This document shows positions 1 through 64,000 of a stretch of 64,000 nt of DNA, piece by piece; the first letter of the stretch is position 1, and the number at the start of each line of letters is the position of its first letter. The stretch is from a virus. The stretch spans positions 1 through 64,000 of IMG/VR virus record IMGVR_UViG_3300032268_000973. The stretch is one strand, 5' to 3'. Under the pieces are notes generated by a model. It did no database searches, was not told the origin of the DNA, and saw only the letters and a program-made list of their open reading frames with translations. The position numbers were made by a program, and so were the translations under genes.

Positions 1-222
1 GGTAGTAGTGGTACGTCAGGAACAAGTGGTAGTAGTGGGACCTCAGGTAGTAGTGGTACGTCAGGAACAAGTGGTAGTAGTGGTACGTCAGGAACAAGTG
101 GTAGTAGTGGGACCTCAGGTAGTTCGGGATCAAGTGGCACATCAGGAAGTAGTGGTTCTTCAGGCTCAAGTGGAAGTTCAGGAACTAGTGGAACGTCTGG
201 AACAAGTGGTACATCTGTTGCA
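1..222 (+). repeat. Tandem repeat encoding Gly-X-Ser triplets
   Basis: A 27-base unit (A) and an 18-base unit (B) alternate as A-B-A-A-B at 1-27, 28-45, 46-72, 73-99 and 100-117, nearly or fully identical. From 118 to 222 the 9-base Gly-X-Ser pattern continues with more synonymous changes. The array starts at or before the window edge. Confidence 0.9.
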
Positions 223-1386
223 GTATCGGGTACTCAAAACACAGTTGTTAAGTTTACAAGTTCTACAACTATCGGAAATAGTCAGATATTTGATGATGGG
301 ACTAATATTGGAATAGGAACCGTGATTCCTGTTGCTAAACTAAGTATCGAAGGTACGGGTTCAACGTATTCAACACCAGCATCAAGTAATGTTCCTGGTA
401 TTTATATCTATAATACAACAGAAAATACTTCTGCAAATGTATTCTTAGCATTAAGGACGACAGGTGCTGGAGGTGGGGACCCAATTCTTTCTTGGGATAT
501 TGGGGGTGTTATTGGTTGGAGCGCAGGTATTGACAATTCAGATGGTGACAAGTTTAAAATATCAAATACTTGGTCTGACTTAACGAGTCTTACAAGATTC
601 ACGATTGATGGTTCTGGTAAAGTAGGTATAGGACAAACTTCTCCAAATTATTCATTAACAGTAAATGGGTCTATTCAAGCTGGATATATATTATTAGGAG
701 ATACAGTAAATGCAAATAATTCTACAATAGAATTTGTTACAGGGCCAAACAGTACTTCTTATGTTCCAGCTGGAGGTCAAGGCAACATAAATTATTATGG
801 CGCAGGGGGTTTAACTTTATGTTATGGTGGTGGCAACGTAATGATTGGAACTATAAACAATACTGGACAAAAGCTACAAGTTAATGGGACTGCTATCTTT
901 AATGGTAGTGTGACGGCTAGTGGAACAGGAATTTTTGGAGGTACAAATTACCTTGTAAATACTTCAACAGGTACAGGTCCTGTATATCAGAGGATACTAA
1001 ACACAGGAGGAGATGTAATATTTGGAATTGCTAGTTCAACAGGAAGTAGCTTATTACCAGGTGTAGGTAATTATGCGACAGTTTTATATAATAATACTAA
1101 TACTGATATTTCTTTTGGTACAAATCAAATCAAACGATTAACTATTGCTTCAGGAGGGAACGTGCTTCCTGGTTCGAATGGAACACAAGATTTAGGATCA
1201 TCATCATTATCTTGGGCTAATATCTACACTAATGATTTACATTTAAGTAATGAAACAAAGAAGGAGGGTAATGATATTGATGGAACAACAGGAAGTTGGA
1301 CAATTCAAGAAGGATCTGAAAAACTTTATATTATTAATAATAAAAATAACAAAAAATACTTTATTAAACTAGAAGAAATTTTATAA
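1..1386 (+). CDS. Tail fibre-like structural protein, 5' partial
   Basis: The reading frame is open from the first base of the window, so the start lies upstream; a GTG at 322 is internal, not the start. Residues 1-74 of the visible part are an unbroken run of Gly-Ser/Thr-Ser triplets, a collagen-like fibrous stalk. After this come beta-rich segments of the kind seen in phage fibres and Bacteroidetes surface proteins (for example GIGTVIPVAKLSIEG, KVGIGQTSPNYSLTVNG, DLGSSSLSWANIYTNDLHLS) and a short C-terminal domain ending near YFIKLEEIL. These repeated G-I-G and L-x-V-N-G strands resemble tail fibres that end in an intramolecular chaperone, but I see no catalytic S74 peptidase dyad. Likely a receptor-binding fibre; the exact role is inferred. 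Confidence 0.75.
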   Translation, partial: GSSGTSGTSGSSGTSGSSGTSGTSGSSGTSGTSGSSGTSGSSGSSGTSGSSGSSGSSGSSGTSGTSGTSGTSVAVSGTQNTVVKFTSSTTIGNSQIFDDGTNIGIGTVIPVAKLSIEGTGSTYSTPASSNVPGIYIYNTTENTSANVFLALRTTGAGGGDPILSWDIGGVIGWSAGIDNSDGDKFKISNTWSDLTSLTRFTIDGSGKVGIGQTSPNYSLTVNGSIQAGYILLGDTVNANNSTIEFVTGPNSTSYVPAGGQGNINYYGAGGLTLCYGGGNVMIGTINNTGQKLQVNGTAIFNGSVTASGTGIFGGTNYLVNTSTGTGPVYQRILNTGGDVIFGIASSTGSSLLPGVGNYATVLYNNTNTDISFGTNQIKRLTIASGGNVLPGSNGTQDLGSSSLSWANIYTNDLHLSNETKKEGNDIDGTTGSWTIQEGSEKLYIINNKNNKKYFIKLEEIL

Positions 1387-1387
1387 A

Positions 1388-1843
1388 ATGGCAATTTTTA
1401 ATAAAACAATTTTTGATTCAACAAGCCCAAATGGATTTGCTAAATCTTCAATGCCGATGTTGAATCATGTAGGAGAGTTTACTCTGAGAGCGGATAACCG
1501 ATATTTGGATATAAAAACAAATTATGCAACCCAATCAGCAATGTTATCCTTTTACTATTGGGGTTATCTTTACAACTCTGGAGATTTGTTTGGTATGGCG
1601 GGAACATACGCATATACTACAACATCGTTTCTTAATACATATATTCGCAATTTTGGTGTTACAACATTTATGGGACCGTATAAAACAGGTGACCCATATT
1701 ATCTTTGTTTTAAATTCGATAGGGGCGCGAGTGGATATAGTGAAGGTAAGGTAAACCTTTTTATTAATAACCATGGACTGGATCTTTCTGTCGGAGTCTT
1801 AGCTTTTGCTCAAAATAATAGTGCAAGTAATTATTATAGTTAA
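1388..1843 (+). CDS. Hypothetical protein, probable virion-associated
   Basis: 151 aa. The ATG is one base after the fibre gene's stop, so the two are almost certainly co-transcribed. The protein is rich in Tyr, Phe, Ser and Asn and looks all-beta, with no signal peptide, membrane segment or catalytic motif that I recognise. Its place directly after a fibre gene suggests a fibre-associated or fibre-tip protein, but this rests on position only. Confidence 0.6.
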   Translation: MAIFNKTIFDSTSPNGFAKSSMPMLNHVGEFTLRADNRYLDIKTNYATQSAMLSFYYWGYLYNSGDLFGMAGTYAYTTTSFLNTYIRNFGVTTFMGPYKTGDPYYLCFKFDRGASGYSEGKVNLFINNHGLDLSVGVLAFAQNNSASNYYS

Positions 1844-1854
1844 AATTTAATTTT

Positions 1855-2199
1855 ATGAATGGATTTTTGAAAATTGAAAAAGAAGATGGTTCAATTGAAT
1901 ATGTGAATGAAAATTATGATGAAATGGTTCGGAATACTGTTATCGTCAACGGGCCAGTACCTGAAGACATTATATCATTGTCACACGAAGAATTAGAGAT
2001 CAAAATTTTAGAAAATCATAAAAATCTCATAAGACAAGAAAGAGATAAAAAATTATCGGAATGTGATTGGACACAAAATATTGATTCTCCTTTGAATGAA
2101 GAAAAGAAACACGAATGGAGATTATATCGACAAATATTAAGAAATTTACCATCTACTATTGTTGATATAAGTCCAATAAGTTGGCCATCTAAACCATAA
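1855..2199 (+). CDS. Tail assembly chaperone-like protein (Phage_tail_APC type)
   Basis: 114 aa. The C-terminal half has the recognisable pattern of the small phage tail-assembly-chaperone family found next to tail fibre genes: IRQERDKKLSECDWTQ, then a D-S-P-L, then W-R-x-Y-R-Q-x-L-R-N-L-P near residues 58-105. Such proteins are often encoded beside fibre genes and are thought to help fibre assembly or attachment. The N-terminal 50 residues (KIEKEDGSIEYVNENYDEM) look like a small beta module. Start chosen at the only upstream ATG, 11 bases after the previous stop. The family call is by motif recognition; the function is inferred. Confidence 0.7.
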   Translation: MNGFLKIEKEDGSIEYVNENYDEMVRNTVIVNGPVPEDIISLSHEELEIKILENHKNLIRQERDKKLSECDWTQNIDSPLNEEKKHEWRLYRQILRNLPSTIVDISPISWPSKP

Positions 2200-2235
2200 T
2201 GATAAACAAATAAAATAACTGAAATAAAAAATAAT

Positions 2236-2595
2236 ATGAAAACAATCGAACCAGTCTCAATATGGGATAACGGACAAGTATACCAAGCTAAAATTTTGAA
2301 CACGTATGCAGTAAACGTTACACTTAATACAAGTGCAACATTTTATTACGCATTATTTTCCGAATTGGAATATGGTTATATGGGGCAACAAGTAGCCCAA
2401 GGGAATCTAAATATGACAGGAGAAGCATATGCCCAATGGCAATTAGATAGTTATGCTTGGGATTGGGTTGCGTCACAATTAAATCTTACAATCACAGGAG
2501 ATTATGTAATACCATCACCAACTCCAACCGCAACTCCGCAACCAACACCTACTCCACAACCGACACCTACTCCAACATCTACCCCTAACCCATAA
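2236..2595 (+). CDS. Small protein with Pro/Thr-rich tail
   Basis: 119 aa. Residues 1-90 form a compact, Trp/Tyr-rich domain (WDNGQVYQAKIL, then FYYALFSELEYGYMGQQ and a W-Q-L-D-S-Y-A-W-D-W stretch). Residues 93-119 are a pure T-P-x-P repeat, like the tail of the protein at 3235-3897. No enzyme motif is visible. Its place among fibre-region genes suggests a minor virion protein whose flexible tail is an exposed linker; the function is unknown. Confidence 0.65.
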   Translation: MKTIEPVSIWDNGQVYQAKILNTYAVNVTLNTSATFYYALFSELEYGYMGQQVAQGNLNMTGEAYAQWQLDSYAWDWVASQLNLTITGDYVIPSPTPTATPQPTPTPQPTPTPTSTPNP

Positions 2596-2610
2596 AAAAA
2601 ATTTACAATT

Positions 2611-2648
2611 AAAACTATTGATGTTATAAAATAATATCATTAGTTTTT
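2611..2648 (+). terminator. AT-rich hairpin with T-tract after the 119-aa gene
   Basis: Arms 2611-2627 and 2631-2647 pair over 17 positions with one T-T mismatch (2618/2640) and one G-T wobble, closing a 3-base loop; the 3' arm ends in TTTTT. Few G-C pairs, so termination strength is uncertain. Confidence 0.5.
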
Positions 2649-2669
2649 ATTGCAAACTAGAACGCTATT

Positions 2670-3074
2670 ATGAAATTAAAACTTATAGAAATTGCTCAAT
2701 TATTTGATGAGTTGAATGGTAAATTATTAAATAATCAAACTGGTGAAAGAAGTAAGGGATTATTATCTCATAAACTCAGTGTTAGAGTTAAGTATATTTT
2801 GGTAAATGAATTAAATAAAAAACTAACAGAATATATTAAAGAATTCGAAGAGGCTCAATTATCAATTTTTAAAGAATTAGGAACACAGGAAGAAAATAGT
2901 TATATTGTTCCCGCAGAAAAAAGAGATGAGTTACAAAATCAATTATCGGAATTATCCAATATTGAAAAGACCATTGAGGTTCCCAATATTAATGTTGAAG
3001 AATTGTTTGATATTGAGACTGAAGATTATTGGCCGATATTAATGGACAAACTTTTATCCAAGACTCAAGAGTAA
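2670..3074 (+). CDS. Hypothetical protein, helical (DUF1617-like)
   Basis: 134 aa, mostly alpha-helical and charged. The layout of a short N-terminal helix, a segment with S-V-R-V-K-Y-I-L-V-N-E-L-N-K-K-L, a long helix and an acidic C-terminal stretch resembles small DUF1617-type proteins of tailed phages, whose function is unknown to me. No signal peptide or membrane segment. It lies between two hairpins (2611-2648 and 3092-3128), so it may be expressed apart from its neighbours. Confidence 0.6.
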   Translation: MKLKLIEIAQLFDELNGKLLNNQTGERSKGLLSHKLSVRVKYILVNELNKKLTEYIKEFEEAQLSIFKELGTQEENSYIVPAEKRDELQNQLSELSNIEKTIEVPNINVEELFDIETEDYWPILMDKLLSKTQE

Positions 3075-3091
3075 AAATTATAAATTTTATG

Positions 3092-3128
3092 AAAAAGACT
3101 CATAACATAAACGTGTATGGGTTTTTTT
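3092..3128 (+). terminator. Probable intrinsic terminator
   Basis: The arm ending GACTCATA (3097-3104) pairs, with two G-T wobbles, with TATGGGTT (3116-3123), and flanking A and T runs extend the stem; a run of seven T follows the GGG. Loop of 11 bases. Confidence 0.6.
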
Positions 3129-3207
3129 CGTTTTATATGAATTGTGATTATTTCAAATATTTAGCACAAAGATTTTAATAAAAAAAAATAAATTCACATA
3201 GTTGGCA

Positions 3208-3220
3208 CTATTTATAAATT
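3208..3220 (+). promoter_or_regulatory. TATTTATA-type element before the Pro/Thr-rich gene
   Basis: CTATTTATAAATT. The TATTTATA core ends 18 bases before the ATG at 3235. Nearly the same 13-mer occurs at 59598-59610 at similar spacing before another structural gene. Candidate late promoter element. Confidence 0.5.
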
Positions 3221-3234
3221 AAATAAAGAAAACA

Positions 3235-3897
3235 ATGGCATGTAGTAAATATACACTCACGAACACAGGTTCAACAATAGTTAACTTCAGTTACAGAAGA
3301 TGTGATGATTCACTTTGGGATTATCAAGTTGAGCTATTACAAAACCAAACTAAAAATATTTGGGTTATCGATGGCACCTATACTGTGGCACCATCTTTCA
3401 AAAACTCAATTTCTTTGGTTGATCAAGGAGCGTTTCCTCCTATTTCTGCGACAAATACACCAACACCTTCTAATACACAAACTCCGAGTCCAACAATTAC
3501 TCCAACTGAAACTCCAACTAATACTCCAACTCCAAGTGTTACAAAAACTCAAACACCAACACAAACAACTAGTGCAACTCCTACCGCAACATCTACAGAA
3601 ACACCAACTAATACCCCAACGCCAACTTCTACAGCAACTCAAACTCCAACTAACACCACAACTCCAACTAACACCACAACTCCAACTAATACCCCAACAC
3701 AAACAAACACAGGAACTCCAGCAGTCACTGCAACTCCGACAGCAACCGCAACTCCAACAAATACCCCATCACAAACAAACACAGGAACTCCAGCAATCAC
3801 CGCGACTCCGACTGCAACCGCAACTCCGACAGCAACCGCAACTCCAACAAATACCGCAACTTCGACGTTGACACCAACACCGACAACGACTTCTTAA
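3235..3897 (+). CDS. Virion-type protein with long Pro/Thr repeat tail
   Basis: 220 aa. Residues 1-73 form a small beta domain ([19 protein letters not shown], then a segment with W-D-Y-Q-V-E-L-L) that could anchor the protein. Residues 75-220 are almost only Thr, Pro, Asn, Ser and Ala in T-P-x-x-T-P repeats, predicted to be extended and unfolded. The DNA of this part holds a 72-base tandem duplication (copies start at 3698 and 3770). Such tails serve as flexible stalks or decoys on surfaces. A terminator follows directly. Function unknown; I infer a surface-exposed virion protein. Confidence 0.65.
3457..3894 (+). repeat. Low-complexity Pro/Thr-coding repeat with a 72-bp tandem copy
   Basis: Short ACTCCAAC-type units repeat throughout. 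A longer imperfect unit beginning CACAAACAAACACAGG starts at 3698 and again at 3770 (period 72), with a few third-position differences between copies. Consistent with slippage-driven length variation. Confidence 0.8.
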
Positions 3898-3920
3898 AAT
3901 TAAAAAAAAATTATATATCC

Positions 3921-3950
3921 AAAACCCTCCACTTTGTCGGAGGGTTTTTT
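3921..3950 (+). terminator. Intrinsic terminator
   Basis: Perfect 10-bp stem AAAACCCTCC (3921-3930) / GGAGGGTTTT (3939-3948), 8-base loop, then a T run to 3950. Separates the fibre region from the glycosyltransferase cluster. Confidence 0.9.
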
Positions 3951-3974
3951 ATTTTATGGTAAAAATATATACTA

Positions 3975-5237
3975 ATGAAAATATTCGTTCAAATAGCATC
4001 TTACCGAGATCCTCAATTAGTTCCAACATTGAAGGACATGATTGCAAACGCCAAGAAACCTAAAAATTTAGTTTTTTCAATTGCAAGACAATTTAGTGAA
4101 ACCGATGGTTTTGACAACTTAGATGAGTTTAGAAAAGACAAAAGGTTCAAAATTTTGGACATTCCTTACCAAGAATCCAAAGGTGTTTGTTGGGCAAGAA
4201 ATATGACTCAACAACTTTATGATGGTGAAGAGTATACATTACAAATCGACTCTCATATGAGATTTGTAAAAGATTGGGATGATATTTTAATCAAAATGAT
4301 AAAAGGATTACAAAAAGATGGATATAAAAAACCATTATTGACAGGTTATGTTCCATCGTTTGATCCTGAAAACGATCCCGCTGGAAGATCACAAGACGCT
4401 TGGAGAATGGCGTTTGATAGGTTTATCCCTGAAGGTGCGGTGTTTTTCTTACCTGAAACAATTCCAGGTTGGAGAGAAATGACAAAACCCGTAACCTCAA
4501 GATTCTATTCCGCTCACTTCTGTTTTACGTTAGGTCAATTCTCAACTGAAGTACAACACAACCCCGAATACTATTTCCACGGAGAAGAAATCTCTATTGC
4601 CGCAAGAGCATATACTTGGGGATATGATTTGTTCCACCCACACATTCCTGTTATATATCACGAATACACTCGAAAGGGAAGAACAAAACAGTGGGATGAT
4701 GACAAGACTTGGGGAGAAAAAAATAAACATTCTCACCACACCAATAGAAAATTATTCGGTATGGACGGTGAAACCCAAGAGGGCCATGATGGTCCATTTG
4801 GGTTTGGTACTATAAGAACTTTACGAGAATATGAAAGATATGCTGGATTATTATTTGAAAAAAGAGCGGTGGACCAACATTGTTTAGATAAAAAATACGC
4901 ACCAAGTCCTGTGATCGAAGATGAAGAGGAATGGAAGAAAAGTTTCTCAACAATTTACAAGCATTGTATTGATGTTGGATATTCAAGTGTTCCTGAAACT
5001 GACTATGATTTTTGGGTTGTTGCATTCCACGGTCCAAATGATGAAACAATCTATAGAAGAGATGCTGACAAAAATGAAATTGCTGGGTTTATGCGAGACC
5101 CTGACAAATATTGTAAAGTTTGGAGAGAATTCCCAACTACAGTATTACCAAGTTATTGGGTAGTATGGCCTCACTCAGAGTCAAAAGGATGGTGTGATAG
5201 ATTAACAGGTCAATTAAATCACAATCACGTAAGTTAA
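3975..5237 (+). CDS. GlcNAc-type glycosyltransferase
   Basis: 420 aa. It opens with IFVQIASYRDPQLVPTLKDM, the typical first strand and loop of the GlcNAc-transferase family (PF11397-type, GT-A fold). A metal-binding D-x-H lies in the segment QIDSHMRF at about residues 93-100, preceded by GVCWARN. The middle has YFHGEEISIAARAYTWGYD, matching the acceptor/catalytic region of this family. No membrane segment, so a soluble cytoplasmic enzyme. It is the first gene of a four-gene overlapping run after a terminator. Likely glycosylates a phage or host surface component, or modified DNA bases; the substrate cannot be read from sequence. Confidence 0.85.
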   Translation: MKIFVQIASYRDPQLVPTLKDMIANAKKPKNLVFSIARQFSETDGFDNLDEFRKDKRFKILDIPYQESKGVCWARNMTQQLYDGEEYTLQIDSHMRFVKDWDDILIKMIKGLQKDGYKKPLLTGYVPSFDPENDPAGRSQDAWRMAFDRFIPEGAVFFLPETIPGWREMTKPVTSRFYSAHFCFTLGQFSTEVQHNPEYYFHGEEISIAARAYTWGYDLFHPHIPVIYHEYTRKGRTKQWDDDKTWGEKNKHSHHTNRKLFGMDGETQEGHDGPFGFGTIRTLREYERYAGLLFEKRAVDQHCLDKKYAPSPVIEDEEEWKKSFSTIYKHCIDVGYSSVPETDYDFWVVAFHGPNDETIYRRDADKNEIAGFMRDPDKYCKVWREFPTTVLPSYWVVWPHSESKGWCDRLTGQLNHNHVS

Positions 5238-5983
5238 TGAAATTCGCAGATATACCAAAGTTTGTTATCAACTTAGATAGAAGACCCGATAGATTAGAAT
5301 CCATTACAAAAGAAATGGAATATATCGGTTGGGACTTCGAAAGATTTGCTGCAATTGACACCAATTCCTATATGGGTATAACAAAATCTACTTTTGAGAT
5401 TATCAAAATAGCTAAAGAGAGGAAGTATCCTCGAGTTATGTTGATTGAAGATGATTGTGGGTTTATGCCTTATTCGAGAGATTTGTTAAATCAAATTGAA
5501 GAAAAATGTCCTAACTTGGAATTTGCAATGTTCAATTTAGGACCAACCCAAAATAGACCAATCAATGTTAGTAAGGATTATGATATTCTTTATGATATGA
5601 CGAATACCCCTGAAGCTCCACCAGATGCTAGAGGAATATTTGGTGCTAATATGGTGATCTATGATGAGTCAATTTATGACAAGATTTTTGATATCGCATT
5701 AACAGCGTTCACTAATAGTGGAGAATACTTTTTTGCCCTTGATGATTATACCTATAGGTTCATTGTTGACAAACATCAAAGTTATTGCCCAATATTACCA
5801 GTCGCTCCACAAAAAACAAATTATTCAAATATTTCTGAAGGTGTGTATAACAATTGGTATATGCAAACTTATAATTGGAATAGATGGACCCCAATAAAAA
5901 TTCCGAACGAATATATGGATCAATATAAAGTTCAGGAAATGAAAGATAGAAACGAACACCACAAATTTTATTATGTCAGTTAA
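5237..5983 (+). CDS. Glycosyltransferase family 25-like
   Basis: 248 aa. The N-terminus KFVINLDRRPDRLESITKEM is the diagnostic start of family 25 (LPS-biosynthesis) glycosyltransferases, followed by F-E-R-F-A-A-I-D and, near residue 71, the MLIEDDCGF segment with the expected acidic metal-binding pair. Its ATG overlaps the upstream stop by one base (TAATG), indicating translational coupling. Somewhat short but complete. Probably transfers a hexose onto a glycan begun by its neighbours; acceptor unknown. Confidence 0.85.
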   Translation: MKFADIPKFVINLDRRPDRLESITKEMEYIGWDFERFAAIDTNSYMGITKSTFEIIKIAKERKYPRVMLIEDDCGFMPYSRDLLNQIEEKCPNLEFAMFNLGPTQNRPINVSKDYDILYDMTNTPEAPPDARGIFGANMVIYDESIYDKIFDIALTAFTNSGEYFFALDDYTYRFIVDKHQSYCPILPVAPQKTNYSNISEGVYNNWYMQTYNWNRWTPIKIPNEYMDQYKVQEMKDRNEHHKFYYVS

Positions 5984-6854
5984 ATTTATCACATCAATTT
6001 ATAGTGATCTTTATGGAACGGAGTATGGAGGACGAATAAATAGAGGAGGTCACTATAGATTTAGTTTATTGTCATTACTCAAAATGAGTAATGCAGATTT
6101 TTTATGTTACACATCAGACCGAGAACTTGATTCTTTAAAGACTTTTTTTTACGAAGAAAACAATATTTCTGAAGATAAACTCAAATTTAAAGTTTTTGAT
6201 ATATCTCAGACAAAATTTAGAGACCTAATTAACGAGTTAAAGAATATTGAAGATACAAAAAAATCGGATAGATGTATTGAAATTCAATATTCCAAATTCC
6301 ATTGGTGGGACAATGAAGATCGATCTTATGATTATTACTATTGGATCGATGCGGGACTTTCTCACTGTGGTTTGATTCCTTTAAAATACTTGACTGATGA
6401 AGGTTTGGTAAGAAGATATTACGAGAGTTCCCTTTTTAATAACGAATTTTTAAAAAATTTGATTGAAGATACTGGTGATAAATTCTTAATACTCGGAAAA
6501 GAAAATGATAGAAATTTTTGGTCAGGGACTGTTGATCGAAAATGGTATAAAGAATATGATAGAAGTTTACACATTATCGGTGGACTATTCGGTGGACATA
6601 AAAGTAAGTGGGATGAAATAGTAAAATTGTTTGAGACTTATGCTGAGAACATTATGAGGACTGATCAAGGAATACCTCACGAGGAACACATTATGTCACT
6701 AATGTATTTTAACCATAAAGAATTATTTGAGAGAAAACATTTTGATATTTGGTGGTGTAGAGATAATGCACCAAGAGGAACATCAGAAGAACTTTTCGAA
6801 CAAAATAAAAGTTTTTATAAAATTTTAGAAGAATTCAACAGAATATATGAGTAA
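5973..6854 (+). CDS. HtrL/YibB-family-like glycosyltransferase
   Basis: 293 aa, overlapping the previous gene by 11 bases. It carries the landmarks of the HtrL/YibB (WlaTC) group: an N-terminal FITSIYSDLYGTEYGGR, a central YYYWIDAGLSHCG (residues about 125-137; the IDAG is the conserved metal/nucleotide site) and IIGGLFGGHKSKWDE with D-Q-G-x-x-H-E-E further on. The next gene has the same landmarks in its first half, so the two may derive from an old duplication followed by strong divergence. Predicted soluble. Confidence 0.75.
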   Translation: MSVKFITSIYSDLYGTEYGGRINRGGHYRFSLLSLLKMSNADFLCYTSDRELDSLKTFFYEENNISEDKLKFKVFDISQTKFRDLINELKNIEDTKKSDRCIEIQYSKFHWWDNEDRSYDYYYWIDAGLSHCGLIPLKYLTDEGLVRRYYESSLFNNEFLKNLIEDTGDKFLILGKENDRNFWSGTVDRKWYKEYDRSLHIIGGLFGGHKSKWDEIVKLFETYAENIMRTDQGIPHEEHIMSLMYFNHKELFERKHFDIWWCRDNAPRGTSEELFEQNKSFYKILEEFNRIYE

Positions 6855-8523
6855 TATAACTTTAGTTACAGGTATTTGGGATATTGGAAGAGGAGACCTT
6901 ACAGAAGGTTGGAGTCGTTCATATCAACATTATTTAGATAAATTTGAACAACTTTTAAAGGTTGAAGAAAACCTTATAATTTTTGGAGATGAAGAACTTA
7001 AATCTTTTGTCTTTGAGAGAAGAAGTGTAAACAATACTCAGTTTATCACCAGACCTCTTAGTTGGTTTACAAGTTCAGAATTTTTCCCTTTGATCCAAAA
7101 AATTAGAACTAATTCAGATTGGTATAACCAAGTTGGTTGGTTGAAAGAATCTACACAAGCTAGATTAGAAAATTATAATCCATTGGTCATGTCAAAGATG
7201 TTTCTTTTACATGATGCAAAGATTATGGATCAGTTTGATTCTGAATACATGTTTTGGATTGATGGTGGTCTTACAAATACAGTTCATCCAGGTTATTTCA
7301 CTCACGACAAAGTGTTGAATAATTTATCAAAATACATTTCAAAATTTTCTTTTGTTTGTTTCCCATACGATGCTGAAAGGGAAGTTCACGGATTTGAATA
7401 TAACAAATTGAATGAACTTGCTGGAGCTAAAGTAAATAAGGTTGCTCGTGGTGGATTTTTTGGTGGACCAAAACACACCATTGGAGATATGAATGGAATT
7501 TATTATGGATTGTTGAAGACCACGTTATCCGAAGGATATATGGGAACTGAAGAATCTATTTTCAGTTTGATGTGTTATAAGCACTCTGACATGGTAAATT
7601 ATTTTGAAATAGAATCTAATGGGTTGGTTGGAAGATTTTTTGAAGATTTGAAAAATGATTCTTTAAAAGTGAAAAACGAAACTTCTGTACAGGTTGTAAA
7701 TAATTTGGATACAAACAAAGTTGGATTGTATGTTATAACATTTAATAGTCCAAAACAATTCAAAACTTTAATTGAGTCTATGTTGGCTTACGACAAAGAT
7801 TATCTAAATAAAACTAGTAAATTTTTATTAGATAACTCAAGTGATTTATCAACTACCGAAGAATACTCGGTTATTTGCAAAGAGTTTGGGTTTGAACATA
7901 TTAAAAAAGATAATTTGGGGATTTGTGGTGGTAGACAATGGGTTGCAGAACATTTCCAAAATGAAACTGATTTAGACTACTATTTGTTTTTTGAAGATGA
8001 TATGTTCTTTTATCCAAATGAAGGAACCGTTTGCCGAAATGGATTCAATAGATTTGTTCCAAATCTTTATAGTAAGTCGCTAGAGATTATTAAAAAAGAA
8101 AACTTTGATTTCCTAAAACTTAATTATTCTGAATTTTATGGTGATAATGGAACTCAGTGGTCGTGGTATAATGTTCCACAACACGTGAGAACTGAATTTT
8201 GGCCTGGTAAACCAAGATTACCTGAAATGGGTTTAGACCCTAACGCACCTAAGACACAATTCAACAAAGTATTGTCACACAAAGGATTACCGTATGCTGC
8301 GGGTGAGGTATACTATTGCAATTGGCCTCAGATTGTTAGCAGAACAGGAAATCAAAAAATGTTTTTAGACACAACTTGGGCTCACCCATACGAACAGACT
8401 TGGATGTCTCATATGTATCAATTGGTTAAAAAAGGTGAATTGAATCCCGCATTGTTATTATTAACACCAACGGAACACGATAGATTTGAACATTACGAGA
8501 GGGGGCTTCGTAAAGAGTCATAA
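6847..8523 (+). CDS. Two-domain glycosyltransferase: HtrL/YibB-like plus family 2-like
   Basis: 558 aa, starting 8 bases inside the previous gene. Residues 1-265 are an HtrL/YibB-type domain: TLVTGIWDIGRGDLTEGWSR at the N-terminus, then MFWIDGGLTNT, FFGGPKHT and a GTEESIFSLMCYKH segment. Residues about 290-558 form a second GT-A domain: GLYVITFNSPKQFKTLIESM, LLDNSSDLSTTEE, DNLGICGGRQWVAEH and LFFEDDMFFYPNEG, where the E-D-D is the expected metal-binding motif. Two transferases in one chain suggest successive sugar additions. The join near residues 265-290 has no obvious linker repeat. Confidence 0.8.
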   Translation: MSNITLVTGIWDIGRGDLTEGWSRSYQHYLDKFEQLLKVEENLIIFGDEELKSFVFERRSVNNTQFITRPLSWFTSSEFFPLIQKIRTNSDWYNQVGWLKESTQARLENYNPLVMSKMFLLHDAKIMDQFDSEYMFWIDGGLTNTVHPGYFTHDKVLNNLSKYISKFSFVCFPYDAEREVHGFEYNKLNELAGAKVNKVARGGFFGGPKHTIGDMNGIYYGLLKTTLSEGYMGTEESIFSLMCYKHSDMVNYFEIESNGLVGRFFEDLKNDSLKVKNETSVQVVNNLDTNKVGLYVITFNSPKQFKTLIESMLAYDKDYLNKTSKFLLDNSSDLSTTEEYSVICKEFGFEHIKKDNLGICGGRQWVAEHFQNETDLDYYLFFEDDMFFYPNEGTVCRNGFNRFVPNLYSKSLEIIKKENFDFLKLNYSEFYGDNGTQWSWYNVPQHVRTEFWPGKPRLPEMGLDPNAPKTQFNKVLSHKGLPYAAGEVYYCNWPQIVSRTGNQKMFLDTTWAHPYEQTWMSHMYQLVKKGELNPALLLLTPTEHDRFEHYERGLRKES

Positions 8524-8539
8524 CAGTATATTTATTGTT

Positions 8540-8920
8540 ATGGAATTTTATATAAAAAAGAACGCAACTCTACCTGTTTTAAAAATGCAGGTGGTAAAAG
8601 ACGGAAGAGCAGGTTACCAACAACTCATGGAAGACCTTGAGGTCTCGACTATATTTTTTACTATGATTGATGTTGAAACTGGTATCCCGAAAATTGTATC
8701 AGCACCTTGTCAAATTGTTAGTCTAATTCTACCTGAAGAAGGAGCTGCGACCGAATACTATATTTATTTCAAGTTCACTTCAAGGGACACAAATACCCCT
8801 GGTAGATATCAGGGTCAATTTTTAATTAGAAATGATGAGGGTAGTTTAATACTACCAATTAGGGAAGAATTATACATAAATATTCAAGATAGTTTCATAT
8901 CAGAAACAGCATGTTGTTAA
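8540..8920 (+). CDS. Baseplate/tail Ig-like domain protein (BppU_N-like)
   Basis: 126 aa from the ATG at 8540 (MEFYIKKNATLPVLK). A longer frame from 8486 exists but would overlap the glycosyltransferase and precede the natural domain start. The pattern polar start, L-P-V-L-K-M-Q-V, paired strands, then G-R-Y-Q-G-Q-F-L-I-R and L-P-I-R-E-E-L-Y-I-N-I at the end resembles the N-terminal Ig-like domain of baseplate upper proteins and similar small phage proteins. A TATTTATT element sits 5 bases before the ATG. Family assignment is by pattern only; a minor tail protein is likely. Confidence 0.55.
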   Translation: MEFYIKKNATLPVLKMQVVKDGRAGYQQLMEDLEVSTIFFTMIDVETGIPKIVSAPCQIVSLILPEEGAATEYYIYFKFTSRDTNTPGRYQGQFLIRNDEGSLILPIREELYINIQDSFISETACC

Positions 8921-8923
8921 TAT

Positions 8924-9421
8924 ATGAAACTAACCCGACTATTATCCGATTTAATTTTAGAGCAAGTAAAACCTGATGGGTCACTACCTATTGTAAGTTT
9001 TGTTCATAATAAATTTTTAATAAATTTATCCGCAACATACCATCAATGGAACCAACGACAAGGAAATAAATCTCTTGACGAAATTGTGGAAATTTACGAT
9101 TATAATTTTGTAAACAATCCAAAATTTTACGAAAGAGTCGGAGCCCCCAATAAATTAATTGGAAGTATTTTTATTGACGACTTTGATAAAATAAAAAATA
9201 AAATGTCAAAGTTAGATTTAGTAAGACCAAATAATACTATTTCAGTAATCAAAGAAGTAGGAGATGATTTGGGTTTACCGTATTTTATGAATTATTTGGA
9301 GTTCATTGTGTTGGCGGATGATTTGAAAAACTTTAAAATTATCACCTCAGCATTTTCAACAGATGGTTCTTATTTGAGGACATTTAAGGGAAACTTAAAT
9401 AGCCCAAAACTTTTCTTATAG
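8924..9421 (+). CDS. Hypothetical protein with ILEQ-type N-terminal tag
   Basis: 165 aa. The body has no motif that I recognise; segments KLIGSIFIDDFDKIKNKM and EVGDDLGLPYFMNYLEFI suggest an alpha/beta fold. The first 16 residues (MKLTRLLSDLILEQVK) form an amphipathic helix ending in I-L-E-Q, which also occurs at the N-terminus of the 226-aa protein at 39776 and resembles a segment in the SOD fusion. This may be a head-targeting peptide (see findings). Starts 3 bases after the previous stop. Confidence 0.6.
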   Translation: MKLTRLLSDLILEQVKPDGSLPIVSFVHNKFLINLSATYHQWNQRQGNKSLDEIVEIYDYNFVNNPKFYERVGAPNKLIGSIFIDDFDKIKNKMSKLDLVRPNNTISVIKEVGDDLGLPYFMNYLEFIVLADDLKNFKIITSAFSTDGSYLRTFKGNLNSPKLFL

Positions 9422-9458
9422 TCTCCTATTTGATAAGTCTCTAAATTTGTTTAATATT

Positions 9459-9520
9459 TATATACGATGAGCAAGGTAAACTTCACGTTAGTGTGAAAGC
9501 CAATAAACCACTCGTATATA
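9459..9520 (+). promoter_or_regulatory. Structured leader of the DNA polymerase gene
   Basis: TATATACGA (9459-9467) pairs perfectly with TCGTATATA (9512-9520), ending 4 bases before the polymerase ATG at 9525. Inside, TTCAC (9482-9486) and GTGAA (9493-9497) form a second hairpin with a 6-base loop. T4 gp43 represses its own translation by binding a hairpin at its start; this leader is placed to do the same, but the sequence does not match the T4 operator that I know. Confidence 0.5.
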
Positions 9521-9524
9521 GACA

Positions 9525-12308
9525 ATGTTTACAGAACAAGAAATTGAATCGTTCCTACACGGAAACGATCCCGAAGAATTTATAGTCGCAATCGAATTCG
9601 ACTACGCTTCCAACTCCATCTACAAAATCAAAGAAATTCCTGGTAAAGGTAAAGAAATCCGTAAGGACACATTTATTCCATTCGCATGGGTTGGTGACTT
9701 ACGTGACATCAATTTTTATAGTGGTTCAAAAGCTGCTCAAAAGGAAGCTATGACCAAACATGGTATCATGATAGAAAAACTTGATACTCATGGTAATAAA
9801 AGATTAGAAAGAGGTATGACATATATGGTTAAATCTCTTAAAGGTTATCGTGAACTTGTCCAATTTTTTAGAGAAGGTGGATGCGACCCGTGGGGAGAAA
9901 AGACAAAAGAAAAAATAATGATTTTATCTCCTGTGGAACAATATCTTGTTTCAAAAGAGAAAAGATTATTCAAAGGATTTGAAGATTATAATCAAGTAAC
10001 CCGTTTGGTATTTGACTTGGAAACGACCGCCTTAGAACCTAAAGACGGTCGTATATTCATGATTGGAATCAAAACTAACAAAGGGTACCATAAGGTTATT
10101 GAATGTATTGATGAATCTCAAGAAAGAGGTGCCATCATAGAGTTTTTTAATATTATCGATGAGTTAAAACCAAGTATTATTGGTGGATATAATTCCGCAA
10201 ACTTCGACTGGCATTGGATATTCGAACGATGTAAAATCTTGGGTATTGACGCAAAAAAGATTTGTCGTTCCCTGCACCCCCAACATTCATTCACAAGAAA
10301 AGAGGGTATGTTGAAACTTGCAAACGAAGTTGAGTTGTATACTCAGACTTCCATTTGGGGGTATAATGTTATTGATATCATCCATGCGGTTAGACGAGCA
10401 CAAGCAATCAACTCAAGTATTAAGTCTGCAGGTTTGAAATATATTACACAATATATTAACGCAGAGGCTGAAGACCGAGTATATATTGACCACTTGGACA
10501 TCGCACCATTTTATACTAAAAAGGAAGAATATTGGTTGAACATTCAGAATGGAAATTATCGTAAAGTTGGGATAGACCCGAAGATTGATAAAATTTGTGA
10601 AGGTAGAGAAGATGTTTACATTAAAACTACAGGTGACAACTTGGTTGAAAGATATCTTGATGATGACTTGGACGAAACCTTGAAAGTTGACCAAGAATTC
10701 AATCAAGGTTCATTCTTACTTGCGGCGATGATTCCGACTACCTATGAGAGAGTATCCACTATGGGTACCGCTACCTTATGGAAAATGTTGATGATGGCGT
10801 GGTCTTACAAACATAATATTGCAATACCTGCCAAAGAATCCAAGACTGACTTCGTAGGAGGTCTCTCACGACTACTTAAGGTGGGATATAGTAAGGATGT
10901 ACTCAAGCTTGACTTCTCGTCTCTATACCCCTCCATTCAGTTGGTACATGACGTATTCCCTGACTGTGACGTAACAGGGGCAATGAAAGGTATGCTCAAG
11001 TGGTTTCGCGATACTCGTATTAAATACAAAAACTTGGCGGAACAATACTACGAATCAGATAGAAAAAAGTCTGAGTCATACGGAAACAAACAACTTCCGA
11101 TCAAAATTTTTATTAACTCAATGTTCGGCGCGTTATCCGCACCACAAGTATATGCTTGGGGTGACATGTATATGGGTGAACAAATTACTTGTACGGGTAG
11201 ACAATACCTCCGTCAGATGATTAAATTCTTTATGGCGAAGGGTTATGTACCACTTGTAATGGATACGGACGGTGTGAACTTTTCTACACCTGAAGATGCG
11301 AAGGATAGAGTGTATATTGGTCGAGGATTAAATTGGAAAGTAAAAGAAGGTAAAGAATATCGTGGACCTGAAGCAGATGTCGCAGAATATAACGATATTT
11401 TTATGAGGGGAGAGATGGCTTTGGATACCGATGGTGTTTGGCCTTCATGTATCAACTTGGCACGTAAGAACTACGCGGTTATGGATGCGAAGGGAAAAAT
11501 CAAACTTACGGGTAACAGCATCAAGTCAAAGAAACTTCCAATCTATATTGAGGAGTTTTTGGATAAAGGAATCAAAATGTTGTTACAAGGAAATGGAAAA
11601 GAGTTCGTGGAATATTACTATGAATATCTACAAAAGATTTATGACAAAAAGATTCCACTATCCAAAATTGCTCAGAGAGCTAAAGTAAAGTTGAGTCTCG
11701 ATGAATATAAGAAAAGATTAACAACCAAAACTAAGGCTGGTAATAGTATGTCTCGGATGGCACACATGGAACTTGCGATTCAAGAAAATTTGAATGTGAA
11801 CTTGGGAGACGTAATTATGTACGTGAATAATGGTACAAAAGCATCTCAGGGTGATGTGCAAAAAATGACACCTAAACAAATTAAAGATACAAATGCTTTG
11901 AATGTATTTAATGACCCTAAAGCAAAACTTATTACTGATGGGGTTATGATAAATTGTTATATGCTAGATAAGGATATTCTTAGTAATAATCCTGACCTAA
12001 CAGGTGATTATAACATACCAAGAGCAATCGTAACTTTTAATAAAAGAATTGAACCTTTGATGGTTGTTTTTAAAGAGGATGTTAGAAATGGTTTGATTGT
12101 GGGTGAACCTGAAAAACGTGGAATATTTACCGCCGCTCAGTGTGAATTGATAAATGGTGAACCATTGTCAGATGGTGACCAAGATAGATTAAAAGAAGAT
12201 GTTTTGGATATAACCGAAGCGGAACTGAGGTATTGGGAAAAAAGAGGTTTGAGTCCTGATTATATGTATAATTTGGCGGAAGAAGGATGGGAACAAGTTC
12301 TTACCTAA
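9525..12308 (+). CDS. 43: DNA polymerase, family B (T4 gp43-like)
   Basis: 927 aa, close to the T4 gp43 length (898). Replicative polymerase with 3'-5' exonuclease. Exo I is VFDLETTAL at residues 162-170; Exo II is GGYNSANFDWHW near 220-231. Polymerase motif A is LDFSSLYPSIQ (about 461-471), motif B is FINSMFGALS (about 527-536) and motif C is VMDTDGVNF (about 577-585) with both catalytic Asp. All catalytic acids appear present, so it should be active in both functions. It stands alone between a structured leader and a bidirectional terminator, unlike T4, where it sits with the clamp genes; no clamp or clamp-loader gene is in this window. Confidence 0.95.
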   Translation: MFTEQEIESFLHGNDPEEFIVAIEFDYASNSIYKIKEIPGKGKEIRKDTFIPFAWVGDLRDINFYSGSKAAQKEAMTKHGIMIEKLDTHGNKRLERGMTYMVKSLKGYRELVQFFREGGCDPWGEKTKEKIMILSPVEQYLVSKEKRLFKGFEDYNQVTRLVFDLETTALEPKDGRIFMIGIKTNKGYHKVIECIDESQERGAIIEFFNIIDELKPSIIGGYNSANFDWHWIFERCKILGIDAKKICRSLHPQHSFTRKEGMLKLANEVELYTQTSIWGYNVIDIIHAVRRAQAINSSIKSAGLKYITQYINAEAEDRVYIDHLDIAPFYTKKEEYWLNIQNGNYRKVGIDPKIDKICEGREDVYIKTTGDNLVERYLDDDLDETLKVDQEFNQGSFLLAAMIPTTYERVSTMGTATLWKMLMMAWSYKHNIAIPAKESKTDFVGGLSRLLKVGYSKDVLKLDFSSLYPSIQLVHDVFPDCDVTGAMKGMLKWFRDTRIKYKNLAEQYYESDRKKSESYGNKQLPIKIFINSMFGALSAPQVYAWGDMYMGEQITCTGRQYLRQMIKFFMAKGYVPLVMDTDGVNFSTPEDAKDRVYIGRGLNWKVKEGKEYRGPEADVAEYNDIFMRGEMALDTDGVWPSCINLARKNYAVMDAKGKIKLTGNSIKSKKLPIYIEEFLDKGIKMLLQGNGKEFVEYYYEYLQKIYDKKIPLSKIAQRAKVKLSLDEYKKRLTTKTKAGNSMSRMAHMELAIQENLNVNLGDVIMYVNNGTKASQGDVQKMTPKQIKDTNALNVFNDPKAKLITDGVMINCYMLDKDILSNNPDLTGDYNIPRAIVTFNKRIEPLMVVFKEDVRNGLIVGEPEKRGIFTAAQCELINGEPLSDGDQDRLKEDVLDITEAELRYWEKRGLSPDYMYNLAEEGWEQVLT

Positions 12309-12311
12309 ATC

Positions 12312-12348
12312 AAAAAAGGAATATGTAAAATTTACATATTCCTTTTTT
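12312..12348. terminator. Bidirectional terminator between polymerase and the minus-strand block
   Basis: A near-perfect 37-base palindrome: 12312-12329 pairs with 12331-12348 around one central base. The GGAATATGTAAA core is flanked by an A run on the left and a T run on the right, so it can end transcripts from both sides. It separates two convergent genes with stops at 12308 and 12349. Confidence 0.9.
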
Positions 12349-12684
12349 TTATGATTGTTTGAGACCGTCCGAGGAAAGTATATACCAATTTCCACCAACG
12401 AATCTAAATTCTATACAAGCAAATTTATCGACAACAACTTCATCGTATTCTTCATCTATCAAACCTTTGTCAGGAACTATTGTTAGATTAACCATTGATT
12501 TTACGACTATGTGATCTGTTGTCTGTGAGTCTAAAATCACTACAGAACTCGGAACATTACGAACAATAATACAACTTTCTCCTGTAGTTTTATAAGTTGT
12601 TTCAGATACCACAGAAATTTCAGAAGTTGTGACCACTTCTCCCCTAATAATCCTTTTCGAAGGAATTGATTTAATTATTGCCAT
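12349..12684 (-). CDS. Small hypothetical structural protein
   Basis: 111 aa, all-beta in appearance (GEVVTTSEISVVSETTYKT, then paired Val/Ile strands and C-I-E-F-R-F-V-G-G-N-W-Y-I-L-S-S-D-G). The C-terminal W-Y-I-L-S-S-D-G resembles ends of small decoration or fibre-base proteins. Its stop abuts the bidirectional terminator and its start lies 3 bases after the stop of the 375-aa gene, so it is the last gene of the minus-strand operon. No firm function. Confidence 0.6.
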   Translation of the reverse strand: MAIIKSIPSKRIIRGEVVTTSEISVVSETTYKTTGESCIIVRNVPSSVVILDSQTTDHIVVKSMVNLTIVPDKGLIDEEYDEVVVDKFACIEFRFVGGNWYILSSDGLKQS

Positions 12685-12687
12685 ATA

Positions 12688-13815
12688 TTAGATTACATAA
12701 ATTTGACGAGGCATTGCTCTGAATTTCATTTGTTTATTTAGATTCTCAGCAATTAACGCTTCTCTCTCCATCACTTTCTCAGGTCTCATTCTTGTTAACC
12801 AACCCTCAGCACCAATTAATTCTTCAATTAATTTACTTTTTTCATCTTTAGCTTCAGTTAATAAACTTTGGTAGTCCATAGTGATTTCACTATCTGGAGT
12901 TTTGAGATTTCCACTATACTTTCCTCTTACTCTCGCTAAAGTTTCTTTACAATATGCCGTGAACCATCTTCTCACCCACTGTTGGCCTGGTACATTTAAG
13001 TCCGTCCAAGTTAATTCTTCGATAGGTACATCGGTCGGAAGTTTAATAATATCAGGATTGTTTTTCAAACAATCGGCTCTACTATCTGGCTCAACATCAT
13101 AATACCAATACCATACCGCTTTACCGACATATAGGTTATAATTTGACCAGTTAAACTTACCACCTGGAGTGTTATACAAGTGAATAAGTTTTTTTCCATC
13201 AGGAAGACCTGTAATTCTATATGTTAAGGAACCACCTAAAATTCTGTTAAGGATGTTCGCCTCTTGCATTCTAATCAAGTAATCAAAACCTGACATCATA
13301 AAGTAAGAACCCTGATATCCCATTTGAGCGTATCCTGCTTCACTGGCACCTAATCCAACACCACCCATACCAAATCCTCCAATACCTCCTAAACCAAATG
13401 CACTCCAAGCTTGGTTAGAAAACCATAGTAATTCATTTACTTCTCGTCCTGCAGGGATTTCATAAGTTTGAGTATTTGCACTTAGAATAAAATAATCTTT
13501 TTTCAGAACCCAAGGACCGTCAGTCTGTAGTCCTACGATTTTTGAATAAGCGTAACTAAATTGTTGTTCAAAATCCATAGTTCGAGTTACCAACGCTCTG
13601 GCAACTGATCTTTCGTTCATGTTGAGATTTACTAAGTTAACCCATTGTGAATCAATTAACCATTGAAGAATATACTCTTCATAATCTCCAACTGCTAGTT
13701 CCATCAATGAATCTAACATTTCGTCTTCGAGTTCGACACTTCTCAAAGGAGCTCCGAGTTGGTGTTTTATTCTCGTATAAATTTTACTTCTTTCGGGTTC
13801 GGGTATTACTGCCAT
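12688..13815 (-). CDS. Probable neck/connector-type structural protein
   Basis: 375 aa. The helical N-terminus (PERSKIYTRIKHQLGAPLRS, then D-E-M-L-D-S-L-M-E-L-A-V-G-D-Y) followed by a region with Trp/Tyr and a Gly-rich insert (residues about 143-160, repeated G-G-I/V-G) is similar to virion proteins of marine T4-like phages often annotated as neck or structural. A T4 gp13 role would fit the nearby gp14- and gp15-like genes, but these are on the other strand and I cannot confirm homology. The neighbouring 111-aa gene is probably co-expressed. Confidence 0.5.
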   Translation of the reverse strand: MAVIPEPERSKIYTRIKHQLGAPLRSVELEDEMLDSLMELAVGDYEEYILQWLIDSQWVNLVNLNMNERSVARALVTRTMDFEQQFSYAYSKIVGLQTDGPWVLKKDYFILSANTQTYEIPAGREVNELLWFSNQAWSAFGLGGIGGFGMGGVGLGASEAGYAQMGYQGSYFMMSGFDYLIRMQEANILNRILGGSLTYRITGLPDGKKLIHLYNTPGGKFNWSNYNLYVGKAVWYWYYDVEPDSRADCLKNNPDIIKLPTDVPIEELTWTDLNVPGQQWVRRWFTAYCKETLARVRGKYSGNLKTPDSEITMDYQSLLTEAKDEKSKLIEELIGAEGWLTRMRPEKVMEREALIAENLNKQMKFRAMPRQIYVI

Positions 13816-13833
13816 ATTAGATAAATATCTTAT

Positions 13834-15372
13834 TTAATCTATTTCGTGTAATAATGATGATTCGTCAAAAACGTATTGATTATAAACCTTTGTAGGATTG
13901 TTTTTGAAAATCAAAATTTTATTATTTTTTGTATTGATAAATATCATCCAATCAACACTATACCTTTTTACATTGCCAGTCCCAAACACTGTGATCTTAC
14001 CATCTTGATTATTTATGTGTGTAAATGGTTTGACTTGAGAAGTATATTTTTGAGTTGGTGTGTTAACAACTAAATCAATTCCTTTGTATGCGTCGATTTT
14101 TTGACCGTGACCACCTGATTTTTCTACAGATGATCCTTCCCCAAAATAAGTTTCAATTTTTGATAAAACTTTGTCTTCAGACTTTTGTCCTCTATCCCAA
14201 AGTTTGGTCAAAACCCGAACGATATTTACAAAGTCCTCATTCTCTTTAGTGAATATTTTTGTTTTAAAATAATCTATTGCTTTAACTAATCTTGTAATTT
14301 CCGCTACGGTTCTCTTCTTTGGATTGGAAAAATCAAATATTTTTTCAGGTTTATTTATTGATTCAATTTGTTTGTTAACTGCCTTAGTTAGTAAACATAG
14401 TGTGTTGAAATTTGTATTCAAATTATTCAATACAGATCTTGCTCCTTCGGACTCTATTCCATAAAACCCTGACATTTCTTTTTCAGACCCTTCAACCCAA
14501 AATTGATTGAATACAGTTTTCAAAACTTCGTTTACACCTTCTTGGTAAATTTTTTTGATTTTTGGATTGTTGATCAATTCCCTGTAAACCTGAGTTTCTT
14601 CAGAACTACAAAATTTTGGTTCTGAACCTTCTTTTAATAAGTTATTAAACTTCACGGATTCCAAAAGTTTTGTTTCAGTTTTCATTTCGTAAAGTTTCGA
14701 AACGAAATCCCAATTGACGACTTTCCAAAAATTACCAATATATTCATCTCGTTTGTTTTTGTATTTCAAATAATATGCGTGTTCCCATAGATCCAACCCA
14801 AGAAGTGGAAATCCCCCACCTTCAATGACATTCATAAGTGGGTTGTCTTGATTTGGTGTCGACATAATTTTCAGAGTATTTCTAGCCGTTAATACTAACC
14901 ATACCCAGCCTGATCCAAATCTTTCTTTAGCAACCGTTTCAAATTTTTTCTTGAACGAAGGAAAAGTTCCGAATTCCGATACAACTTTTTTGTAAAGATC
15001 ACCTTTCAATTTCGTTGGTTCAGGGGACAACATATTCCAAAATAATGCGTGGTTAAAAGCACCACCAGCATTATTTCTAATTGTTTTATCAAATCGACTT
15101 ATGGTTTTGATTATTTGTTCTAACTCTAAATCTCCATACTTTTTCTTGGAGAGAGCATCGTTTAATTTATCGACATACCCCTTATAGTGTTTGTTATAAT
15201 GGAAGTCCATTGTTTCGGGGTCAATAAATTGTTTGAGGGCTGAGTAGGAATAAGGTAGTTTTTCTATTCCAATTTTTTTCATTTCTGTGATTAACAACTC
15301 TTTTTCTCTTGTTACTTTTTGTTCTACAATTTGTAATTCGAGTTGTTCAATCTTCTGTTGTATTTTAGTCAT
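13834..15372 (-). CDS. Mn-type superoxide dismutase fused to a PD-(D/E)XK-like domain
   Basis: 512 aa. Residues 36-230 are a full Fe/Mn superoxide dismutase: LPYSYSALKQFIDPETMDFH, then G-G-A-F-N-H, FGSGWVWLV, NQDNPLM and LGLDLWEHAYYLKYKNKR. All four metal ligands are visible (His58, His108, Asp194, His198). Gly in GGAFNH and Gln175 in NQDNPL are the Mn-enzyme signature. Residues 231-400 are a helical region that I do not recognise. Residues about 400-490 show a nuclease-like core: GIDLVV (Asp433), then SQVKPF (Gln446-x-Lys448), then DWMIFIN and KILIFKN, as in PD-(D/E)XK enzymes. The N-terminal 35 residues hold IVEQ and LITE, similar to tags elsewhere in this genome. SOD converts superoxide to peroxide; what the fusion does is unknown. 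Confidence 0.85.
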   Translation of the reverse strand: MTKIQQKIEQLELQIVEQKVTREKELLITEMKKIGIEKLPYSYSALKQFIDPETMDFHYNKHYKGYVDKLNDALSKKKYGDLELEQIIKTISRFDKTIRNNAGGAFNHALFWNMLSPEPTKLKGDLYKKVVSEFGTFPSFKKKFETVAKERFGSGWVWLVLTARNTLKIMSTPNQDNPLMNVIEGGGFPLLGLDLWEHAYYLKYKNKRDEYIGNFWKVVNWDFVSKLYEMKTETKLLESVKFNNLLKEGSEPKFCSSEETQVYRELINNPKIKKIYQEGVNEVLKTVFNQFWVEGSEKEMSGFYGIESEGARSVLNNLNTNFNTLCLLTKAVNKQIESINKPEKIFDFSNPKKRTVAEITRLVKAIDYFKTKIFTKENEDFVNIVRVLTKLWDRGQKSEDKVLSKIETYFGEGSSVEKSGGHGQKIDAYKGIDLVVNTPTQKYTSQVKPFTHINNQDGKITVFGTGNVKRYSVDWMIFINTKNNKILIFKNNPTKVYNQYVFDESSLLHEID

Positions 15373-15410
15373 TGTTGGCTTTAATTTACTATAAATAATA
15401 CGAAATCAGT

Positions 15411-17162
15411 TTATTTTCTGTTTTCGTTTATTCTCTTCAAAATTTCTTCGGCCATATCGGAGGAATTTAGGTTGTCACCCATAACAGTTGCAATTACTTG
15501 TTTTTTGTTGTTTAATATGTCATAAATAACTCCTTCAATTGTGTTTTCAAATATTGGGTAATACACTAAAACATTATTTTTTTGGCCATATCTGTACGCT
15601 CTATCTTCTGCTTGAGCGTGGTCTGATGGTAGGAATGATAGGTCATTCATTATTACCGCCTCACCTGCGGTTAATGTTAATCCCACACCCGCAGCTTTAA
15701 TGTTTCCAACAAAAACTTTTACTTTGTCATTTTCTTGGAAATTATCAACACTTTTTTGTCTTTCAGGTTTTGACATTGACCCATCAACCTTTACTGCAGT
15801 TTTTCCAAAATGTTCACAAATCTTATTGAGTGAATCGGTAAAATTACAGAAGATGATAACTTTCTTATCTTGTTCAATAATATTTTCTGCAAGTTCGATT
15901 GTTTGACTTATTTTTTCATCGGCAATGATTTGTCGTACTTTCGTGAGTTTGGTAAACTGAACGGTAAGTGATTTTGATTCTTCAGGATTTTTATCATACC
16001 AATCGTAATACTCACCCATCACCTCTTCGTATGCCTTCGACTTCAATCTCAAATAAACAGGGGTGATTATTTTTTCAGGTAAATCCAATACGTTTTCTTT
16101 GAGTCTTCGTAAGACAAGACCTGTTGTTCGGTCACGAAGTTCTTCCAAATTAGATGACCCTGTCACGTTCCAAACTTTTCTTCCCCCAACATTGAATTGA
16201 TATCCACTACAATATCTAATAGCGTAAGCCATCCAATTCTTGGCAACGGGTGATTCGATGAGATGTAATAGATTGAAATAATCCATAGGTCTTGATGTCA
16301 TTGGAGTACCAGTCAACAACCATAACCTATCAACATTTTTTGCAATGTCGTTTATTAGTTTTGTTCTTTGGGCCGTAGGATTTTTGATATAGTGAGCTTC
16401 GTCAACGACCACCAAATCAAAATTGGCAGCAATAACTTGCGATTCATCTTTTTTCTTAGTGTCATGAAAGTTTTTGATAATGTCGTAGTTTATGATTACG
16501 AAATCGTGTTCGGTACTAAAAGTTTTTCCTTCAGATATGAATATCGATCTGTCTGAGTAATTTTCTATTTCTCGTTTCCAGTTAATCTTAAGAGTTGCAG
16601 GACAGATAATAAGAATCTTCTTTGCCCCCGTCTCTAACGCCGCAATGATAGTAGAGGTAGTTTTCCCCAAACCCATATCATCGGCAAGAATAAATTTTTT
16701 ATTCTCAACAAGTTTCTGAATTGATTCTTTTTGATGTTGGAGTGGAGGCCTATGTGAATATTTGTCATAATCAATTACAACATCCTTAACTGAATTATCT
16801 TTGATGATTGCCGCTTTGGGTAACCAAAAATCGTGGAATTCTTCGTGTTCGAGTACTTTACCCCAAATGTGAAATGCTTTTTCTGTATCACACAATAATT
16901 TTTCAACCCATACTTTATCGGGGATTACGGTGTACAATTTATCGTCCGCTAACTTCTTTGCGAAGTATGCATCTAATATTACCCACTTTTTAGCAACCTT
17001 AGGTTGAGTGTTATGGTTATTTATAATGTAATCCGATTGGCTTCTTGTTGGATAGAACCTTTTGTTTAATTGAGACTTCCTTTTTAGTTCAAGTAAATAA
17101 TTGTTTCCTCCTTCATAAGATTCCAATAGGGATAATGCTTTTGATTCTAAACTTATATCCAT
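15411..17162 (-). CDS. uvsW: SNF2/UvsW-type DEAH helicase
   Basis: 583 aa. Superfamily 2 helicase with motif I ADDMGLGKTT (residues 160-169), motif II DEAH (254-257), motif III LTGTPM (about 279) and C-terminal motifs including GVGLTLTAG and QAEDRAYRYGQ. The DDMGLGKT and RAYRYGQ forms are those of SNF2/SMARCAL1-like annealing or remodelling enzymes rather than classic T4 UvsW. In phages of this type it likely resolves branched DNA during recombination-dependent replication. First gene of the minus-strand block; its promoter must lie in 17163-17256. Confidence 0.85.
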   Translation of the reverse strand: MDISLESKALSLLESYEGGNNYLLELKRKSQLNKRFYPTRSQSDYIINNHNTQPKVAKKWVILDAYFAKKLADDKLYTVIPDKVWVEKLLCDTEKAFHIWGKVLEHEEFHDFWLPKAAIIKDNSVKDVVIDYDKYSHRPPLQHQKESIQKLVENKKFILADDMGLGKTTSTIIAALETGAKKILIICPATLKINWKREIENYSDRSIFISEGKTFSTEHDFVIINYDIIKNFHDTKKKDESQVIAANFDLVVVDEAHYIKNPTAQRTKLINDIAKNVDRLWLLTGTPMTSRPMDYFNLLHLIESPVAKNWMAYAIRYCSGYQFNVGGRKVWNVTGSSNLEELRDRTTGLVLRRLKENVLDLPEKIITPVYLRLKSKAYEEVMGEYYDWYDKNPEESKSLTVQFTKLTKVRQIIADEKISQTIELAENIIEQDKKVIIFCNFTDSLNKICEHFGKTAVKVDGSMSKPERQKSVDNFQENDKVKVFVGNIKAAGVGLTLTAGEAVIMNDLSFLPSDHAQAEDRAYRYGQKNNVLVYYPIFENTIEGVIYDILNNKKQVIATVMGDNLNSSDMAEEILKRINENRK

Positions 17163-17256
17163 CTATAAGAAAAAATATTTGGCTAAAATATAGTTATAAA
17201 CTGAGTATTTATCAATATAGGATATATTACCCTTTTCATAATTAAACAAATATATA
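17163..17256. promoter_or_regulatory. Divergent promoter region
   Basis: 94 bases of A/T-rich DNA between the divergent helicase (minus) and neck-type (plus) genes. On the plus strand TATTTATC lies at 17206-17213. On the minus strand a TTTATAACTATA stretch precedes the helicase. Promoters for both sides must lie here; exact positions are not decidable by eye. Confidence 0.5.
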
Positions 17257-17772
17257 ATGGGAGAAAAATTAGTTCCAATAACAAGATTAGGTAAATTTTT
17301 TGGTGCCGAGGATTATACTTTGGACATCGGTATGGGTGAGGAGTGGTTAATCGGTGATATGAATTTTACTGTAATCCTTTATCGTATTGATCGAAGAAAA
17401 ACCAAAACTGACGATGTTTATGGTGAGGTGTTAGAAGACGGGATTCAATTTCTTGCCCCTGTTGAATTGAAGGGATTGGTTCAAGTGATGGCTCCAACTA
17501 ATAAAGCTCTTGGGAATTCAAAGGTGGAACAACAAGAACCTGGTAACATGAAGTTCAGCATATATCAAAAAACTTTAGATGATTTAGGTGTTGAAATCTT
17601 TATGGGTGATTATTTTGGGTATTATGAATCTGAAGACCGAGTTAGGTATTATTCTGTTGTCGATGATGGATTTGTAAAATCTGATAATAAACATACGTAT
17701 GCTGGATACAAACCTTTCTACAGAACTGTAATTGCAACTTATGTGAGTGAAAACGAATTTAGAGGAATATAA
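17257..17772 (+). CDS. Putative neck/head-tail connector protein (gp14-like)
   Basis: 171 aa. Segments NFTVILYRIDRRKTKTDDVY, then G-E-V-L-E-D-G and the final YRTVIATYVSENEF fit small head-completion or connector proteins, which adopt beta-barrel folds. It lies just upstream of the gp15-like tail-completion and gp18 sheath genes, matching T4 order gp13-14-15-18. The motif D-D-V-Y-G-E is weakly like the D-T-L-F-G-E of cyanophage gp14. Position supports the call more than sequence. Confidence 0.5.
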   Translation: MGEKLVPITRLGKFFGAEDYTLDIGMGEEWLIGDMNFTVILYRIDRRKTKTDDVYGEVLEDGIQFLAPVELKGLVQVMAPTNKALGNSKVEQQEPGNMKFSIYQKTLDDLGVEIFMGDYFGYYESEDRVRYYSVVDDGFVKSDNKHTYAGYKPFYRTVIATYVSENEFRGI

Positions 17773-17933
17773 TGAAATACATAATAACTGAGTCACAATT
17801 GAATAAAATTATGGAAGCCATTGTTGATAATAAAGTTATTTGTGATAATTGCGGTTGGTCGTGGGAACTATCTGATGGTGGAGATGACCCATATACTTGT
17901 CACAAATGTGGACACGATAACTCTGAAGATTAA
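17772..17933 (+). CDS. 53-aa zinc-ribbon protein with ITESQL-type N-terminus
   Basis: ATG at 17772 overlaps the previous stop by one base. The protein has four metal-binding Cys in two pairs, CDNCGWSWELS (24-34) and C-H-K-C-G-H (43-48), a classical zinc ribbon. The first 16 residues, MKYIITESQLNKIMEA, form an amphipathic helix with I-x-E sites and resemble N-termini of three other proteins here. A longer frame-shifted reading of the next gene (from 17821) overlaps it and is rejected. May bind nucleic acid or a protein partner; function unknown. Confidence 0.8.
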   Translation: MKYIITESQLNKIMEAIVDNKVICDNCGWSWELSDGGDDPYTCHKCGHDNSED

Positions 17934-17946
17934 GATAAAAAATAAA

Positions 17947-18987
17947 ATGCCTTTACCAAAACAAGTAAAACCTACATTACCCTTAGTTCCAAAGAAAACT
18001 TTGAATGCAAGAAGAGAGCAACTTCTTGAATTTATAAACAAAGATGGAACTTATTTACCAAAGTCAGTATTGCATGCTGATTTGGATAGAGGTATGCTCG
18101 ATTTTGTTAAGGAAGACCTTCAGGTTGTAACCGCAGGGAAAATCATTCCAATGATAGACATTATTATTACCACTCAAAATTGGGCACAATATACTGAAAC
18201 AGCATTATTTACAAATCTTGATTTTAATCCCGAGCCTCCATTCATAACAGTTGTGAGACAACCTGAGGTGAAGTATGGGACGAACCCATCTTTACAATAT
18301 ACAATACCAAATCGAAAACAATTTTATTACGCTTCTGTCCCAACTTGGAATGGAAACGAACAAGGAATGGATATATATACCATACCACAACCAGTTCCTG
18401 TTGACATCAACTATAGTGTTAAAATCGTTTGTAATAGAATGAGAGAACTGAATCAACTTAATAAGATTATTATGCAAAAGTTTTCATCAAGACAAGCATA
18501 TACTTTTATTAAAGGCCAATACGTTCCAATTATTCTTAATAATATTTCTGATGAATCTCAAACAACTTTGGATAGTAGAAAATATTTCATTCAGAATTAT
18601 GACTTCACCATGTTGGGATACTTGATAGACGAGGAGGAGTTTCAAGTGAAACCAGCAATCGCTCGAGTTGCTCAAATTATGGAATTGAATACTACGACAT
18701 TGAAAAGAAGACGACCGAAATTTCCAAAAAACCCTGATGATTTTCTATCCGATTTTTTATTTATTGCGGGTAATGATACTTTGAGTGAAATTGTGGAGTT
18801 CCGAGCCAATATGTCTTTTATTGGATCAACAAATGTTGAAAGTTTCGATGTTTATATTAACGGAGACTTTTTTGGAACTGATGTCCAAGAAATACAAATA
18901 ACAACAAATGATATTTTAAGAATTGATGTTGTTAAAACTAATAATAGTTTGGAGTCAAATATAAAATTTGAATCTACATTAGTTTAA
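17947..18987 (+). CDS. 15: Tail completion/sheath-terminator protein (gp15-like)
   Basis: 346 aa from the ATG at 17947 (MPLPKQVKPTLPLVPKK). Upstream in-frame codons overlap the zinc-ribbon gene and encode low-complexity sequence. A central VDINYSVKIVCNRMRELNQL with following Q-K-F and the later M-L-G-Y-L-I-D-E-E-E-F match the layout of T4 gp15 (Y-E-L-S-I-F-T-R...F-Q-I-V-E-Q-I-L and the later V-N-G-W-M-Y). gp15 caps the tail and joins it to the neck. It directly precedes the sheath gene region. An extra C-terminal domain (about 270-346) is beyond T4 length (272). Confidence 0.6.
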   Translation: MPLPKQVKPTLPLVPKKTLNARREQLLEFINKDGTYLPKSVLHADLDRGMLDFVKEDLQVVTAGKIIPMIDIIITTQNWAQYTETALFTNLDFNPEPPFITVVRQPEVKYGTNPSLQYTIPNRKQFYYASVPTWNGNEQGMDIYTIPQPVPVDINYSVKIVCNRMRELNQLNKIIMQKFSSRQAYTFIKGQYVPIILNNISDESQTTLDSRKYFIQNYDFTMLGYLIDEEEFQVKPAIARVAQIMELNTTTLKRRRPKFPKNPDDFLSDFLFIAGNDTLSEIVEFRANMSFIGSTNVESFDVYINGDFFGTDVQEIQITTNDILRIDVVKTNNSLESNIKFESTLV

Positions 18988-19139
18988 TCTTCTCCGTATA
19001 TATCTTTTTTTTCTTTACACGTTTCTAATATAAGATTTTCTAAAAACTTATATATTTTGATACCACGTTTTTCACAGTATTTTTTTAATACTTCGTGGGA
19101 CTCAGGGGATATTTTGATATTCTTTATTTCTTTGGTCAT
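18984..19139 (-). CDS. 51-aa ribbon-helix-helix-type DNA-binding protein
   Basis: Reading from CAT at 19137-19139, the frame gives MTKEIKNIKISPESHEVLKK, then Y-C-E-K-R-G-I-K-I-Y-K-F-L-E-N-L-I-L-E and an acidic/basic end. This is a beta strand (NIKIS), helix A, turn G-I-K and helix B, the ribbon-helix-helix plan of Arc/CopG repressors, which act as dimers on operator DNA. The stop overlaps the end of the gp15-like gene on the other strand by 4 bases. It fills what would otherwise be a gap before the sheath gene. No clear ribosome site, as for other genes here. Confidence 0.7.
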   Translation of the reverse strand: MTKEIKNIKISPESHEVLKKYCEKRGIKIYKFLENLILETCKEKKDIYGED

Positions 19140-19174
19140 TTTATAAGGTAGAAAAAAGGTAGAATAAATTCTCC

Positions 19175-19187
19175 CTGTTTATAAATA
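19175..19187 (+). promoter_or_regulatory. TATAAATA-containing element before tail sheath
   Basis: CTGTTTATAAATA contains TATAAATA, an exact match to the T4 late -10 element. A second element TATTTATC lies at 19225-19232. Either could drive sheath transcription; the leader to the ATG at 19267 is 34-80 bases. Confidence 0.5.
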
Positions 19188-19266
19188 GATATTCAAAAGT
19201 CAAGTTTTTTCGTTCAGATATGAATATTTATCATTAAAATAAATCTGCAATAGAATAAATTTAATA

Positions 19267-22200
19267 ATGGCAACACAAGTAAATCAAAAGGTATATGTAT
19301 CACCTGGAGTATACACGTCAGAAACCGACTTATCATTCGTTGCTCAGAGTGTTGGTGTAACAACATTAGGTTTGGTGGGAGAAACAATTAAAGGTCCCGC
19401 TTTCGAGCCTATTTTTATTACCAATTACGACGAGTTTCAAGCATATTTTGGTGGAACTGAACCAACAAAATTTGTTAACACACAAATTCCTAAGTATGAG
19501 GCGGCTTACATCGCAAAATCATATTTACAACAATCGAATCAACTTTTCGTTACAAGAATTTTGGGTCTTTCAGGATATGACGCAGGACCTTCTTGGAGTA
19601 TCAAAACTATTGCTAATGTTGACCCTTTGACTATTGGATTGAATCCTGCTTCAGCAACTACTTGGACTGCATCATTCACAGGAACTTCAACAGGAAATAC
19701 TGTGACATTTGTTGGTGGTGGATTACCATCACCAGTTTTGGCAAATTTCAACACTCAGTATAGATTATCTGATGGAAGTACTTCAAGTTTAGCTTTGGAC
19801 TTCAATAGTAATCTTGACAATATTATGGATACTCCATCATTGTCAGCAAATACAACAGTGATATATGGAGCAATTCCTGAGTCTAATTTTTATGACTTAA
19901 CAGGAGAATATTCAAATGTGATAAATGAATATGGTTGTGATACTGTCAACTTGGCAACAAATGATTTGAGTTCTGATTTAAACGATCCTTGGTATTATGC
20001 TAATTTTGATATTACTTCAGGAAACGCTTACTCAGGATATTCATTCTTCTATTATGTTTCTAGTTTAACATCAGGAAGTTCTTCAACATTCTCAGGTACC
20101 ATATCAGGTAGTGTTTTCACTTACTCAGGAACAGCGTATTCCGAATACAACAATATGGTTGTGGCGACTTTGAGATCAAGAGGTATATCTTTATATACTA
20201 ATAGCGTTGATAGTGACCAACACGGACCAGTTTATGAAGTTAACGCATTATCTGCTTTGACTTTGAATTGTAGTGGACAATATTCAGGTATTACTCAATC
20301 ACCTTATGAAACTTTCTTAATATCAGGTGTTACTAAAGATAATGACAATTTCTCGTTTGAAACTTCAATGTCCGCAGCATCATCAAAATATATTACTAAA
20401 GTTTTAGGTGTCGATAATTTTGGAAAATCAAGAAATGAGGTTCCTGTGTTTGTTGAGGAAGTGTATCCAAGCACTTTGAATTACGCTTATAACCAAGGTT
20501 ATATTAGAGGTTTGAACTGTGATTTAATTTCTTTACCTGGTGCTAGAAGTCAAGACCCATCTTCAATCGCTTACAATGTAACACAATATAAAGCACCTCA
20601 AACACCTTACTTGGTTTCCGAGTTAAGAGGTAATAAAGTTTATAACTTGTTTAGATTCATTTCAATTTCTGACGGTAACTCAGCAAACACTGAAGTTAAA
20701 GTTTCAATTGCTAACTTGTCTTTCAATAATATGACGTTTGACGTGTTAGTTAGAAACTTTTTTGACACGGACGCTAACCCAGTTGTAATTGAAAAATTCA
20801 CAAACTGTAACATGGATCCTCTTTCTAACAACTTTGTTGCTAAAAAGATTGGATCAAGTGATGGTGAGTACGCATTGATTTCAAGATACATAATGGTTGA
20901 AATGGCTGACGAAGCACCAATAGATGCAATACCTTGTGGATTCTATGGATATACCCAGAGAGAATATTCCTCAGTACTTAACCCTTCACCAGTTCCAATT
21001 TTTAAAACTAAATATTATTTCCCTGGTGAGGTAATCTATAACCCTCCTTTCGGTGCAAGCACAAACACAACAGAATCTGCTGGTGACATCGTAAGAAGAA
21101 GTTATTTAGGTTTCTCAAGTCAATTCGGAGTTGATGATGCGTTCTTACAATATAAAGGAACTCAAAATCCAATCAATTGGGTTGTGTCTCCTCTTCCTGT
21201 TCCTGGTGAACAATGGAATTATTTGAGTAAAGGTTTCCATATGGACTCAGGTGCTACAGTTGTAACTATTTCGAATTCTTTCCAAACTAGTGGTCAGACA
21301 GCATTCGAATGTGGTGTTGCTAACTTCTCATCGGATCCTGAAACTCAAGAAAACCCTTACTATTTCATATACTCAAGAAAATATACTATATGTTTTGCTG
21401 GGGGTTTTGATGGATGGGATATCTACAGAGAACATAGAACAAATCAAGATAGATTCCAATTGGGATCTTCAGGTTTCTTAGCGGGAGCATCCGCGTCACA
21501 AAGATATCCAAATGCAACTGGTGATGGTTTGTTCAAGAGAATCGTTGTTCAGAATAACCTTCAAGATTTTGCTAATACTGACTATTACGCATACTTGTTA
21601 GGTATTCTTACATTCGCAAATCCTGAATCTACAAACATCAACGTATTTGCAACTTCAAGTATAGATTATGTAAATAACTCTAACTTGGTTGAGGAAGCAA
21701 TCGATATGGTTCAGTTCTCAAGAGCGGACTCAGTATACATCGCAACAACACCTGACTATCAAATGTTTACCCCTGACGCTACAAACTCATTGGATATAAT
21801 CTATTCTCAAGAAGCTGTAGACAACTTGGATAACACAGGTATTGATTCTAACTATACTGCGACTTACTATCCTTGGATTTTGACAAGAGATACTGTCAAC
21901 AATACACAAATTTACTTACCACCAACTGGTGAAGTTTGTAGAAACTTAGCGTTGACAGATAACATCGCATTCCCTTGGTTCGCTTCAGCGGGTTACACAA
22001 GAGGTCTTGTGAACTCTATCAAAGCGAGAGTGAAACTCACTCAAGAAGATAGAGATACTTTGTATCAAGGAAGAATCAACCCTATCGCAACATTCGCTGA
22101 TGTGGGAACTGTAATTTGGGGTAACAAAACTTTACAAGTTGCGGACACCGCATTAAACAGATTGAACGTAAGAAGATTGTTACTTCAAGCTAGAAAGTTG

Positions 22201-22467
22201 ATTTCAGCAGTAGCAGTAAGATTGTTGTTCGAGCAAAACGACCAAATCGTTAGACAACAATTCTTGGATAGTGTTAACCCTATCTTAGATTCAATTAGAA
22301 GAGATAGAGGTCTTTATGACTTCAGAGTAACAGTTTCTTCTACCCCTGAAGACTTAGATAGAAATACATTAACAGGTAAGATATACTTAAAACCAACGAA
22401 GGCATTAGAATTCATCGATATTGAATTCTTCATTACTCCAACAGGAGCTTCGTTCGAAAATATCTAA
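19267..22467 (+). CDS. 18: Tail sheath protein (gp18-like)
   Basis: 1066 aa, much longer than T4 gp18 (659). The N-terminus VYVSPGVYTSETDLSFVAQS, then G-L-V-G-E-T-I-K-G-P-A and TNYDEFQAYFGG is the universal sheath start. The C-terminal domain (DRDTLYQGRINPIATFADVG, then R-L-N-V-R-R-L-L-L and the final G-K-I-Y-L-K-P-T-K-A-L-E-F-I-D-I) is likewise typical. The extra length lies in the middle (about 110-700), rich in Ser, Thr, Asn and Tyr, and probably forms protruding surface domains. Polymerises around the tube and contracts on infection. A strong terminator follows. Confidence 0.95.
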   Translation: MATQVNQKVYVSPGVYTSETDLSFVAQSVGVTTLGLVGETIKGPAFEPIFITNYDEFQAYFGGTEPTKFVNTQIPKYEAAYIAKSYLQQSNQLFVTRILGLSGYDAGPSWSIKTIANVDPLTIGLNPASATTWTASFTGTSTGNTVTFVGGGLPSPVLANFNTQYRLSDGSTSSLALDFNSNLDNIMDTPSLSANTTVIYGAIPESNFYDLTGEYSNVINEYGCDTVNLATNDLSSDLNDPWYYANFDITSGNAYSGYSFFYYVSSLTSGSSSTFSGTISGSVFTYSGTAYSEYNNMVVATLRSRGISLYTNSVDSDQHGPVYEVNALSALTLNCSGQYSGITQSPYETFLISGVTKDNDNFSFETSMSAASSKYITKVLGVDNFGKSRNEVPVFVEEVYPSTLNYAYNQGYIRGLNCDLISLPGARSQDPSSIAYNVTQYKAPQTPYLVSELRGNKVYNLFRFISISDGNSANTEVKVSIANLSFNNMTFDVLVRNFFDTDANPVVIEKFTNCNMDPLSNNFVAKKIGSSDGEYALISRYIMVEMADEAPIDAIPCGFYGYTQREYSSVLNPSPVPIFKTKYYFPGEVIYNPPFGASTNTTESAGDIVRRSYLGFSSQFGVDDAFLQYKGTQNPINWVVSPLPVPGEQWNYLSKGFHMDSGATVVTISNSFQTSGQTAFECGVANFSSDPETQENPYYFIYSRKYTICFAGGFDGWDIYREHRTNQDRFQLGSSGFLAGASASQRYPNATGDGLFKRIVVQNNLQDFANTDYYAYLLGILTFANPESTNINVFATSSIDYVNNSNLVEEAIDMVQFSRADSVYIATTPDYQMFTPDATNSLDIIYSQEAVDNLDNTGIDSNYTATYYPWILTRDTVNNTQIYLPPTGEVCRNLALTDNIAFPWFASAGYTRGLVNSIKARVKLTQEDRDTLYQGRINPIATFADVGTVIWGNKTLQVADTALNRLNVRRLLLQARKLISAVAVRLLFEQNDQIVRQQFLDSVNPILDSIRRDRGLYDFRVTVSSTPEDLDRNTLTGKIYLKPTKALEFIDIEFFITPTGASFENI

Positions 22468-22473
22468 AAATAG

Positions 22474-22499
22474 AAGGGGGGTAAATTCCCCCCTTTTTT
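22474..22499 (+). terminator. Intrinsic terminator after sheath gene
   Basis: AAGGGGGG (22474-22481) pairs with CCCCCCTT (22488-22495) around a 6-base loop; T run to 22499. Confidence 0.95.
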
Positions 22500-22504
22500 A
22501 GCCA

Positions 22505-23335
22505 ATGAGAAAAGAATTTACAGAAGGATTTAAGTCTGAAAATACACCAGATATGAAGTATTACGCGTTCGATTGGGACGATAATATTGTTCATATGCCC
22601 ACAAAAATTATAGTGATAGATAAAAACGGAGAAGAGTTTGGTATGTCAACTGACGATTTTGCAGAATATAGACATATGATTGGCAAAGAACCTTTTGAAT
22701 ACAAAGGTAACGAAATTGTAGGATATGCGGATAGTCCATTCAGAAATTTCAGATCAGGTGGAGACAAAAACTTTTTAGTTGATGCTATGAAAGCTAAGGT
22801 TGGTCCTGCATTCGATGATTTTAGAGAGGCGATAAATAACGGTTCAATTTTTGCAATTATCACGGCGAGAGGACACAACCCGAATACAATTAAAGAAGCT
22901 ATATACAACTATATTATATCAGGATTTAATGGTATAGATAAAGAACAACTAATAAAGAACCTCAAAAAATATCGAACCTTCGTAGATGAAGAGGATATGA
23001 GTGACGAAGAGTTAATAAGATCATACTTAGAACTCAACAAATATCACCCTGTATCGTTCGGAGATGAAGAAGGAGCTGTCAATCCTGAAGAGGCTAAGGT
23101 AGAAGCTATGGAAGAATTTGTTAGTTACATCAAGGCGATGGCGGCAGTACTAAATAAAAAAGTATTCTTAAAGAAAGGAGTAAGAAATAACTTTATTCCA
23201 AAAGAGCTTTCTATAGGTTTTAGTGACGATGATCCAAAAAATATAGAAGTAATGAAAAAACATTTTGAAAATAAACCAGATAATATAGTAAAAACGTATT
23301 CTACTGCTGGAGGCGTTAAGCGCGAAGTAAAGTAA
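22505..23335 (+). CDS. HAD-superfamily phosphatase
   Basis: 276 aa. HAD motif I is FDWDDNIV (nucleophile Asp and second Asp, residues 23-30), motif II is the Thr in AIITARGH (about 119-126), and motif IV is the acidic GFSDDDPKNIEVM near 239-251; a Lys for motif III is likely in the KKVFLKKG region. The helical insert between motifs II and IV is a cap that would set the substrate. T4 PseT has a HAD-type 3'-phosphatase domain, but no kinase domain is present here. Its place between sheath and tube genes is unusual. Substrate unknown. Confidence 0.8.
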   Translation: MRKEFTEGFKSENTPDMKYYAFDWDDNIVHMPTKIIVIDKNGEEFGMSTDDFAEYRHMIGKEPFEYKGNEIVGYADSPFRNFRSGGDKNFLVDAMKAKVGPAFDDFREAINNGSIFAIITARGHNPNTIKEAIYNYIISGFNGIDKEQLIKNLKKYRTFVDEEDMSDEELIRSYLELNKYHPVSFGDEEGAVNPEEAKVEAMEEFVSYIKAMAAVLNKKVFLKKGVRNNFIPKELSIGFSDDDPKNIEVMKKHFENKPDNIVKTYSTAGGVKREVK

Positions 23336-23428
23336 GGATACTCTCATAAAAAAAAAAGTAAATAGAAAAATTTTTTAGTGGGGATATATTTATCACTATA
23401 AACAAAGAACAAAAAAAAATTTAACAAT

Positions 23429-23917
23429 ATGGCTGATTTATTAATGAAAATGCCGATACCTTACGAACCAAAACGACAAAACCGTTTTATCTTAAGGTTT
23501 CCATCTAGTTTGGGAATAAATGAGTGGTTCGTAGAATCAACTGCAAGACCACAGATAACGATTGGTTCCACTGAGATTCAATTTTTAAATACCTCCACAT
23601 TTGTTGCTGGTCGATTTAACTGGAATCCAATAACAGTAACTTTTAGAGATCCAATTGGACCTTCAGCTGCTCAAGCTCTTATGGAGTGGGTTCGTCTACA
23701 CGCTGAATCTGTGACAGGTAGAATGGGTTATGCCGCGGGTTACAAAAAAGATGTCGACTTGGAAATGTTGGACCCAACGGGTGTTGTTGTAGAAAAGTGG
23801 ATATTATATGGAGTTTTCTTAACTGATGTCAACTTTAATCAGTTGTCTTATTCTCAAGATGGTTTAGCAACAATCACTTGTTCTATGAGACCTGACCGTT
23901 GTGTGTTAGTATATTAA
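23429..23917 (+). CDS. 19: Tail tube protein (gp19-like)
   Basis: 162 aa, the same size as T4 gp19 (163). KRQNRFILRFPSSLGINEWF, then the A-R-P-Q-I segment, F-N-W-N-P-I-T-V-T-F-R-D-P-I-G-P-S-A and a L-M-E-W-V-R-L-H helix are typical of T4-type tube proteins; the C-terminal D-V-N-F-N-Q-L-S-Y-S-Q-D-G-L closes the barrel. Forms stacked hexamers inside the sheath. TATTTATC lies at 23387-23394 and a hairpin terminator follows. Confidence 0.92.
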   Translation: MADLLMKMPIPYEPKRQNRFILRFPSSLGINEWFVESTARPQITIGSTEIQFLNTSTFVAGRFNWNPITVTFRDPIGPSAAQALMEWVRLHAESVTGRMGYAAGYKKDVDLEMLDPTGVVVEKWILYGVFLTDVNFNQLSYSQDGLATITCSMRPDRCVLVY

Positions 23918-23958
23918 CATTAAATTTCTATTTATTATTTATAGATAATTTTTAAATT

Positions 23959-23995
23959 TAACCGTAGGGAATAAAACTCTACGGTTATTATTTTT
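23959..23995 (+). terminator. Hairpin terminator between tube and chaperone genes
   Basis: TAACCGTAG (23959-23967) pairs perfectly with CTACGGTTA (23979-23987), 11-base loop, then TTATTTTT directly before the next ATG. Would let tube be made in excess over the chaperone. Confidence 0.75.
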
Positions 23996-24739
23996 ATGGA
24001 AAATCAATCAAAAGAATACGGACACTCAAATTTAAGTTTACCACACGATGTGGTTCCTTTACCCAGTCAAGGATTATTTTACAAAAACAAAAAGAAATCT
24101 ATAAAGGTTGGGTATCTTACTGCCTCAGATGAAAATATTTTGATGGCTTCTGATCCTAATATGACACAAAATCTATTGAGGGCAAAAATTTATGAACCAG
24201 ATCTCAAAGTAGACGAGTTGTTGGAGGGTGACATTGAAGCAGTTTTAATATTTTTGAGAAACACGGCATTTGGCCCTGAAATGGAATTGAGCCTTACCGA
24301 TCCTATCACAAAAAAATCTTTCAAAACTTCGGTGATGTTAGACCAATTGGATATTTTGAAAGGACAATCACCAACTGAGGATGGAACGTTCACAACAATA
24401 CTACCAAAATCACAAACAACGGTAAAACTAAAACCAATGAATTATGGTGAGATATTAGAAGTTCAGAGGTTGGGAGATAATTATCCTCAGGGTAGAGCCG
24501 TACCAAGAGTAACTTGGAGACTCAACAAACAACTTGTTGAAATCAATGGAACAACGGACAGAGGTGAAATTTCAAAATTCATTGAACAAATGCCAATAGC
24601 AGATTCCAAATATATTAGACAATTTATGGAAGATAATGAACCTCGATTAGATTTAAAAAGAACAATTATGACCCCATCAGGAGAAAAGCTAACAGTAAAT
24701 GTTGGTTTCGGGGTTGACTTTTTTCGTCCTTTCTTCTGA
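23996..24739 (+). CDS. gp26-type baseplate hub/tail assembly chaperone
   Basis: 247 aa. NLSLPHDVVPLPSQGLFYKN, then G-Y-L-T-A-S-D-E-N-I-L is the typical start of the T4 base plate protein family (PF12322-type, T4 gp26/gp51 relatives), with the later L-L-E-G-D-I-E-A-V-L-I-F-L-R. It lies between tube and tape measure, the usual slot of tail assembly chaperones. It ends in GVDFFRPFF, and the +1 frame stays open from here and codes a plausible second domain (next entry). Confidence 0.8.
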   Translation: MENQSKEYGHSNLSLPHDVVPLPSQGLFYKNKKKSIKVGYLTASDENILMASDPNMTQNLLRAKIYEPDLKVDELLEGDIEAVLIFLRNTAFGPEMELSLTDPITKKSFKTSVMLDQLDILKGQSPTEDGTFTTILPKSQTTVKLKPMNYGEILEVQRLGDNYPQGRAVPRVTWRLNKQLVEINGTTDRGEISKFIEQMPIADSKYIRQFMEDNEPRLDLKRTIMTPSGEKLTVNVGFGVDFFRPFF

Positions 24740-24878
24740 TTATAGGGTAGGTCAAATCAACGAATTTTATTATTTGACTAAATTATTAAATGTTAGTTAC
24801 AGTGATTTTTTGAAAATGCCTGTTTTTTTCAGAAAGTATTTATTAGATAAATGGGTAAAAGAAAATACAAAGGACTGA
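24699..24878 (+). CDS. +1-frame extension of the chaperone, probable programmed frameshift product
   Basis: The +1 frame relative to the gp26-type gene is open to a TGA at 24876. It reads SSDYRVGQINEFYYLTKLLN, then V-S-Y-S-D-F-L-K-M-P-V-F-F-R-K-Y-L-L-D-K-W, the L-x-M-P-x-x-x-R pattern of second domains of tail assembly chaperones. A likely shift site is T-TTT-TTC at 24719-24725: tRNA-Phe on TTT (24722-24724) can slip +1 to TTC, its best codon; a -2 slip is also possible. Alternatively it is a separate 59-aa gene from the ATG at 24699, with a weak AGGAG about 15 bases before. The shift model is favoured because the homologous part starts after the shift site. Confidence 0.7.
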   Translation: MLVSGLTFFVLSSDYRVGQINEFYYLTKLLNVSYSDFLKMPVFFRKYLLDKWVKENTKD

Positions 24879-24894
24879 TAAATCAGTCCTTTTT
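24869..24894 (+). terminator. Intrinsic terminator before tape measure
   Basis: Perfect 10-bp stem AAAGGACTGA (24869-24878) / TCAGTCCTTT (24883-24892), loop TAAA, T run to 24894. The 5' arm contains the stop codon of the +1-frame extension. Confidence 0.92.
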
Positions 24895-24922
24895 GTATTT
24901 ATGGATAATATGAACTAAGAAT

Positions 24923-26767
24923 ATGCAAGATCCAAACGACAAATCATCGATTGACAAAATCTATCAAGATATTAAAGATCTATTCACGGTAAATTCTGAA
25001 ACCTTTGTTGCGGAGTTCGATAAGATTGCGGTGGCGGGTAACAAAATTCAAACCGTATTTACTCAAGGTAGACAACGAGTTGTAGAATTAAGAAATGCTA
25101 TAGCTGATGCAGCACCTGACGTAATAAGGTTGGGAGGTAATGTTGCGGACACTGGTCGAGTTATCGAAGATGTCGCAGAAGCATCTCGAAGAAATGTTGT
25201 TGCCACTTCAGAAGAAGTTGAAAAATTATTTGCGGCTGAAAAAGTTTTAGGTATAGGAGCTGAGCAATTGGCAAATTCTTTCTTGGATGTCGGTATTGGA
25301 ATTGAAAAGATAGGGGAAAGTTTGGATGAATCCGTAAACTACATCCGAAGTGTTGGAGGGAACGCTAGCCAAGTAATGAAAGATGTTCGACAGAACATGG
25401 AACAAATGAATCGTTACAATTTCGAGGGTGGAGTTGTCGGACTTACAAAGATGGCGGCTCAAGCTTCAATGTTGAGATTTGATATGAATCAGACTTTTCA
25501 ATTGGCTGACGACGTATTAAATCCTGAAAAGGCGGTAACAACTGCCGCGGCATTTCAACGGTTAGGAGTTGCTGTTGGAACTTTGGGTGACCCATTTGCA
25601 CTAATGAACGCTTCAATCAACGATCCTGGAGCGTTACAAGATAGTTTGGTTGATGTTGCAAAACAATTTACATACTTTGATGAAAAAACCAAAACTTTCA
25701 AAATTAACCCACAAGGTGTTTTAACTTTCAAAGAATTACAAAAAGAAACTGGTGTTAGTGCTACTGAAATGAGTAAGTTAGGGCTTGCAGCTGCCGAACT
25801 TGATCAAAGATTGACGGCAGTAAATTCCGCGGGATTAACAATTGTTAACGAAGAGGACAAACAATATTTAGCAAACATCGCTAAAATGGAAGAGGGAACT
25901 TACAAAGTTACCTTGGAAGACGGAACTAAAAAAGAACTTTCTGAATTAACTCAACCAGAATTTGATAAACTTATCAAAGAACAAAAAGAAGGTCCAAAGA
26001 CAGTAGAAGACATTGGTAGATCACAATTGAAGACAACTGATGTGATAATGAATGACTTGAAGGCTATCAAACAAAAAGTTGTTGGAGGTGTAGTTACGGC
26101 ACCACAAGCTACTCAATATACTGAAGGGGCTAGAAGAACGGTTTCAGCATTTACTGGTGCAGCGGCAGACTCTTTTGACACCAGTGATGTGAGAAGAGAA
26201 ACCCAAACGGCAATTGGAGACTTAGAAACTTTAGTTAAAGACTTAGGAAGTGGTAATAAAAATAGTGTAGACGCTATTGCGGATTATCTTGAAAGAGCGG
26301 GAACACAACTTACTAACTTGGATACTAAAGTAAAAAATAGTTTAGAAGAAACATCAAGGAAGGTTCAGGCAAACCTTGGAGACAAAACTGCGGTCGAAAG
26401 ATATACCAAAGACTTACTTGGAACTCTACAGGTGGAACTTGATAAAGGAACTGACGTAAAGAATCAACCAATTTCAAGTTTAGTTACAGGACAACAAACA
26501 CCGATAGGTAACCAAAATCTGTCGACATCAGTTTCTAATACTGCAACGGCCCAAAGTTCAAAAATGGATATTGGGGGGACATTAAATCACAATATAGTAA
26601 TAAAATTTGAAAACCCACCACCTAATATGACGCAAGCTCAATTAGATATGATTGCTCAATCTTTATCAAAGACGTTAAATAGTCCACAATACTTAGCATC
26701 GATGCAAAATAATAACAAACAGTTTAACCCTTTTGGTAATAATTCGCCAGCATATTATAATCCATAA
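24923..26767 (+). CDS. 29: Tape measure protein (gp29-like)
   Basis: 614 aa, near the T4 gp29 length (590). Largely alpha-helical with long heptad-like stretches (for example residues 60-200 and 430-540) and Ala/Asn/Thr-rich linkers, which is how tape measure proteins look. It lies directly after the chaperone with its frameshift signature, the fixed slot of tape measure genes in tailed phages. No catalytic domain or strong hydrophobic segment seen. Should set tail length and leave the tube on infection. The call rests on context, size and composition. Confidence 0.7.
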   Translation: MQDPNDKSSIDKIYQDIKDLFTVNSETFVAEFDKIAVAGNKIQTVFTQGRQRVVELRNAIADAAPDVIRLGGNVADTGRVIEDVAEASRRNVVATSEEVEKLFAAEKVLGIGAEQLANSFLDVGIGIEKIGESLDESVNYIRSVGGNASQVMKDVRQNMEQMNRYNFEGGVVGLTKMAAQASMLRFDMNQTFQLADDVLNPEKAVTTAAAFQRLGVAVGTLGDPFALMNASINDPGALQDSLVDVAKQFTYFDEKTKTFKINPQGVLTFKELQKETGVSATEMSKLGLAAAELDQRLTAVNSAGLTIVNEEDKQYLANIAKMEEGTYKVTLEDGTKKELSELTQPEFDKLIKEQKEGPKTVEDIGRSQLKTTDVIMNDLKAIKQKVVGGVVTAPQATQYTEGARRTVSAFTGAAADSFDTSDVRRETQTAIGDLETLVKDLGSGNKNSVDAIADYLERAGTQLTNLDTKVKNSLEETSRKVQANLGDKTAVERYTKDLLGTLQVELDKGTDVKNQPISSLVTGQQTPIGNQNLSTSVSNTATAQSSKMDIGGTLNHNIVIKFENPPPNMTQAQLDMIAQSLSKTLNSPQYLASMQNNNKQFNPFGNNSPAYYNP

Positions 26768-26781
26768 AATCAACACCCAAC

Positions 26782-26794
26782 CTATTTATAATTA
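26782..26794 (+). promoter_or_regulatory. TATTTATA-type element before the 1688-aa gene
   Basis: CTATTTATAATTA; the TATTTATA core ends 15 bases before the ATG at 26806. Confidence 0.5.
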
Positions 26795-26805
26795 AAAAAA
26801 TATAA

Positions 26806-29800
26806 ATGGCAAGTCCTTTAGATTTTGTAAACTCAGATGGTTTTAGAAAAAAACTTATCACAAGGAATTTAACCCCTTATGCTAAGGCTCCTAATAGACC
26901 AACACAACCAATCAATACGGAGTATATTCAATCAGATTCATCAGTTCAAGATAGTCCTGATCAATTGATTGACCAACCTTCATTTGCCAACAAGTTGTAT
27001 CCACTTAACCAATATGGTAATGAGGGTGGTTATGAGCAAGCTCCAGATCCTGGTGCCTTATTGAATACGAAATCTAACGAGGGAGAGTATGGTTATCAAG
27101 ATGCTAATATTGTTGGTCAATCAATACCCGAATCTCAAAAATGGAAACCTTTAAATGTTTTTTCTAATGGAAGTCAACTAAATTTGGATAGTGCTGAATT
27201 TTTTGATTCCTTACAAAGACCAACCGCAACAAACAAATCAAACAACCAACCTTACCCAACAACATTTGTATATTCAACATATTCACCAGTTTCAATCCTA
27301 TTATCACCAAATCCAGGAGGAAGTAATGGGTTAGTAAGTCAAGACTCATTTATCGCTCGATTAGGAGCACAAACTTTACGAAAAGAATTTGAAGAACGAA
27401 TTGCGGCTCAAATAAGACAAGATACTTTGGGTAGAGCTAACATTTTGAATGTTAGTAGTGGAACTGACGTTGTGAACATACTCACAGGAGTTGTTCCTAT
27501 CATAGAACCAAACTTTACAATCACAGTTACCGCTAACCCTATATTAGCCGCAACAAATTTTGCCCTCAGATTAGCGGGTAGTATATTACCAACTTCACCA
27601 ATTCCAGGATCATACTTTGACCCAAACATCAATCCTGGTCCACAAACCACTATTCAACAACTTACAAATGCTTTCAGACGTAGTGCTGTTGGGAAATTTG
27701 TTAATAGATTGATGGGAGGAGGAGAGACAGGTTCCCAAATTATGTTCAATAATATGGGGGCAGGTCAGAGGTCTCGATTGTTTAAGAATATAGATTTCAA
27801 CAAATACAAACCTAACTATCCAAGAACATTCTTAGATAGGGTTGGAGGAGTATTAACGGGAACTCAATCTGAAAATAGTAATTTTTATGTTGGTAGTATT
27901 ACTTCGAATCCATCACAAGTGTTCTCACCTCCTGGTGATGTTCCTGTTAATCAATATGGTATAGAACAACAGTCTCCAGTTTATGGACCATCAGAGCTTG
28001 CACAATTATACGAGGGACCAAGTCAATCTGTTAGATTGGGTGCGAATGGACCAACATATAGTAATGGTGGAGGTATCGAAGGTGGATTTACATGGGTTTC
28101 TCCAAAATATAAAGATAATGCTGGTAAGAAAGTTGGTATTGGAGGTGAAATTACATCACAGGACGAAGACTTTAGACCATCGTCTTATGTTAATACAGAG
28201 TCGGTTGGTATCCCTTTCCGTGAAGGTTCCATCTTGGATGATACTCAAAGACTCATTGACAGTCAGCCACAAGGTGGAAAACGATTACAACACGTTGGAA
28301 ATGCAATTGATCAGGTAAGTAAAGTATTCAATGATGGATATAAAGAACTAACAAAAGGATCAAGAGTTTATAGATATGAAGGGGAAATAGGACAAGAGGT
28401 TGGAACTGAATATTGTAGAGTTTTCGCAAAAGACATTCCTTATTTACAATACAATGATCTTCAAAAGGTTGATGGAATAACAACTGAAGGAAGACGATTC
28501 TCTTATTCGGTATTGGATAAGACTTACAACTTGAATATTGCTCCAAACAAACAAGAGGGTGGACAAGATTCGACAAACTTGATTGGAACAGATAACAATG
28601 CTTACGCCAAAAAATATATGTTCTCTTTAGAGAATTTGGCTTGGAGAACGTCTAAAACACCAGGGTTTTCTACCGCGGATCTTCCTGTTTGTGAACGTGG
28701 ACCAAATGGTGGTAGAGTTATGTGGTTCCCACCATATGGGTTAACTTTTAGTGAATCAGTTCAAGCAAACTGGAATAGTTCTGATTTCTTAGGTAGACCA
28801 GAACCAATCTACACTTATAAAAATACTTCTCGTGGAGGAACACTGACTTGGAAAATTGTTGTTGATCATCCTTCAGTTCTTAATGTAATTGTAAATAAAG
28901 TTTTGGCAAATGAAACTAACAGGACTAGAGTTGATAGTATCCTTGAATCTTTCTTTGCTGGATGTCGGAAATATGACATCTATGAATTGGCAAAAAAATA
29001 CGTAACTGTAAACCCAAATGATCTTTTCGAGTTACAACAAGCAATTTCTTCAAAAGAAATGACTCGTGAACAAATTGAATATACTCGAAAAACAATCGAA
29101 ACTGGATATAATTCTCCAAATGGATCCGATCAAGGGTCATCCCAATCTGGAGGTGGAGGTGACAGTAATACTCTTTTCCAAAGATACCTACAATTAGGGT
29201 TTTATTACGGAAATGACTATCCTAAACCAAATACTGTAATTAATTATACAACGGAATATCCGAGATATTCTGCAGAACTTAATGAAGAATATTCGAAACA
29301 ACCAAATGCTCAAGAAACTGAGACTTTTTTCAAAACTGTTGTCACACCAAATTATGAGGCAATAAATGATTTTGCAATAGAATTGGGGAAACAATTAGAA
29401 TCCAATGCAAATGGAAATGTTACCATTTATATTAGTTCAAGTTGTTCGGCGCCAGCAAGTGTGGCATACAACGACGCGTTGTCCAAAAGAAGGGTTACAG
29501 CCATGATTAAGTATTTTGCGGAAAATACTGCGACAAGTAAATATGTCGCAAATTCAAGACTAATTGTTAAAGAAGACCCAAGGGCACAACCTGGTGTGGG
29601 TGCTCAAGGTGAACGCGCCAGATCAACACCAATGAAAAGTAGTAAAACCGAAAAACCATATCCTCCAGAAGTTTTTAGTCCGAACGGAGATACATTCAAT
29701 TGTTCTGACTCAGTTGCCACTGCAGGTGGTGACACTCCTGTTGGTGCAAAAGAAGTTTTTACAGTTGGGGCAATGGCTTGTCGAAGATCATATATATCTG

Positions 29801-31872
29801 AAATTATTTCTAGTTTGAACAATCCAGAACCTGAACCAGTACCGAATCGAATTGATGTTTTAGTTGGGAACGTTGTTACCGAAACTTTTACAACTGAGGA
29901 AGTTGTTGATGAATGGAAGCCACGTGACAACATAACCAAAAGAGTTGTAAGGGCTCTATTATCGGAGTGTGATTATTTTGAAACTATAAAAGCTGAGACA
30001 CCGATGGTTTTTGACAATCTGAAGGACAAGTTGAAGTTTTTCCATCCAACCTTTCATTCAATTACTCCTGAAGGATTGAATTCAAGATTGACGTTCTTAC
30101 AACAGTGTATGAGACCTGGTGATACAATTCCAACTATCAAACAAGTAACACCAACAAGTAAACCTCAGCTTGAATATAACAATGCTGTGAACACTTCTTT
30201 TGGAGCTCCACCAGTTTTGGTTATGAGAGTCGGAGATTTTTACAACACTAAAATTATTCCGACTTCATTACAGATTCAATATGAGGGGCTCGACCTCAAC
30301 CCAGAAGGAATTGGAGTTCAACCGATGATTGCTAATATTACATTAGGGTTTAACTTTGTTGGTGGAAGTGGACTTAAAGAATCTATCGACAAGTTACAGA
30401 ATGCTCTAACATTCAATTACTATGCAAACACTGAAATCTATGATGACAGAGCAGATGCTAGTGATATCGAATCATCAAGAATTCTTGATCAAATATTCTT
30501 GGCGGGACAAACTCCACCACCAATTCCTGGTGTAAACAATGCAACCACAAATGCTGGACAAGACAATAATAGTTCTATTGGTAGAATAGTTAGTTCCTCT
30601 ACATCAACCGAGGGTGTGACAACAGGCGTAATAAGTTATGGTGAGTTTATGGATCGAGTTGTAAACGAAACTCAGACCTATTTTACAAATGTAGTCAATA
30701 AAACCAAAGAAACGGTTAACCAATATAATAACGCCGTAAGACAACAATGGTTGTTGGAAAGAAATTACACTAACGGGAATCTTAATGTGGATACTTCAAA
30801 CGTAGATATATTTGGAAAACCAAATAATGTTGAACAAAGATTCAATGACATTTTTGATACGTTGGACAAAAACATTAAAGATGGTAACGAAGGGTTTATT
30901 CAGTATATTTCAGAACCATCGAAGAATTTTTCTCCTCAACTTATTAGAGCAATTAAGGAAAACTATTATAATTTTGTTTCAAGGAAAAAATCAACTTTCC
31001 AAAACGGAGTGTCTACTATAACCCAAAGTTTAGTGAACCAAGAACAAAGTTACATTCAAACTTTGGCAAGATTAAATATTATTACATTTGATCGAATTCC
31101 TAGTACAGGAACCGATGGATTCCAAGCTAAGAACGGACCTGTGACTATTTATACCACTTTAGGAACCGAAGATGTTCATCCAACATCAACAGCATCGGAC
31201 ACTCTTCTCGAATTAGTGGATGACGCTAAAAAAATCTCACAAGATATTATTGCGTTTAACGCGGTAATTCAAAGTCCAAGTAAATTCACTTATGCTGGAA
31301 CAGGAACTGAATATCAAGGAACTTTAGTTTTTGAGTTGGCAAATGGTAAATCTAAAGCAGTTACAACTGAACAAGTTTTCTTACCTTTTAGTGTGAACCC
31401 ATTATTTGCTAATGGAAATTATTCTTTTAGAAGAGTCTATATGATTCTTTCTGATGATATTGTTGATGACAAAAAGTATGAAACTTTCAAACAACAACTA
31501 ATCGGGAATGTATTGAATAACAAAACCTTATTAGGTAATGGGTCAATCAATTTGGAAAAAATATTTGACGACTATTGGATCTTGAAAGCTAAACCAGTTT
31601 TCTTGGAGGAAAACAATATTACAAAATCGTTTATTGATAATTTAGAAAAAACCTCTTTGAAAAATTTCTTGGTATATACACCATTTGACAAGAAAACTAG
31701 AGACTTCACTTTCACAACTGAAGACTCAGGTGATCAATCAAAGAAACCTTCACAAGAGAATATGATTAAAGGATTAGCGGATACTACTAACCAAAATACA
31801 AATATAAACACTTGGAATGATCTCGGTGACAATGCCACGGGAGCGTTCATATCTAAAGCAAAACTGAACTGA
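26806..31872 (+). CDS. Giant tail/baseplate protein with OmpA-like domain
   Basis: 1688 aa. Residues 1-840 are rich in Asn, Pro, Gln and Ser with few recognisable motifs; a Gly-rich low-complexity stretch falls near residues 777-786. Residues about 850-935 look like an OmpA-type peptidoglycan-binding domain: TIYISSSCSAPASVAYNDAL, then S-K-R-R-V, matching the N-x-x-L-S-x-x-R core, with a later R-L-I-V-K-E. Residues 1170-1240 have the M-R-V-G-D-F-Y-N-T-K-I-I-P-T-S-L-Q-I-Q-Y motif seen in tail hub/tube-like proteins. Lies between tape measure and gp53-like genes, so a baseplate hub or tube-initiator is probable; the OmpA-like part may grip the cell wall. Confidence 0.65.
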   Translation: MASPLDFVNSDGFRKKLITRNLTPYAKAPNRPTQPINTEYIQSDSSVQDSPDQLIDQPSFANKLYPLNQYGNEGGYEQAPDPGALLNTKSNEGEYGYQDANIVGQSIPESQKWKPLNVFSNGSQLNLDSAEFFDSLQRPTATNKSNNQPYPTTFVYSTYSPVSILLSPNPGGSNGLVSQDSFIARLGAQTLRKEFEERIAAQIRQDTLGRANILNVSSGTDVVNILTGVVPIIEPNFTITVTANPILAATNFALRLAGSILPTSPIPGSYFDPNINPGPQTTIQQLTNAFRRSAVGKFVNRLMGGGETGSQIMFNNMGAGQRSRLFKNIDFNKYKPNYPRTFLDRVGGVLTGTQSENSNFYVGSITSNPSQVFSPPGDVPVNQYGIEQQSPVYGPSELAQLYEGPSQSVRLGANGPTYSNGGGIEGGFTWVSPKYKDNAGKKVGIGGEITSQDEDFRPSSYVNTESVGIPFREGSILDDTQRLIDSQPQGGKRLQHVGNAIDQVSKVFNDGYKELTKGSRVYRYEGEIGQEVGTEYCRVFAKDIPYLQYNDLQKVDGITTEGRRFSYSVLDKTYNLNIAPNKQEGGQDSTNLIGTDNNAYAKKYMFSLENLAWRTSKTPGFSTADLPVCERGPNGGRVMWFPPYGLTFSESVQANWNSSDFLGRPEPIYTYKNTSRGGTLTWKIVVDHPSVLNVIVNKVLANETNRTRVDSILESFFAGCRKYDIYELAKKYVTVNPNDLFELQQAISSKEMTREQIEYTRKTIETGYNSPNGSDQGSSQSGGGGDSNTLFQRYLQLGFYYGNDYPKPNTVINYTTEYPRYSAELNEEYSKQPNAQETETFFKTVVTPNYEAINDFAIELGKQLESNANGNVTIYISSSCSAPASVAYNDALSKRRVTAMIKYFAENTATSKYVANSRLIVKEDPRAQPGVGAQGERARSTPMKSSKTEKPYPPEVFSPNGDTFNCSDSVATAGGDTPVGAKEVFTVGAMACRRSYISEIISSLNNPEPEPVPNRIDVLVGNVVTETFTTEEVVDEWKPRDNITKRVVRALLSECDYFETIKAETPMVFDNLKDKLKFFHPTFHSITPEGLNSRLTFLQQCMRPGDTIPTIKQVTPTSKPQLEYNNAVNTSFGAPPVLVMRVGDFYNTKIIPTSLQIQYEGLDLNPEGIGVQPMIANITLGFNFVGGSGLKESIDKLQNALTFNYYANTEIYDDRADASDIESSRILDQIFLAGQTPPPIPGVNNATTNAGQDNNSSIGRIVSSSTSTEGVTTGVISYGEFMDRVVNETQTYFTNVVNKTKETVNQYNNAVRQQWLLERNYTNGNLNVDTSNVDIFGKPNNVEQRFNDIFDTLDKNIKDGNEGFIQYISEPSKNFSPQLIRAIKENYYNFVSRKKSTFQNGVSTITQSLVNQEQSYIQTLARLNIITFDRIPSTGTDGFQAKNGPVTIYTTLGTEDVHPTSTASDTLLELVDDAKKISQDIIAFNAVIQSPSKFTYAGTGTEYQGTLVFELANGKSKAVTTEQVFLPFSVNPLFANGNYSFRRVYMILSDDIVDDKKYETFKQQLIGNVLNNKTLLGNGSINLEKIFDDYWILKAKPVFLEENNITKSFIDNLEKTSLKNFLVYTPFDKKTRDFTFTTEDSGDQSKKPSQENMIKGLADTTNQNTNINTWNDLGDNATGAFISKAKLN

Positions 31873-32195
31873 TGGCGTATCAATATTATAATAGATATAG
31901 TGATTTTCTCATCAATGGTGAGCAAACCGTTGTGCCTTATGTTTCGTTACCACAAAAACCCACAGATAAGGCATATATCTATAAAGTTGCGAAAAGTAGA
32001 TTGGATAAGGTCTCACAAGAATTTTATAACTCTCCCGTGTTTAATTGGTTAATTCTTCAAGCCAATCCTCAATTCGGCGGATTAGAAAACAATATTTACG
32101 ATGGTGCTGTATTGATTATTCCTTTTCCCCTCCTACCATCTTTACAAGATTACAAAGCGGCATTAGAAAACCATTTTTATTATTATGGCAGGTAA
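31872..32195 (+). CDS. 53: Baseplate wedge protein, gp53-like (LysM-type)
   Basis: 107 aa. The N-terminal YQYYNRYSDFLINGE, then Y-K-V-A-K-S-R-L-D-K-V-S-Q-E-F-Y and W-L-I-L-Q-A-N-P-Q and the ending G-A-V-L-I-I-P-F follow the LysM-like pattern of T4 gp53 and small tail protein X relatives. ATG overlaps the previous stop by one base and its own end overlaps the next gene by 11 bases, so all three are coupled. Shorter than T4 gp53 (196). Confidence 0.6.
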   Translation: MAYQYYNRYSDFLINGEQTVVPYVSLPQKPTDKAYIYKVAKSRLDKVSQEFYNSPVFNWLILQANPQFGGLENNIYDGAVLIIPFPLLPSLQDYKAALENHFYYYGR

Positions 32196-35100
32196 TATTC
32201 AAGCGGATAATAGTGGAAACATTCTTGTTGAATTCGATTACAATAACATTATTGTGGTTGATCCTAACAAGACAATTGATGATTTTGGTAACATCAGTGA
32301 AAGATTAGTTGATCACGAAAAACTTGTGATGTATGCTAATTTGGAGGCTGAGTTATTACCAAGAACAAAACTTGCGGTTGGTGGATCACCTGAAGATAGA
32401 ATTCGAACGATATCAGTTGCGAAAATGAATTTTCTTAAACCTACAAAGAATGCATTTTTGGGAACAGGATATTATGACGAACTTACGGGAGAAAATTCAA
32501 CTCAGTTCAAAGGGACTAACCAACAACTCGAAAAAGGACAAGACCCAAAAAATGGAGACAAACCTTATATTCAAAATACTGTTGCAAATGAAAAAGATAT
32601 TATTGATAATGGTCTCTTAGGGATAACTTCAATCAATATACAAACCGACAGTAGTTTTATACCAACCGTAGAAATTCAACTTGAAGATATACAAGGTCGT
32701 GGATTGTTTGAATTGGGAAATAACTCTCCTTATTCAGCATTCTTTAATTTACCTTACCCACCCTTTTATTTGACATTAAAAGGGTATTATGGGCAAGCCA
32801 TCAGATATCAACTTAACTTACAAACATTTCACGCGTCCTTTAATGGATTTAGCGGAAACTATTTAGTTAGACTTCAGTTCAAAGGTTACAAATTTAATAT
32901 CCTTAATGAGGTCTCAATGGGCCACTTATTGGCGGCTCCTCACATGTATAGTCAAAGATTTGACGTGACTCAAACGGTTGAAGGGCCCCAACAACCAAAT
33001 GCGGCCGCCGAATCACAAGCGAGTACTCAAGCAGAACGAGGGGCTAATAATCTTGGATCAAGCGAGGCTGTGGTTACGCAACTTGTTGCTGAGAAGGGTT
33101 ATCAAAAAATTGTTGAAGTTTATAGTGAATACAAAGCGAAAGGATTGATTGCACCTAATTTTCCCGAATTAACTTTGGTTCAATTGATGAACAAGCTTGA
33201 CCAGTTTGAACAAACTATTGTCGAATCATTCGAAAAAACTGAGGTCGAATCTTTAACTAATATTCGAAATTACAAATCAGTTTTAACTCAATACTTTAAT
33301 AATGTGAGGGGTGCGAATAATTCTTGGTTTGCAATTTACTTAGATCCCAATCCAATCATTCTTCTTAATAATCAAGAAAAGATTTATGTATTTAAAAATT
33401 TATCTCGTGAGGTAAAAACCACGGCAATAACTTTATTACAAGAAAATATTTCCAAATACAACAAATCTTTATCTGAAAACCCTACTATGGGTTCAACCCC
33501 GAACCCTATAAAGTATGATACTATTTCGGTCACACCTCCTCCTTACGATTCAATAGACTGGAGAGCAACTACAAGAATTAGAACAGGAATACCAAATCCT
33601 ACTGAAGCGGATATACTTGCGTTTCAGTCTTCACTTTCATCACTTTGGGCACTAACGGAATTCCAAAAAACAGAAAGCCCGAATCAAATTGAACCTGTCC
33701 CTCAAAATTTTTTCACATTTGAGGGTGAAAATAGATTTGATAAAAATATTGCTCTGTTGGAAACACAAGCAAACAAAAAACTTTCAGAATTCGAAACTGA
33801 AATTTCTGCAAAATTATTAAGAAAGATTGAAGACACAGATGTGGGGTTAGGTTTCAGACCTACTGTTAGGAACATGATTGCAGTTATTATGGCGTCAGCT
33901 GAAGGGTTTATACGACTTATGGATGATGTTCATACTAATGCATGGAATGTGAAATATGATCCAGTTCGTCAATTAGCAATTTTAGACAATCAAACATCGG
34001 CATTAGGTAGTGAAACTATCGATTATGTCTCAAGAGACCCATCCGTAACATACAACAATAATGAATTAGATAATAATGCAAGAAATTCCCAAATTCCTGT
34101 ATATCCTTGGCCACAATTCTTTGTGGAAGATCCTGATGATAAGAAGGGAAGATTTCAGTTAAAATATCTTGCAGATCCAAGTGTTGTAGATATTACTCAA
34201 GGTTATTTGTATGACAAGTGGCCTGAAGTGGAATTTGTTGAAGAATATATGAAAGGGTTGACACAGAAGTTTCAAAACCCTAACGCTAGTCCTCCATTAG
34301 ATAATGAGAGAGATACAAATATAATCAACATCAATGCGATAGAATTTCCGTCTACAGGTCTTGCGTATACCAACAAAGAAGAAATCAAGTTTTTCTATGA
34401 AATTTGGGAACGACAATTTCTGACGACTCACTATTCAGGATTGATAAGAGCAAACTCAAATCAAATAGATGAACTTTTTAGATTAAATACTGAAACAGAA
34501 TTTAATAATATTCAAAAGAAATTGGGGATAAGTTCACCTTATTTGACTTTGAAGTTAAAGAATTATGATTTGAATTCATCGAACTATCCAAATTTCTTAA
34601 ATAATATATCTAACTCAGGAACTGGCCGAGCATACCAAGAATATATTAGGGATTTCTTTGTTACTCCTTACATCAAAGGAATAACAGAAAATTCTTTTTC
34701 AATTTTGAACACGTTAGAAATTGGAAAAATACCTCAATTTGCTGCAAAATCTGAAGCATTAAAATTATTGATTGAGAATGCGTCTAACGCACCTTTGATT
34801 GTTGACACGTTGCCATATACAAATCAAACTTGGTGTTCAACAAATTTAAGTCAAAGTAGCACATCATTATCAAATGAAGTGTATAATACCAAAAAGTCTC
34901 TTAGAATATTCGAACCAAGAAAGATAATTTCTAATTTTACTGACGTATATGATTATAGTTTTAACCGACCTGTAACTAATTTCTCATACATATTAGGACA
35001 GAATCCTACATCTGAAGTTATTGGTGGGTTGAATTTTTTCTATATATCAAGATTCCCAAATAAATTTATTCCTACAGAGGGATATGTAAATGGAACTTAT

Positions 35101-38100
35101 CCAACCAACACTTTGGCACCAACCGCATTTGGTTCTAACATATTCAGGACAACAACTTCAATGTTGAATACACCTTATTTTGTTAATGCAATTCAAAATG
35201 GTGTTTATAATTCAAGGGCTCAAGGGAACCTATATCCATACGTTCAAGCGGCTTATTTATTCTTAAACTCCCTTCCATTGGCAACATTAAGGGAAAAATA
35301 CAAATCTATATCTAATAGTATTTCAACTGATTTGGATTACATTTCTGCCACGCTGAAAAAATTCGGAGCAATACACAAAATCCCTTATCCTTGGATTTTG
35401 AAATATGGATCTATTTGGCATAGATACAAAAAATACAAAGAATCGAATGTAGATATTCTTAGCACCGCTTGGGATAACTTTAACTATAGTGGAAATTATT
35501 ATCCACCTACAAGTTCGGTAACACAAACATACTCCTTCAAATATTCAAACGTTGATAAAAACATTACGTTGCAAAATGAGAATGAACAAATTCAAATGCA
35601 ACTTGGATTCTATCCTAAAGTAATCAATGACTTTAACGTTTTTTATAATGGATATGATTTATTCCAAAACTATACAGATCAAGAAATTCAGAACAGTGTT
35701 AATGCTGGTATGAAATTATATAATTTCAGTGATTCCAATATCATAGGAGCTATTCAACAAGAGAAAAATCTATCTTTGATAACTTGGTCGGTATTGTTAC
35801 CGAATTTACAGCCTGATTCTGCAATAGAATGTAATCCAAAAGACAACACGACTGGGAATGAATATTTTGTTGTTCCTTCATTTGGAACATTTTTCAATCA
35901 AACGACTAATGCATGTATTTCCAACACAAATAACACAGTCGTAGATTTGACAAATAATCCAAGTGTATATAATGGATCAGTGAGAACTTTGTGGTCAGCA
36001 CCAAATTTTGGATATTTTGATTCAAATCAAATTAAATTCCCTGAGCCTGATTCATATTTGAATTTTATCAATACCGATGGAGATCAGTCACCATTTCATT
36101 TCTTAACTGAAAACAACTATACAAAAATAGAAGAAGTGTTTTCAGTGTTTGATACAGAAATATTGGATGCTTTCGAACTTGAGTTTTTAAATTTCTGTAA
36201 GCCTATGACGGACGCTTCTAAAGGATCGGATGTTATCAGTTTTGGAATATCGCCAGTAAATGTGAATGCAAATTTCAAAAACTTTCAATCTCTATTTAAA
36301 AGTTTGATGTCAGTCCCTGTAAAGAGTGGTACTGAAACTGAAGATGAGTATTTCAAAAACACAATTAACAATCAATTTGGATTGTTCCAAGTTGGTATAA
36401 AAGCCTTCATGGAGTTTGATGTAATATTCAGATATGGTAATCCTTCAAATTATAAAAGAAGAATTTTTGCGTCATACCTATCTCATAACTCAACCGAAGT
36501 TGTTGTTGATCCAATAACTTTTGAACCATATGTTACAAATTCATTACCTAGTTTTGGAGGTATAAGTTTAGTTCAATCACAAGAAACATATCCTGAAGCT
36601 TGGACGGCTTTGGAAACCCAAGTTGGTTTTTCAACAATACCAAATGTCGCATATACTTCTGATGGGTCTTATATTACAGACTTTTTTATTGATAATAATA
36701 TTAAGTTTACATCAGAAAATGTTGTTTTGTTAGCACCAATCATTAAAATGTATGCGACACAAAAATTAAATAATCCAAGTATCAACGCTGCTCAGTTTCA
36801 AGATCAGCTCAGTTTATATTTGGAAAGAGAAGATGATTTACAAAACGTTTTCTTAAATGGGGTTCTGAGAAAATTAAATGCAGATTTGGATGATCAAGTA
36901 CAATTACCTGAGAGGGCGGTTAAAAGTGTTATTACAGGTGAACAAAGTAAGGTTGAAAACTATGAAGTATTCAAAGCCTTAAATGATAAGTGGATTGCTG
37001 GTGGAGATTATAAAACCAAAACCCTATTCGAAGATATGTTATTTATGGATAGGGCTTCGAGAAACATTGGAGATACCGTCCTAATTGACATATTCGATCT
37101 AAAAAACATGTTCAATGAAAATTCATTGAATCAAGCAATGAGTGTGTTCACATTCATAAGTGGAATTTTAATTAAAAACAATTTCACGGTGATGCCATTA
37201 CCAGCATATGTGAATTTTTACAATGTTCAGGATGTGGATGGAGTATCAATTCCTAAACCTGAGGGATCACTACAATTCGCAAATAGTTTGTGGGGAACAT
37301 TCTTAGATGTTGACTATAGAAACTCTGGGCCTAAGTTGGTATGTTTTTATGTGGGGAAACCTTCACAATATTTGAACTTACCGAAACAAAACTCAAGATT
37401 CCGAGATGATGCATTTGAGTTAAGGAGATCTTCTGATAATCCACTTTTGGAAAATCAACAAGGTAAAAAAGATTGGGCATTATCAAACAAATGTGTTGGA
37501 TTCAACGTCGATGTTGGAATTAGAAATCAAAATATATTTTATTCATTTACCGTGTCTCAAGATAACGGTGTTGCAACATCTGAATCGATCAACACACAGT
37601 TGAACATGGTTGACCAAGCATCAGGTAGGGCGGTTGCAACTCAAAACAACAGTTTATACAATCTATACAAACAGAGAAGTTATAAAGCTGGTGTTGTGAG
37701 TTTAGGAAACGCATTACTACAACCAACAATGTATTTCAATCTCAGACACGTTCCGATGTTCAATGGACCGTATATGATTACTGATGTTTCTCACTCAATC
37801 CAACCTGGTTCATTCCAAACAACATTCAACGGAATTCGTCAAGGAATTTATGATTTACCTGCAATTGATAGTTTACTACAAAGTATCAATCAAAATTTGA
37901 TCACAAGAATTGAGGAACTTCTTAAAATTAATAAAGATCAGATTGTAGTATCAGGAACAACAAACAACATCAAATCAGATAGTATTGTTCAAAAGGCCGA
38001 CAATACTTTAGATACTACAAATTCATGTAGTTCTAAAATTACTGACGATGTATATCTGAATGCTAGCCCTGGTTATGTCGCCGAAACTGGTAAATTGACT

Positions 38101-39495
38101 AAATTTACACCTACTGAGTTAGCGGATACATTGAAAAGACTTTTGCCAAGTGACCCTATATTACAAACATTTATTTATTGTATCTCTTATATCCGAACAT
38201 TCCAAAGTAATTCAAATACCGACGTTGGTAACTTCAACGGTTGGAATAATAACTTAGCCACTTTAGGATTAGACACAAATTGGTCAGGACAAGTATCGTT
38301 ATTATCTAAAACTTACAGTTGTGTTAATGTCAAAACAACAGACTCCAAAAATACTTCTTTACCTATCTCCCACTTTAGTTCTTTGGATGATTATGTAAGA
38401 TTTATGGCGGCACGATTGAGGCCAAGAGTTAGTCAAATTTTAGAGCCAAATATGGGATTGGCAAAATATTATGTTTGTTTTTGGCCACAAAAAAATATTG
38501 ATGTTACTTATTACGACGAAAATAAATCGAGATTCAAACAAACAGAAGACACATTTTTCAAAGCATTGTCATCGGCGGTAAGGGTTGGTTTAATTAACCC
38601 TGATGGTTCGGTTGACTTGAAAGAAACAATCAAGAATGATAATAAGAACCCAACTGTAACACCAACACCTTCATTGAGTCAAACTTGTCCTCCTCCATCC
38701 TTAAAATCTTTCGCTCCTGAGGATGGATACACAGGAACAATTATACAACTTAATGGAGAAAATTTTGAATCAATAAAGTCTATAGAAGTGTCGGGTCAAA
38801 AAGTGGATATGAAAACCTTAACGGTATTTAACAAAAATACCTTAAGATTTACTTTACCTTCAATTACAATTCCATTAAACCAAGAAGTTGTTGTTGGAAA
38901 AATTTCGATCACTACTGAATTCGGTACGTCAGAAAGTTCATTGAATTTCACATTCAATCCAGCATTGCAAAATAAAACAACTTCTTCTCCAGGAGCATAC
39001 CAAAGTAAAGAACAAATACAACCTCCAACAATTGAACAACAAGAAGAGTTAGGGCAGAATAGAAATCCTCAGGATATAGGAAGTGTAATTTTAGAAAGTG
39101 AGTCTACGTCTATTTTCACAAACTTTTTCAATAACCCTATAACCAACACACTAAAAGTTTATTTGAAACCTGAATCAACTCCTGGAATAATTTCAGAAAC
39201 AGTCCTTATGGTAGTTTCGATATTCAATAGGAAACTAAGTAATAATAAATACGAAATAACATTAGACCGAACAGAAACTTTAGCATTGGATTCATTTGTA
39301 AAAGATAATGTTTTTTATATTACATATAGTGATGTTGCGGATATTTTGATTAACAATCCTCAAGGATCCTTTAAAACTAATTTTATAAAAGGTGATCAAT
39401 TGATAGAAATAAACTTTGAAATACAAGCAATTCCTTTGGATAAGATTAAATTCCCATCACCTGTTACAAGATCTTTCTTCTTCAGATTTAAATAA
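32185..39495 (+). CDS. Giant baseplate hub protein with TIG-like domain
   Basis: 2436 aa, the largest gene here. N-terminal 250 residues: GITSINIQTDSSFIPTVEIQ and a YPPFYLTLKGYYGQAIRYQL segment, as in hub/tube-initiator barrels. Residues about 1800-1890 hold YMITDVSHSIQPGSFQTTFN, typical of gp27/gp44-type hubs. Residues 2010-2085 (N-F-N-G-W-N-N-N-L, later H-F-S-S-L-D-D-Y-V-R-F) faintly recall glucosaminidase-like wall hydrolases. Residues 2170-2260 form an IPT/TIG Ig-like domain (Y-T-G-T-I-I-Q-L-N-G-E-N-F). Pro/Thr linker near 2150. Probably several T4 hub proteins merged into one; the hydrolase idea is weak. Confidence 0.7.
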   Translation: MAGNIQADNSGNILVEFDYNNIIVVDPNKTIDDFGNISERLVDHEKLVMYANLEAELLPRTKLAVGGSPEDRIRTISVAKMNFLKPTKNAFLGTGYYDELTGENSTQFKGTNQQLEKGQDPKNGDKPYIQNTVANEKDIIDNGLLGITSINIQTDSSFIPTVEIQLEDIQGRGLFELGNNSPYSAFFNLPYPPFYLTLKGYYGQAIRYQLNLQTFHASFNGFSGNYLVRLQFKGYKFNILNEVSMGHLLAAPHMYSQRFDVTQTVEGPQQPNAAAESQASTQAERGANNLGSSEAVVTQLVAEKGYQKIVEVYSEYKAKGLIAPNFPELTLVQLMNKLDQFEQTIVESFEKTEVESLTNIRNYKSVLTQYFNNVRGANNSWFAIYLDPNPIILLNNQEKIYVFKNLSREVKTTAITLLQENISKYNKSLSENPTMGSTPNPIKYDTISVTPPPYDSIDWRATTRIRTGIPNPTEADILAFQSSLSSLWALTEFQKTESPNQIEPVPQNFFTFEGENRFDKNIALLETQANKKLSEFETEISAKLLRKIEDTDVGLGFRPTVRNMIAVIMASAEGFIRLMDDVHTNAWNVKYDPVRQLAILDNQTSALGSETIDYVSRDPSVTYNNNELDNNARNSQIPVYPWPQFFVEDPDDKKGRFQLKYLADPSVVDITQGYLYDKWPEVEFVEEYMKGLTQKFQNPNASPPLDNERDTNIININAIEFPSTGLAYTNKEEIKFFYEIWERQFLTTHYSGLIRANSNQIDELFRLNTETEFNNIQKKLGISSPYLTLKLKNYDLNSSNYPNFLNNISNSGTGRAYQEYIRDFFVTPYIKGITENSFSILNTLEIGKIPQFAAKSEALKLLIENASNAPLIVDTLPYTNQTWCSTNLSQSSTSLSNEVYNTKKSLRIFEPRKIISNFTDVYDYSFNRPVTNFSYILGQNPTSEVIGGLNFFYISRFPNKFIPTEGYVNGTYPTNTLAPTAFGSNIFRTTTSMLNTPYFVNAIQNGVYNSRAQGNLYPYVQAAYLFLNSLPLATLREKYKSISNSISTDLDYISATLKKFGAIHKIPYPWILKYGSIWHRYKKYKESNVDILSTAWDNFNYSGNYYPPTSSVTQTYSFKYSNVDKNITLQNENEQIQMQLGFYPKVINDFNVFYNGYDLFQNYTDQEIQNSVNAGMKLYNFSDSNIIGAIQQEKNLSLITWSVLLPNLQPDSAIECNPKDNTTGNEYFVVPSFGTFFNQTTNACISNTNNTVVDLTNNPSVYNGSVRTLWSAPNFGYFDSNQIKFPEPDSYLNFINTDGDQSPFHFLTENNYTKIEEVFSVFDTEILDAFELEFLNFCKPMTDASKGSDVISFGISPVNVNANFKNFQSLFKSLMSVPVKSGTETEDEYFKNTINNQFGLFQVGIKAFMEFDVIFRYGNPSNYKRRIFASYLSHNSTEVVVDPITFEPYVTNSLPSFGGISLVQSQETYPEAWTALETQVGFSTIPNVAYTSDGSYITDFFIDNNIKFTSENVVLLAPIIKMYATQKLNNPSINAAQFQDQLSLYLEREDDLQNVFLNGVLRKLNADLDDQVQLPERAVKSVITGEQSKVENYEVFKALNDKWIAGGDYKTKTLFEDMLFMDRASRNIGDTVLIDIFDLKNMFNENSLNQAMSVFTFISGILIKNNFTVMPLPAYVNFYNVQDVDGVSIPKPEGSLQFANSLWGTFLDVDYRNSGPKLVCFYVGKPSQYLNLPKQNSRFRDDAFELRRSSDNPLLENQQGKKDWALSNKCVGFNVDVGIRNQNIFYSFTVSQDNGVATSESINTQLNMVDQASGRAVATQNNSLYNLYKQRSYKAGVVSLGNALLQPTMYFNLRHVPMFNGPYMITDVSHSIQPGSFQTTFNGIRQGIYDLPAIDSLLQSINQNLITRIEELLKINKDQIVVSGTTNNIKSDSIVQKADNTLDTTNSCSSKITDDVYLNASPGYVAETGKLTKFTPTELADTLKRLLPSDPILQTFIYCISYIRTFQSNSNTDVGNFNGWNNNLATLGLDTNWSGQVSLLSKTYSCVNVKTTDSKNTSLPISHFSSLDDYVRFMAARLRPRVSQILEPNMGLAKYYVCFWPQKNIDVTYYDENKSRFKQTEDTFFKALSSAVRVGLINPDGSVDLKETIKNDNKNPTVTPTPSLSQTCPPPSLKSFAPEDGYTGTIIQLNGENFESIKSIEVSGQKVDMKTLTVFNKNTLRFTLPSITIPLNQEVVVGKISITTEFGTSESSLNFTFNPALQNKTTSSPGAYQSKEQIQPPTIEQQEELGQNRNPQDIGSVILESESTSIFTNFFNNPITNTLKVYLKPESTPGIISETVLMVVSIFNRKLSNNKYEITLDRTETLALDSFVKDNVFYITYSDVADILINNPQGSFKTNFIKGDQLIEINFEIQAIPLDKIKFPSPVTRSFFFRFK

Positions 39496-39525
39496 ATGGT
39501 TAACTTACTTTATATTATAACAACA

Positions 39526-39533
39526 TATTTATA
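39526..39533 (+). promoter_or_regulatory. TATTTATA element before the 74-aa gene
   Basis: Exact TATTTATA ending 14 bases before the ATG at 39548. Confidence 0.5.
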
Positions 39534-39547
39534 TAAAAAACATTCTT

Positions 39548-39772
39548 ATGAATATTAAAACAGCATTGGACAATTATCTCGGTAAGTCTGTAAGATTTTC
39601 TGAACTTGATAACGGAGACGGAACAAAAGAAGTGTGTGACTTAGATACTGGAGCTTGTTACACAGTTAGAGAAAGAGACGGCTTAATCGAGAGAGCTGGT
39701 CATCAAACCACATTGAATAGAAGAGTAAGAGTCGAAACTCCAGGTGGAATAAAAACATTATTAAATGGTTAA
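39548..39772 (+). CDS. Small hypothetical protein
   Basis: 74 aa, no recognised family. Sequence NYLGKSVRFSELDNGDGTKE, then C-D-L-D-T-G-A-C and basic C-terminus. Two Cys seven residues apart could bind metal or form a disulfide. Four bases separate its stop from the next ATG, so the two are co-expressed. Role unknown. Confidence 0.65.
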   Translation: MNIKTALDNYLGKSVRFSELDNGDGTKEVCDLDTGACYTVRERDGLIERAGHQTTLNRRVRVETPGGIKTLLNG

Positions 39773-39775
39773 ACT

Positions 39776-40456
39776 ATGAGTTTAGATAAAAAAATTATCA
39801 GTGAGATACAGAGATATCAAAAAATAAATCGATATATCCTTGAACAAGCGGGAGATGTCCCTGTTGAACCTGGATTGGAGGCTTTAACACCACCAGCAGG
39901 TGCAACTCCACCGCCAGCACCAGCAGGTGCGGTTCCCCCACCAGCTCCTGAAGCACCAACTGAACCACAACCAATTGATGTTGAATCTGATCCTGAGGTT
40001 GAGAAAATTGATGACAAAGGAAAATCTGAAGAAGGTGAAGAAGGAGGTTCAGAGGAATTAGATATTACAGAATTAGTTGATTCTCAAAAAAATATCGAGA
40101 CTAAACAAGAAGAATACTTCAACAATCTTTTTAGCCAATTGAATGACCTTCAGTCTAAACTTGGTGAAATGGATACTATTATGACGAAGTTGAATTCTTT
40201 GGAAACTAAAATTGAGAAGTATAGAGAAAAGACTCCACAAGAAAAACTTGAGTTAAGATCTTACGACTCATATCCCTTCAACCAAAAACTTTCGCAGTTT
40301 TTTGACGACAAACAAGAAGAGATGGAAAAAACAGGAAAAAATGATTATGTTTTGACGGCCGATGAGGTTACCGATATAAACGTAAACGATATCAAAAATT
40401 CATTTCAACCTGGGGGAGGAATGGATAATGAAGTTTACAAAACATCGTTTAGATAA
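39776..40456 (+). CDS. Hypothetical protein with Pro/Ala linker, coiled coil and ILEQ-type tag
   Basis: 226 aa. Residues 1-24 are an amphipathic helix ending in I-L-E-Q. Residues 26-70 are a Pro/Ala linker; residues 75-95 are strongly acidic (Glu/Asp/Gly). Residues 95-150 form a heptad-type coiled coil (LFSQLNDLQSKLGEMDTIMT). The C-terminus (YDSYPFNQKLSQFFDDKQEE) is compact. It may be an internal head or structural protein, similar in plan to acidic scaffold or prohead-core proteins; not confirmed. Ends at a UUCG terminator. Confidence 0.65.
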   Translation: MSLDKKIISEIQRYQKINRYILEQAGDVPVEPGLEALTPPAGATPPPAPAGAVPPPAPEAPTEPQPIDVESDPEVEKIDDKGKSEEGEEGGSEELDITELVDSQKNIETKQEEYFNNLFSQLNDLQSKLGEMDTIMTKLNSLETKIEKYREKTPQEKLELRSYDSYPFNQKLSQFFDDKQEEMEKTGKNDYVLTADEVTDINVNDIKNSFQPGGGMDNEVYKTSFR

Positions 40457-40476
40457 CACAAACATCTACACGTTAT

Positions 40477-40501
40477 AAAGGTATCTTCGGATACCTTTTT
40501 T
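40477..40501 (+). terminator. Intrinsic terminator with UUCG tetraloop
   Basis: AAAGGTATC (40477-40485), loop TTCG, GATACCTTT (40490-40498), then more T. The C-UUCG-G tetraloop is exceptionally stable. Separates structural genes from gp32. Confidence 0.95.
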
Positions 40502-40503
40502 AT

Positions 40504-40532
40504 TTGACTAAAGTCGCACAATTACCTATTAT
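40504..40532 (+). promoter_or_regulatory. Sigma70-like promoter of gp32
   Basis: TTGACT (40504-40509), 17-base spacer, TATTAT (40527-40532), each 5/6 to the standard consensus. It lies right after a terminator and 34 bases before the gp32 ATG at 40567. Note that Bacteroidetes hosts usually use a different -33/-7 pattern, so the match may be coincidental. Confidence 0.5.
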
Positions 40533-40566
40533 TATATAAACATATTATCTATCTAAATTTTAATTT

Positions 40567-41415
40567 ATGAGTTCATTAGACGCCGTATTGGCACAGTACG
40601 AAAAATCACAACAAGGGGGCGGGGCCCAATCAAAAATGTCGCAAGACGAAAGAATGAAAAAATATTTCGCTTTAATCTTAGGAGACAAAGAAAAATCAGG
40701 ACAGAGAAGAGTGAGAATTCTTCCAACTTTAGATGGGTCATCACCATTCAAAGAAGCATGGTACCACGAAATTCAAGTGGGGGGTCAGTGGCAAAAGTTC
40801 TACGATCCAGGAAAAAATGACAACGAACGTTCTCCATTGAATGAGGTTTACGAGGAGTTGATGTCTACAGGTAAAGAGTCTGACAAATTATTGGCTGCTC
40901 AGTATCGTTCACGAAAATTCTATATCGTAAAAGTAATTGATAGAGACCACGAAGAAGATGGTCCAAAGTTTTGGAGATTCAAACACAACTTCAAGAATGA
41001 TGGTATTCTCGACAAAATTATTCCTATTTGGAGAAACAAAGGAGATATTACTGACTCTGAAAAAGGACGTGATTTGATTATTGAGCTATCCAAAGCAAAG
41101 ACCCCTAAGGGTAAAGAATACACAACAGTTTCAACTATTATGTATGATGACCCAACACCAGTACATGAAGACAAACAACAAGCAAAGGCTTGGATTGAAG
41201 ATGAGTTGACATGGTTGGATGTTTATTCTAAGAAACCTGTTGATTACCTTGAGGCGATTGCAAGAGGAGAAACTCCTAAGTGGGATTCTGAAAAGGGTGG
41301 TTACGTTTATGGTGACAGTTCAGTTGAAACTGAATCATTCGGTGGAGGTTCCAAAAAATCCACATACGTAGACCCACAATCTAACGACGAACCTGACGGA
41401 GACCTACCGTTCTAA
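40567..41415 (+). CDS. 32: ssDNA-binding protein (gp32-like)
   Basis: 282 aa (T4 gp32: 301). The N-terminal region DERMKKYFALILGDKEKSGQ, R-R-V-R-I-L-P and W-Y-H-E-I-Q-V fit the T4-type core fold. I see no Cys, so the zinc site of T4 gp32 is absent. The C-terminus is acidic and ends D-E-P-D-G-D-L-P-F, like the tip of bacterial SSB rather than T4 gp32, a recruiting tail for replication partners. Coats ssDNA for replication and recombination; first gene of the replication cluster. Confidence 0.88.
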   Translation: MSSLDAVLAQYEKSQQGGGAQSKMSQDERMKKYFALILGDKEKSGQRRVRILPTLDGSSPFKEAWYHEIQVGGQWQKFYDPGKNDNERSPLNEVYEELMSTGKESDKLLAAQYRSRKFYIVKVIDRDHEEDGPKFWRFKHNFKNDGILDKIIPIWRNKGDITDSEKGRDLIIELSKAKTPKGKEYTTVSTIMYDDPTPVHEDKQQAKAWIEDELTWLDVYSKKPVDYLEAIARGETPKWDSEKGGYVYGDSSVETESFGGGSKKSTYVDPQSNDEPDGDLPF

Positions 41416-41426
41416 TTAAATAAAAT

Positions 41427-41455
41427 AACTCGGATACTATTATGGTGTCCGAGTT
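41427..41455 (+). promoter_or_regulatory. Hairpin in the gp32-uvsX gap
   Basis: AACTCGGATAC (41427-41437) pairs with GTGTCCGAGTT (41445-41455), 11 bp with one G-T wobble, 7-base loop. No T run follows, so not a standard terminator. Sits 16 bases before the uvsX ATG; may slow RNA decay or regulate uvsX. Confidence 0.6.
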
Positions 41456-41471
41456 CCATCCCCCTAACTTT

Positions 41472-42473
41472 ATGGCAATTAAGAAAAACGATTTCGAAAG
41501 TCTGAAGAAAAAATTTTCTACTTCAGCAAAGTATAAACCTCAAAAATTTTTTGACTTAGGTACTGATTTCTTGGATGCCGTTGGACTTCCTGGTCCAGCC
41601 ATTGGACATCTTAACATGTTCTTGGGTCACTCCGATACTGGTAAAACTACAGCTTTGGTAAAAACAGCAGTTGACGCTCAGAAGAAAGGTATTCTTCCTG
41701 TGTTTATTATTACTGAACAAAAGTGGAGTTTTGAACACGCTAAATTGATGGGATTCCAATGTGAAGAAGTTGTTGATGAAGAAACGGGTGAATTGGATTG
41801 GGATGGATTTTATATCTTCAATAATAACTTTGAGTATATTGAACAAATAACTGACTACATCAATAGTTTGTTAGATGCTCAAGAAAAAGGTGAGTTAGAT
41901 TATAGTTTGTTGTTCCTATGGGATTCAGTTGGTTCAGTTCCTTGTAAGATGACTTATGAAGGAAAAGGTGGAAAGCAACACAATGCATCTACTTTAGCGG
42001 ATAAAATTGGAATGGGTATTAACCAACGTATTTCAGGGTCTCGTAAAGCTGACTCAAAATATGAAAACACTTTGGTTATTGTTAATCAACCTTGGGTTGA
42101 ACTTCCTGATAATCCATTTGGACAACCTAAAATTAAAGCTAAGGGAGGTGAAGCGATTTGGTTGAACTCATCTTTGGTATTCTTATTTGGTAATCAAAAG
42201 GGGGCGGGAACAACTAAGATTACTGCGACCAAAGACAAAAGAACGATTAAGTTTGCGTCAAGGACAAAAGTTTCTGTAATGAAGAACCACATCAACGGAT
42301 TGGGTTATGATGACGGAAAAATTATTGTTACTCCACACGGATTCATTGGAGGTAAAGAGGCCGCTGAAGAGAAAGTTTCATTGGAGAAATACAAAAAAGA
42401 GTATGCTGACTATTGGAAAGATATTATCGGAACTGATGGTGATTTTACTCTAAAAGAAGAAAAAGAAGACTAG
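41472..42473 (+). CDS. uvsX: RecA-like recombinase UvsX
   Basis: 333 aa from the ATG at 41472 (MAIKKNDFESLKKKF). An earlier ATG at 41442 lies in the loop of a hairpin and adds residues without family similarity. Walker A is GHSDTGKTT (residues 52-60, G-x-x-x-x-G-K-T). Walker B is LLFLWDSVGSVP. The later INQRISGSRKADSKYENTLV and N-Q-P-W-V, with K-A-K-G-G-E-A-I-W-L, correspond to DNA-binding loops of the RecA fold. T4 UvsX is 391 aa. Performs strand exchange with gp32 and, in T4, UvsY; no uvsY was recognised here. Confidence 0.92.
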   Translation: MAIKKNDFESLKKKFSTSAKYKPQKFFDLGTDFLDAVGLPGPAIGHLNMFLGHSDTGKTTALVKTAVDAQKKGILPVFIITEQKWSFEHAKLMGFQCEEVVDEETGELDWDGFYIFNNNFEYIEQITDYINSLLDAQEKGELDYSLLFLWDSVGSVPCKMTYEGKGGKQHNASTLADKIGMGINQRISGSRKADSKYENTLVIVNQPWVELPDNPFGQPKIKAKGGEAIWLNSSLVFLFGNQKGAGTTKITATKDKRTIKFASRTKVSVMKNHINGLGYDDGKIIVTPHGFIGGKEAAEEKVSLEKYKKEYADYWKDIIGTDGDFTLKEEKED

Positions 42474-42490
42474 TTTATTATTCACACTTA

Positions 42491-42507
42491 AATCACGAAT
42501 TGTGATT
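42491..42507 (+). promoter_or_regulatory. Hairpin masking the rnh start codon
   Basis: AATCAC (42491-42496) pairs with GTGATT (42502-42507) around GAATT. The GTG at 42502 is the start codon of the next gene and is fully within the 3' arm. Confidence 0.5.
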
Positions 42508-43503
42508 AAAACGTTATTAGTGGACGGAGACAATCTGTTCAAAATTGGATTTCATGGAGTAAAGGAGTTGTATAATGGTGGAGACCACTTAGGTGGGATC
42601 TACCATTTTATAAACATCTTGAGAAAATTTTTAGAAGAACACAATCATGATAAGGTTGTGGTATTTTGGGATGGAAACTCCAACTCCTCTATAAGGAAAT
42701 CCATATATCCTCAATACAAAGCAAATCGTCGTCAAGATATGAATGAGTTTAAGTACGAATCATATCTTCAACAGAAGTCTCGAGTCAAACAATACCTCGA
42801 GGAGATATTCGTACGTCAAGTTGAAATAATTAACAACGAGGCGGATGACCTTATTGCTTACTATACCAAATTGTCTGTCGATGAAGAAATCATAATTTTT
42901 TCTGCCGACAAAGACTTAACTCAACTTATATCAGAACGGGTAACCATCTATTCTCCGACCTCTAAACAATATTATAGGTATGGAGACATGATTACTATCA
43001 ATAAGGTCAACATACCCCACCAAAACGTCTTATTAACTAAGATTCTAACGGGGGATAAGTCTGACAATATAGATGGTATAGAAATGTTGGGAGAAAAGAC
43101 TTTGGTCAAATTGTTTCCTGAATTGTTGGAGAAATCATGGACTATCGAAGAAATCTTGGATAAGGCACGAAATATCGAGCAAAAGAAAAAACCAAAGGCG
43201 TTAGAAAACATTTTGATTGGTAAAACTAAAAGCGGTACATTTGGCCAAGATTTCTATGAGATAAACAAAAAAATCGTTGACCTACATAACCCTTTGATTA
43301 CTGAAGAAGGAAAAGAATTGGTTGAACAAATTCATACAGACACAATAGACCCCACAGACCGTGGATACAAAAACTTGATGAGAATGATGATGGAGGACGG
43401 CCTCTTCAAGTATCTACCCAAGAACGATGAGGCTTGGGTAAATTTCCTCCGACCATTTATGAAACTTACACGAAAAGAAAAAAGAAATACAAACAAAATT
43501 TAA
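42502..43503 (+). CDS. rnh: 5'-3' exonuclease/RNase H (FEN-type)
   Basis: 333 aa (T4 rnh: 305). Starts with GTG at 42502: VIKTLLVDGDNLFKIGFHGV, with the first metal-binding Asp pair in L-V-D-G-D-N. Then V-V-V-F-W-D-G, NNEADDLIAYYTK, F-S-A-D-K-D-L-T-Q-L and LTGDKSDNIDGI, the helix-hairpin-helix part, in the FEN/RNase H order. Removes RNA primers from Okazaki fragments. The body lies between uvsX and a hypothetical gene in a compact replication run; the GTG start is within a small hairpin. Confidence 0.9.
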   Translation: MIKTLLVDGDNLFKIGFHGVKELYNGGDHLGGIYHFINILRKFLEEHNHDKVVVFWDGNSNSSIRKSIYPQYKANRRQDMNEFKYESYLQQKSRVKQYLEEIFVRQVEIINNEADDLIAYYTKLSVDEEIIIFSADKDLTQLISERVTIYSPTSKQYYRYGDMITINKVNIPHQNVLLTKILTGDKSDNIDGIEMLGEKTLVKLFPELLEKSWTIEEILDKARNIEQKKKPKALENILIGKTKSGTFGQDFYEINKKIVDLHNPLITEEGKELVEQIHTDTIDPTDRGYKNLMRMMMEDGLFKYLPKNDEAWVNFLRPFMKLTRKEKRNTNKI

Positions 43504-43511
43504 TCTATTCT

Positions 43512-43964
43512 ATGAAAGAACAAGACAGCACAAAAATGGAATTTCTTCTAACACTCAATGACAACATTGTGGTTCAAAGATTTTTCAATGTAAGGGGATA
43601 TAACCCTAACGCAAAAAATTCAATCGAGTTCATTGACATGATCAATGCAATCAAATATGAACTTGAATATCACTTGAAAATGAAAACCGTTATCTATATG
43701 ACGGATAATAGTGAGGCGATCATGCATGACGCAACTATTATGGATACTTCATACACTGATGGGCCTGAAATTTTCAATATGTATGTAAAAAATGGTGACG
43801 TGACACTTTGTCATACAATTTTTGATGGAAAATTTTTTCCACCTAAAGTTCGTTACACCGTTGACGTGAGACCATTCTTGAAAGATATTCTCCGTGATTT
43901 AACTGACATTTTTTCATCCCAAAGATTAAATTTTCAATATTTGGATTTTGATCTGAATAAGTGA
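43512..43964 (+). CDS. Hypothetical protein upstream of the helicase
   Basis: 150 aa from the ATG at 43512 (MKEQDSTKMEFLLTLNDNIV), 8 bases after the rnh stop; an earlier ATG at 43434 would overlap rnh by 70 bases and is unlikely. Alpha/beta in appearance, with F-N-V-R-G-Y-N-P and a C-terminal F-L-K-D-I-L-R-D-L-T-D-I-F helix. No known family. Position between rnh and helicase suggests a replication accessory, possibly the helicase loader that would be needed (T4 gp59), but sequence does not show this. Confidence 0.65.
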   Translation: MKEQDSTKMEFLLTLNDNIVVQRFFNVRGYNPNAKNSIEFIDMINAIKYELEYHLKMKTVIYMTDNSEAIMHDATIMDTSYTDGPEIFNMYVKNGDVTLCHTIFDGKFFPPKVRYTVDVRPFLKDILRDLTDIFSSQRLNFQYLDFDLNK

Positions 43965-43998
43965 GTATTTAATATTACTAAGGGAGATAGGAACATAT

Positions 43999-45375
43999 AT
44001 GAATAAAAATTTCGATTATTTGGGTAACACATTTCAGATTCAACTATTGAATCAAATTGTGGTAGACAAAGATTTTTCGTCATCAATACTTGATGTTATT
44101 GAGGCGAATTATTTTGATAACAAGTACTTTAAAATCATTTTACAAATGATTAAGGAGTATTATGTAAAGTATGAATCTACTCCCAACTTCGAAACTCTCG
44201 AACAAATCATTAAGTCTGAAGTTTCTCAAGAATTGGTCGCTAAAATTGTTTTGGATACACTAAAACAAGTTAAGGATGCACCATTCGAAGGAACACAGTT
44301 TGTCCAAGAAAAGGCTTTGAAATTCTGTAAACAACAAGAACTTCAAAAGGCTATGGATAAGGCACAAAAAATTATTACTCAAGGAGATTTTGAATCTTAC
44401 GATAAAGTAGAGGGTTTAGTTAGAGAGGCACTACAAGTAGGGGAGATAGACAAAGGACAGACAGATATTTTCTATGGACTTGAAACCGTTTTGGATGAAG
44501 ACTATAGACATCCAATACCTATGGGTATACCTGGTATTGATAGACTACTTAAGGGTGGTTTAGCGAAGGGAGAGATTGGTGTAATCCTTGCACCAACTGG
44601 TGTGGGTAAGACAACTATCTTAACCAAGATTGCAAATACTGCATTCAACTTGGGATACAATGTCCTTCAGGTATTCTTCGAAGACAATCCTAAAATTGTC
44701 CAAAGGAAACACTTCACAATATGGACAGGTATTCCACCTGATGAGTTGGCAAAACATAGAGAAGATGTAATGTCTAAGATTACTGAAATACAAGAGACAA
44801 TGAAAAACAAACTTGTATTGAAGAAGTTAGCATCTGATACTATGACAATGAACCAACTTAAAAATCAGGTTAGAAAAATGATTGCGGATGGAAACAAAAT
44901 TGATATGATTATGTTAGATTATATCGACTGTGTATTACCTGAGTCATCATCAAAGGATGAGTGGAAAGCCGAAGGTTCGGTAATGAGAGGGTTTGAGGCA
45001 ATGTGCCACGAACTCAACTTGGTTGGTTGGACTGCAACTCAAGGGAATAGAAGTTCTATTTCTTCAGAGGTAGTTACTACAGACCAAATGGGTGGGTCAA
45101 TCAAAAAGGCCCAAGTTGGACACGTCATCATCACGGTGGCAAAGACACTTCAACAAAAAGAAATGAATCTGGCGACAATCGCGATAACAAAGTCTCGTCT
45201 TGGAAAAGATGGGGTTGTTTTCGAGAACTGTAAATTCAACAATGAACTTCTTGAAATTGATACTGAAAGTTCAGTAACGTTCTTAGGATTTGAGGAACAA
45301 CAAGAAGAGAAGAAGAGAGACAGAGTCAAAGAATTGATGGAGAAGAGAAAACAAAAGGAACAACAACAATTATAA
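43999..45375 (+). CDS. 41: Replicative DNA helicase (gp41/DnaB-like)
   Basis: 458 aa (T4 gp41: 475). Walker A is APTGVGKTT (residues 198-206) in a DnaB/RecA-type fold; Walker B is IMLDYIDCVLP; later TATQGNRSS and the arginine-finger region I-T-K-S-R-L-G-K-D-G close the motif set. The N-terminal 150 residues are the helical hexamerisation domain. C-terminus is highly basic/Gln-rich (E-K-R-K-Q-K-E-Q-Q-Q). Unwinds DNA at the fork with the primase. No primase (gp61) gene is in this window. Preceded by a GGGAGATAGG stretch, one of the few purine-rich leaders here. Confidence 0.93.
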   Translation: MNKNFDYLGNTFQIQLLNQIVVDKDFSSSILDVIEANYFDNKYFKIILQMIKEYYVKYESTPNFETLEQIIKSEVSQELVAKIVLDTLKQVKDAPFEGTQFVQEKALKFCKQQELQKAMDKAQKIITQGDFESYDKVEGLVREALQVGEIDKGQTDIFYGLETVLDEDYRHPIPMGIPGIDRLLKGGLAKGEIGVILAPTGVGKTTILTKIANTAFNLGYNVLQVFFEDNPKIVQRKHFTIWTGIPPDELAKHREDVMSKITEIQETMKNKLVLKKLASDTMTMNQLKNQVRKMIADGNKIDMIMLDYIDCVLPESSSKDEWKAEGSVMRGFEAMCHELNLVGWTATQGNRSSISSEVVTTDQMGGSIKKAQVGHVIITVAKTLQQKEMNLATIAITKSRLGKDGVVFENCKFNNELLEIDTESSVTFLGFEEQQEEKKRDRVKELMEKRKQKEQQQL

Positions 45376-45390
45376 AACACACAATTAATT

Positions 45391-46338
45391 ATGGAAAAAA
45401 TTTTAATAGAGAATCCCAACAGATTCGTTATATTCCCCATTGAGCACAATGATATTTGGGAATTTTACAAACAACATCAAGCAGCATTTTGGACTGCTGA
45501 AGAGGTGGATTTGACTAACGATATTAGAGATTGGAATAATCTTACTGAAAATGAACAATATTTTGTTAAAAATATTTTATCATTCTTCGCAGCTTCTGAT
45601 GGTATTGTTAATGAAAATCTTGCAGAAAATTTCTTAAAGGAAGTACAATATCCTGAAGCTAAATTTTTCTATGGATTTCAGTTGATGATGGAAAACATTC
45701 ATAGCTTGATGTATTCATTACTCATCGATACATATATCTCAAACGAAAAAGAAAAACAACTTTGTTTTACCGCATTGGATAATCTACCTGCAGTTCAAAA
45801 GAAGGCTAAGTGGGCTCTTGATTGGATTGAAAACGCATCCTTTCAAGAGAGACTTGTGGCATTCGCGGCGGTTGAAGGTATTTTCTTTTCAGGATCTTTC
45901 TGTTCAATTTTCTGGTTGAAGTCGAGAGGTATTATGCAAGGTTTGTGTAATGCAAACAGTTTGATTTTCAAAGATGAAAATCTTCACTGCGACTTTGCAA
46001 TTCACTTGGTTAATAACCACTTGGAAACTAAACCATCAGAAAAAAGAATCAAAGAAATTCTATTGTCTGCATTGGAGATTGAAAAAGAATTCATCACTGA
46101 ATCATTACCTGTTTCACTTATTGGTATGAACTCCAATCTTATGAAACAATATTTGGAATTCGTTACTGATGGATTGTTGGTTAAGTTTGGATGTAAAAAA
46201 GAATTTAATGTTGAACAACCATTCAAGTTTATGGAACAGATTGCAGTTGAAACAAAGGGTAACTTCTTTGAGTCAAGAACAATGGAATACCAAAAAGCTA
46301 AACTAAACGAAGAGTTATCATTTGATTCTGATTTTTAA
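45391..46338 (+). CDS. nrdB: Ribonucleotide reductase beta subunit, class Ia (NrdB)
   Basis: 315 aa. Di-iron/tyrosyl radical protein. All expected residues are visible: Asp40 in EEVD, Glu101 and His104 in ENIHSLMY with radical Tyr108, a Glu in [10 protein letters not shown], and Glu/His in [10 protein letters not shown]. Hence a radical-competent protein is expected. Starts 15 bases after gp41 and precedes nrdA, giving the order beta-alpha (reverse of many). Provides deoxynucleotides for replication. Confidence 0.95.
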
Positions 46339-46356
46339 TTTAATATTTTTATATCT

Positions 46357-48783
46357 ATGATGTCATTAAAAATTAAAAAGAGAAACGGGGATGACGTTGC
46401 GTTCAATCCTCAAAAAATTTATAATAGAATTAAACGTGCGGCAAAAGGTTTGACTGTAAACTCTGATGAGATTTTCATTAAAGTGATTACATCAGTACCA
46501 ACTGAAGGTAACATAACTACAAAGGAGTTAGATAAACTTGTATATGAAATTGCTGCGGCATATACTGGAAGTCACTATGATTATTCGAGACTTGCTGCGT
46601 CAGTTGCTATCTCATCGTATCATAAAGAAACTGACCCAAGTTTTTCAAATGTAATGCATACCCTTCATGTTGATGGTGTTGTTCACGATGAACTTATGGA
46701 GATGATTGAGAAGTATGGACCTTCTAAGATTGATGAGGTTATCAATCATGAGAATGATTACAACTTTGATTATTTTGGATGGAGATCGCTACAAGAAATG
46801 TATTTGTTGAAAACTCCACAAGGTAAAGTAATTGAAAGACCTCAACACATGTATATGAGAGTTGCTCTGTGGGTTACTAATTCATTCGAAGAAGCGGTAG
46901 AATATTACCATTCATTATCAAGTCAACGTATTTCTAAGGCGACTCCAATTATGATTAACTCAGGAACTAAAGTTCCTCAGTTAGCATCTTGTGTGTTACA
47001 TTACAACAACTCAGATTCAAGAGATGGATTATTGAAAACCTTAAATGATATTTCAACATATTCTTCAGATGCAGCAGGTATTGGATTATCTATGTCCAAC
47101 ATTAGGAGTAAAGAAAGTAGAATCAAATCATCTGGTGGTTTCGCTGGTGGATTGTTAAAATATCTTAAGATTGTAAACGAATCTTTAAGGTTCTTCAACC
47201 AACAAGGAAGAAGACCTGGTAGTGCTGCGATATACTTGGAACCATGGCACAAAGATATTTTCGATTTATTGGATATCAAAAAGAATACAGGTGCTGAAGA
47301 ATTGAGAGCAAGAGATTTATTTACTGCACTTTGGATTCCTGATAATTTCATGAGAGCGGTAAAAAACAATGAAGATTGGTATTTGTTCTGTCCAAATGAT
47401 ATTATCAAAGCTGGTATCAAACCTTTACAAGAGTGTTATGGTGAAGAGTATGAACAAAACTATCGTAAGGCAGTTGACTTGGGTATTGGTCGTAAAGTGA
47501 AGGCACAAGAGGTATGGAGTAAGGTAATTGAATCTCAAATTGAGACGGGTGTTCCTTACTTGTGTGCTAAGGATAGTGCGAATAAGAAAACAAACCATCA
47601 AAACATTGGTGTGATTAAGCAATCTAACCTATGTAATGAAATTTATCAGTACACTGACGAAAAGACTACTGCAATTTGCACCCTATCTTCAATTGTGTTG
47701 AAAAACTTTATTGTTGACGGTAAGTTTGATTATAACCTTCTAATCCAAGAAGTAAGAAAGGCTGTAAGAGCATTGAATAATGTTATTGATAAAAACAATT
47801 ATTCTACAGAAAAGGGTCTTAAGGGTGGTCTTGAACAACGAGCAATCGGAATTGGTGTTCAAGGATTAGCGGATGTGTTTTGTCTTTTGGATTACGTTTT
47901 CACTTCGGATGAAGCCAAAGCGTTGAATAAGAATATCTTCGAGGCAATTTATTTCGCGGCAGTTACTGAGAGTAATGAATTGTGTAAGAAAGGTATCAGA
48001 AAACCTTATGAGTTCTTCAAAGGTTCTCCAATGTCGAAAGGTATTTTCCAATTTGATATGTGGGGTCTTAATGACTCTGATTTGTTCTTGGATTGGGAAA
48101 CATTAAAAAAAGATGTTCAAGAATATGGTGTTTGTAATTCATTATTCACCGCTCAGATGCCAGTTGCGTCATCAGCTAAGATTACAGGTTCATTTGAAAT
48201 GACCGAACCAGCACACTCTGCGTTATTTAATAGACGTGTTGTAGGTGGTGAAATTATGATTGTAAACAAATACTTGATTACTGACTTTGAGAAAATTGGT
48301 ATTTGGTCTGAGGATTTGAAAAATGAAATTATTTTGAATGAAGGATCAATTCAAAACATTAACTTTAATCAATATCTTGATGTTGAGGATAAAAACTACA
48401 ACAAAAAAGTTAAAAGAATTGAACACTTGATTCCAAAATATAAAACTATTTGGGAGATTTCACAGAAAGAATTGATTAACATGGCGGCAGACAGAGCACC
48501 ATTTATTGATCAATCTCAATCTATGAACATTTATATGCCGAATCCAACATTGTCAAAGATTACATCATCTCACTTTCATTCGTGGGAAAAGGGGTTGAAA
48601 ACATTATGTTACTATGTGAGAACTAAAGCGATTTCAACTGGAGCAAAACACTTAGCATTGGATATGACAAAGGTACAAAAACCTAAACCAAATGTTGAAA
48701 TTCCTAAAGTAGATTACAGTAGTATGAATTTACCACCAAAACCTGAAGGAATCGAAATTGAATGTTTCGGATGTTCTTCATAA
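46357..48783 (+). CDS. nrdA: Ribonucleotide reductase alpha subunit, class I (NrdA)
   Basis: 808 aa, full length. N-terminal ATP-cone allosteric domain (about 1-90). Active site: first redox Cys in L-A-S-C-V-L, thiyl region SNLCNEIYQYT with N-L-C-x-E, second redox Cys in A-I-C-T-L-S-S-I. The C-terminal tail ends E-C-F-G-C-S-S, the Cys pair that passes electrons from thioredoxin/glutaredoxin. Two ATGs in tandem (46357 and 46360) could serve as start. Complete, with no intron or intein. A terminator follows. Confidence 0.96.
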   Translation: MMSLKIKKRNGDDVAFNPQKIYNRIKRAAKGLTVNSDEIFIKVITSVPTEGNITTKELDKLVYEIAAAYTGSHYDYSRLAASVAISSYHKETDPSFSNVMHTLHVDGVVHDELMEMIEKYGPSKIDEVINHENDYNFDYFGWRSLQEMYLLKTPQGKVIERPQHMYMRVALWVTNSFEEAVEYYHSLSSQRISKATPIMINSGTKVPQLASCVLHYNNSDSRDGLLKTLNDISTYSSDAAGIGLSMSNIRSKESRIKSSGGFAGGLLKYLKIVNESLRFFNQQGRRPGSAAIYLEPWHKDIFDLLDIKKNTGAEELRARDLFTALWIPDNFMRAVKNNEDWYLFCPNDIIKAGIKPLQECYGEEYEQNYRKAVDLGIGRKVKAQEVWSKVIESQIETGVPYLCAKDSANKKTNHQNIGVIKQSNLCNEIYQYTDEKTTAICTLSSIVLKNFIVDGKFDYNLLIQEVRKAVRALNNVIDKNNYSTEKGLKGGLEQRAIGIGVQGLADVFCLLDYVFTSDEAKALNKNIFEAIYFAAVTESNELCKKGIRKPYEFFKGSPMSKGIFQFDMWGLNDSDLFLDWETLKKDVQEYGVCNSLFTAQMPVASSAKITGSFEMTEPAHSALFNRRVVGGEIMIVNKYLITDFEKIGIWSEDLKNEIILNEGSIQNINFNQYLDVEDKNYNKKVKRIEHLIPKYKTIWEISQKELINMAADRAPFIDQSQSMNIYMPNPTLSKITSSHFHSWEKGLKTLCYYVRTKAISTGAKHLALDMTKVQKPKPNVEIPKVDYSSMNLPPKPEGIEIECFGCSS

Positions 48784-48790
48784 AATAATA

Positions 48791-48817
48791 AAAATCCCAA
48801 CATGAGTTGGGATTTTT
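48791..48817 (+). terminator. Intrinsic terminator after nrdA
   Basis: AAAATCCCAAC (48791-48801), loop ATGA, GTTGGGATTTT (48806-48816), then T. Perfect 11-bp stem. Confidence 0.95.
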
Positions 48818-48826
48818 CATTTTAGG

Positions 48827-48838
48827 CTATTTATAAGG
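48827..48838 (+). promoter_or_regulatory. TATTTATA-type element before gp25
   Basis: CTATTTATAAGG directly after the nrdA terminator; a second TATTTATC is 5-12 bases before the gp25 ATG at 48865. Confidence 0.5.
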
Positions 48839-48864
48839 AAACTAACCGTAGTATATTTATCTTT

Positions 48865-49335
48865 ATGGCAAATGGTGTAACATATGGACTTAATTTTCCA
48901 TTCAGAGATTCTAGACGAGGTGATTATTTAGAACTCACGGAACTAGAGTCTCAACAAATTAAATCGGATTTGATTCACTTATTATTAACTAGAAAAGGAA
49001 GTAGGTATTATTTACCTGAGTTTGGAACTAGATTATATGAATTTATATTCGAACCTTTTGATGGATTGACATTTGATGCTATTCAATCTGACATCCGAGA
49101 TGCGGTTGAGACATTCATGCCAAACTTACTTTTAAATAATATATCAATAACACCAGCTGATCCTGAGTTTGAGGTTGACACAATGATTGGTCAGAATACA
49201 GTTGGAACGAGTGAATCTCCAGTATATCGATTTCCTGGTAAGGGAACTTCAGAATACACTGCTAAAGTAAGAATAGATTACGCAAATAATAGAAGTTCTT
49301 TTGCCCAAAGTGATTTCGTTATTATCAATATTTAA
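48865..49335 (+). CDS. 25: Baseplate wedge protein gp25
   Basis: 156 aa (T4: 132). The gp25-like core LLTRKGSRYYLPEFGTRLYE followed by F-I-F-E-P-F-D and later D-I-R-D-A-V-E matches the universal wedge protein of contractile systems, including the E-P-x segment that docks the sheath. Starts the second structural block. Links the wedge to gp6 and initiates sheath assembly. gp6 follows 5 bases later, as in T4-type and other contractile tails. Confidence 0.92.
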   Translation: MANGVTYGLNFPFRDSRRGDYLELTELESQQIKSDLIHLLLTRKGSRYYLPEFGTRLYEFIFEPFDGLTFDAIQSDIRDAVETFMPNLLLNNISITPADPEFEVDTMIGQNTVGTSESPVYRFPGKGTSEYTAKVRIDYANNRSSFAQSDFVIINI

Positions 49336-49340
49336 TATAG

Positions 49341-51179
49341 ATGGCAAATCGTAAAATATCATACACCACAAGAGACTATCAGGGAATAAGAACTGAATTG
49401 TTGAATTATGTTAGAACATATTATCCTGAACTTATTCAGGATTTTAATGATGCTTCAGTTTTCTCTGTCTTTTTAGATTTAAATGCTGCGGTTGCGGACA
49501 ACCTACATTACCACATAGATAGAAGTATTCAAGAAACAGTTCTTCAATACGCACAACAAAGATCTTCAATATATAACATAGCTCGAACTTATGGTTTGAA
49601 ATTGCCAGGTCAAAGACCTTCTGTTGCATTAGTTGATTTTTCAATTACAGTTCCTGCTTTTGGAGATCAAGAAGACCAAAGATATCTTGGAATTTTAACA
49701 AGAGGATCTCAAGTTTCAGGTGCTGGTATTGTTTTCGAAAACATATATGACATCGATTTCAGTTCTCCGTATAATGCACAAGGATTTCCGAATAGATTAA
49801 AAATACCTAACTTCAATGCCAATAATGTTTTAATCAATTACACAATTACAAAAAGAGAACTTGTTGTTAATGGTGTAACTAAAGTATTCAAGAGAGTAAT
49901 AACACCAAATGATGTTAAACCTTTCTTTGAATTATTTTTACCTGAGAAAAATGTGTTGGGTATTACAAGTGTTCTCTTAAAAAGTGGAACTGAGTATACG
50001 AACTTACCATCAACCGCTGAATTCTTAGGGGCAACCAATAAATGGTATGAGGTTGATGCTTTAGCTGAAGATAGAGTTTTCATTGAAGATCCTACAAAAG
50101 TATCGGACCAACCTGGAATTAAAGTTGGAAGATATGTTCAAACATCAAATAGATTCATAAGTGAATACACACCTGAAGGTTTTAAAAAATTAACTTTTGG
50201 TGGAGGAACTAATACCGCTCAAGATTCTTTGGATCAATTTACAACATTGGGAGCGACAATTGATATTCAAAGATATTCTAACAACATATCATTAGGATCG
50301 GCGTTGATACCTAACTCAACTTTGTTTGTCCAATATAGAATTGGTGGAGGTTTAGGGACTAACTTGGGAACAAATGTCATTAGCCAAATAGGAACAGTTT
50401 CATTTTTTGTAAATGGGCCATCTGAGTTGACTAACTCCTCGGTAGTTAATTCCCTTAGATGTAACAACGTCACAGCAGCTATTGGTGGTGCTGGGCTTCC
50501 TTCGTTGGAGGAAATTAGAAATTATGTATCGTTTAATTTCTCGGCACAAAAAAGAGCAGTCACGGTTCAAGATTATGAATCAATTATTAGGAATATGCCA
50601 TCTGAATTCGGAGCTCCTGCAAAAGTTGCGATTACTGAAGATAACAATAAGATTTTGATACAGATATTATCATACGACACTTCAGGTAAATTGACAAACA
50701 TCGTTTCTAATACATTGAAACAAAACATTGCAACATATCTTTCTAACTATAGAATGATCAATGATTATATCTCGATATTGACTGCTGAAGTTATTGACTT
50801 GAGTTTAGAAATATCAATTGTATTGGATTCGGCTCAAAACTCAGGACAAGTTATTGCAGATGTTGTTGACAGAGTATCAACATATTTTAATCCGCAAACC
50901 AGACAGTTAGGGCAAAACGTATACCTTTCTGAGGTACAAAGTATTGTTCAAAATCAGAATGGTGTGTTAACTGTTGCGGACATTAAAGTTTTCAACAACG
51001 TTGGGGGGCAATATTCTTCGGCTGAAACATCAATGAGGTATTCAAATCCTGAAACAAAAGAAATACAACCTGTTGATGACACAATTTTTGCACAACCTTC
51101 ACAAGTTTATCAAATAAGATATCCAAACAAAGATATTCGAGTTTTGGTGAAAAACTTTCAATCAGTAACCTTCAGTTGA
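49341..51179 (+). CDS. 6: Baseplate wedge protein gp6 (gpJ-like)
   Basis: 612 aa (T4: 660). N-terminus KISYTTRDYQGIRTELLNYV and F-S-V-F-L-D-L-N-A-A-V-A-D-N-L-H-Y-H-I-D-R are the hallmark of gp6/J baseplate proteins. Later: E-I-R-N-Y-V-S-F-N-F-S-A-Q-K-R-A-V-T-V-Q-D-Y. Forms the wedge iris around the hub. Sits directly after gp25, the conserved pair. Confidence 0.93.
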   Translation: MANRKISYTTRDYQGIRTELLNYVRTYYPELIQDFNDASVFSVFLDLNAAVADNLHYHIDRSIQETVLQYAQQRSSIYNIARTYGLKLPGQRPSVALVDFSITVPAFGDQEDQRYLGILTRGSQVSGAGIVFENIYDIDFSSPYNAQGFPNRLKIPNFNANNVLINYTITKRELVVNGVTKVFKRVITPNDVKPFFELFLPEKNVLGITSVLLKSGTEYTNLPSTAEFLGATNKWYEVDALAEDRVFIEDPTKVSDQPGIKVGRYVQTSNRFISEYTPEGFKKLTFGGGTNTAQDSLDQFTTLGATIDIQRYSNNISLGSALIPNSTLFVQYRIGGGLGTNLGTNVISQIGTVSFFVNGPSELTNSSVVNSLRCNNVTAAIGGAGLPSLEEIRNYVSFNFSAQKRAVTVQDYESIIRNMPSEFGAPAKVAITEDNNKILIQILSYDTSGKLTNIVSNTLKQNIATYLSNYRMINDYISILTAEVIDLSLEISIVLDSAQNSGQVIADVVDRVSTYFNPQTRQLGQNVYLSEVQSIVQNQNGVLTVADIKVFNNVGGQYSSAETSMRYSNPETKEIQPVDDTIFAQPSQVYQIRYPNKDIRVLVKNFQSVTFS

Positions 51180-51211
51180 TAGGTTTATTATCCCTATTTA
51201 TTGTTTATGAT

Positions 51212-51242
51212 TTTAGGTGTGTGTTAGAAAATAACACCTAAA
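51212..51242 (+). promoter_or_regulatory. Hairpin before the 1571-aa gene
   Basis: TTTAGGTGT (51212-51220) pairs with ACACCTAAA (51234-51242), 13-base loop, no T run of terminator type on the plus strand. Directly followed by a CTATTTATAAAC element. Confidence 0.5.
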
Positions 51243-51256
51243 CTATTTATAAACTA
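51243..51256 (+). promoter_or_regulatory. TATTTATA-type element before the 1571-aa gene
   Basis: CTATTTATAAACTA; the core ends 15 bases before the ATG at 51267. A related CTATTTATTG starts at 51194. Confidence 0.5.
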
Positions 51257-51266
51257 AAGATATTAT

Positions 51267-54200
51267 ATGGGTGATTCATATAGAATAAGGACTGAGCTTG
51301 GTGTAAACAAATCAATCAATTTACAATTAGACCAAGAATTTGAGTTCTTAGAAATCCTATCGCTTAAAATTCAACAAACCGACATCTACATAAGAAATTG
51401 TGCGGATTATGGTGTTTTGGTTGGTAGAGTCACCGCAAATAATGGTTTCGGATTACCGAATGCAAGGGTTTCAATCTTTATTCCTATAGAACAGGTTGAT
51501 CAATCCAATCCAGTTATTACAAGTATATATCCATACAAATCTCCAGCGGATAAAAATGAAGATGGTTATAGATATAACCTCCTTCCATACAATCCATCCT
51601 ATTCGAAACATGCCGCAACAGGGACTTTTCCTTCGAGATCCGATGCATTGACAGGGTCTACTGTTGTTGAAATCTATGACAAGTATTATAGGTTTACATC
51701 CAAAACGAATGAGAGCGGTGACTATATGATTATGGGAGTTCCTTTAGGACCACAAACCATAGTTATGGATGTCGATCTTTCAGATATTGGTGAGTTTTCA
51801 TTAACACCTCAAGATTTAGTTAGAATTGGACTTGCAACAGAAGCACAAGTTGCTGGTAATAGGTTCAGGGCATCGGCCGATCTCAACTCTCTTCCACAAA
51901 TAATTAACGTAACCAAGAGTGTGGAAATTTCTCCGTTATGGGGAGATCCTGAGGTGTGTCAAATTTCAATCAATAGAATTGATTTTGATCTAAGGGACGA
52001 TGCTAATGTTGATATACAACCGACCTCTGTTTTTATGGGGTCAATGTTTTCTTCACCTGATAAATTTAGGCTCAGAAAAAATTGTAAGCCTAAAGATAAC
52101 TTAGGGAACTTATGTGACCTGACTTCAGGCCCTGGACAAATTTTAGCACTTCGTCAAACTATACAACAAGATGAGGATGGTAATCCTGTGTTGGAAGTTT
52201 TTGAATTAGAGCAAGCGGGTAATATTATTGATGGAGATGGAACGTGGTTGACCGAACTACCGATGAACTTAGATTATGTCGTCACTAATGAGTTTGGAGA
52301 AAGAGTTATATCAAATGATCCAACTTTAGGCATACCTACAAAAGGAAAATATAGATTCAAAATCAAATGGACTCAACCGAATGATTTGACAATGCAAACA
52401 AGGAGACCAAGTTACTTGGTTCCAAATGTCAAAGAATATGGATGGGTTAATCCTGATGCAGATCCAACCAATTCGGGAAGCCAAACAAGGAAAGATTTAC
52501 AAGAAAGTTCATATTATTTCGGATTGGCTTGGTCAGGTTATACAAACGGATTTACGGGATCAGAACAAATAGATCGATTGAATGAGATTATTAACTGTGA
52601 AGATACCTTTTATGAGTTTCAATTCAATAGAGTTTATACTATATCATCACTGATTGATCAGTATAAAAAAGGTGGACGTGGAAGATTTATAGGAATCAAA
52701 GAGATTGATGATGATACCTGTTCAAGTACCGTGAATAAGTTTCCTGTAAATGATGGATTCAAAAATTTTGATTTACTGTATTTTTTATTTTCTATAATTT
52801 TTACGGTAATTCAGTTTGTTGGCTCGGTTCTATTAGTTGTTGCCCACTTATTACTTTTCATATACACAACGGTTATAAGAGCATTGTGTTTTTTGTGTGG
52901 GATAAAGATTTTTGGTATAAGACCTTTCGGGTTTATTTGTAATGCTTTGAGACTGAGTTGTGAGACAAAAAGTTTCTTAGTACGACTACCAATGTTGACT
53001 TATCCAGATTGTCAGTCCTGCACTTGTAAAGAGACGAACGTAGAATCTACCGATGTTTTGGGAGGAACTAATGGGGCATTAACCTATGTTTCTTCCCCAA
53101 CAAGTTATTATGATGGATTACAGTCTTTATTCGGAACAGATGGAACACCATCAGAAGATGTCCAGCTTAAGTCTTTAATATATTCTGAAGCTATTGCAGG
53201 TAATAATGATTCTGTAACTGATTTGAATGTTTTCAAAACACCAGTATCTCAAGTGGTAAGATTCTTATCGGATGAATCCGAGGAGAAGAAACATTTTGCA
53301 TACGCAAAAAGTCTTACTTTGGGTGAAAGAATAAATTTATTCAATACAAGAAAATCATATTTTGAAGATTTGAACAAAATCAAAGTGACATTTTCAAAAA
53401 ACTCAAACATAGGGAAATATCATTTTGACAACACTGTAACTGTTTTGGCGAATCAATTTTATGAATCTGGACAATTGTTAACAACAGTTAATCCTTCAAC
53501 ATCTACCGATAAAAATTTCCTATATGTTACTCAATCTGATAATGGGTTGGTAAATGGTATTACAGGTACAACAATACAAGGTTCAACAACTGTAACTGTA
53601 GATTATGCTCTGACAGAATTGACTGATGATAGTGTTTTATATTCACTTCCAACTGGTAGTACAGTAACTCGTCAACAATACCCACAAGACAGAGAGTATT
53701 TTCAAGTTGTCACAGCAATTACAATCTCAGAGGCGATTAAAATTTGGGATACAGGTGGCATAGAAACTTTTCCAAATGTCTTGAGTGCACCATCAAGAAT
53801 ATTTTTAGCAAAAAGGAGAACAACTCCTATCACAGGTTACAGAGATGATGACGGAACATTGATTAGTCCACTCTCTGTATTAGAGAATATCGATAGCCAA
53901 TATATTTTGATACTTCAGAGAGGGGTCGATCCATATTCACCAAAGTATGAGAACGAATATAAACTCGGTAGAATTTTTGGTAAAAATATAGATGATTCGA
54001 ATTTAACAATAACCGCATCAACTCGATTGAATATACCCATTCAAAAGTTGACACAAACAAATATTTCAGTTCAACCTTTCACTCAAAGTGGGATGTTCTA
54101 CCCATCTTATTTCTTTGAGGCTGGTAATGATTTTAGTGGTTTTACAACTTCAACTGTTGGATATTATGGTAGTTTAGATTCTACATTTGACAGTTTGGGA

Positions 54201-55982
54201 GATGGTATGACCCAGAAAAATATTGGAGGTGTGATTGGTATGGTTTCTGCATCTAATAACGATTTCTATTCATCAACTCAAAATTCCGCAAAATATGATT
54301 TGTCTGAAGATGTTTCGGGGGCCTCATTCATATTTGGTAATATAACCGCGGGATTTAGTTTCGGTTACAAAGATGTAAGGTTCAGCTACTTCACTCCTAA
54401 TGCATATCCTCAGTTGACGGGGTCTCCAATGTCAATATCGTCTAAAACTAACAACGTAATGAGAACGGATAGGTTACCTTCATCCGATGCATTGAATGGT
54501 AGTGCTTGGACTACTAATCCCGCTTTATTACAACAGAATAATAATTTTGTTTTCTATGACATACCTGAGTTGGATCAACCTGAAGCCTTGGTTGGATATG
54601 CAACTGGTGCGGAAATACCGACTGCAGATTTGGAAGGGTTACCAAATGACATTACTGTATTGTCAAGTTTCGATTGTGAGAATATGGTTGGATTAGATTG
54701 TTACACAGGATTTGGTGACAATTTTGAAGTAAATCAAGAATGTACTACTAAAGATGCGGTTGAAAAAGGTTGTTATATTTTTATGAGGAGACCTGGTTTA
54801 GACTTAGTCAAAGATCTTGGGAACTTCGGAGAATGGGCATTTAGATTTAGGTTTTTCTACGGTTTATGTAGAGGAGTTCTATCACAATCATTTATGAATA
54901 ATTGGGTTAATGGTTCCCTATACTTTTTTCCCATCCAAGTTGATACTTTTTATAACAAACAAAATAGAGTTAGTCAAGTTCGATTCTGTGAAGATGTAAT
55001 TTATTATAATCGGGATAGTAACAACTTCTATTATAGAAGTACTCCATATAATAATTCGACTAATAAATTCTTAGGAAAAAGATCAGACAAATCTGAGGGA
55101 GGAATAAATGATTTGAATCTATTGTTCCCTACAACTGTAATCAATTTGGGTATGAAAGATTATTTCTATTCTGAGATAACCTTCGACCCTTCGACCCGAG
55201 GATTTATATTACCAAACATTGGTCCTACAAGTTATGCTGACACATCGGATTTGGTTAATCTTTTTGTGGTATCTAGAATCACTGATGAGAATTTCTTACA
55301 GCAATTGATACCTTTGGGAGACAATTCTATCAATCAACTATTTTCAAGAGATGAAAGAAGAATTGATGGAGATTTAGCTCAGTTGATGTCGATAAACTGT
55401 GAGATAGGGAATATCAATTTTTCACCAGAATATTATGATAGTGTTTCTGGTGAAACAAATCAACCAACACAAATTCTTGGAACTCCAAAGGATCCTACAA
55501 TTGGTGTGTGGTTTTCCTCTACTACAGAGGATTTACAAACCAAAGATTACTTGACACCAGGTCGAATAAATTTTAGGGGGAATGATGATATTGGATATTT
55601 TCCATATCCCTATGGAATTAAGTCTCAACAAGTTCCATTCTATCAATGGAAATTGTATAACACTAAGTTAATATTTGGGACTCAATTGAACGATTGGGCG
55701 ACATCTTCATCTGATATTGTCCAAAATACTAGATATCAATCTTTGGATAGGTTTTCAACAAGCACTCCTTATTTCTTAGGATCGAATGCGATATCCAATG
55801 ACTTGAATGCACGAGGATATATATTCAACGTAAATGGAACTGTGGGAGATGGTCAATATCTTTCAACGGGAGCAATCAAACAAAAGTTTGTTGTTGGTGC
55901 TCCATTCCAATTCTATTTTGGAACCGTAGTTGGTGAAACCGCTTTGGATAAATTCAAAAGAAAATATTCTGTAGATGAATAA
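51267..55982 (+). CDS. Giant baseplate protein with CNA/carboxypeptidase-regulatory-like domain and hydrophobic segment
   Basis: 1571 aa. Residues 45-165 fit a carboxypeptidase-regulatory-like beta sandwich: GVLVGRVTANNGFGLPNARV, then Y-R-F-T-S-K-T-N-E-S-G-D-Y-M-I-M-G-V-P-L-G. Residues 503-549 are almost all hydrophobic (LLYFLFSIIFTVIQFVGSVL and on), long enough for one or two membrane helices. Then a Cys cluster: seven Cys in residues 541-587, including C-Q-S-C-T-C. The remainder is beta-rich. Coupled to the next gene by an 8-base overlap. T4 has no equivalent; role inferred as baseplate or tail-tip component. Confidence 0.6.
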   Translation: MGDSYRIRTELGVNKSINLQLDQEFEFLEILSLKIQQTDIYIRNCADYGVLVGRVTANNGFGLPNARVSIFIPIEQVDQSNPVITSIYPYKSPADKNEDGYRYNLLPYNPSYSKHAATGTFPSRSDALTGSTVVEIYDKYYRFTSKTNESGDYMIMGVPLGPQTIVMDVDLSDIGEFSLTPQDLVRIGLATEAQVAGNRFRASADLNSLPQIINVTKSVEISPLWGDPEVCQISINRIDFDLRDDANVDIQPTSVFMGSMFSSPDKFRLRKNCKPKDNLGNLCDLTSGPGQILALRQTIQQDEDGNPVLEVFELEQAGNIIDGDGTWLTELPMNLDYVVTNEFGERVISNDPTLGIPTKGKYRFKIKWTQPNDLTMQTRRPSYLVPNVKEYGWVNPDADPTNSGSQTRKDLQESSYYFGLAWSGYTNGFTGSEQIDRLNEIINCEDTFYEFQFNRVYTISSLIDQYKKGGRGRFIGIKEIDDDTCSSTVNKFPVNDGFKNFDLLYFLFSIIFTVIQFVGSVLLVVAHLLLFIYTTVIRALCFLCGIKIFGIRPFGFICNALRLSCETKSFLVRLPMLTYPDCQSCTCKETNVESTDVLGGTNGALTYVSSPTSYYDGLQSLFGTDGTPSEDVQLKSLIYSEAIAGNNDSVTDLNVFKTPVSQVVRFLSDESEEKKHFAYAKSLTLGERINLFNTRKSYFEDLNKIKVTFSKNSNIGKYHFDNTVTVLANQFYESGQLLTTVNPSTSTDKNFLYVTQSDNGLVNGITGTTIQGSTTVTVDYALTELTDDSVLYSLPTGSTVTRQQYPQDREYFQVVTAITISEAIKIWDTGGIETFPNVLSAPSRIFLAKRRTTPITGYRDDDGTLISPLSVLENIDSQYILILQRGVDPYSPKYENEYKLGRIFGKNIDDSNLTITASTRLNIPIQKLTQTNISVQPFTQSGMFYPSYFFEAGNDFSGFTTSTVGYYGSLDSTFDSLGDGMTQKNIGGVIGMVSASNNDFYSSTQNSAKYDLSEDVSGASFIFGNITAGFSFGYKDVRFSYFTPNAYPQLTGSPMSISSKTNNVMRTDRLPSSDALNGSAWTTNPALLQQNNNFVFYDIPELDQPEALVGYATGAEIPTADLEGLPNDITVLSSFDCENMVGLDCYTGFGDNFEVNQECTTKDAVEKGCYIFMRRPGLDLVKDLGNFGEWAFRFRFFYGLCRGVLSQSFMNNWVNGSLYFFPIQVDTFYNKQNRVSQVRFCEDVIYYNRDSNNFYYRSTPYNNSTNKFLGKRSDKSEGGINDLNLLFPTTVINLGMKDYFYSEITFDPSTRGFILPNIGPTSYADTSDLVNLFVVSRITDENFLQQLIPLGDNSINQLFSRDERRIDGDLAQLMSINCEIGNINFSPEYYDSVSGETNQPTQILGTPKDPTIGVWFSSTTEDLQTKDYLTPGRINFRGNDDIGYFPYPYGIKSQQVPFYQWKLYNTKLIFGTQLNDWATSSSDIVQNTRYQSLDRFSTSTPYFLGSNAISNDLNARGYIFNVNGTVGDGQYLSTGAIKQKFVVGAPFQFYFGTVVGETALDKFKRKYSVDE

Positions 55983-57672
55983 GTTTACACTAATACCGAG
56001 TGGTCAAAGATACAAAGGTGCTCCCTCTATTGATGAGGAAGTTTCTGTTACTTTACAAGAACAGAGTCAGCAGCTTACTGAGTATGAAAGATCACAGACA
56101 ATAAATCTTGCTCAAGTTTATGATGACGAAAGGCAAATTTGTACTGTATTCAGACCAACATTTAAGGTTACTTATCTATATGATAATGTTTATGATGGTG
56201 TAACTAATTATCAACCATTCGAATATAATCTATATTATACAGAACCAAGTAGATCTAAGCAAAGTGGTATTTGGAAAGGATTTCCACAATATTATGAATT
56301 TGATTTTTACCGACCAAATGTAACTGATTATCATTTTTCCTATAAAGCAAAAAGTGCTTACACATACAATTGGATGTATTACATAACATATCCTTATAAG
56401 AATGATTATGATAAACAACTCCAATATTATTCGACCGATGATAATAATATTACTTGGGTTGCCTCTCAGGGTATTCCATTTACTATATTGAATACAACTC
56501 AAAATGGTAATGGAATTATTTCATTTATTTGTATTGCTCCTCATGGGTTGACTTCTGGTGAATATGTTGAATTGTCATTAACATATAGAGATTCAAATAT
56601 TTTTCAAGTAGATTCTTTGGGTAACGGTAAATTCGGAAGTGATGTCCACATCTTTAATGTTTTCAATATCGGATATACGGGATCGACATTTAACAATGGA
56701 GTTGAAGGGACCTTTAAGAGAGTTATCAATCCTGACAATTTGGAAGAAACAAAATCCAAATATTATATCAAACAATATAAGTTTTTGACTAATATCGAAG
56801 ACCTTGCAATGACAAAGGCTGGGTTTGAAAAAAATGTTTTCGAAGAAAATAAAAAAATAGAGTTTAGTTCAATAACTCCAAACTTAGTGACCAGAATTTC
56901 TCAAAAAAATAGTAGTAACACTTATGATGTTACTTCAAATTATGATCTTGACTTGGCGAATTTATTAGATAATCAAAAAAGACCAATCAATGAAATAAGT
57001 CTTACGATCATAAATAAAGGATACTCAGGATACTTTAATCAACCATTCAATAGGATTGGTATTAAACAGGGATGGGAATTCAATTTAACAAAAACAACAA
57101 ATCCTTGGTGGGATTTGAATAACGAAAAATCAAATTCTAGTGTATTAACTTCGGACTATACTTTGACAAATGGTGCAACCAAAACTTTTTTCTATAACCT
57201 CGACCTGAAAAAAGATGATGTTATGGATGGTGATTTTTGTGAATGGAATGACTATGAACAAATAGAAAGGGTCGTTTCTCCATATTATCATAAAATAAAG
57301 TTCAATCAAAGTGTTTTTCAAACAACGGATGATTATTCTACAAATTCACCAGGGTATTACTATAAGCCTCACAATTCAATGACTCTTAGAGTTTTCTCAG
57401 ACTATATTGAGACTGGTGAATTGGCAACCATTGATGCAACCCCAAGTTGGGCATTTTATTCACAAACTGACCAACAATTTAGATGGAGGGATTTATACAC
57501 ATATGGATTTATAGATAATTTAGGTAGAGGGGTGGACTATCCATTTCTTAATACCGCCCAATATCCATACACTAATGTTGTATTTAGATTGATACCTGAA
57601 GGAATAAACTACAATGATAACCTCCAAGGATTTGGGGTTTCAGTTAAACCGTTAGTTGATGAGTGTGAATAA
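55975..57672 (+). CDS. Hypothetical structural protein
   Basis: 565 aa. Overlaps its upstream neighbour by 8 bases. Very rich in Tyr, Asn, Asp and Phe, all-beta in appearance (for example F-E-Y-N-L-Y-Y-T-E-P, Y-Y-E-F-D-F-Y-R-P). No known domain recognised. Its coupling to the 1571-aa gene and to the following genes suggests joint assembly in the baseplate or fibre network. Confidence 0.6.
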   Translation: MNKFTLIPSGQRYKGAPSIDEEVSVTLQEQSQQLTEYERSQTINLAQVYDDERQICTVFRPTFKVTYLYDNVYDGVTNYQPFEYNLYYTEPSRSKQSGIWKGFPQYYEFDFYRPNVTDYHFSYKAKSAYTYNWMYYITYPYKNDYDKQLQYYSTDDNNITWVASQGIPFTILNTTQNGNGIISFICIAPHGLTSGEYVELSLTYRDSNIFQVDSLGNGKFGSDVHIFNVFNIGYTGSTFNNGVEGTFKRVINPDNLEETKSKYYIKQYKFLTNIEDLAMTKAGFEKNVFEENKKIEFSSITPNLVTRISQKNSSNTYDVTSNYDLDLANLLDNQKRPINEISLTIINKGYSGYFNQPFNRIGIKQGWEFNLTKTTNPWWDLNNEKSNSSVLTSDYTLTNGATKTFFYNLDLKKDDVMDGDFCEWNDYEQIERVVSPYYHKIKFNQSVFQTTDDYSTNSPGYYYKPHNSMTLRVFSDYIETGELATIDATPSWAFYSQTDQQFRWRDLYTYGFIDNLGRGVDYPFLNTAQYPYTNVVFRLIPEGINYNDNLQGFGVSVKPLVDECE

Positions 57673-58489
57673 ATTTGTAATACGGCAAGATGGTCCTGTT
57701 AATAAACAAATTAACATTCCTGTAGAATTAAAGTGGGACTACTTGGGATTAGATTTGGCTATTGACGAATATGAAACCAAGATGATCAAAGATGTTATTG
57801 GTGTGGGAAGAGACTTTGAGGTCTCAAGATTTGCTCATGCGCCTGCCACTGGAACTACAAATGACACCGTAGTAAACTATGAGTTCTATTTCTATTCGGG
57901 AGGATCTTTAGATCAAATTTCAAATTGGAGAATAGATTATCAAAGCGAAGGATTCACTCCACAAGAGATCTATTATTTTTCCAACAATTTTTCTAATTCG
58001 TTTTTCAAGTTAGATCTTTATGATACACCTGATGAAAAACAACAAACTAACTATGTCACAATTATATTACCTACACAACAAGGGGATATTATGGAAGCAC
58101 AAATGCAACGAACTTTGGTTAACATTAAAAAACCAAAATTTGCATTGGACTATATTGGTGATAAAGATGGGTTTTTTATTTATTGGTTGAAGAAAAGAAC
58201 TTTCTTGGACCTAAATACATTCTACATGTCGGCAAAGTTTTTTGATGCCAAAGCAGGACAATTCAAAAGAATGATGACGGGAAGAGGATCAAATCCTGCA
58301 GATTTAACTAATGGACCTCAAGCGAATTTGATAGGAAATAAATATGCTTTTGATAGCACAGAGTATTTTTATTACACCGTAAAATTGGATTATCGAGACT
58401 TAACATACCAAGTCTTGAATACTTACGGACAGAGGATGGGAACCAACATTCCAATAAAATGGTATGAATATGTTAATCCAACACAGTAA
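57659..58489 (+). CDS. Hypothetical structural protein
   Basis: 276 aa from the ATG at 57659; a TTG one codon earlier is also in frame. 14-base overlap with the previous gene. Contains Y-E-F-Y-F-Y-S-G-G, W-R-I-D-Y-Q-S-E and the F-F-I-Y-W-L-K-K-R-T-F-L-D-L segment with an aromatic-rich C-terminus (WYEYVNPTQ). No family recognised; part of the baseplate operon. Confidence 0.6.
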   Translation: MSVNKFVIRQDGPVNKQINIPVELKWDYLGLDLAIDEYETKMIKDVIGVGRDFEVSRFAHAPATGTTNDTVVNYEFYFYSGGSLDQISNWRIDYQSEGFTPQEIYYFSNNFSNSFFKLDLYDTPDEKQQTNYVTIILPTQQGDIMEAQMQRTLVNIKKPKFALDYIGDKDGFFIYWLKKRTFLDLNTFYMSAKFFDAKAGQFKRMMTGRGSNPADLTNGPQANLIGNKYAFDSTEYFYYTVKLDYRDLTYQVLNTYGQRMGTNIPIKWYEYVNPTQ

Positions 58490-59583
58490 TGACACAAGAT
58501 TATTACAAATTTGTTGTTTCACCTGAAAACATCAAGGGAGATTTATCAGTTGTAAATTACAATGGCACTCCTGTTGGGGTCTATTCAGCAATGACTGAGG
58601 TTGTAAGTTCTGGGGTAAACGGAAGTTCAATTCTTACTGGGTTATCTGTTAATATACTATTAAACCAAACCGCTGTTGATGAGGGATATTTTAGTCCATT
58701 TGATGGTGCGGTTCTACAAAAAGACGTTGTTACAAATTTTTTATTTTCTTCAACTACAAGTAATCCATATGTTTGGAATGTGTATAATACTTCTGATGAG
58801 TTTCAAAAGTTTTTGGAATTATCTGTTTACAAAGTTGATTGGGGAGATGGAAGTCCAAAACAAACAATTACAAGTTACGCTCCTAACTCTATCACTCATA
58901 CCTATCCTGAATCAACAAAACAATATAAGATAACCTTGGAACAAACAAATCCTTGGGGAGTAACCAAAGTTTCCAAAACTATAAGTGTTCCATATACTGA
59001 TGTTGTTCCTTTTAACCCAACGGGTCAATTCTTTTTTGCTCCATCTACAGGAAATTGGATTGGAACTTCAACATCCTATGACTACATATTTTCTGGAGAT
59101 GCGGTGAATGAAGTATCCGCACAAACTTCTAATAATTATGTCACTATCCCATTCACAGTTTCGGGGGTAACCAAATCGAGAGTAAATGAATTGGCATTAT
59201 ATGGAACTCCAAAGTTTCAAGTTGGGGTTCCTGTGATTGCTAATGGACAAATTTGGGGAGCAATCTCGGATATGAACGTTATCTATACCGCATATACAAT
59301 TACAGGAGTTCATTACTATGACTACAATGATGGAACGACAATCTTTTTCCAACAATCTTCAGGTTTGACTTCAAACAATCTTACAGCAACTCCGATTACT
59401 AAAGATGAAGTCTTATTGAAAGTTATTGACCAGCCTCAGATACAAACCAATGTTTTTGTGGAAAGAGGAAAGAACAGTGCATATGAGAGAGTCCAAAGAT
59501 TAGGTGAGGTAGATAATTTGGGAGATATGTTAAACTACGGATATGGATTTTTTAATGTAGTTAATAAGGAATCTACTAGATGA
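58489..59583 (+). CDS. Structural protein with PKD-like domain
   Basis: 364 aa, starting on the last base of the previous stop (TAATG). Residues about 118-165 have YKVDWGDGSPKQTITSYAPN, then S-I-T-H-T-Y-P, the W-G-D-G-x-x...H-T-Y core of PKD domains, which are common in Bacteroidetes surface proteins. Remaining strands are beta-rich with conserved-looking G-Y-G-F near the end. Probably adhesion or baseplate peripheral component. Confidence 0.65.
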   Translation: MTQDYYKFVVSPENIKGDLSVVNYNGTPVGVYSAMTEVVSSGVNGSSILTGLSVNILLNQTAVDEGYFSPFDGAVLQKDVVTNFLFSSTTSNPYVWNVYNTSDEFQKFLELSVYKVDWGDGSPKQTITSYAPNSITHTYPESTKQYKITLEQTNPWGVTKVSKTISVPYTDVVPFNPTGQFFFAPSTGNWIGTSTSYDYIFSGDAVNEVSAQTSNNYVTIPFTVSGVTKSRVNELALYGTPKFQVGVPVIANGQIWGAISDMNVIYTAYTITGVHYYDYNDGTTIFFQQSSGLTSNNLTATPITKDEVLLKVIDQPQIQTNVFVERGKNSAYERVQRLGEVDNLGDMLNYGYGFFNVVNKESTR

Positions 59584-59597
59584 AAAAAAGAACTAAA

Positions 59598-59610
59598 CTA
59601 TTTATAAATT
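59598..59610 (+). promoter_or_regulatory. TATTTATA-type element before the 302-aa gene
   Basis: CTATTTATAAATT, identical to 3208-3220; the TATTTATA core ends 16 bases before the ATG at 59623. Confidence 0.55.
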
Positions 59611-59622
59611 AAATAATAAGAT

Positions 59623-60531
59623 ATGGCAATTGGATCATATGGCACCATAAGACCTTCAGATGTTTCTCCTGCAGATGTAGAAATCATTTTGAATTATACG
59701 CCAACAAGAGATGTTACAGATCAATTTGTTCTGTCAAAATTGGATGCACAGACGATATTAAGACCTTATTTCGCTAACAGCGAAACTGGAGGAACACCTG
59801 GTGTTGAAGTTTTGGGAGGATTATACAACCTGACTTTACCCGCAAATCAATTCAACGCTTTGGGGATATATACACTATATCTAAGACCTGCTGAAATTAG
59901 AACAGTAATAACTGATTGCGGTGTTCTTAGTGCGTTACCTAATGTAAAAGGTATTGTCATTGACATTACTGACGTTCCTACACAATATCAAAACAAATTT
60001 GTCCCTCAGGGATTAGTTGGTTTTAGAATTGAATACTTGAATCCTGATGGATCAAGAATTCCTAATTTCTTCAGAGTAGTTACATCTTCTTTCTTTTGTG
60101 AACCTGTGGTAACAAACGAAGTTAACACAACACAAAAAGCAATAAGATATAGATATGTTGATGGAGATTCTAATTTAATATTTTTGACACTGTCACCATC
60201 TTCATCACCAACAAACAAACCAAACGCCACTCCATATATTGGACAGCCTGATCAGAATATTATTATTACAAATACTTTTTTCAATCCTGTGACTGTCGAA
60301 ATAGAAATGGTTGAATACGATATTTCGTCTCTTGCTATTGCTCTATTTGGAAATCAGACTAAATCGATTGATGATGGTATCTACACAATCTACGATTCTA
60401 ACGACAACATATACAGACAATACAATCTTTATGAAATTAGAGATCAGTTTAATGCTCTTCTATATGAGGTTAGACAGAGTAGAGGAAATAATATTGATTT
60501 CAGTAAAAACTTTACAAATATAACTAGTTAA
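59623..60531 (+). CDS. Hypothetical structural protein
   Basis: 302 aa. The N-terminus (GTIRPSDVSPADVEIILNYT) followed by paired strands and F-K-Y-I/L-like edges is typical of phage baseplate-peripheral proteins but I cannot name a family. The run S-S-S-P-T-N-K-P-N-A-T-P is a short linker. C-terminus is helical (Y-E-I-R-D-Q-F-N-A-L-L-Y-E-V-R-Q). Its stop overlaps the next start by one base. Confidence 0.6.
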   Translation: MAIGSYGTIRPSDVSPADVEIILNYTPTRDVTDQFVLSKLDAQTILRPYFANSETGGTPGVEVLGGLYNLTLPANQFNALGIYTLYLRPAEIRTVITDCGVLSALPNVKGIVIDITDVPTQYQNKFVPQGLVGFRIEYLNPDGSRIPNFFRVVTSSFFCEPVVTNEVNTTQKAIRYRYVDGDSNLIFLTLSPSSSPTNKPNATPYIGQPDQNIIITNTFFNPVTVEIEMVEYDISSLAIALFGNQTKSIDDGIYTIYDSNDNIYRQYNLYEIRDQFNALLYEVRQSRGNNIDFSKNFTNITS

Positions 60532-63518
60532 TGGCGACTACTCAGCAAACTACAAAGTTTTTTTATCCACCTCGACCTGGAAGTGGAGCACAAACCTTCT
60601 CTGACAACATTGTTGGACTACAGACTGTTGAAGGAGGTGGATTGACGCAAGGCAACTTTGAGTTTACAACTTCAGTTGTTGAAAAGGTAGATAGAACCTT
60701 TAATGTTGGGGCGTTTTCCGAGCCTATAAACTTGGACGATCTCAATATTACTGATGTTAACGAAAGTAGAAGAATTTTAGCAACCCAATTCAGAGTTTAC
60801 CCAAACTACGATGTTTCTCAGGTCTTGAACTTTTCGATGTATGGTTCTCTGAGCAAAAGGTTTCAAGTTTCTGTAACTGAAATAATCCATAGATTTCCAG
60901 CATCGTTAGACATACAGTTCAACAATTCATCATTTGAAACAGGAGCAACTGCAACCAACATTTCATATGATTCTGTGTTAGATGAAACAACCTTTAGAGT
61001 GAATGTATCGAGAATAAATAATCCTTTCGATATCGATTATTCTATAAGCGCGTCAACTAATTTATCGGTGAGAGAAATCATAGTTTCTCCTTATAGAAAT
61101 TTATACAATACTTATTTGGACTATTGTGTTGCGGTGAATGATAACATTTTCAATTTAGCATCATTCACACCATCTCCAACATTATCTACAGGATTTGTGG
61201 AGTTCATAGTTTCAGGATCACCATTCGGAAAAACTGCAACAACATTCTTTGAAAATTTTCAAATAAGACCAAATGATTTTATTGTTGATAAAATATTTGC
61301 AGAAAACTTCGATGAAGTTCAAAAGTTCTTATTGAACCGACTTATTAGACCAGAATATACTGCGGTATTCCAAGTTCCACAACAAAATGAAATAGGTCAA
61401 TTTTTTACAAATTATCAACAAGTTACTTGGCCAAAAGAAGGTGTTTGGAACTTGGACATTAAGTCTTTCTTATTTGAAAATTATCTAACAAAACTTGAAG
61501 AAATTGCGGTAAACTTGGATTCGTTCAAAACCAATTTGATTTCAAGATTTTTGATTACAGATTCATTGAAAGAATTTGATACTTTGGGTCAAAAGGCTGA
61601 AAAGATATTTCAAATTTATGGACGAAGTTTTGATCAGATAAAACAATTTATTGACGCTTTGGCATATATGAACTCGGTGAGTTACAACGCATCGAATGAT
61701 ATTCCATCACAATTACTTGTAAATTTAGCCCAAACACTTGGGTGGAGTTCAAACTTTTCGCCTATCACAAATGAAGATTTTTTAAGCTCAGTTTTTGGAA
61801 ATACATCCACACCAACATATCCTGGATATGCTAGAGCCTTGACTCCAACTGAGTTGAACTATGCGTTCTATCGTAATCTTATTCTAAACGCGTCCTATTT
61901 GTTCAAATCAAAAGGAACTAGACGGTCAGTTGAATTTATGTTGAGACTGATTGGAGCACCTGATTCTTTGATTGAATTCAATGAACACATATATCTTGCT
62001 GATCAAAAAATAAATATGGACCAGTTTGATGTTCAATGGGCGGCAATATCAGGGGGAACATATGTTAATACCGTTCCTGCTTATTTGCCTGGATCAACAT
62101 ATAAAATAAAGGGGCAAACTTTTAGTGCGTTTACTTCATCAGCAACGTATGAAGATGTTAATACACAGTTGGATGATTATCCTGTTGATGTTGAGGGATT
62201 TCCTAAAGCTCCTGTGAATACTGAATCATATTTCTTTCAGTTGGGTGCGGGTTGGTATGAATCAACACCATCTCACAGAAGTCCTGATGAAGTGGTAATT
62301 ACTGGAAATGTTTATACAGGGCAAAATTTTGATGTCCAAAGTCAGTTAACACCATTCACTTATGGACAACCATATTTGAATAGATTCCGAGATTTCCCTT
62401 TCATGACAGAAGGGTTCAAATTAAGAAAAATTGTTGATAATAATAAATCTTGGTTAGAGAATGATGATAAGATAAGAATATCAACCAATGCTGATTATAA
62501 CGCTTATTATTTTGTCGACAATGAAAAATTAGTGTTGAACGTAAAGAATGTGGATTTGTTTTTGAATCCATCACAAGGTTTAGTTTATGATGTTTGGGAT
62601 CAATCAAGAAGATATGATTATCCGATACCTGAATCAGGTTTAACTATTGGTTATCCAGTTCCTGGTGGTGTAGATTCAACATTTGTGAAACCAGAGCCTA
62701 AGAAAAAGACATTCTTTGAATTCTCTCAGACTTTTTGGGAGAATATGATCAATGTTAGAAACCGACAATACATAACAGATGGTAAAACAGGTGGATATCC
62801 GACACTTCAATCCATTTTTTGGAAATACATTGAATCTCAAGAGACCGTTGGATTACCGAACAACAAATACACTTATCAAAAGTTAATTGATTATGTTAAC
62901 GGAATCGGCCCATTTTGGATGAAGTTAGTTGAACAAATGATTCCAGCAACAACTTTATGGAATACGGGAGTCAAAATGGAAAACTCTATTTTCCAACGTC
63001 AGAAATTTGTTTACAGAAGGCAAAGAGGATGTCAATTTATTCCTGTTCCCGTTGATCCATGTTTTATTATTTCAAATATTTTTGATTATACCTGTACGAC
63101 TGAATATGTTGACTTCAATATCTATCCGTGGTTGAATGGGGATGTTACAGTGAGTAATTTTAATAGTATTTTATCCAATAGGGTAAATAATATGTTAAGT
63201 CAGAGTGGTCTAACACTTAATGATTGTATTCAGAATTCGGTTGAAAGCAATTGGTATGTAGATTTGAGAATTGACAATCAAATTTTGATTCAAGAATTAT
63301 TTTATACGGGATATGGTTTGAATGATGTTCCAACAAATACAATGTGGAGAAATGCTTTGATTCAATATCTTCCTCAATTATATGATTATGGATACACCTA
63401 TTTCTTAAATGGTAATTTTTTAACAATTACAAGTCTGACTTGCACAGAAAGAAATATAAATGAAACGCTTTCACTCAACTCTGGGATAAATATAGGTATA
63501 AACTGTTCGACTAACTAA
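60531..63518 (+). CDS. Large baseplate protein with gpI-like region (gp7-like position)
   Basis: 995 aa, close to T4 gp7 (1032). Residues 350-490 follow the P2 gpI/contractile-tail wedge pattern: TLGQKAEKIFQIYGRSFDQI, Y-M-N-S-V-S-Y, then L-L-V-N-L-A-Q-T-L-G-W and FKSKGTRRSVEFMLRLIGAP. The last is a well-known signature in baseplate wedge partners of gp6. The C-terminal 130 residues are Cys/Tyr rich, possibly a distal domain. Likely forms wedge trimers with gp6. Sequence link to T4 gp7 itself is not visible. Confidence 0.65.
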   Translation: MATTQQTTKFFYPPRPGSGAQTFSDNIVGLQTVEGGGLTQGNFEFTTSVVEKVDRTFNVGAFSEPINLDDLNITDVNESRRILATQFRVYPNYDVSQVLNFSMYGSLSKRFQVSVTEIIHRFPASLDIQFNNSSFETGATATNISYDSVLDETTFRVNVSRINNPFDIDYSISASTNLSVREIIVSPYRNLYNTYLDYCVAVNDNIFNLASFTPSPTLSTGFVEFIVSGSPFGKTATTFFENFQIRPNDFIVDKIFAENFDEVQKFLLNRLIRPEYTAVFQVPQQNEIGQFFTNYQQVTWPKEGVWNLDIKSFLFENYLTKLEEIAVNLDSFKTNLISRFLITDSLKEFDTLGQKAEKIFQIYGRSFDQIKQFIDALAYMNSVSYNASNDIPSQLLVNLAQTLGWSSNFSPITNEDFLSSVFGNTSTPTYPGYARALTPTELNYAFYRNLILNASYLFKSKGTRRSVEFMLRLIGAPDSLIEFNEHIYLADQKINMDQFDVQWAAISGGTYVNTVPAYLPGSTYKIKGQTFSAFTSSATYEDVNTQLDDYPVDVEGFPKAPVNTESYFFQLGAGWYESTPSHRSPDEVVITGNVYTGQNFDVQSQLTPFTYGQPYLNRFRDFPFMTEGFKLRKIVDNNKSWLENDDKIRISTNADYNAYYFVDNEKLVLNVKNVDLFLNPSQGLVYDVWDQSRRYDYPIPESGLTIGYPVPGGVDSTFVKPEPKKKTFFEFSQTFWENMINVRNRQYITDGKTGGYPTLQSIFWKYIESQETVGLPNNKYTYQKLIDYVNGIGPFWMKLVEQMIPATTLWNTGVKMENSIFQRQKFVYRRQRGCQFIPVPVDPCFIISNIFDYTCTTEYVDFNIYPWLNGDVTVSNFNSILSNRVNNMLSQSGLTLNDCIQNSVESNWYVDLRIDNQILIQELFYTGYGLNDVPTNTMWRNALIQYLPQLYDYGYTYFLNGNFLTITSLTCTERNINETLSLNSGINIGINCSTN

Positions 63519-64000
63519 TGGCCTTGAATTATAACATAACGGTAACTGGAGATTGTAGTAACAACAATTCAGGGGCATTTAATTTATATGTCAGTGGGGG
63601 TACACCTCCATACACTGTGCAATTCACTGACCCTGTTTATGCGTCACAAACTTTTACATTACAACCCGCTTCATTGGCTGGATTGGCAAGTAGAGTTTAT
63701 TATATGAGGGTTAACGATAGTAGCCTACCTGTCAACGAACAATTTTTACTTAATATACCAATATCGAGTGGTGTCTGCGGTTCAATAGTTTCCACCAAGA
63801 ATACCACATGTGGATTAAATAATGGATCGGTAACAGGGTCTTCAACATCTCTTTATTCATCTACAAATTTTTATTTGTATGGCATTAATAATAACTATTT
63901 AGCTTCAGCATCCACTAATACAAATGAAGCAGTTTTTGGATCGTTGAGTGCTGGAACTTATTATTTGGGTGTTAGAGATCTAGGAGGGTGTACCGCTTTC
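63518..64000 (+). CDS. SprB-repeat-like fibre/adhesin protein, 3' partial
   Basis: Starts with ATG overlapping the previous stop by one base; 161 codons are seen before the window ends. Opening reads MALNYNITVTGDCSNNNSGA, then L-Y-V-S-G-G-T-P-P-Y-T-V-Q-F, and later C-G-L-N-N-G-S-V-T-G...S-L-S-A-G-T-Y-Y-L-G-V-R-D-L-G-G-C-T. This Cys-N-G-(S)...G-G-T-P-P-Y...L-x-A-G-T-Y-x-x-x-V-x-D...G-C-T order is that of SprB repeats in gliding adhesins of Flavobacterium. Probably a long tail fibre. Fold recognition by eye. Confidence 0.75.
   Translation, partial: MALNYNITVTGDCSNNNSGAFNLYVSGGTPPYTVQFTDPVYASQTFTLQPASLAGLASRVYYMRVNDSSLPVNEQFLLNIPISSGVCGSIVSTKNTTCGLNNGSVTGSSTSLYSSTNFYLYGINNNYLASASTNTNEAVFGSLSAGTYYLGVRDLGGCTAF

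Follow-up and report, generated by a model that had tools for sequence, protein, structure and literature searches.

A superoxide dismutase joined to a nuclease-like domain through prohead-protease-like linker sites in a clade of very large T4-like phages

Why would a phage join a superoxide dismutase (SOD) to a nuclease-like domain in a single protein, and do the 2 halves stay together? The question is raised by a gene in IMG/VR virus record IMGVR_UViG_3300032268_000973, of which positions 1 to 64,000, here called the window, were analyzed. The gene is an uninterrupted open reading frame (ORF) of 512 amino acids at positions 13834 to 15372 on the minus strand (coordinates include the stop codon), and the plus-strand reading of this interval is riddled with stops. 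The original prediction described a complete Mn-type SOD and a nuclease-like C-terminal domain in one chain of this length. The fusion has held up, with 129 distinct fused sequences now collected, but the minus strand, a linker with prohead-protease-like sites, the operon context and free-standing nuclease homologs had been overlooked.

An IMG/VR scan with the full protein retained 80 loci, all of which matched over essentially the whole protein, and the homolog set was widened with iterated, increasingly divergent C-terminal profiles to reach the 129 fused sequences. The SOD and the C-terminal half were contained in one frame at 324 of the 325 loci collected, the exception being a huge-phage locus that was fetched for its free-standing nuclease. 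Since homolog searches select for the fusion, an independent sample was drawn in which loci were chosen by the neighboring neck gene. Among the 69 newly fetched loci, 67 contained the fusion, while one contained the SOD alone (L425) and one lacked the gene altogether (L394). The SOD in L425 (positions 3654 to 4902) ends in MKTKTDL-stop, exactly at the linker, from which point a cytidylyltransferase-like ORF takes the place of the nuclease half; this locus has kept the SOD and the helicase, and L394 has kept the helicase and the neck gene. The fusion is under purifying selection, with dN/dS at 0.032 in the SOD and 0.069 in the nuclease half. An assembly error, which the original prediction had named as a concern, is excluded because the 129 distinct sequences come from many IMG/VR contigs, have conserved synteny and show low dN/dS in both halves. 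The architecture, a SOD joined to a C-terminal domain, is thus almost certainly real, and the fusion is a core, near-universal gene of a widespread clade of very large T4-like phages, with relatives of 317 to 326 kb.

The gene belongs to a conserved minus-strand cassette, and almost every locus had one and the same gene order: sheath, SNF2 helicase, fusion, neck, 111-amino-acid protein, DNA polymerase. In the window, the upstream partner is an SNF2-family helicase of 583 amino acids (15411 to 17162, minus strand) and the downstream partner is a neck or head-tail adaptor-like protein of 375 amino acids (12688 to 13815, minus strand), with a PHROG Ad2 match in its C-terminal part. The conserved 111-amino-acid protein (12349 to 12684, minus strand) is encoded by the last gene of the cassette. 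It was also noted that the tail-sheath protein (19267 to 22467) is unusually long at 1066 amino acids, with sheath similarity in the C-terminal part and a large extra region ahead of it.

The protein starts with an extension of 36 residues (15265 to 15372, minus strand), a helix that ends in an invariant (L/I)-x-E30-M31, where M31 may perhaps be the ancestral start of the SOD. Judging by family membership, residues 37 to 230 (14683 to 15264, minus strand) constitute a complete Fe/Mn-type SOD, with matches to PF00081 (residues 37 to 116, E 1e-22, 80.9 bits against a cut-off of 27) and PF02777 (residues 123 to 226, E 3e-38, 130.3 bits against a cut-off of 20.9). The best matches among solved structures in the PDB were Mn superoxide dismutases, with E-values down to 7e-58, and the 4 ligands H58, H108, D194 and H198, along with the gateway residue Y66 and Q175 in the NQDNPL signature, were present in 126 of 126 sequences, bearing out the complete Mn-type SOD of the original prediction. 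Across these sequences, the SOD part was better conserved than the nuclease part. Bacterial MnSODs such as those of Sphingobacterium (6gsc) and Deinococcus (1y67) share the ligands and the NQDNPL and NNAGG-NH signatures, with 45% to 48% identity in structural alignments, but have neither the N-terminal extension nor the 280-residue C-terminal nuclease-fold half. Free-standing phage SODs (for example Vibrio phage 2.275.O, the Pseudomonas PA5oct group and freshwater MW462191) are likewise of the Fe/Mn type, but only 26% to 39% identical to the SOD of the fusion, and the C-terminal half was matched beside a SOD in none of the annotated phage records.

The C-terminal 280 amino acids matched no accepted family by sequence in Pfam, PHROG, PADLOC or the PDB. 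The only matches were below threshold: in 23 of 54 members the motif region matched DUF6602, 2 members matched EcoO109I, and there was a match to MC4. Models of CotH, Lethal factor, poxvirus and other proteins were hit weakly, which was put down to chance. In a full-length AlphaFold model, confidence was low for the SOD part and the fold matches listed were all SODs, and the C-terminal half was therefore modeled alone (279 residues, 54-row homolog alignment), with a pLDDT of 85 and a pTM of 0.78. The first part of the model, residues 251 to 378 (14239 to 14622, minus strand), is predicted to be helical and contains a conserved N316-x-L-N-T-N. The second part, residues 379 to 512 (13837 to 14238, minus strand), has the elements of a PD-(D/E)XK-like core, with a predicted helix at 379 to 410, strands at 415 to 418, 434 to 437 and 442 to 449, and a later strand at 475 to 480; the alpha-beta-beta-beta core is present in the model, and a second core helix is not clearly visible. 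In a Foldseek search against the PDB, the 22 best-ranked structures were all PD-(D/E)XK-type nucleases or restriction-type domains, with probabilities of up to 1.00, the nearest being I-Ssp6803I, archaeal Hjc, the SPARDA nuclease, NhoI and a putative restriction domain. The E-values ranged from 3e-3 to 0.2 and the whole-query TM-scores from 0.22 to 0.28, the latter being low because the matches cover only about half of the query, approximately residues 379 to 512. Given these modest E-values and low scores, we assign the domain to the superfamily and not to a family, but we are confident that the C-terminal half, as modeled, has a PD-(D/E)XK nuclease fold. I-Ssp6803I, Hjc and NhoI share the core fold, and NhoI also the QXK motif, but their sequence similarity to the C-terminal half is undetectable.

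The motif residues agree with this fold, and the outcome that would have overturned the original prediction, a model without a restriction-enzyme fold, did not arise. The residues E399, D427, G431, D433, Q446, K448 and Y471 were identical in 126 of 126 sequences, although the pairwise identity of the C-terminal region averaged 52% and fell to 30%, and the E, D, D, Q and K residues were also kept in a huge-phage homolog of 24% identity (L109). The residues that the original prediction had singled out, D433, Q446 and K448, stand exactly where it placed them and are among the invariant ones. The substitution of Gln for Glu was noted there as compatible either with activity or with binding alone; QXK instead of (D/E)XK is a signature of an Mrr-like subgroup and is catalytic in NhoI/BisI (PMC11347163, PMC11037411), so it is not by itself a sign of binding without cutting. 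Taken together, the invariant residues and the catalytic QXK precedents make an active nuclease likelier than an inactive one. As a separate observation, a 131-amino-acid ORF in the G000 record (172766 to 173161) had a sub-threshold match to the Cfr10I/Bse634I restriction endonucleases (E 6e-5).

Profile searches identified free-standing, single-copy homologs of the nuclease in 2 huge phages, LR756501 (735 kb, E 2e-18) and LR745206 (635 kb, E 3e-8), in neither of which a SOD was detected. Scans with both of these homologs as queries found no close relatives, and the C-terminal half had no relatives among 84,980 prokaryote species in 2 pattern scans. In a viral structure library, 2 near-full-length matches were obtained, one to A0A8D9CCA0, a protein of 1113 amino acids from an uncultured marine phage, and one to A0A6J5L953, a protein of 501 amino acids from an uncultured Caudovirales phage (BFVD/UniProt) that is annotated only as a superoxide dismutase. 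The structural match to the latter spans the whole C-terminal half, and from this, its length and its name it is very probably the same fusion; no paper describing a fusion of this type was found in the literature searched. Being absent from the prokaryote scans and present in huge phages, the domain appears to represent a large-phage nuclease family that has been joined to a SOD in one clade.

The 2 halves are connected by a linker at residues 230 to 250 (14623 to 14685, minus strand; MKTETKLLES..LLKEG), which reads MKTETKLLESVKFNNLLKEGS. It contains 2 sites of the form L/I-x-E. The first, L/I236-x-E238, was present in 126 of 126 sequences and was always followed by S or T, and the second, L/I246-x-E248, was present in 94% of the sequences and followed by A, S, G or T in 87%. 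Where L/I-x-E occurred elsewhere in the protein in more than 30% of the sequences, a small residue came next in at most 16%, and the 2 linker sites were the only such positions mostly followed by A, S, G or T. Both are far better conserved than the surrounding residues. M230 is a conceivable separate internal start, though no ribosome-binding site was evident. With regard to an N-terminal capsid-targeting sequence, the L/I-x-E30 that closes the N-terminal extension has Met as its next residue, and the best leader-like match in the protein is internal. In the SNF2 helicase, an LLE(S/T) motif close to the N-terminus was rejected as a second processing site, as its next residue varies.

The motif of the linker sites, L/I-X-E, is the one behind which T4 gp21 and its relatives cleave, and proteins are directed into T4 heads by short leaders (PMC9026906). 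Capsid-targeting leaders have also brought foreign nucleases into heads (PMC3012670), and in phage P1 an N-terminal signal mediates the packaging of DarB (PMC9024508). An S77 prohead protease (PF03420) and a Gp23-type capsid protein were identified in 4 of the 4 relatives of 317 to 326 kb that were tested, and in the 3 relatives whose N-termini were read the capsid protein has LINE followed by ASS and the protease RILE followed by ASE. Neither capsid genes nor the PF03420 protease were found in the incomplete 183-kb record from which the window was taken, and for this reason we infer the protease of the clade from its relatives.

Leaders such as MKKVLRLTESELVSLVKKMITEA open several other proteins in these genomes. 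The homolog in the 635-kb phage begins MKKFTEYIKESS, while that in the 735-kb phage is without a leader of that kind. The pattern M[KR]..LxE[ST]..[LI]xE[SGAQ] occurred 4 times in approximately 160,000 residues, 3 times at protein N-termini and a fourth time in the linker; this expression was modeled on the leaders and written after the linker had been seen, and should be read as a lead and not as a test. The simple motif L/I/V-x-E was enriched at N-termini in the relative G001, and not clearly so in G000. Several unrelated proteins in the G000 record (133 to 178 kb, L331-L333) and in G001 (L346-L362) were observed to share one N-terminal leader type, M-K-x-x-x-R-L-T-E-S-D-L-x-R-L-V-x-R-V-I-K-E-Q, which may be a head-targeting signal that marks packaged proteins across these jumbo phages. 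From the likeness of the linker to these protein starts, it seems that the nuclease already had a leader of its own when the SOD was added ahead of it.

The explanation that we favor, because the conserved linker sites have the T4-type prohead protease motif, the relatives encode the protease and the linker is leader-like, is that the protein is a head-packaged precursor. A SOD and a nuclease-fold domain, joined by the leader-like linker, would be incorporated in the prohead core, and the T4-type prohead protease would cleave the linker after the L-x-E sites. Once separated, the enzymes would remain with the genome inside the head and pass into the host at infection, where the SOD would clear superoxide near the incoming DNA and the nuclease would act on DNA, perhaps together with the SNF2 helicase. 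We infer that the precursor is packaged, cleaved and delivered and that both halves are active, and likewise the target of the nuclease, and give packaging and cleavage of the precursor a probability of about 0.4. The complete account, a polyprotein that the prohead protease cuts within the head, with the SOD and a DNA nuclease both delivered with the genome, is more tentative still. The L/I-x-E motif is short, and known capsid-targeting leaders are N-terminal while the linker is internal. The T4 internal head proteins (IPI-III, Alt) and P1 DarB are packaged cargo with L/I-x-E sites, as the fusion would be, but in the fusion the processing site lies between 2 enzyme domains, and packaging is here a proposal.

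An uncleaved cytoplasmic enzyme would also suit the position of the gene between the SNF2 helicase and the neck gene, and the main rival explanation is that of an unpackaged DNA-repair or recombination enzyme, in which the nuclease would act with the helicase on branched or damaged phage DNA and the fused SOD would lower superoxide, and hence Fenton damage, at the site of replication. The helicase is located immediately upstream in essentially every locus, the archaeal Hjc resolvase is among the best fold matches, and Endonuclease VII (PF02945) was not found in 3 large relatives, in a search whose control set matched weakly. However, a repair enzyme does not account for linker sites conserved far above the neighboring residues, and the helicase and the nuclease are separable, since L425 keeps the SOD and the helicase without the nuclease and L394 keeps the helicase without the fusion. 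We consider the repair enzyme possible but unlikely.

Less likely than the repair enzyme, and rather improbable, is a head-completion or neck-associated nuclease resembling T4 gp4, a reported nuclease, that has acquired a SOD and trims DNA at packaging or closure. The gene always adjoins the neck/adaptor gene, E..D..ExK residues can be seen by eye in T4 gp4, and searches of the window's own record for T4 gp4 and gp2, run without a positive control, returned nothing; but no sequence search reported similarity to gp4, and the neck gene stays where the fusion gene has been lost (L394). Similarly improbable is a C-terminal domain that binds DNA without cutting and tethers the SOD to it, as might be read from the Q in motif III in place of the usual E/D and from the stronger conservation of the SOD part, because the 5 presumed catalytic residues are invariant at approximately 30% to 50% identity and NhoI/BisI and Mrr-type enzymes are catalytic with a QXK motif (PMC11347163, PMC11037411).

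Other genes in the G000 record were noted by eye. A 123-amino-acid ORF (163827 to 164198; LQWKFLHWQTFGDAKHRTYGSIYDGL) resembles DNA-protecting proteins of the Dps/ferritin kind and could be another oxidative-damage gene of the same phage. Furthermore, a very long block at approximately 71 to 117 kb (L328-L330) contains ORFs with N-termini resembling glycosyltransferases, nucleotide-sugar epimerases and radical-SAM proteins, as well as SGNH-hydrolase-like ORFs and a NodU-type carbamoyltransferase-like ORF, which suggests a large phage glycan-synthesis cluster.

There are precedents for each of the parts, SODs in phages, PD-(D/E)XK nucleases and enzymes packaged by phages, whereas in the literature searched we found no description of the SOD-nuclease pair, its near-universal presence in a clade, the nuclease family or the protease-like linker. 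Phage SODs are usually classed as auxiliary metabolic genes, but in this clade the SOD belongs to a core gene with conserved synteny; its fusion partner is a nuclease family that goes unrecognized by existing databases, and a conserved protease-like site lies between the two. If the protein is packaged, the unexplained leaders in these jumbo phage genomes would be tied to head targeting, and the virus particle would bring its own superoxide defense together with a DNA-cutting enzyme, a paired antioxidant-plus-nuclease toolkit that is injected into the host.

Follow-up and report, generated by a model that had tools for sequence, protein, structure and literature searches.

A tail assembly chaperone gene of an uncultured T4-like phage, very probably extended by a programmed +1 frameshift

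We analysed a 64-kb window (the whole stretch of 64,000 nucleotides, taken from a 183-kb viral record) and found that one of its genes, of the gp26 type and labelled baseplate hub in databases, very probably encodes both a short tail assembly chaperone (TAC-N) and a +1-frameshifted, extended form (TAC-NC) of a T4-like myovirus. Comparative sequence evidence supports this reading, in that both frames are coding, the second frame has no usable conserved start, the slip site is fixed and the products are homologous to T4 gp26 and gp51. What we infer in turn is the shift itself, its efficiency, the role of an upstream hairpin and the functions of the proteins.

The gene lies between the tail tube and probable tape measure genes, as in the programmed-frameshift TAC arrangement, with sheath and tube genes upstream. 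The features of the locus are as follows:

23429..23917, plus strand: tail tube protein (gp19-like), the 5' neighbour; PHROG 4542, E=1.7e-25
23959..23987, plus strand: terminator-like stem 5' of the TAC gene, from a terminator scan
23996..24739, plus strand: gp26-type gene, read from profile and structure matches as TAC-N, the short tail assembly chaperone; 247 aa, TGA at 24737-24739
24670..24715, plus strand: predicted stem-loop conserved in the clade, ending 3 nt 5' of the T run; pairs 24670-75/24710-15 and 24686-94/24700-08
24699..24739, plus strand: overlap zone, open in both the gp26 and +1 frames, from ORF reading
24719..24728, plus strand: putative +1 slippery site UUU_UUU_CGU_C, invariant in 49 unique sequences except for CGT/CGC
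24726..24878, plus strand: +1-frame C-terminal domain (TAC-C) of the proposed extended product TAC-NC, from pN/pS, homology and AlphaFold; TGA at 24876-24878
24869..24892, plus strand: intrinsic-terminator-like stem with the extended product's stop inside it; 10 pairs, then T-rich
24923..26767, plus strand: probable tape measure protein, 614 aa, from its position and its profile similarity (prob 92%) to the Mel-JY01-type downstream protein

The sequence-only reading had ended the gp26-type gene at 24739, followed the +1 frame through LKMPVFFRKY to 24878, set the extended product's stop within a terminator stem and placed the gene before the tape measure, and each of these placements agrees with the features above. 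The +1 frame is open from 24699, right after a TAA at 24696-24698, and the residues are as read. The 614-aa probable tape measure protein gave no significant match in Pfam or PHROG, and the immuto and SP-15 records carry a tape measure annotation at the corresponding downstream position. Terminator-like sites numbered 3, versus 0.6 expected, and the two at 23959-23987 and 24869-24892 bracket the chaperone gene, which suggests that it has its own short transcript, apart from tube and tape measure. Also in this neighbourhood, a 12/12 match to the sigma-70 consensus (TTGACA-18-TATAAT) lies antisense to the tail tube gene at 23832-23803 on the minus strand, and may be a product of chance in AT-rich DNA. 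Between the sheath and tube genes, a 276-aa ORF at 22505-23335 starts ...YAFDWDDNIV... and is HAD-phosphatase-like by eye, with no significant PHROG match. No tRNA genes were found in the 64-kb window.

Each of the 80 close relatives from IMG/VR (76-100% identical) has the +1 frame open. Among 49 distinct sequences, the stretch 3' of the gp26 stop has a pN/pS of 0.18 in the +1 frame versus 1.95 and 0.96 in the other two frames, indicating that this stretch is protein-coding in the +1 frame; the comparison value for the gp26 body is 0.15. By these sequence comparisons the second frame is conserved and under strong purifying selection, without a conserved start of its own, and the 80 relatives together with purifying selection rule out that the frame is open by chance. 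Extending the analysis to 188 loci, we found the homologous C-terminal domain in the +1 frame in 179, a count that includes L133 and L162, in which the homologous domain sits in +1 and a longer -1 frame is open as well. The conservation of the frame that the sequence-only reading had proposed to look for among relatives is thus borne out at both distances.

Constraint at the nucleotide level is concentrated at the end of the gp26 frame. Where the residue is invariant and its codon degenerate, a single codon is used at 10 of 19 positions within the last 20 codons, compared with 2 of 108 elsewhere in gp26, and the string GAC TTT TTT CGY CCT TTC TTC is constant, with CGT/CGC as the sole variation. 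Beyond the slip point, double coding partly explains this freeze; it does not explain the fixed GAC and TTT that precede that point.

Both products belong to a recognisable family. The short product matches PF12322 (T4_baseplate) at E=2.5e-8, with 34.3 bits versus a cut-off of 24.5, and PHROG 150 at E=2.6e-12. With family profiles, its alignment with T4 gp26 ends at the slip point (prob 96%), and the fused product aligns with T4 gp51 over its length, C-domain included (prob 95%, E 2.7e-8), while shuffled and reversed controls for these matches reached at most 0.5%. The C-domain alone matches the C-terminus of T4 gp51 (prob 82%, E 1e-5; shuffled controls at most 0.4%). The gp51 match is weak in single-sequence profiles and clear only with family profiles. 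We modelled gp26 and the C-domain separately, from alignments without the rows of annotated phage records: AlphaFold predicts the C-domain as three helices (pLDDT 88), and the best solved match of the gp26 model (pLDDT 86) is the HK97 TAC 2ob9 (Z 5.3, 93 residues, 4.7 A), the next reaching Z 3.0. This similarity, which in Foldseek has an E of 0.75 and a prob of 0.57 and is weak in absolute terms, may reflect just a common arrangement.

A conserved second frame could also belong to a separate small gene of 59 aa, translated by re-initiation from ATG 24699 or from a coupled start, a reading that we consider improbable. In the window, ATG 24699 does open the +1 frame, with AGGAG upstream, so that internal initiation could apply to this genome alone; the ATG is there because Asn-Val is coded by AAT-GTN, and no start is conserved. 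Of the 120 distinct +1 loci, 33 lack any ATG, GTG or TTG in the +1 frame ahead of the slip codon, and the sole ATG of the L059 group is directly followed by TAG. Nor do the window's genes use Shine-Dalgarno sites (1 of 37 starts, versus 1.9 expected by chance; start-site and codon-usage statistics were drawn from the genes of the 64-kb window), and the constraint in the final gp26 codons begins around the slip site. An internal start at 24699 was therefore rejected as a general mechanism, for want of a conserved start. Some records annotate C-domain fragments as separate hypothetical genes, and the homologous domain of the L183/L189 lineage does resemble a separate ORF, with its ATG just past the gp26 stop, but this lineage is nested within the +1 clade. 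A separate C-domain gene with its own conserved start, which the sequence-only reading had held would speak against a shift, is absent from the window clade; a separate C-domain gene with a start of its own does seem to occur in those two distant loci. As an observation on the window as a whole, its start codons have no Shine-Dalgarno sites and follow A/T-rich leaders, in keeping with a Bacteroidota-like host.

For a programmed shift, a conserved slippery site is present at the point of frame change. TTTTTTC occupies 24719-24725 and is read TTT TTT C in the gp26 frame; in the +1 geometry, a P-site UUU at 24722-24724 would re-pair on UUC at 24723-24725, with CGU (24725-24727) in the A site. The heptamer UUUUUUC permits either a +1 or a -2 shift, and -2 shifting is used by the tail chaperone of Mu. 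A -2 shift on UUU UUU, whose junction would read VDFFFVLSSDYR with the tryptic peptide LTVNVGFGVDFFFVLSSDYR, has about the same small likelihood as re-initiation. Stepping back two bases, its P-site tRNA could re-pair in the window and, alongside +1, in 105 of 120 loci, but fails to do so in 14 of the 120, where +1 works, namely those of LR756508 (AAC UUU CUA), immuto (AGC UUU CUU), SagM-GXN1 (UUC UUU CGU) and a group with UUC UUU UGG. Re-pairing after +1 works in 119 of the 120 distinct loci; the exception at the second UUU is LIS04 (UUU UUU AGU), in which a +1 slip at the first UUU would re-pair. The +1 frame change falls at the same place in the distant Mel-JY01, LR756508, SP-15, immuto, RM378, SagM-GXN1 and LIS04. 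Distant relatives with only UUU_C or UUU_U at the site thus favour +1 over -2, and it is from these relatives that we take +1 as the favoured direction.

The T run itself bears on a further possibility, that transcriptional slippage yields mRNAs in the other frame. The window's run of six T would allow it, but the run is down to 3-4 T in 14 of 120 related loci with an identical frame arrangement, which rules slippage out as a general mechanism and leaves it very improbable. The run's conservation, which the sequence-only reading had proposed to check, holds within the window clade, where TTT TTT is invariant in 49 sequences, and not in those 14 loci. A sequencing or assembly error, or a decayed gene whose true ORF is continuous, has nothing in its favour beyond the frame change itself and is refuted, its probability being negligible, by 179 of 188 loci, drawn from many assemblies and isolate genomes, which show the identical change at the identical site.

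The comparative tests of conserved frame, fixed site and re-pairing thus support what the sequence-only reading had proposed, a programmed +1 shift at the T run by which the tail chaperone is extended. The codon after the slip point adds a possible driving force: in the window genes CGC is the rarest sense codon (0.21 per 1000) and CGT the ninth rarest (2.8), versus 24 for AGA, and this rarity suits a +1 shift driven by a slow A site. In-frame UUU_CGY occurs twice in 19,340 codons versus 2.0 expected from codon use, and so is no rarer than expected. The motif of a P-site UUU followed by CGN is present in the window clade and in SagM-GXN1. A stop-dependent +1 shift of the prfB kind was rejected, since the stop, TGA or TAA, lies 5 codons past the UUU.

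Upstream of the site, folding predictions for 19 of 19 distinct pre-slip sequences of the clade form the stem-loop at 24670-24715. Its mean z versus synonymous random sequences is about -2.2 to -2.4, the lowest among the segments sampled along gp26, the others ranging from -1.5 to +1.8. Standard pairs fill 91.3% of its pair cells, a value as high in 0 of 500 shuffles; covariation is thin, with few pairs changing on both sides. Mel-type relatives have no comparable upstream structure (mean z -0.85), and no RNA structure was found 3' of the slip site (z about 0.2). An invariant GGG pairs with CCCC inside the stem-loop, and the upstream GGGG is not favoured as a Shine-Dalgarno-like stimulator because the window genes show no Shine-Dalgarno use. 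On these predictions, the chances that the stem-loop is a +1 stimulator seem to us evenly balanced. Cho et al. 2013 (PMC3639245) saw less -1 shifting with a hairpin placed upstream and, in yeast, more +1 shifting; those effects were shown in eukaryotic systems, whereas the phage stem-loop is a predicted one.

Under the +1 model, the majority of ribosomes would terminate at 24739 and yield TAC-N of 247 aa. In a minority, a P-site UUU combined with the rare CGU in the A site would lead to a forward slip by one base, after which the Phe tRNA would pair with UUC at least as well as with UUU, and the stem-loop would probably refold behind the ribosome, favouring the forward shift. The slipped ribosomes would read the +1 frame into TAC-NC of 293 aa, with an extra helical domain, the junction VDFFVLSSDYR and the tryptic peptide LTVNVGFGVDFFVLSSDYR. 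By analogy with lambda gpG/gpGT, TAC-N would coat the tape measure and the extra domain would recruit tube subunits.

The family holds several other frame states. In 7 of 188 loci the C-domain is in the -1 frame (Atu_ph07, PA5oct, RAS14, LR756511 and three contigs, two of them near-identical); these are huge or unclassified phages, including L089, L090, L092, L093, L195 and L197, and in Atu_ph07, PA5oct and RAS14 a U_UUU_UUY site lies at the same FF motif. In 2 of 188 loci (L183 and L189) the C-domain forms a separate ORF with an ATG right past the gp26 stop. On the tree these two nest in the +1 clade beside Flavobacterium phage immuto, so the separate ORF looks like a derived loss. Their ORF begins at about locus position 2212 and has an extra N-terminal stretch (MENIDNLLREIQ...). 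T4 carries 26 and 51 as two separate full genes. The tree needs three changes of state, the deep placements being on long branches and unsure.

We put forward tentatively, as a single claim that we hold slightly less probable than its opposite, that the +1 direction in the window clade is enforced by the rare Arg codon together with the adjacent upstream stem-loop, the UUU_CGN site being as in influenza PA-X, and that direction has switched in the evolution of the family at the same T run, most lineages shifting +1 (UUU_CGY, UUU_UGG, UUU_C) and the huge-phage lineages -1 (U_UUU_UUY), with one sub-lineage carrying the C-domain as a split-off ORF and T4 having two genes. Such a family would offer a natural series for studying how a ribosome is made to slip forward or back at the same U run, and how a frameshift gives way to separate or duplicated genes. 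An uncultured T4-like group also gains a firm TAC assignment for a gene labelled baseplate hub, and annotation is corrected in immuto, SP-15 and Mel-JY01, where the records overlook the C-domain or list it as a hypothetical gene of its own.

Vladimirov, Gautam and Davidson (2022, Virology 566:9-15) reportedly identified the genes for TACs in T4-like phages, and are said to have found the frameshift conserved in several T4-like groups and T4 to use genes 26 and 51. The expectation of the sequence-only reading that such a shift would be new for a T4-like lineage is thereby outdated: a frameshifted TAC has reportedly been described in these phages already, and the novelty of that claim fails. Possibly new in this family are the UUU_CGY site, the hairpin, the occurrence of +1 and -1 within one family and the lineage with a split-off C-domain ORF. 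A passage in PMC10274946, citing Vladimirov et al. 2022, describes some T4-like phages as having a short and a long gene and no frameshift, and one in PMC12846349, citing the same work, describes poly-T -1 signals in TAC-N genes of T4-like phages. In 2016, T4 was still listed as an exception, and the haloarchaeal myovirus HSTV-2 as very likely a +1 case (PMC5009743).

Compared with the T4-like TACs, the proteins here are of the same family, the short form resembling gp26 and the extended form gp51 including its C-terminal domain, but T4 uses two full genes where the window phage would use one gene plus a +1 shift. Lambda gpG/gpGT likewise comprises a short and a frameshift-extended chaperone from one gene before the tape measure (Xu et al. 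2004; PMC5009743); lambda shifts -1, whereas the window phage would shift +1 at UUU_C. The likeness drawn here is one of arrangement. A literature search combining UUU_CGN with bacteriophage found no paper. In eukaryotic viruses UUU_CGN is a +1 motif, and UUU_CGU is the site of influenza PA-X (PMC3498833), which has a P-site UUU, an A-site CGU and the +1 direction in common with the phage site as proposed here; the two belong to different domains of life and different genes, and the resemblance is one of analogy, with no homology.
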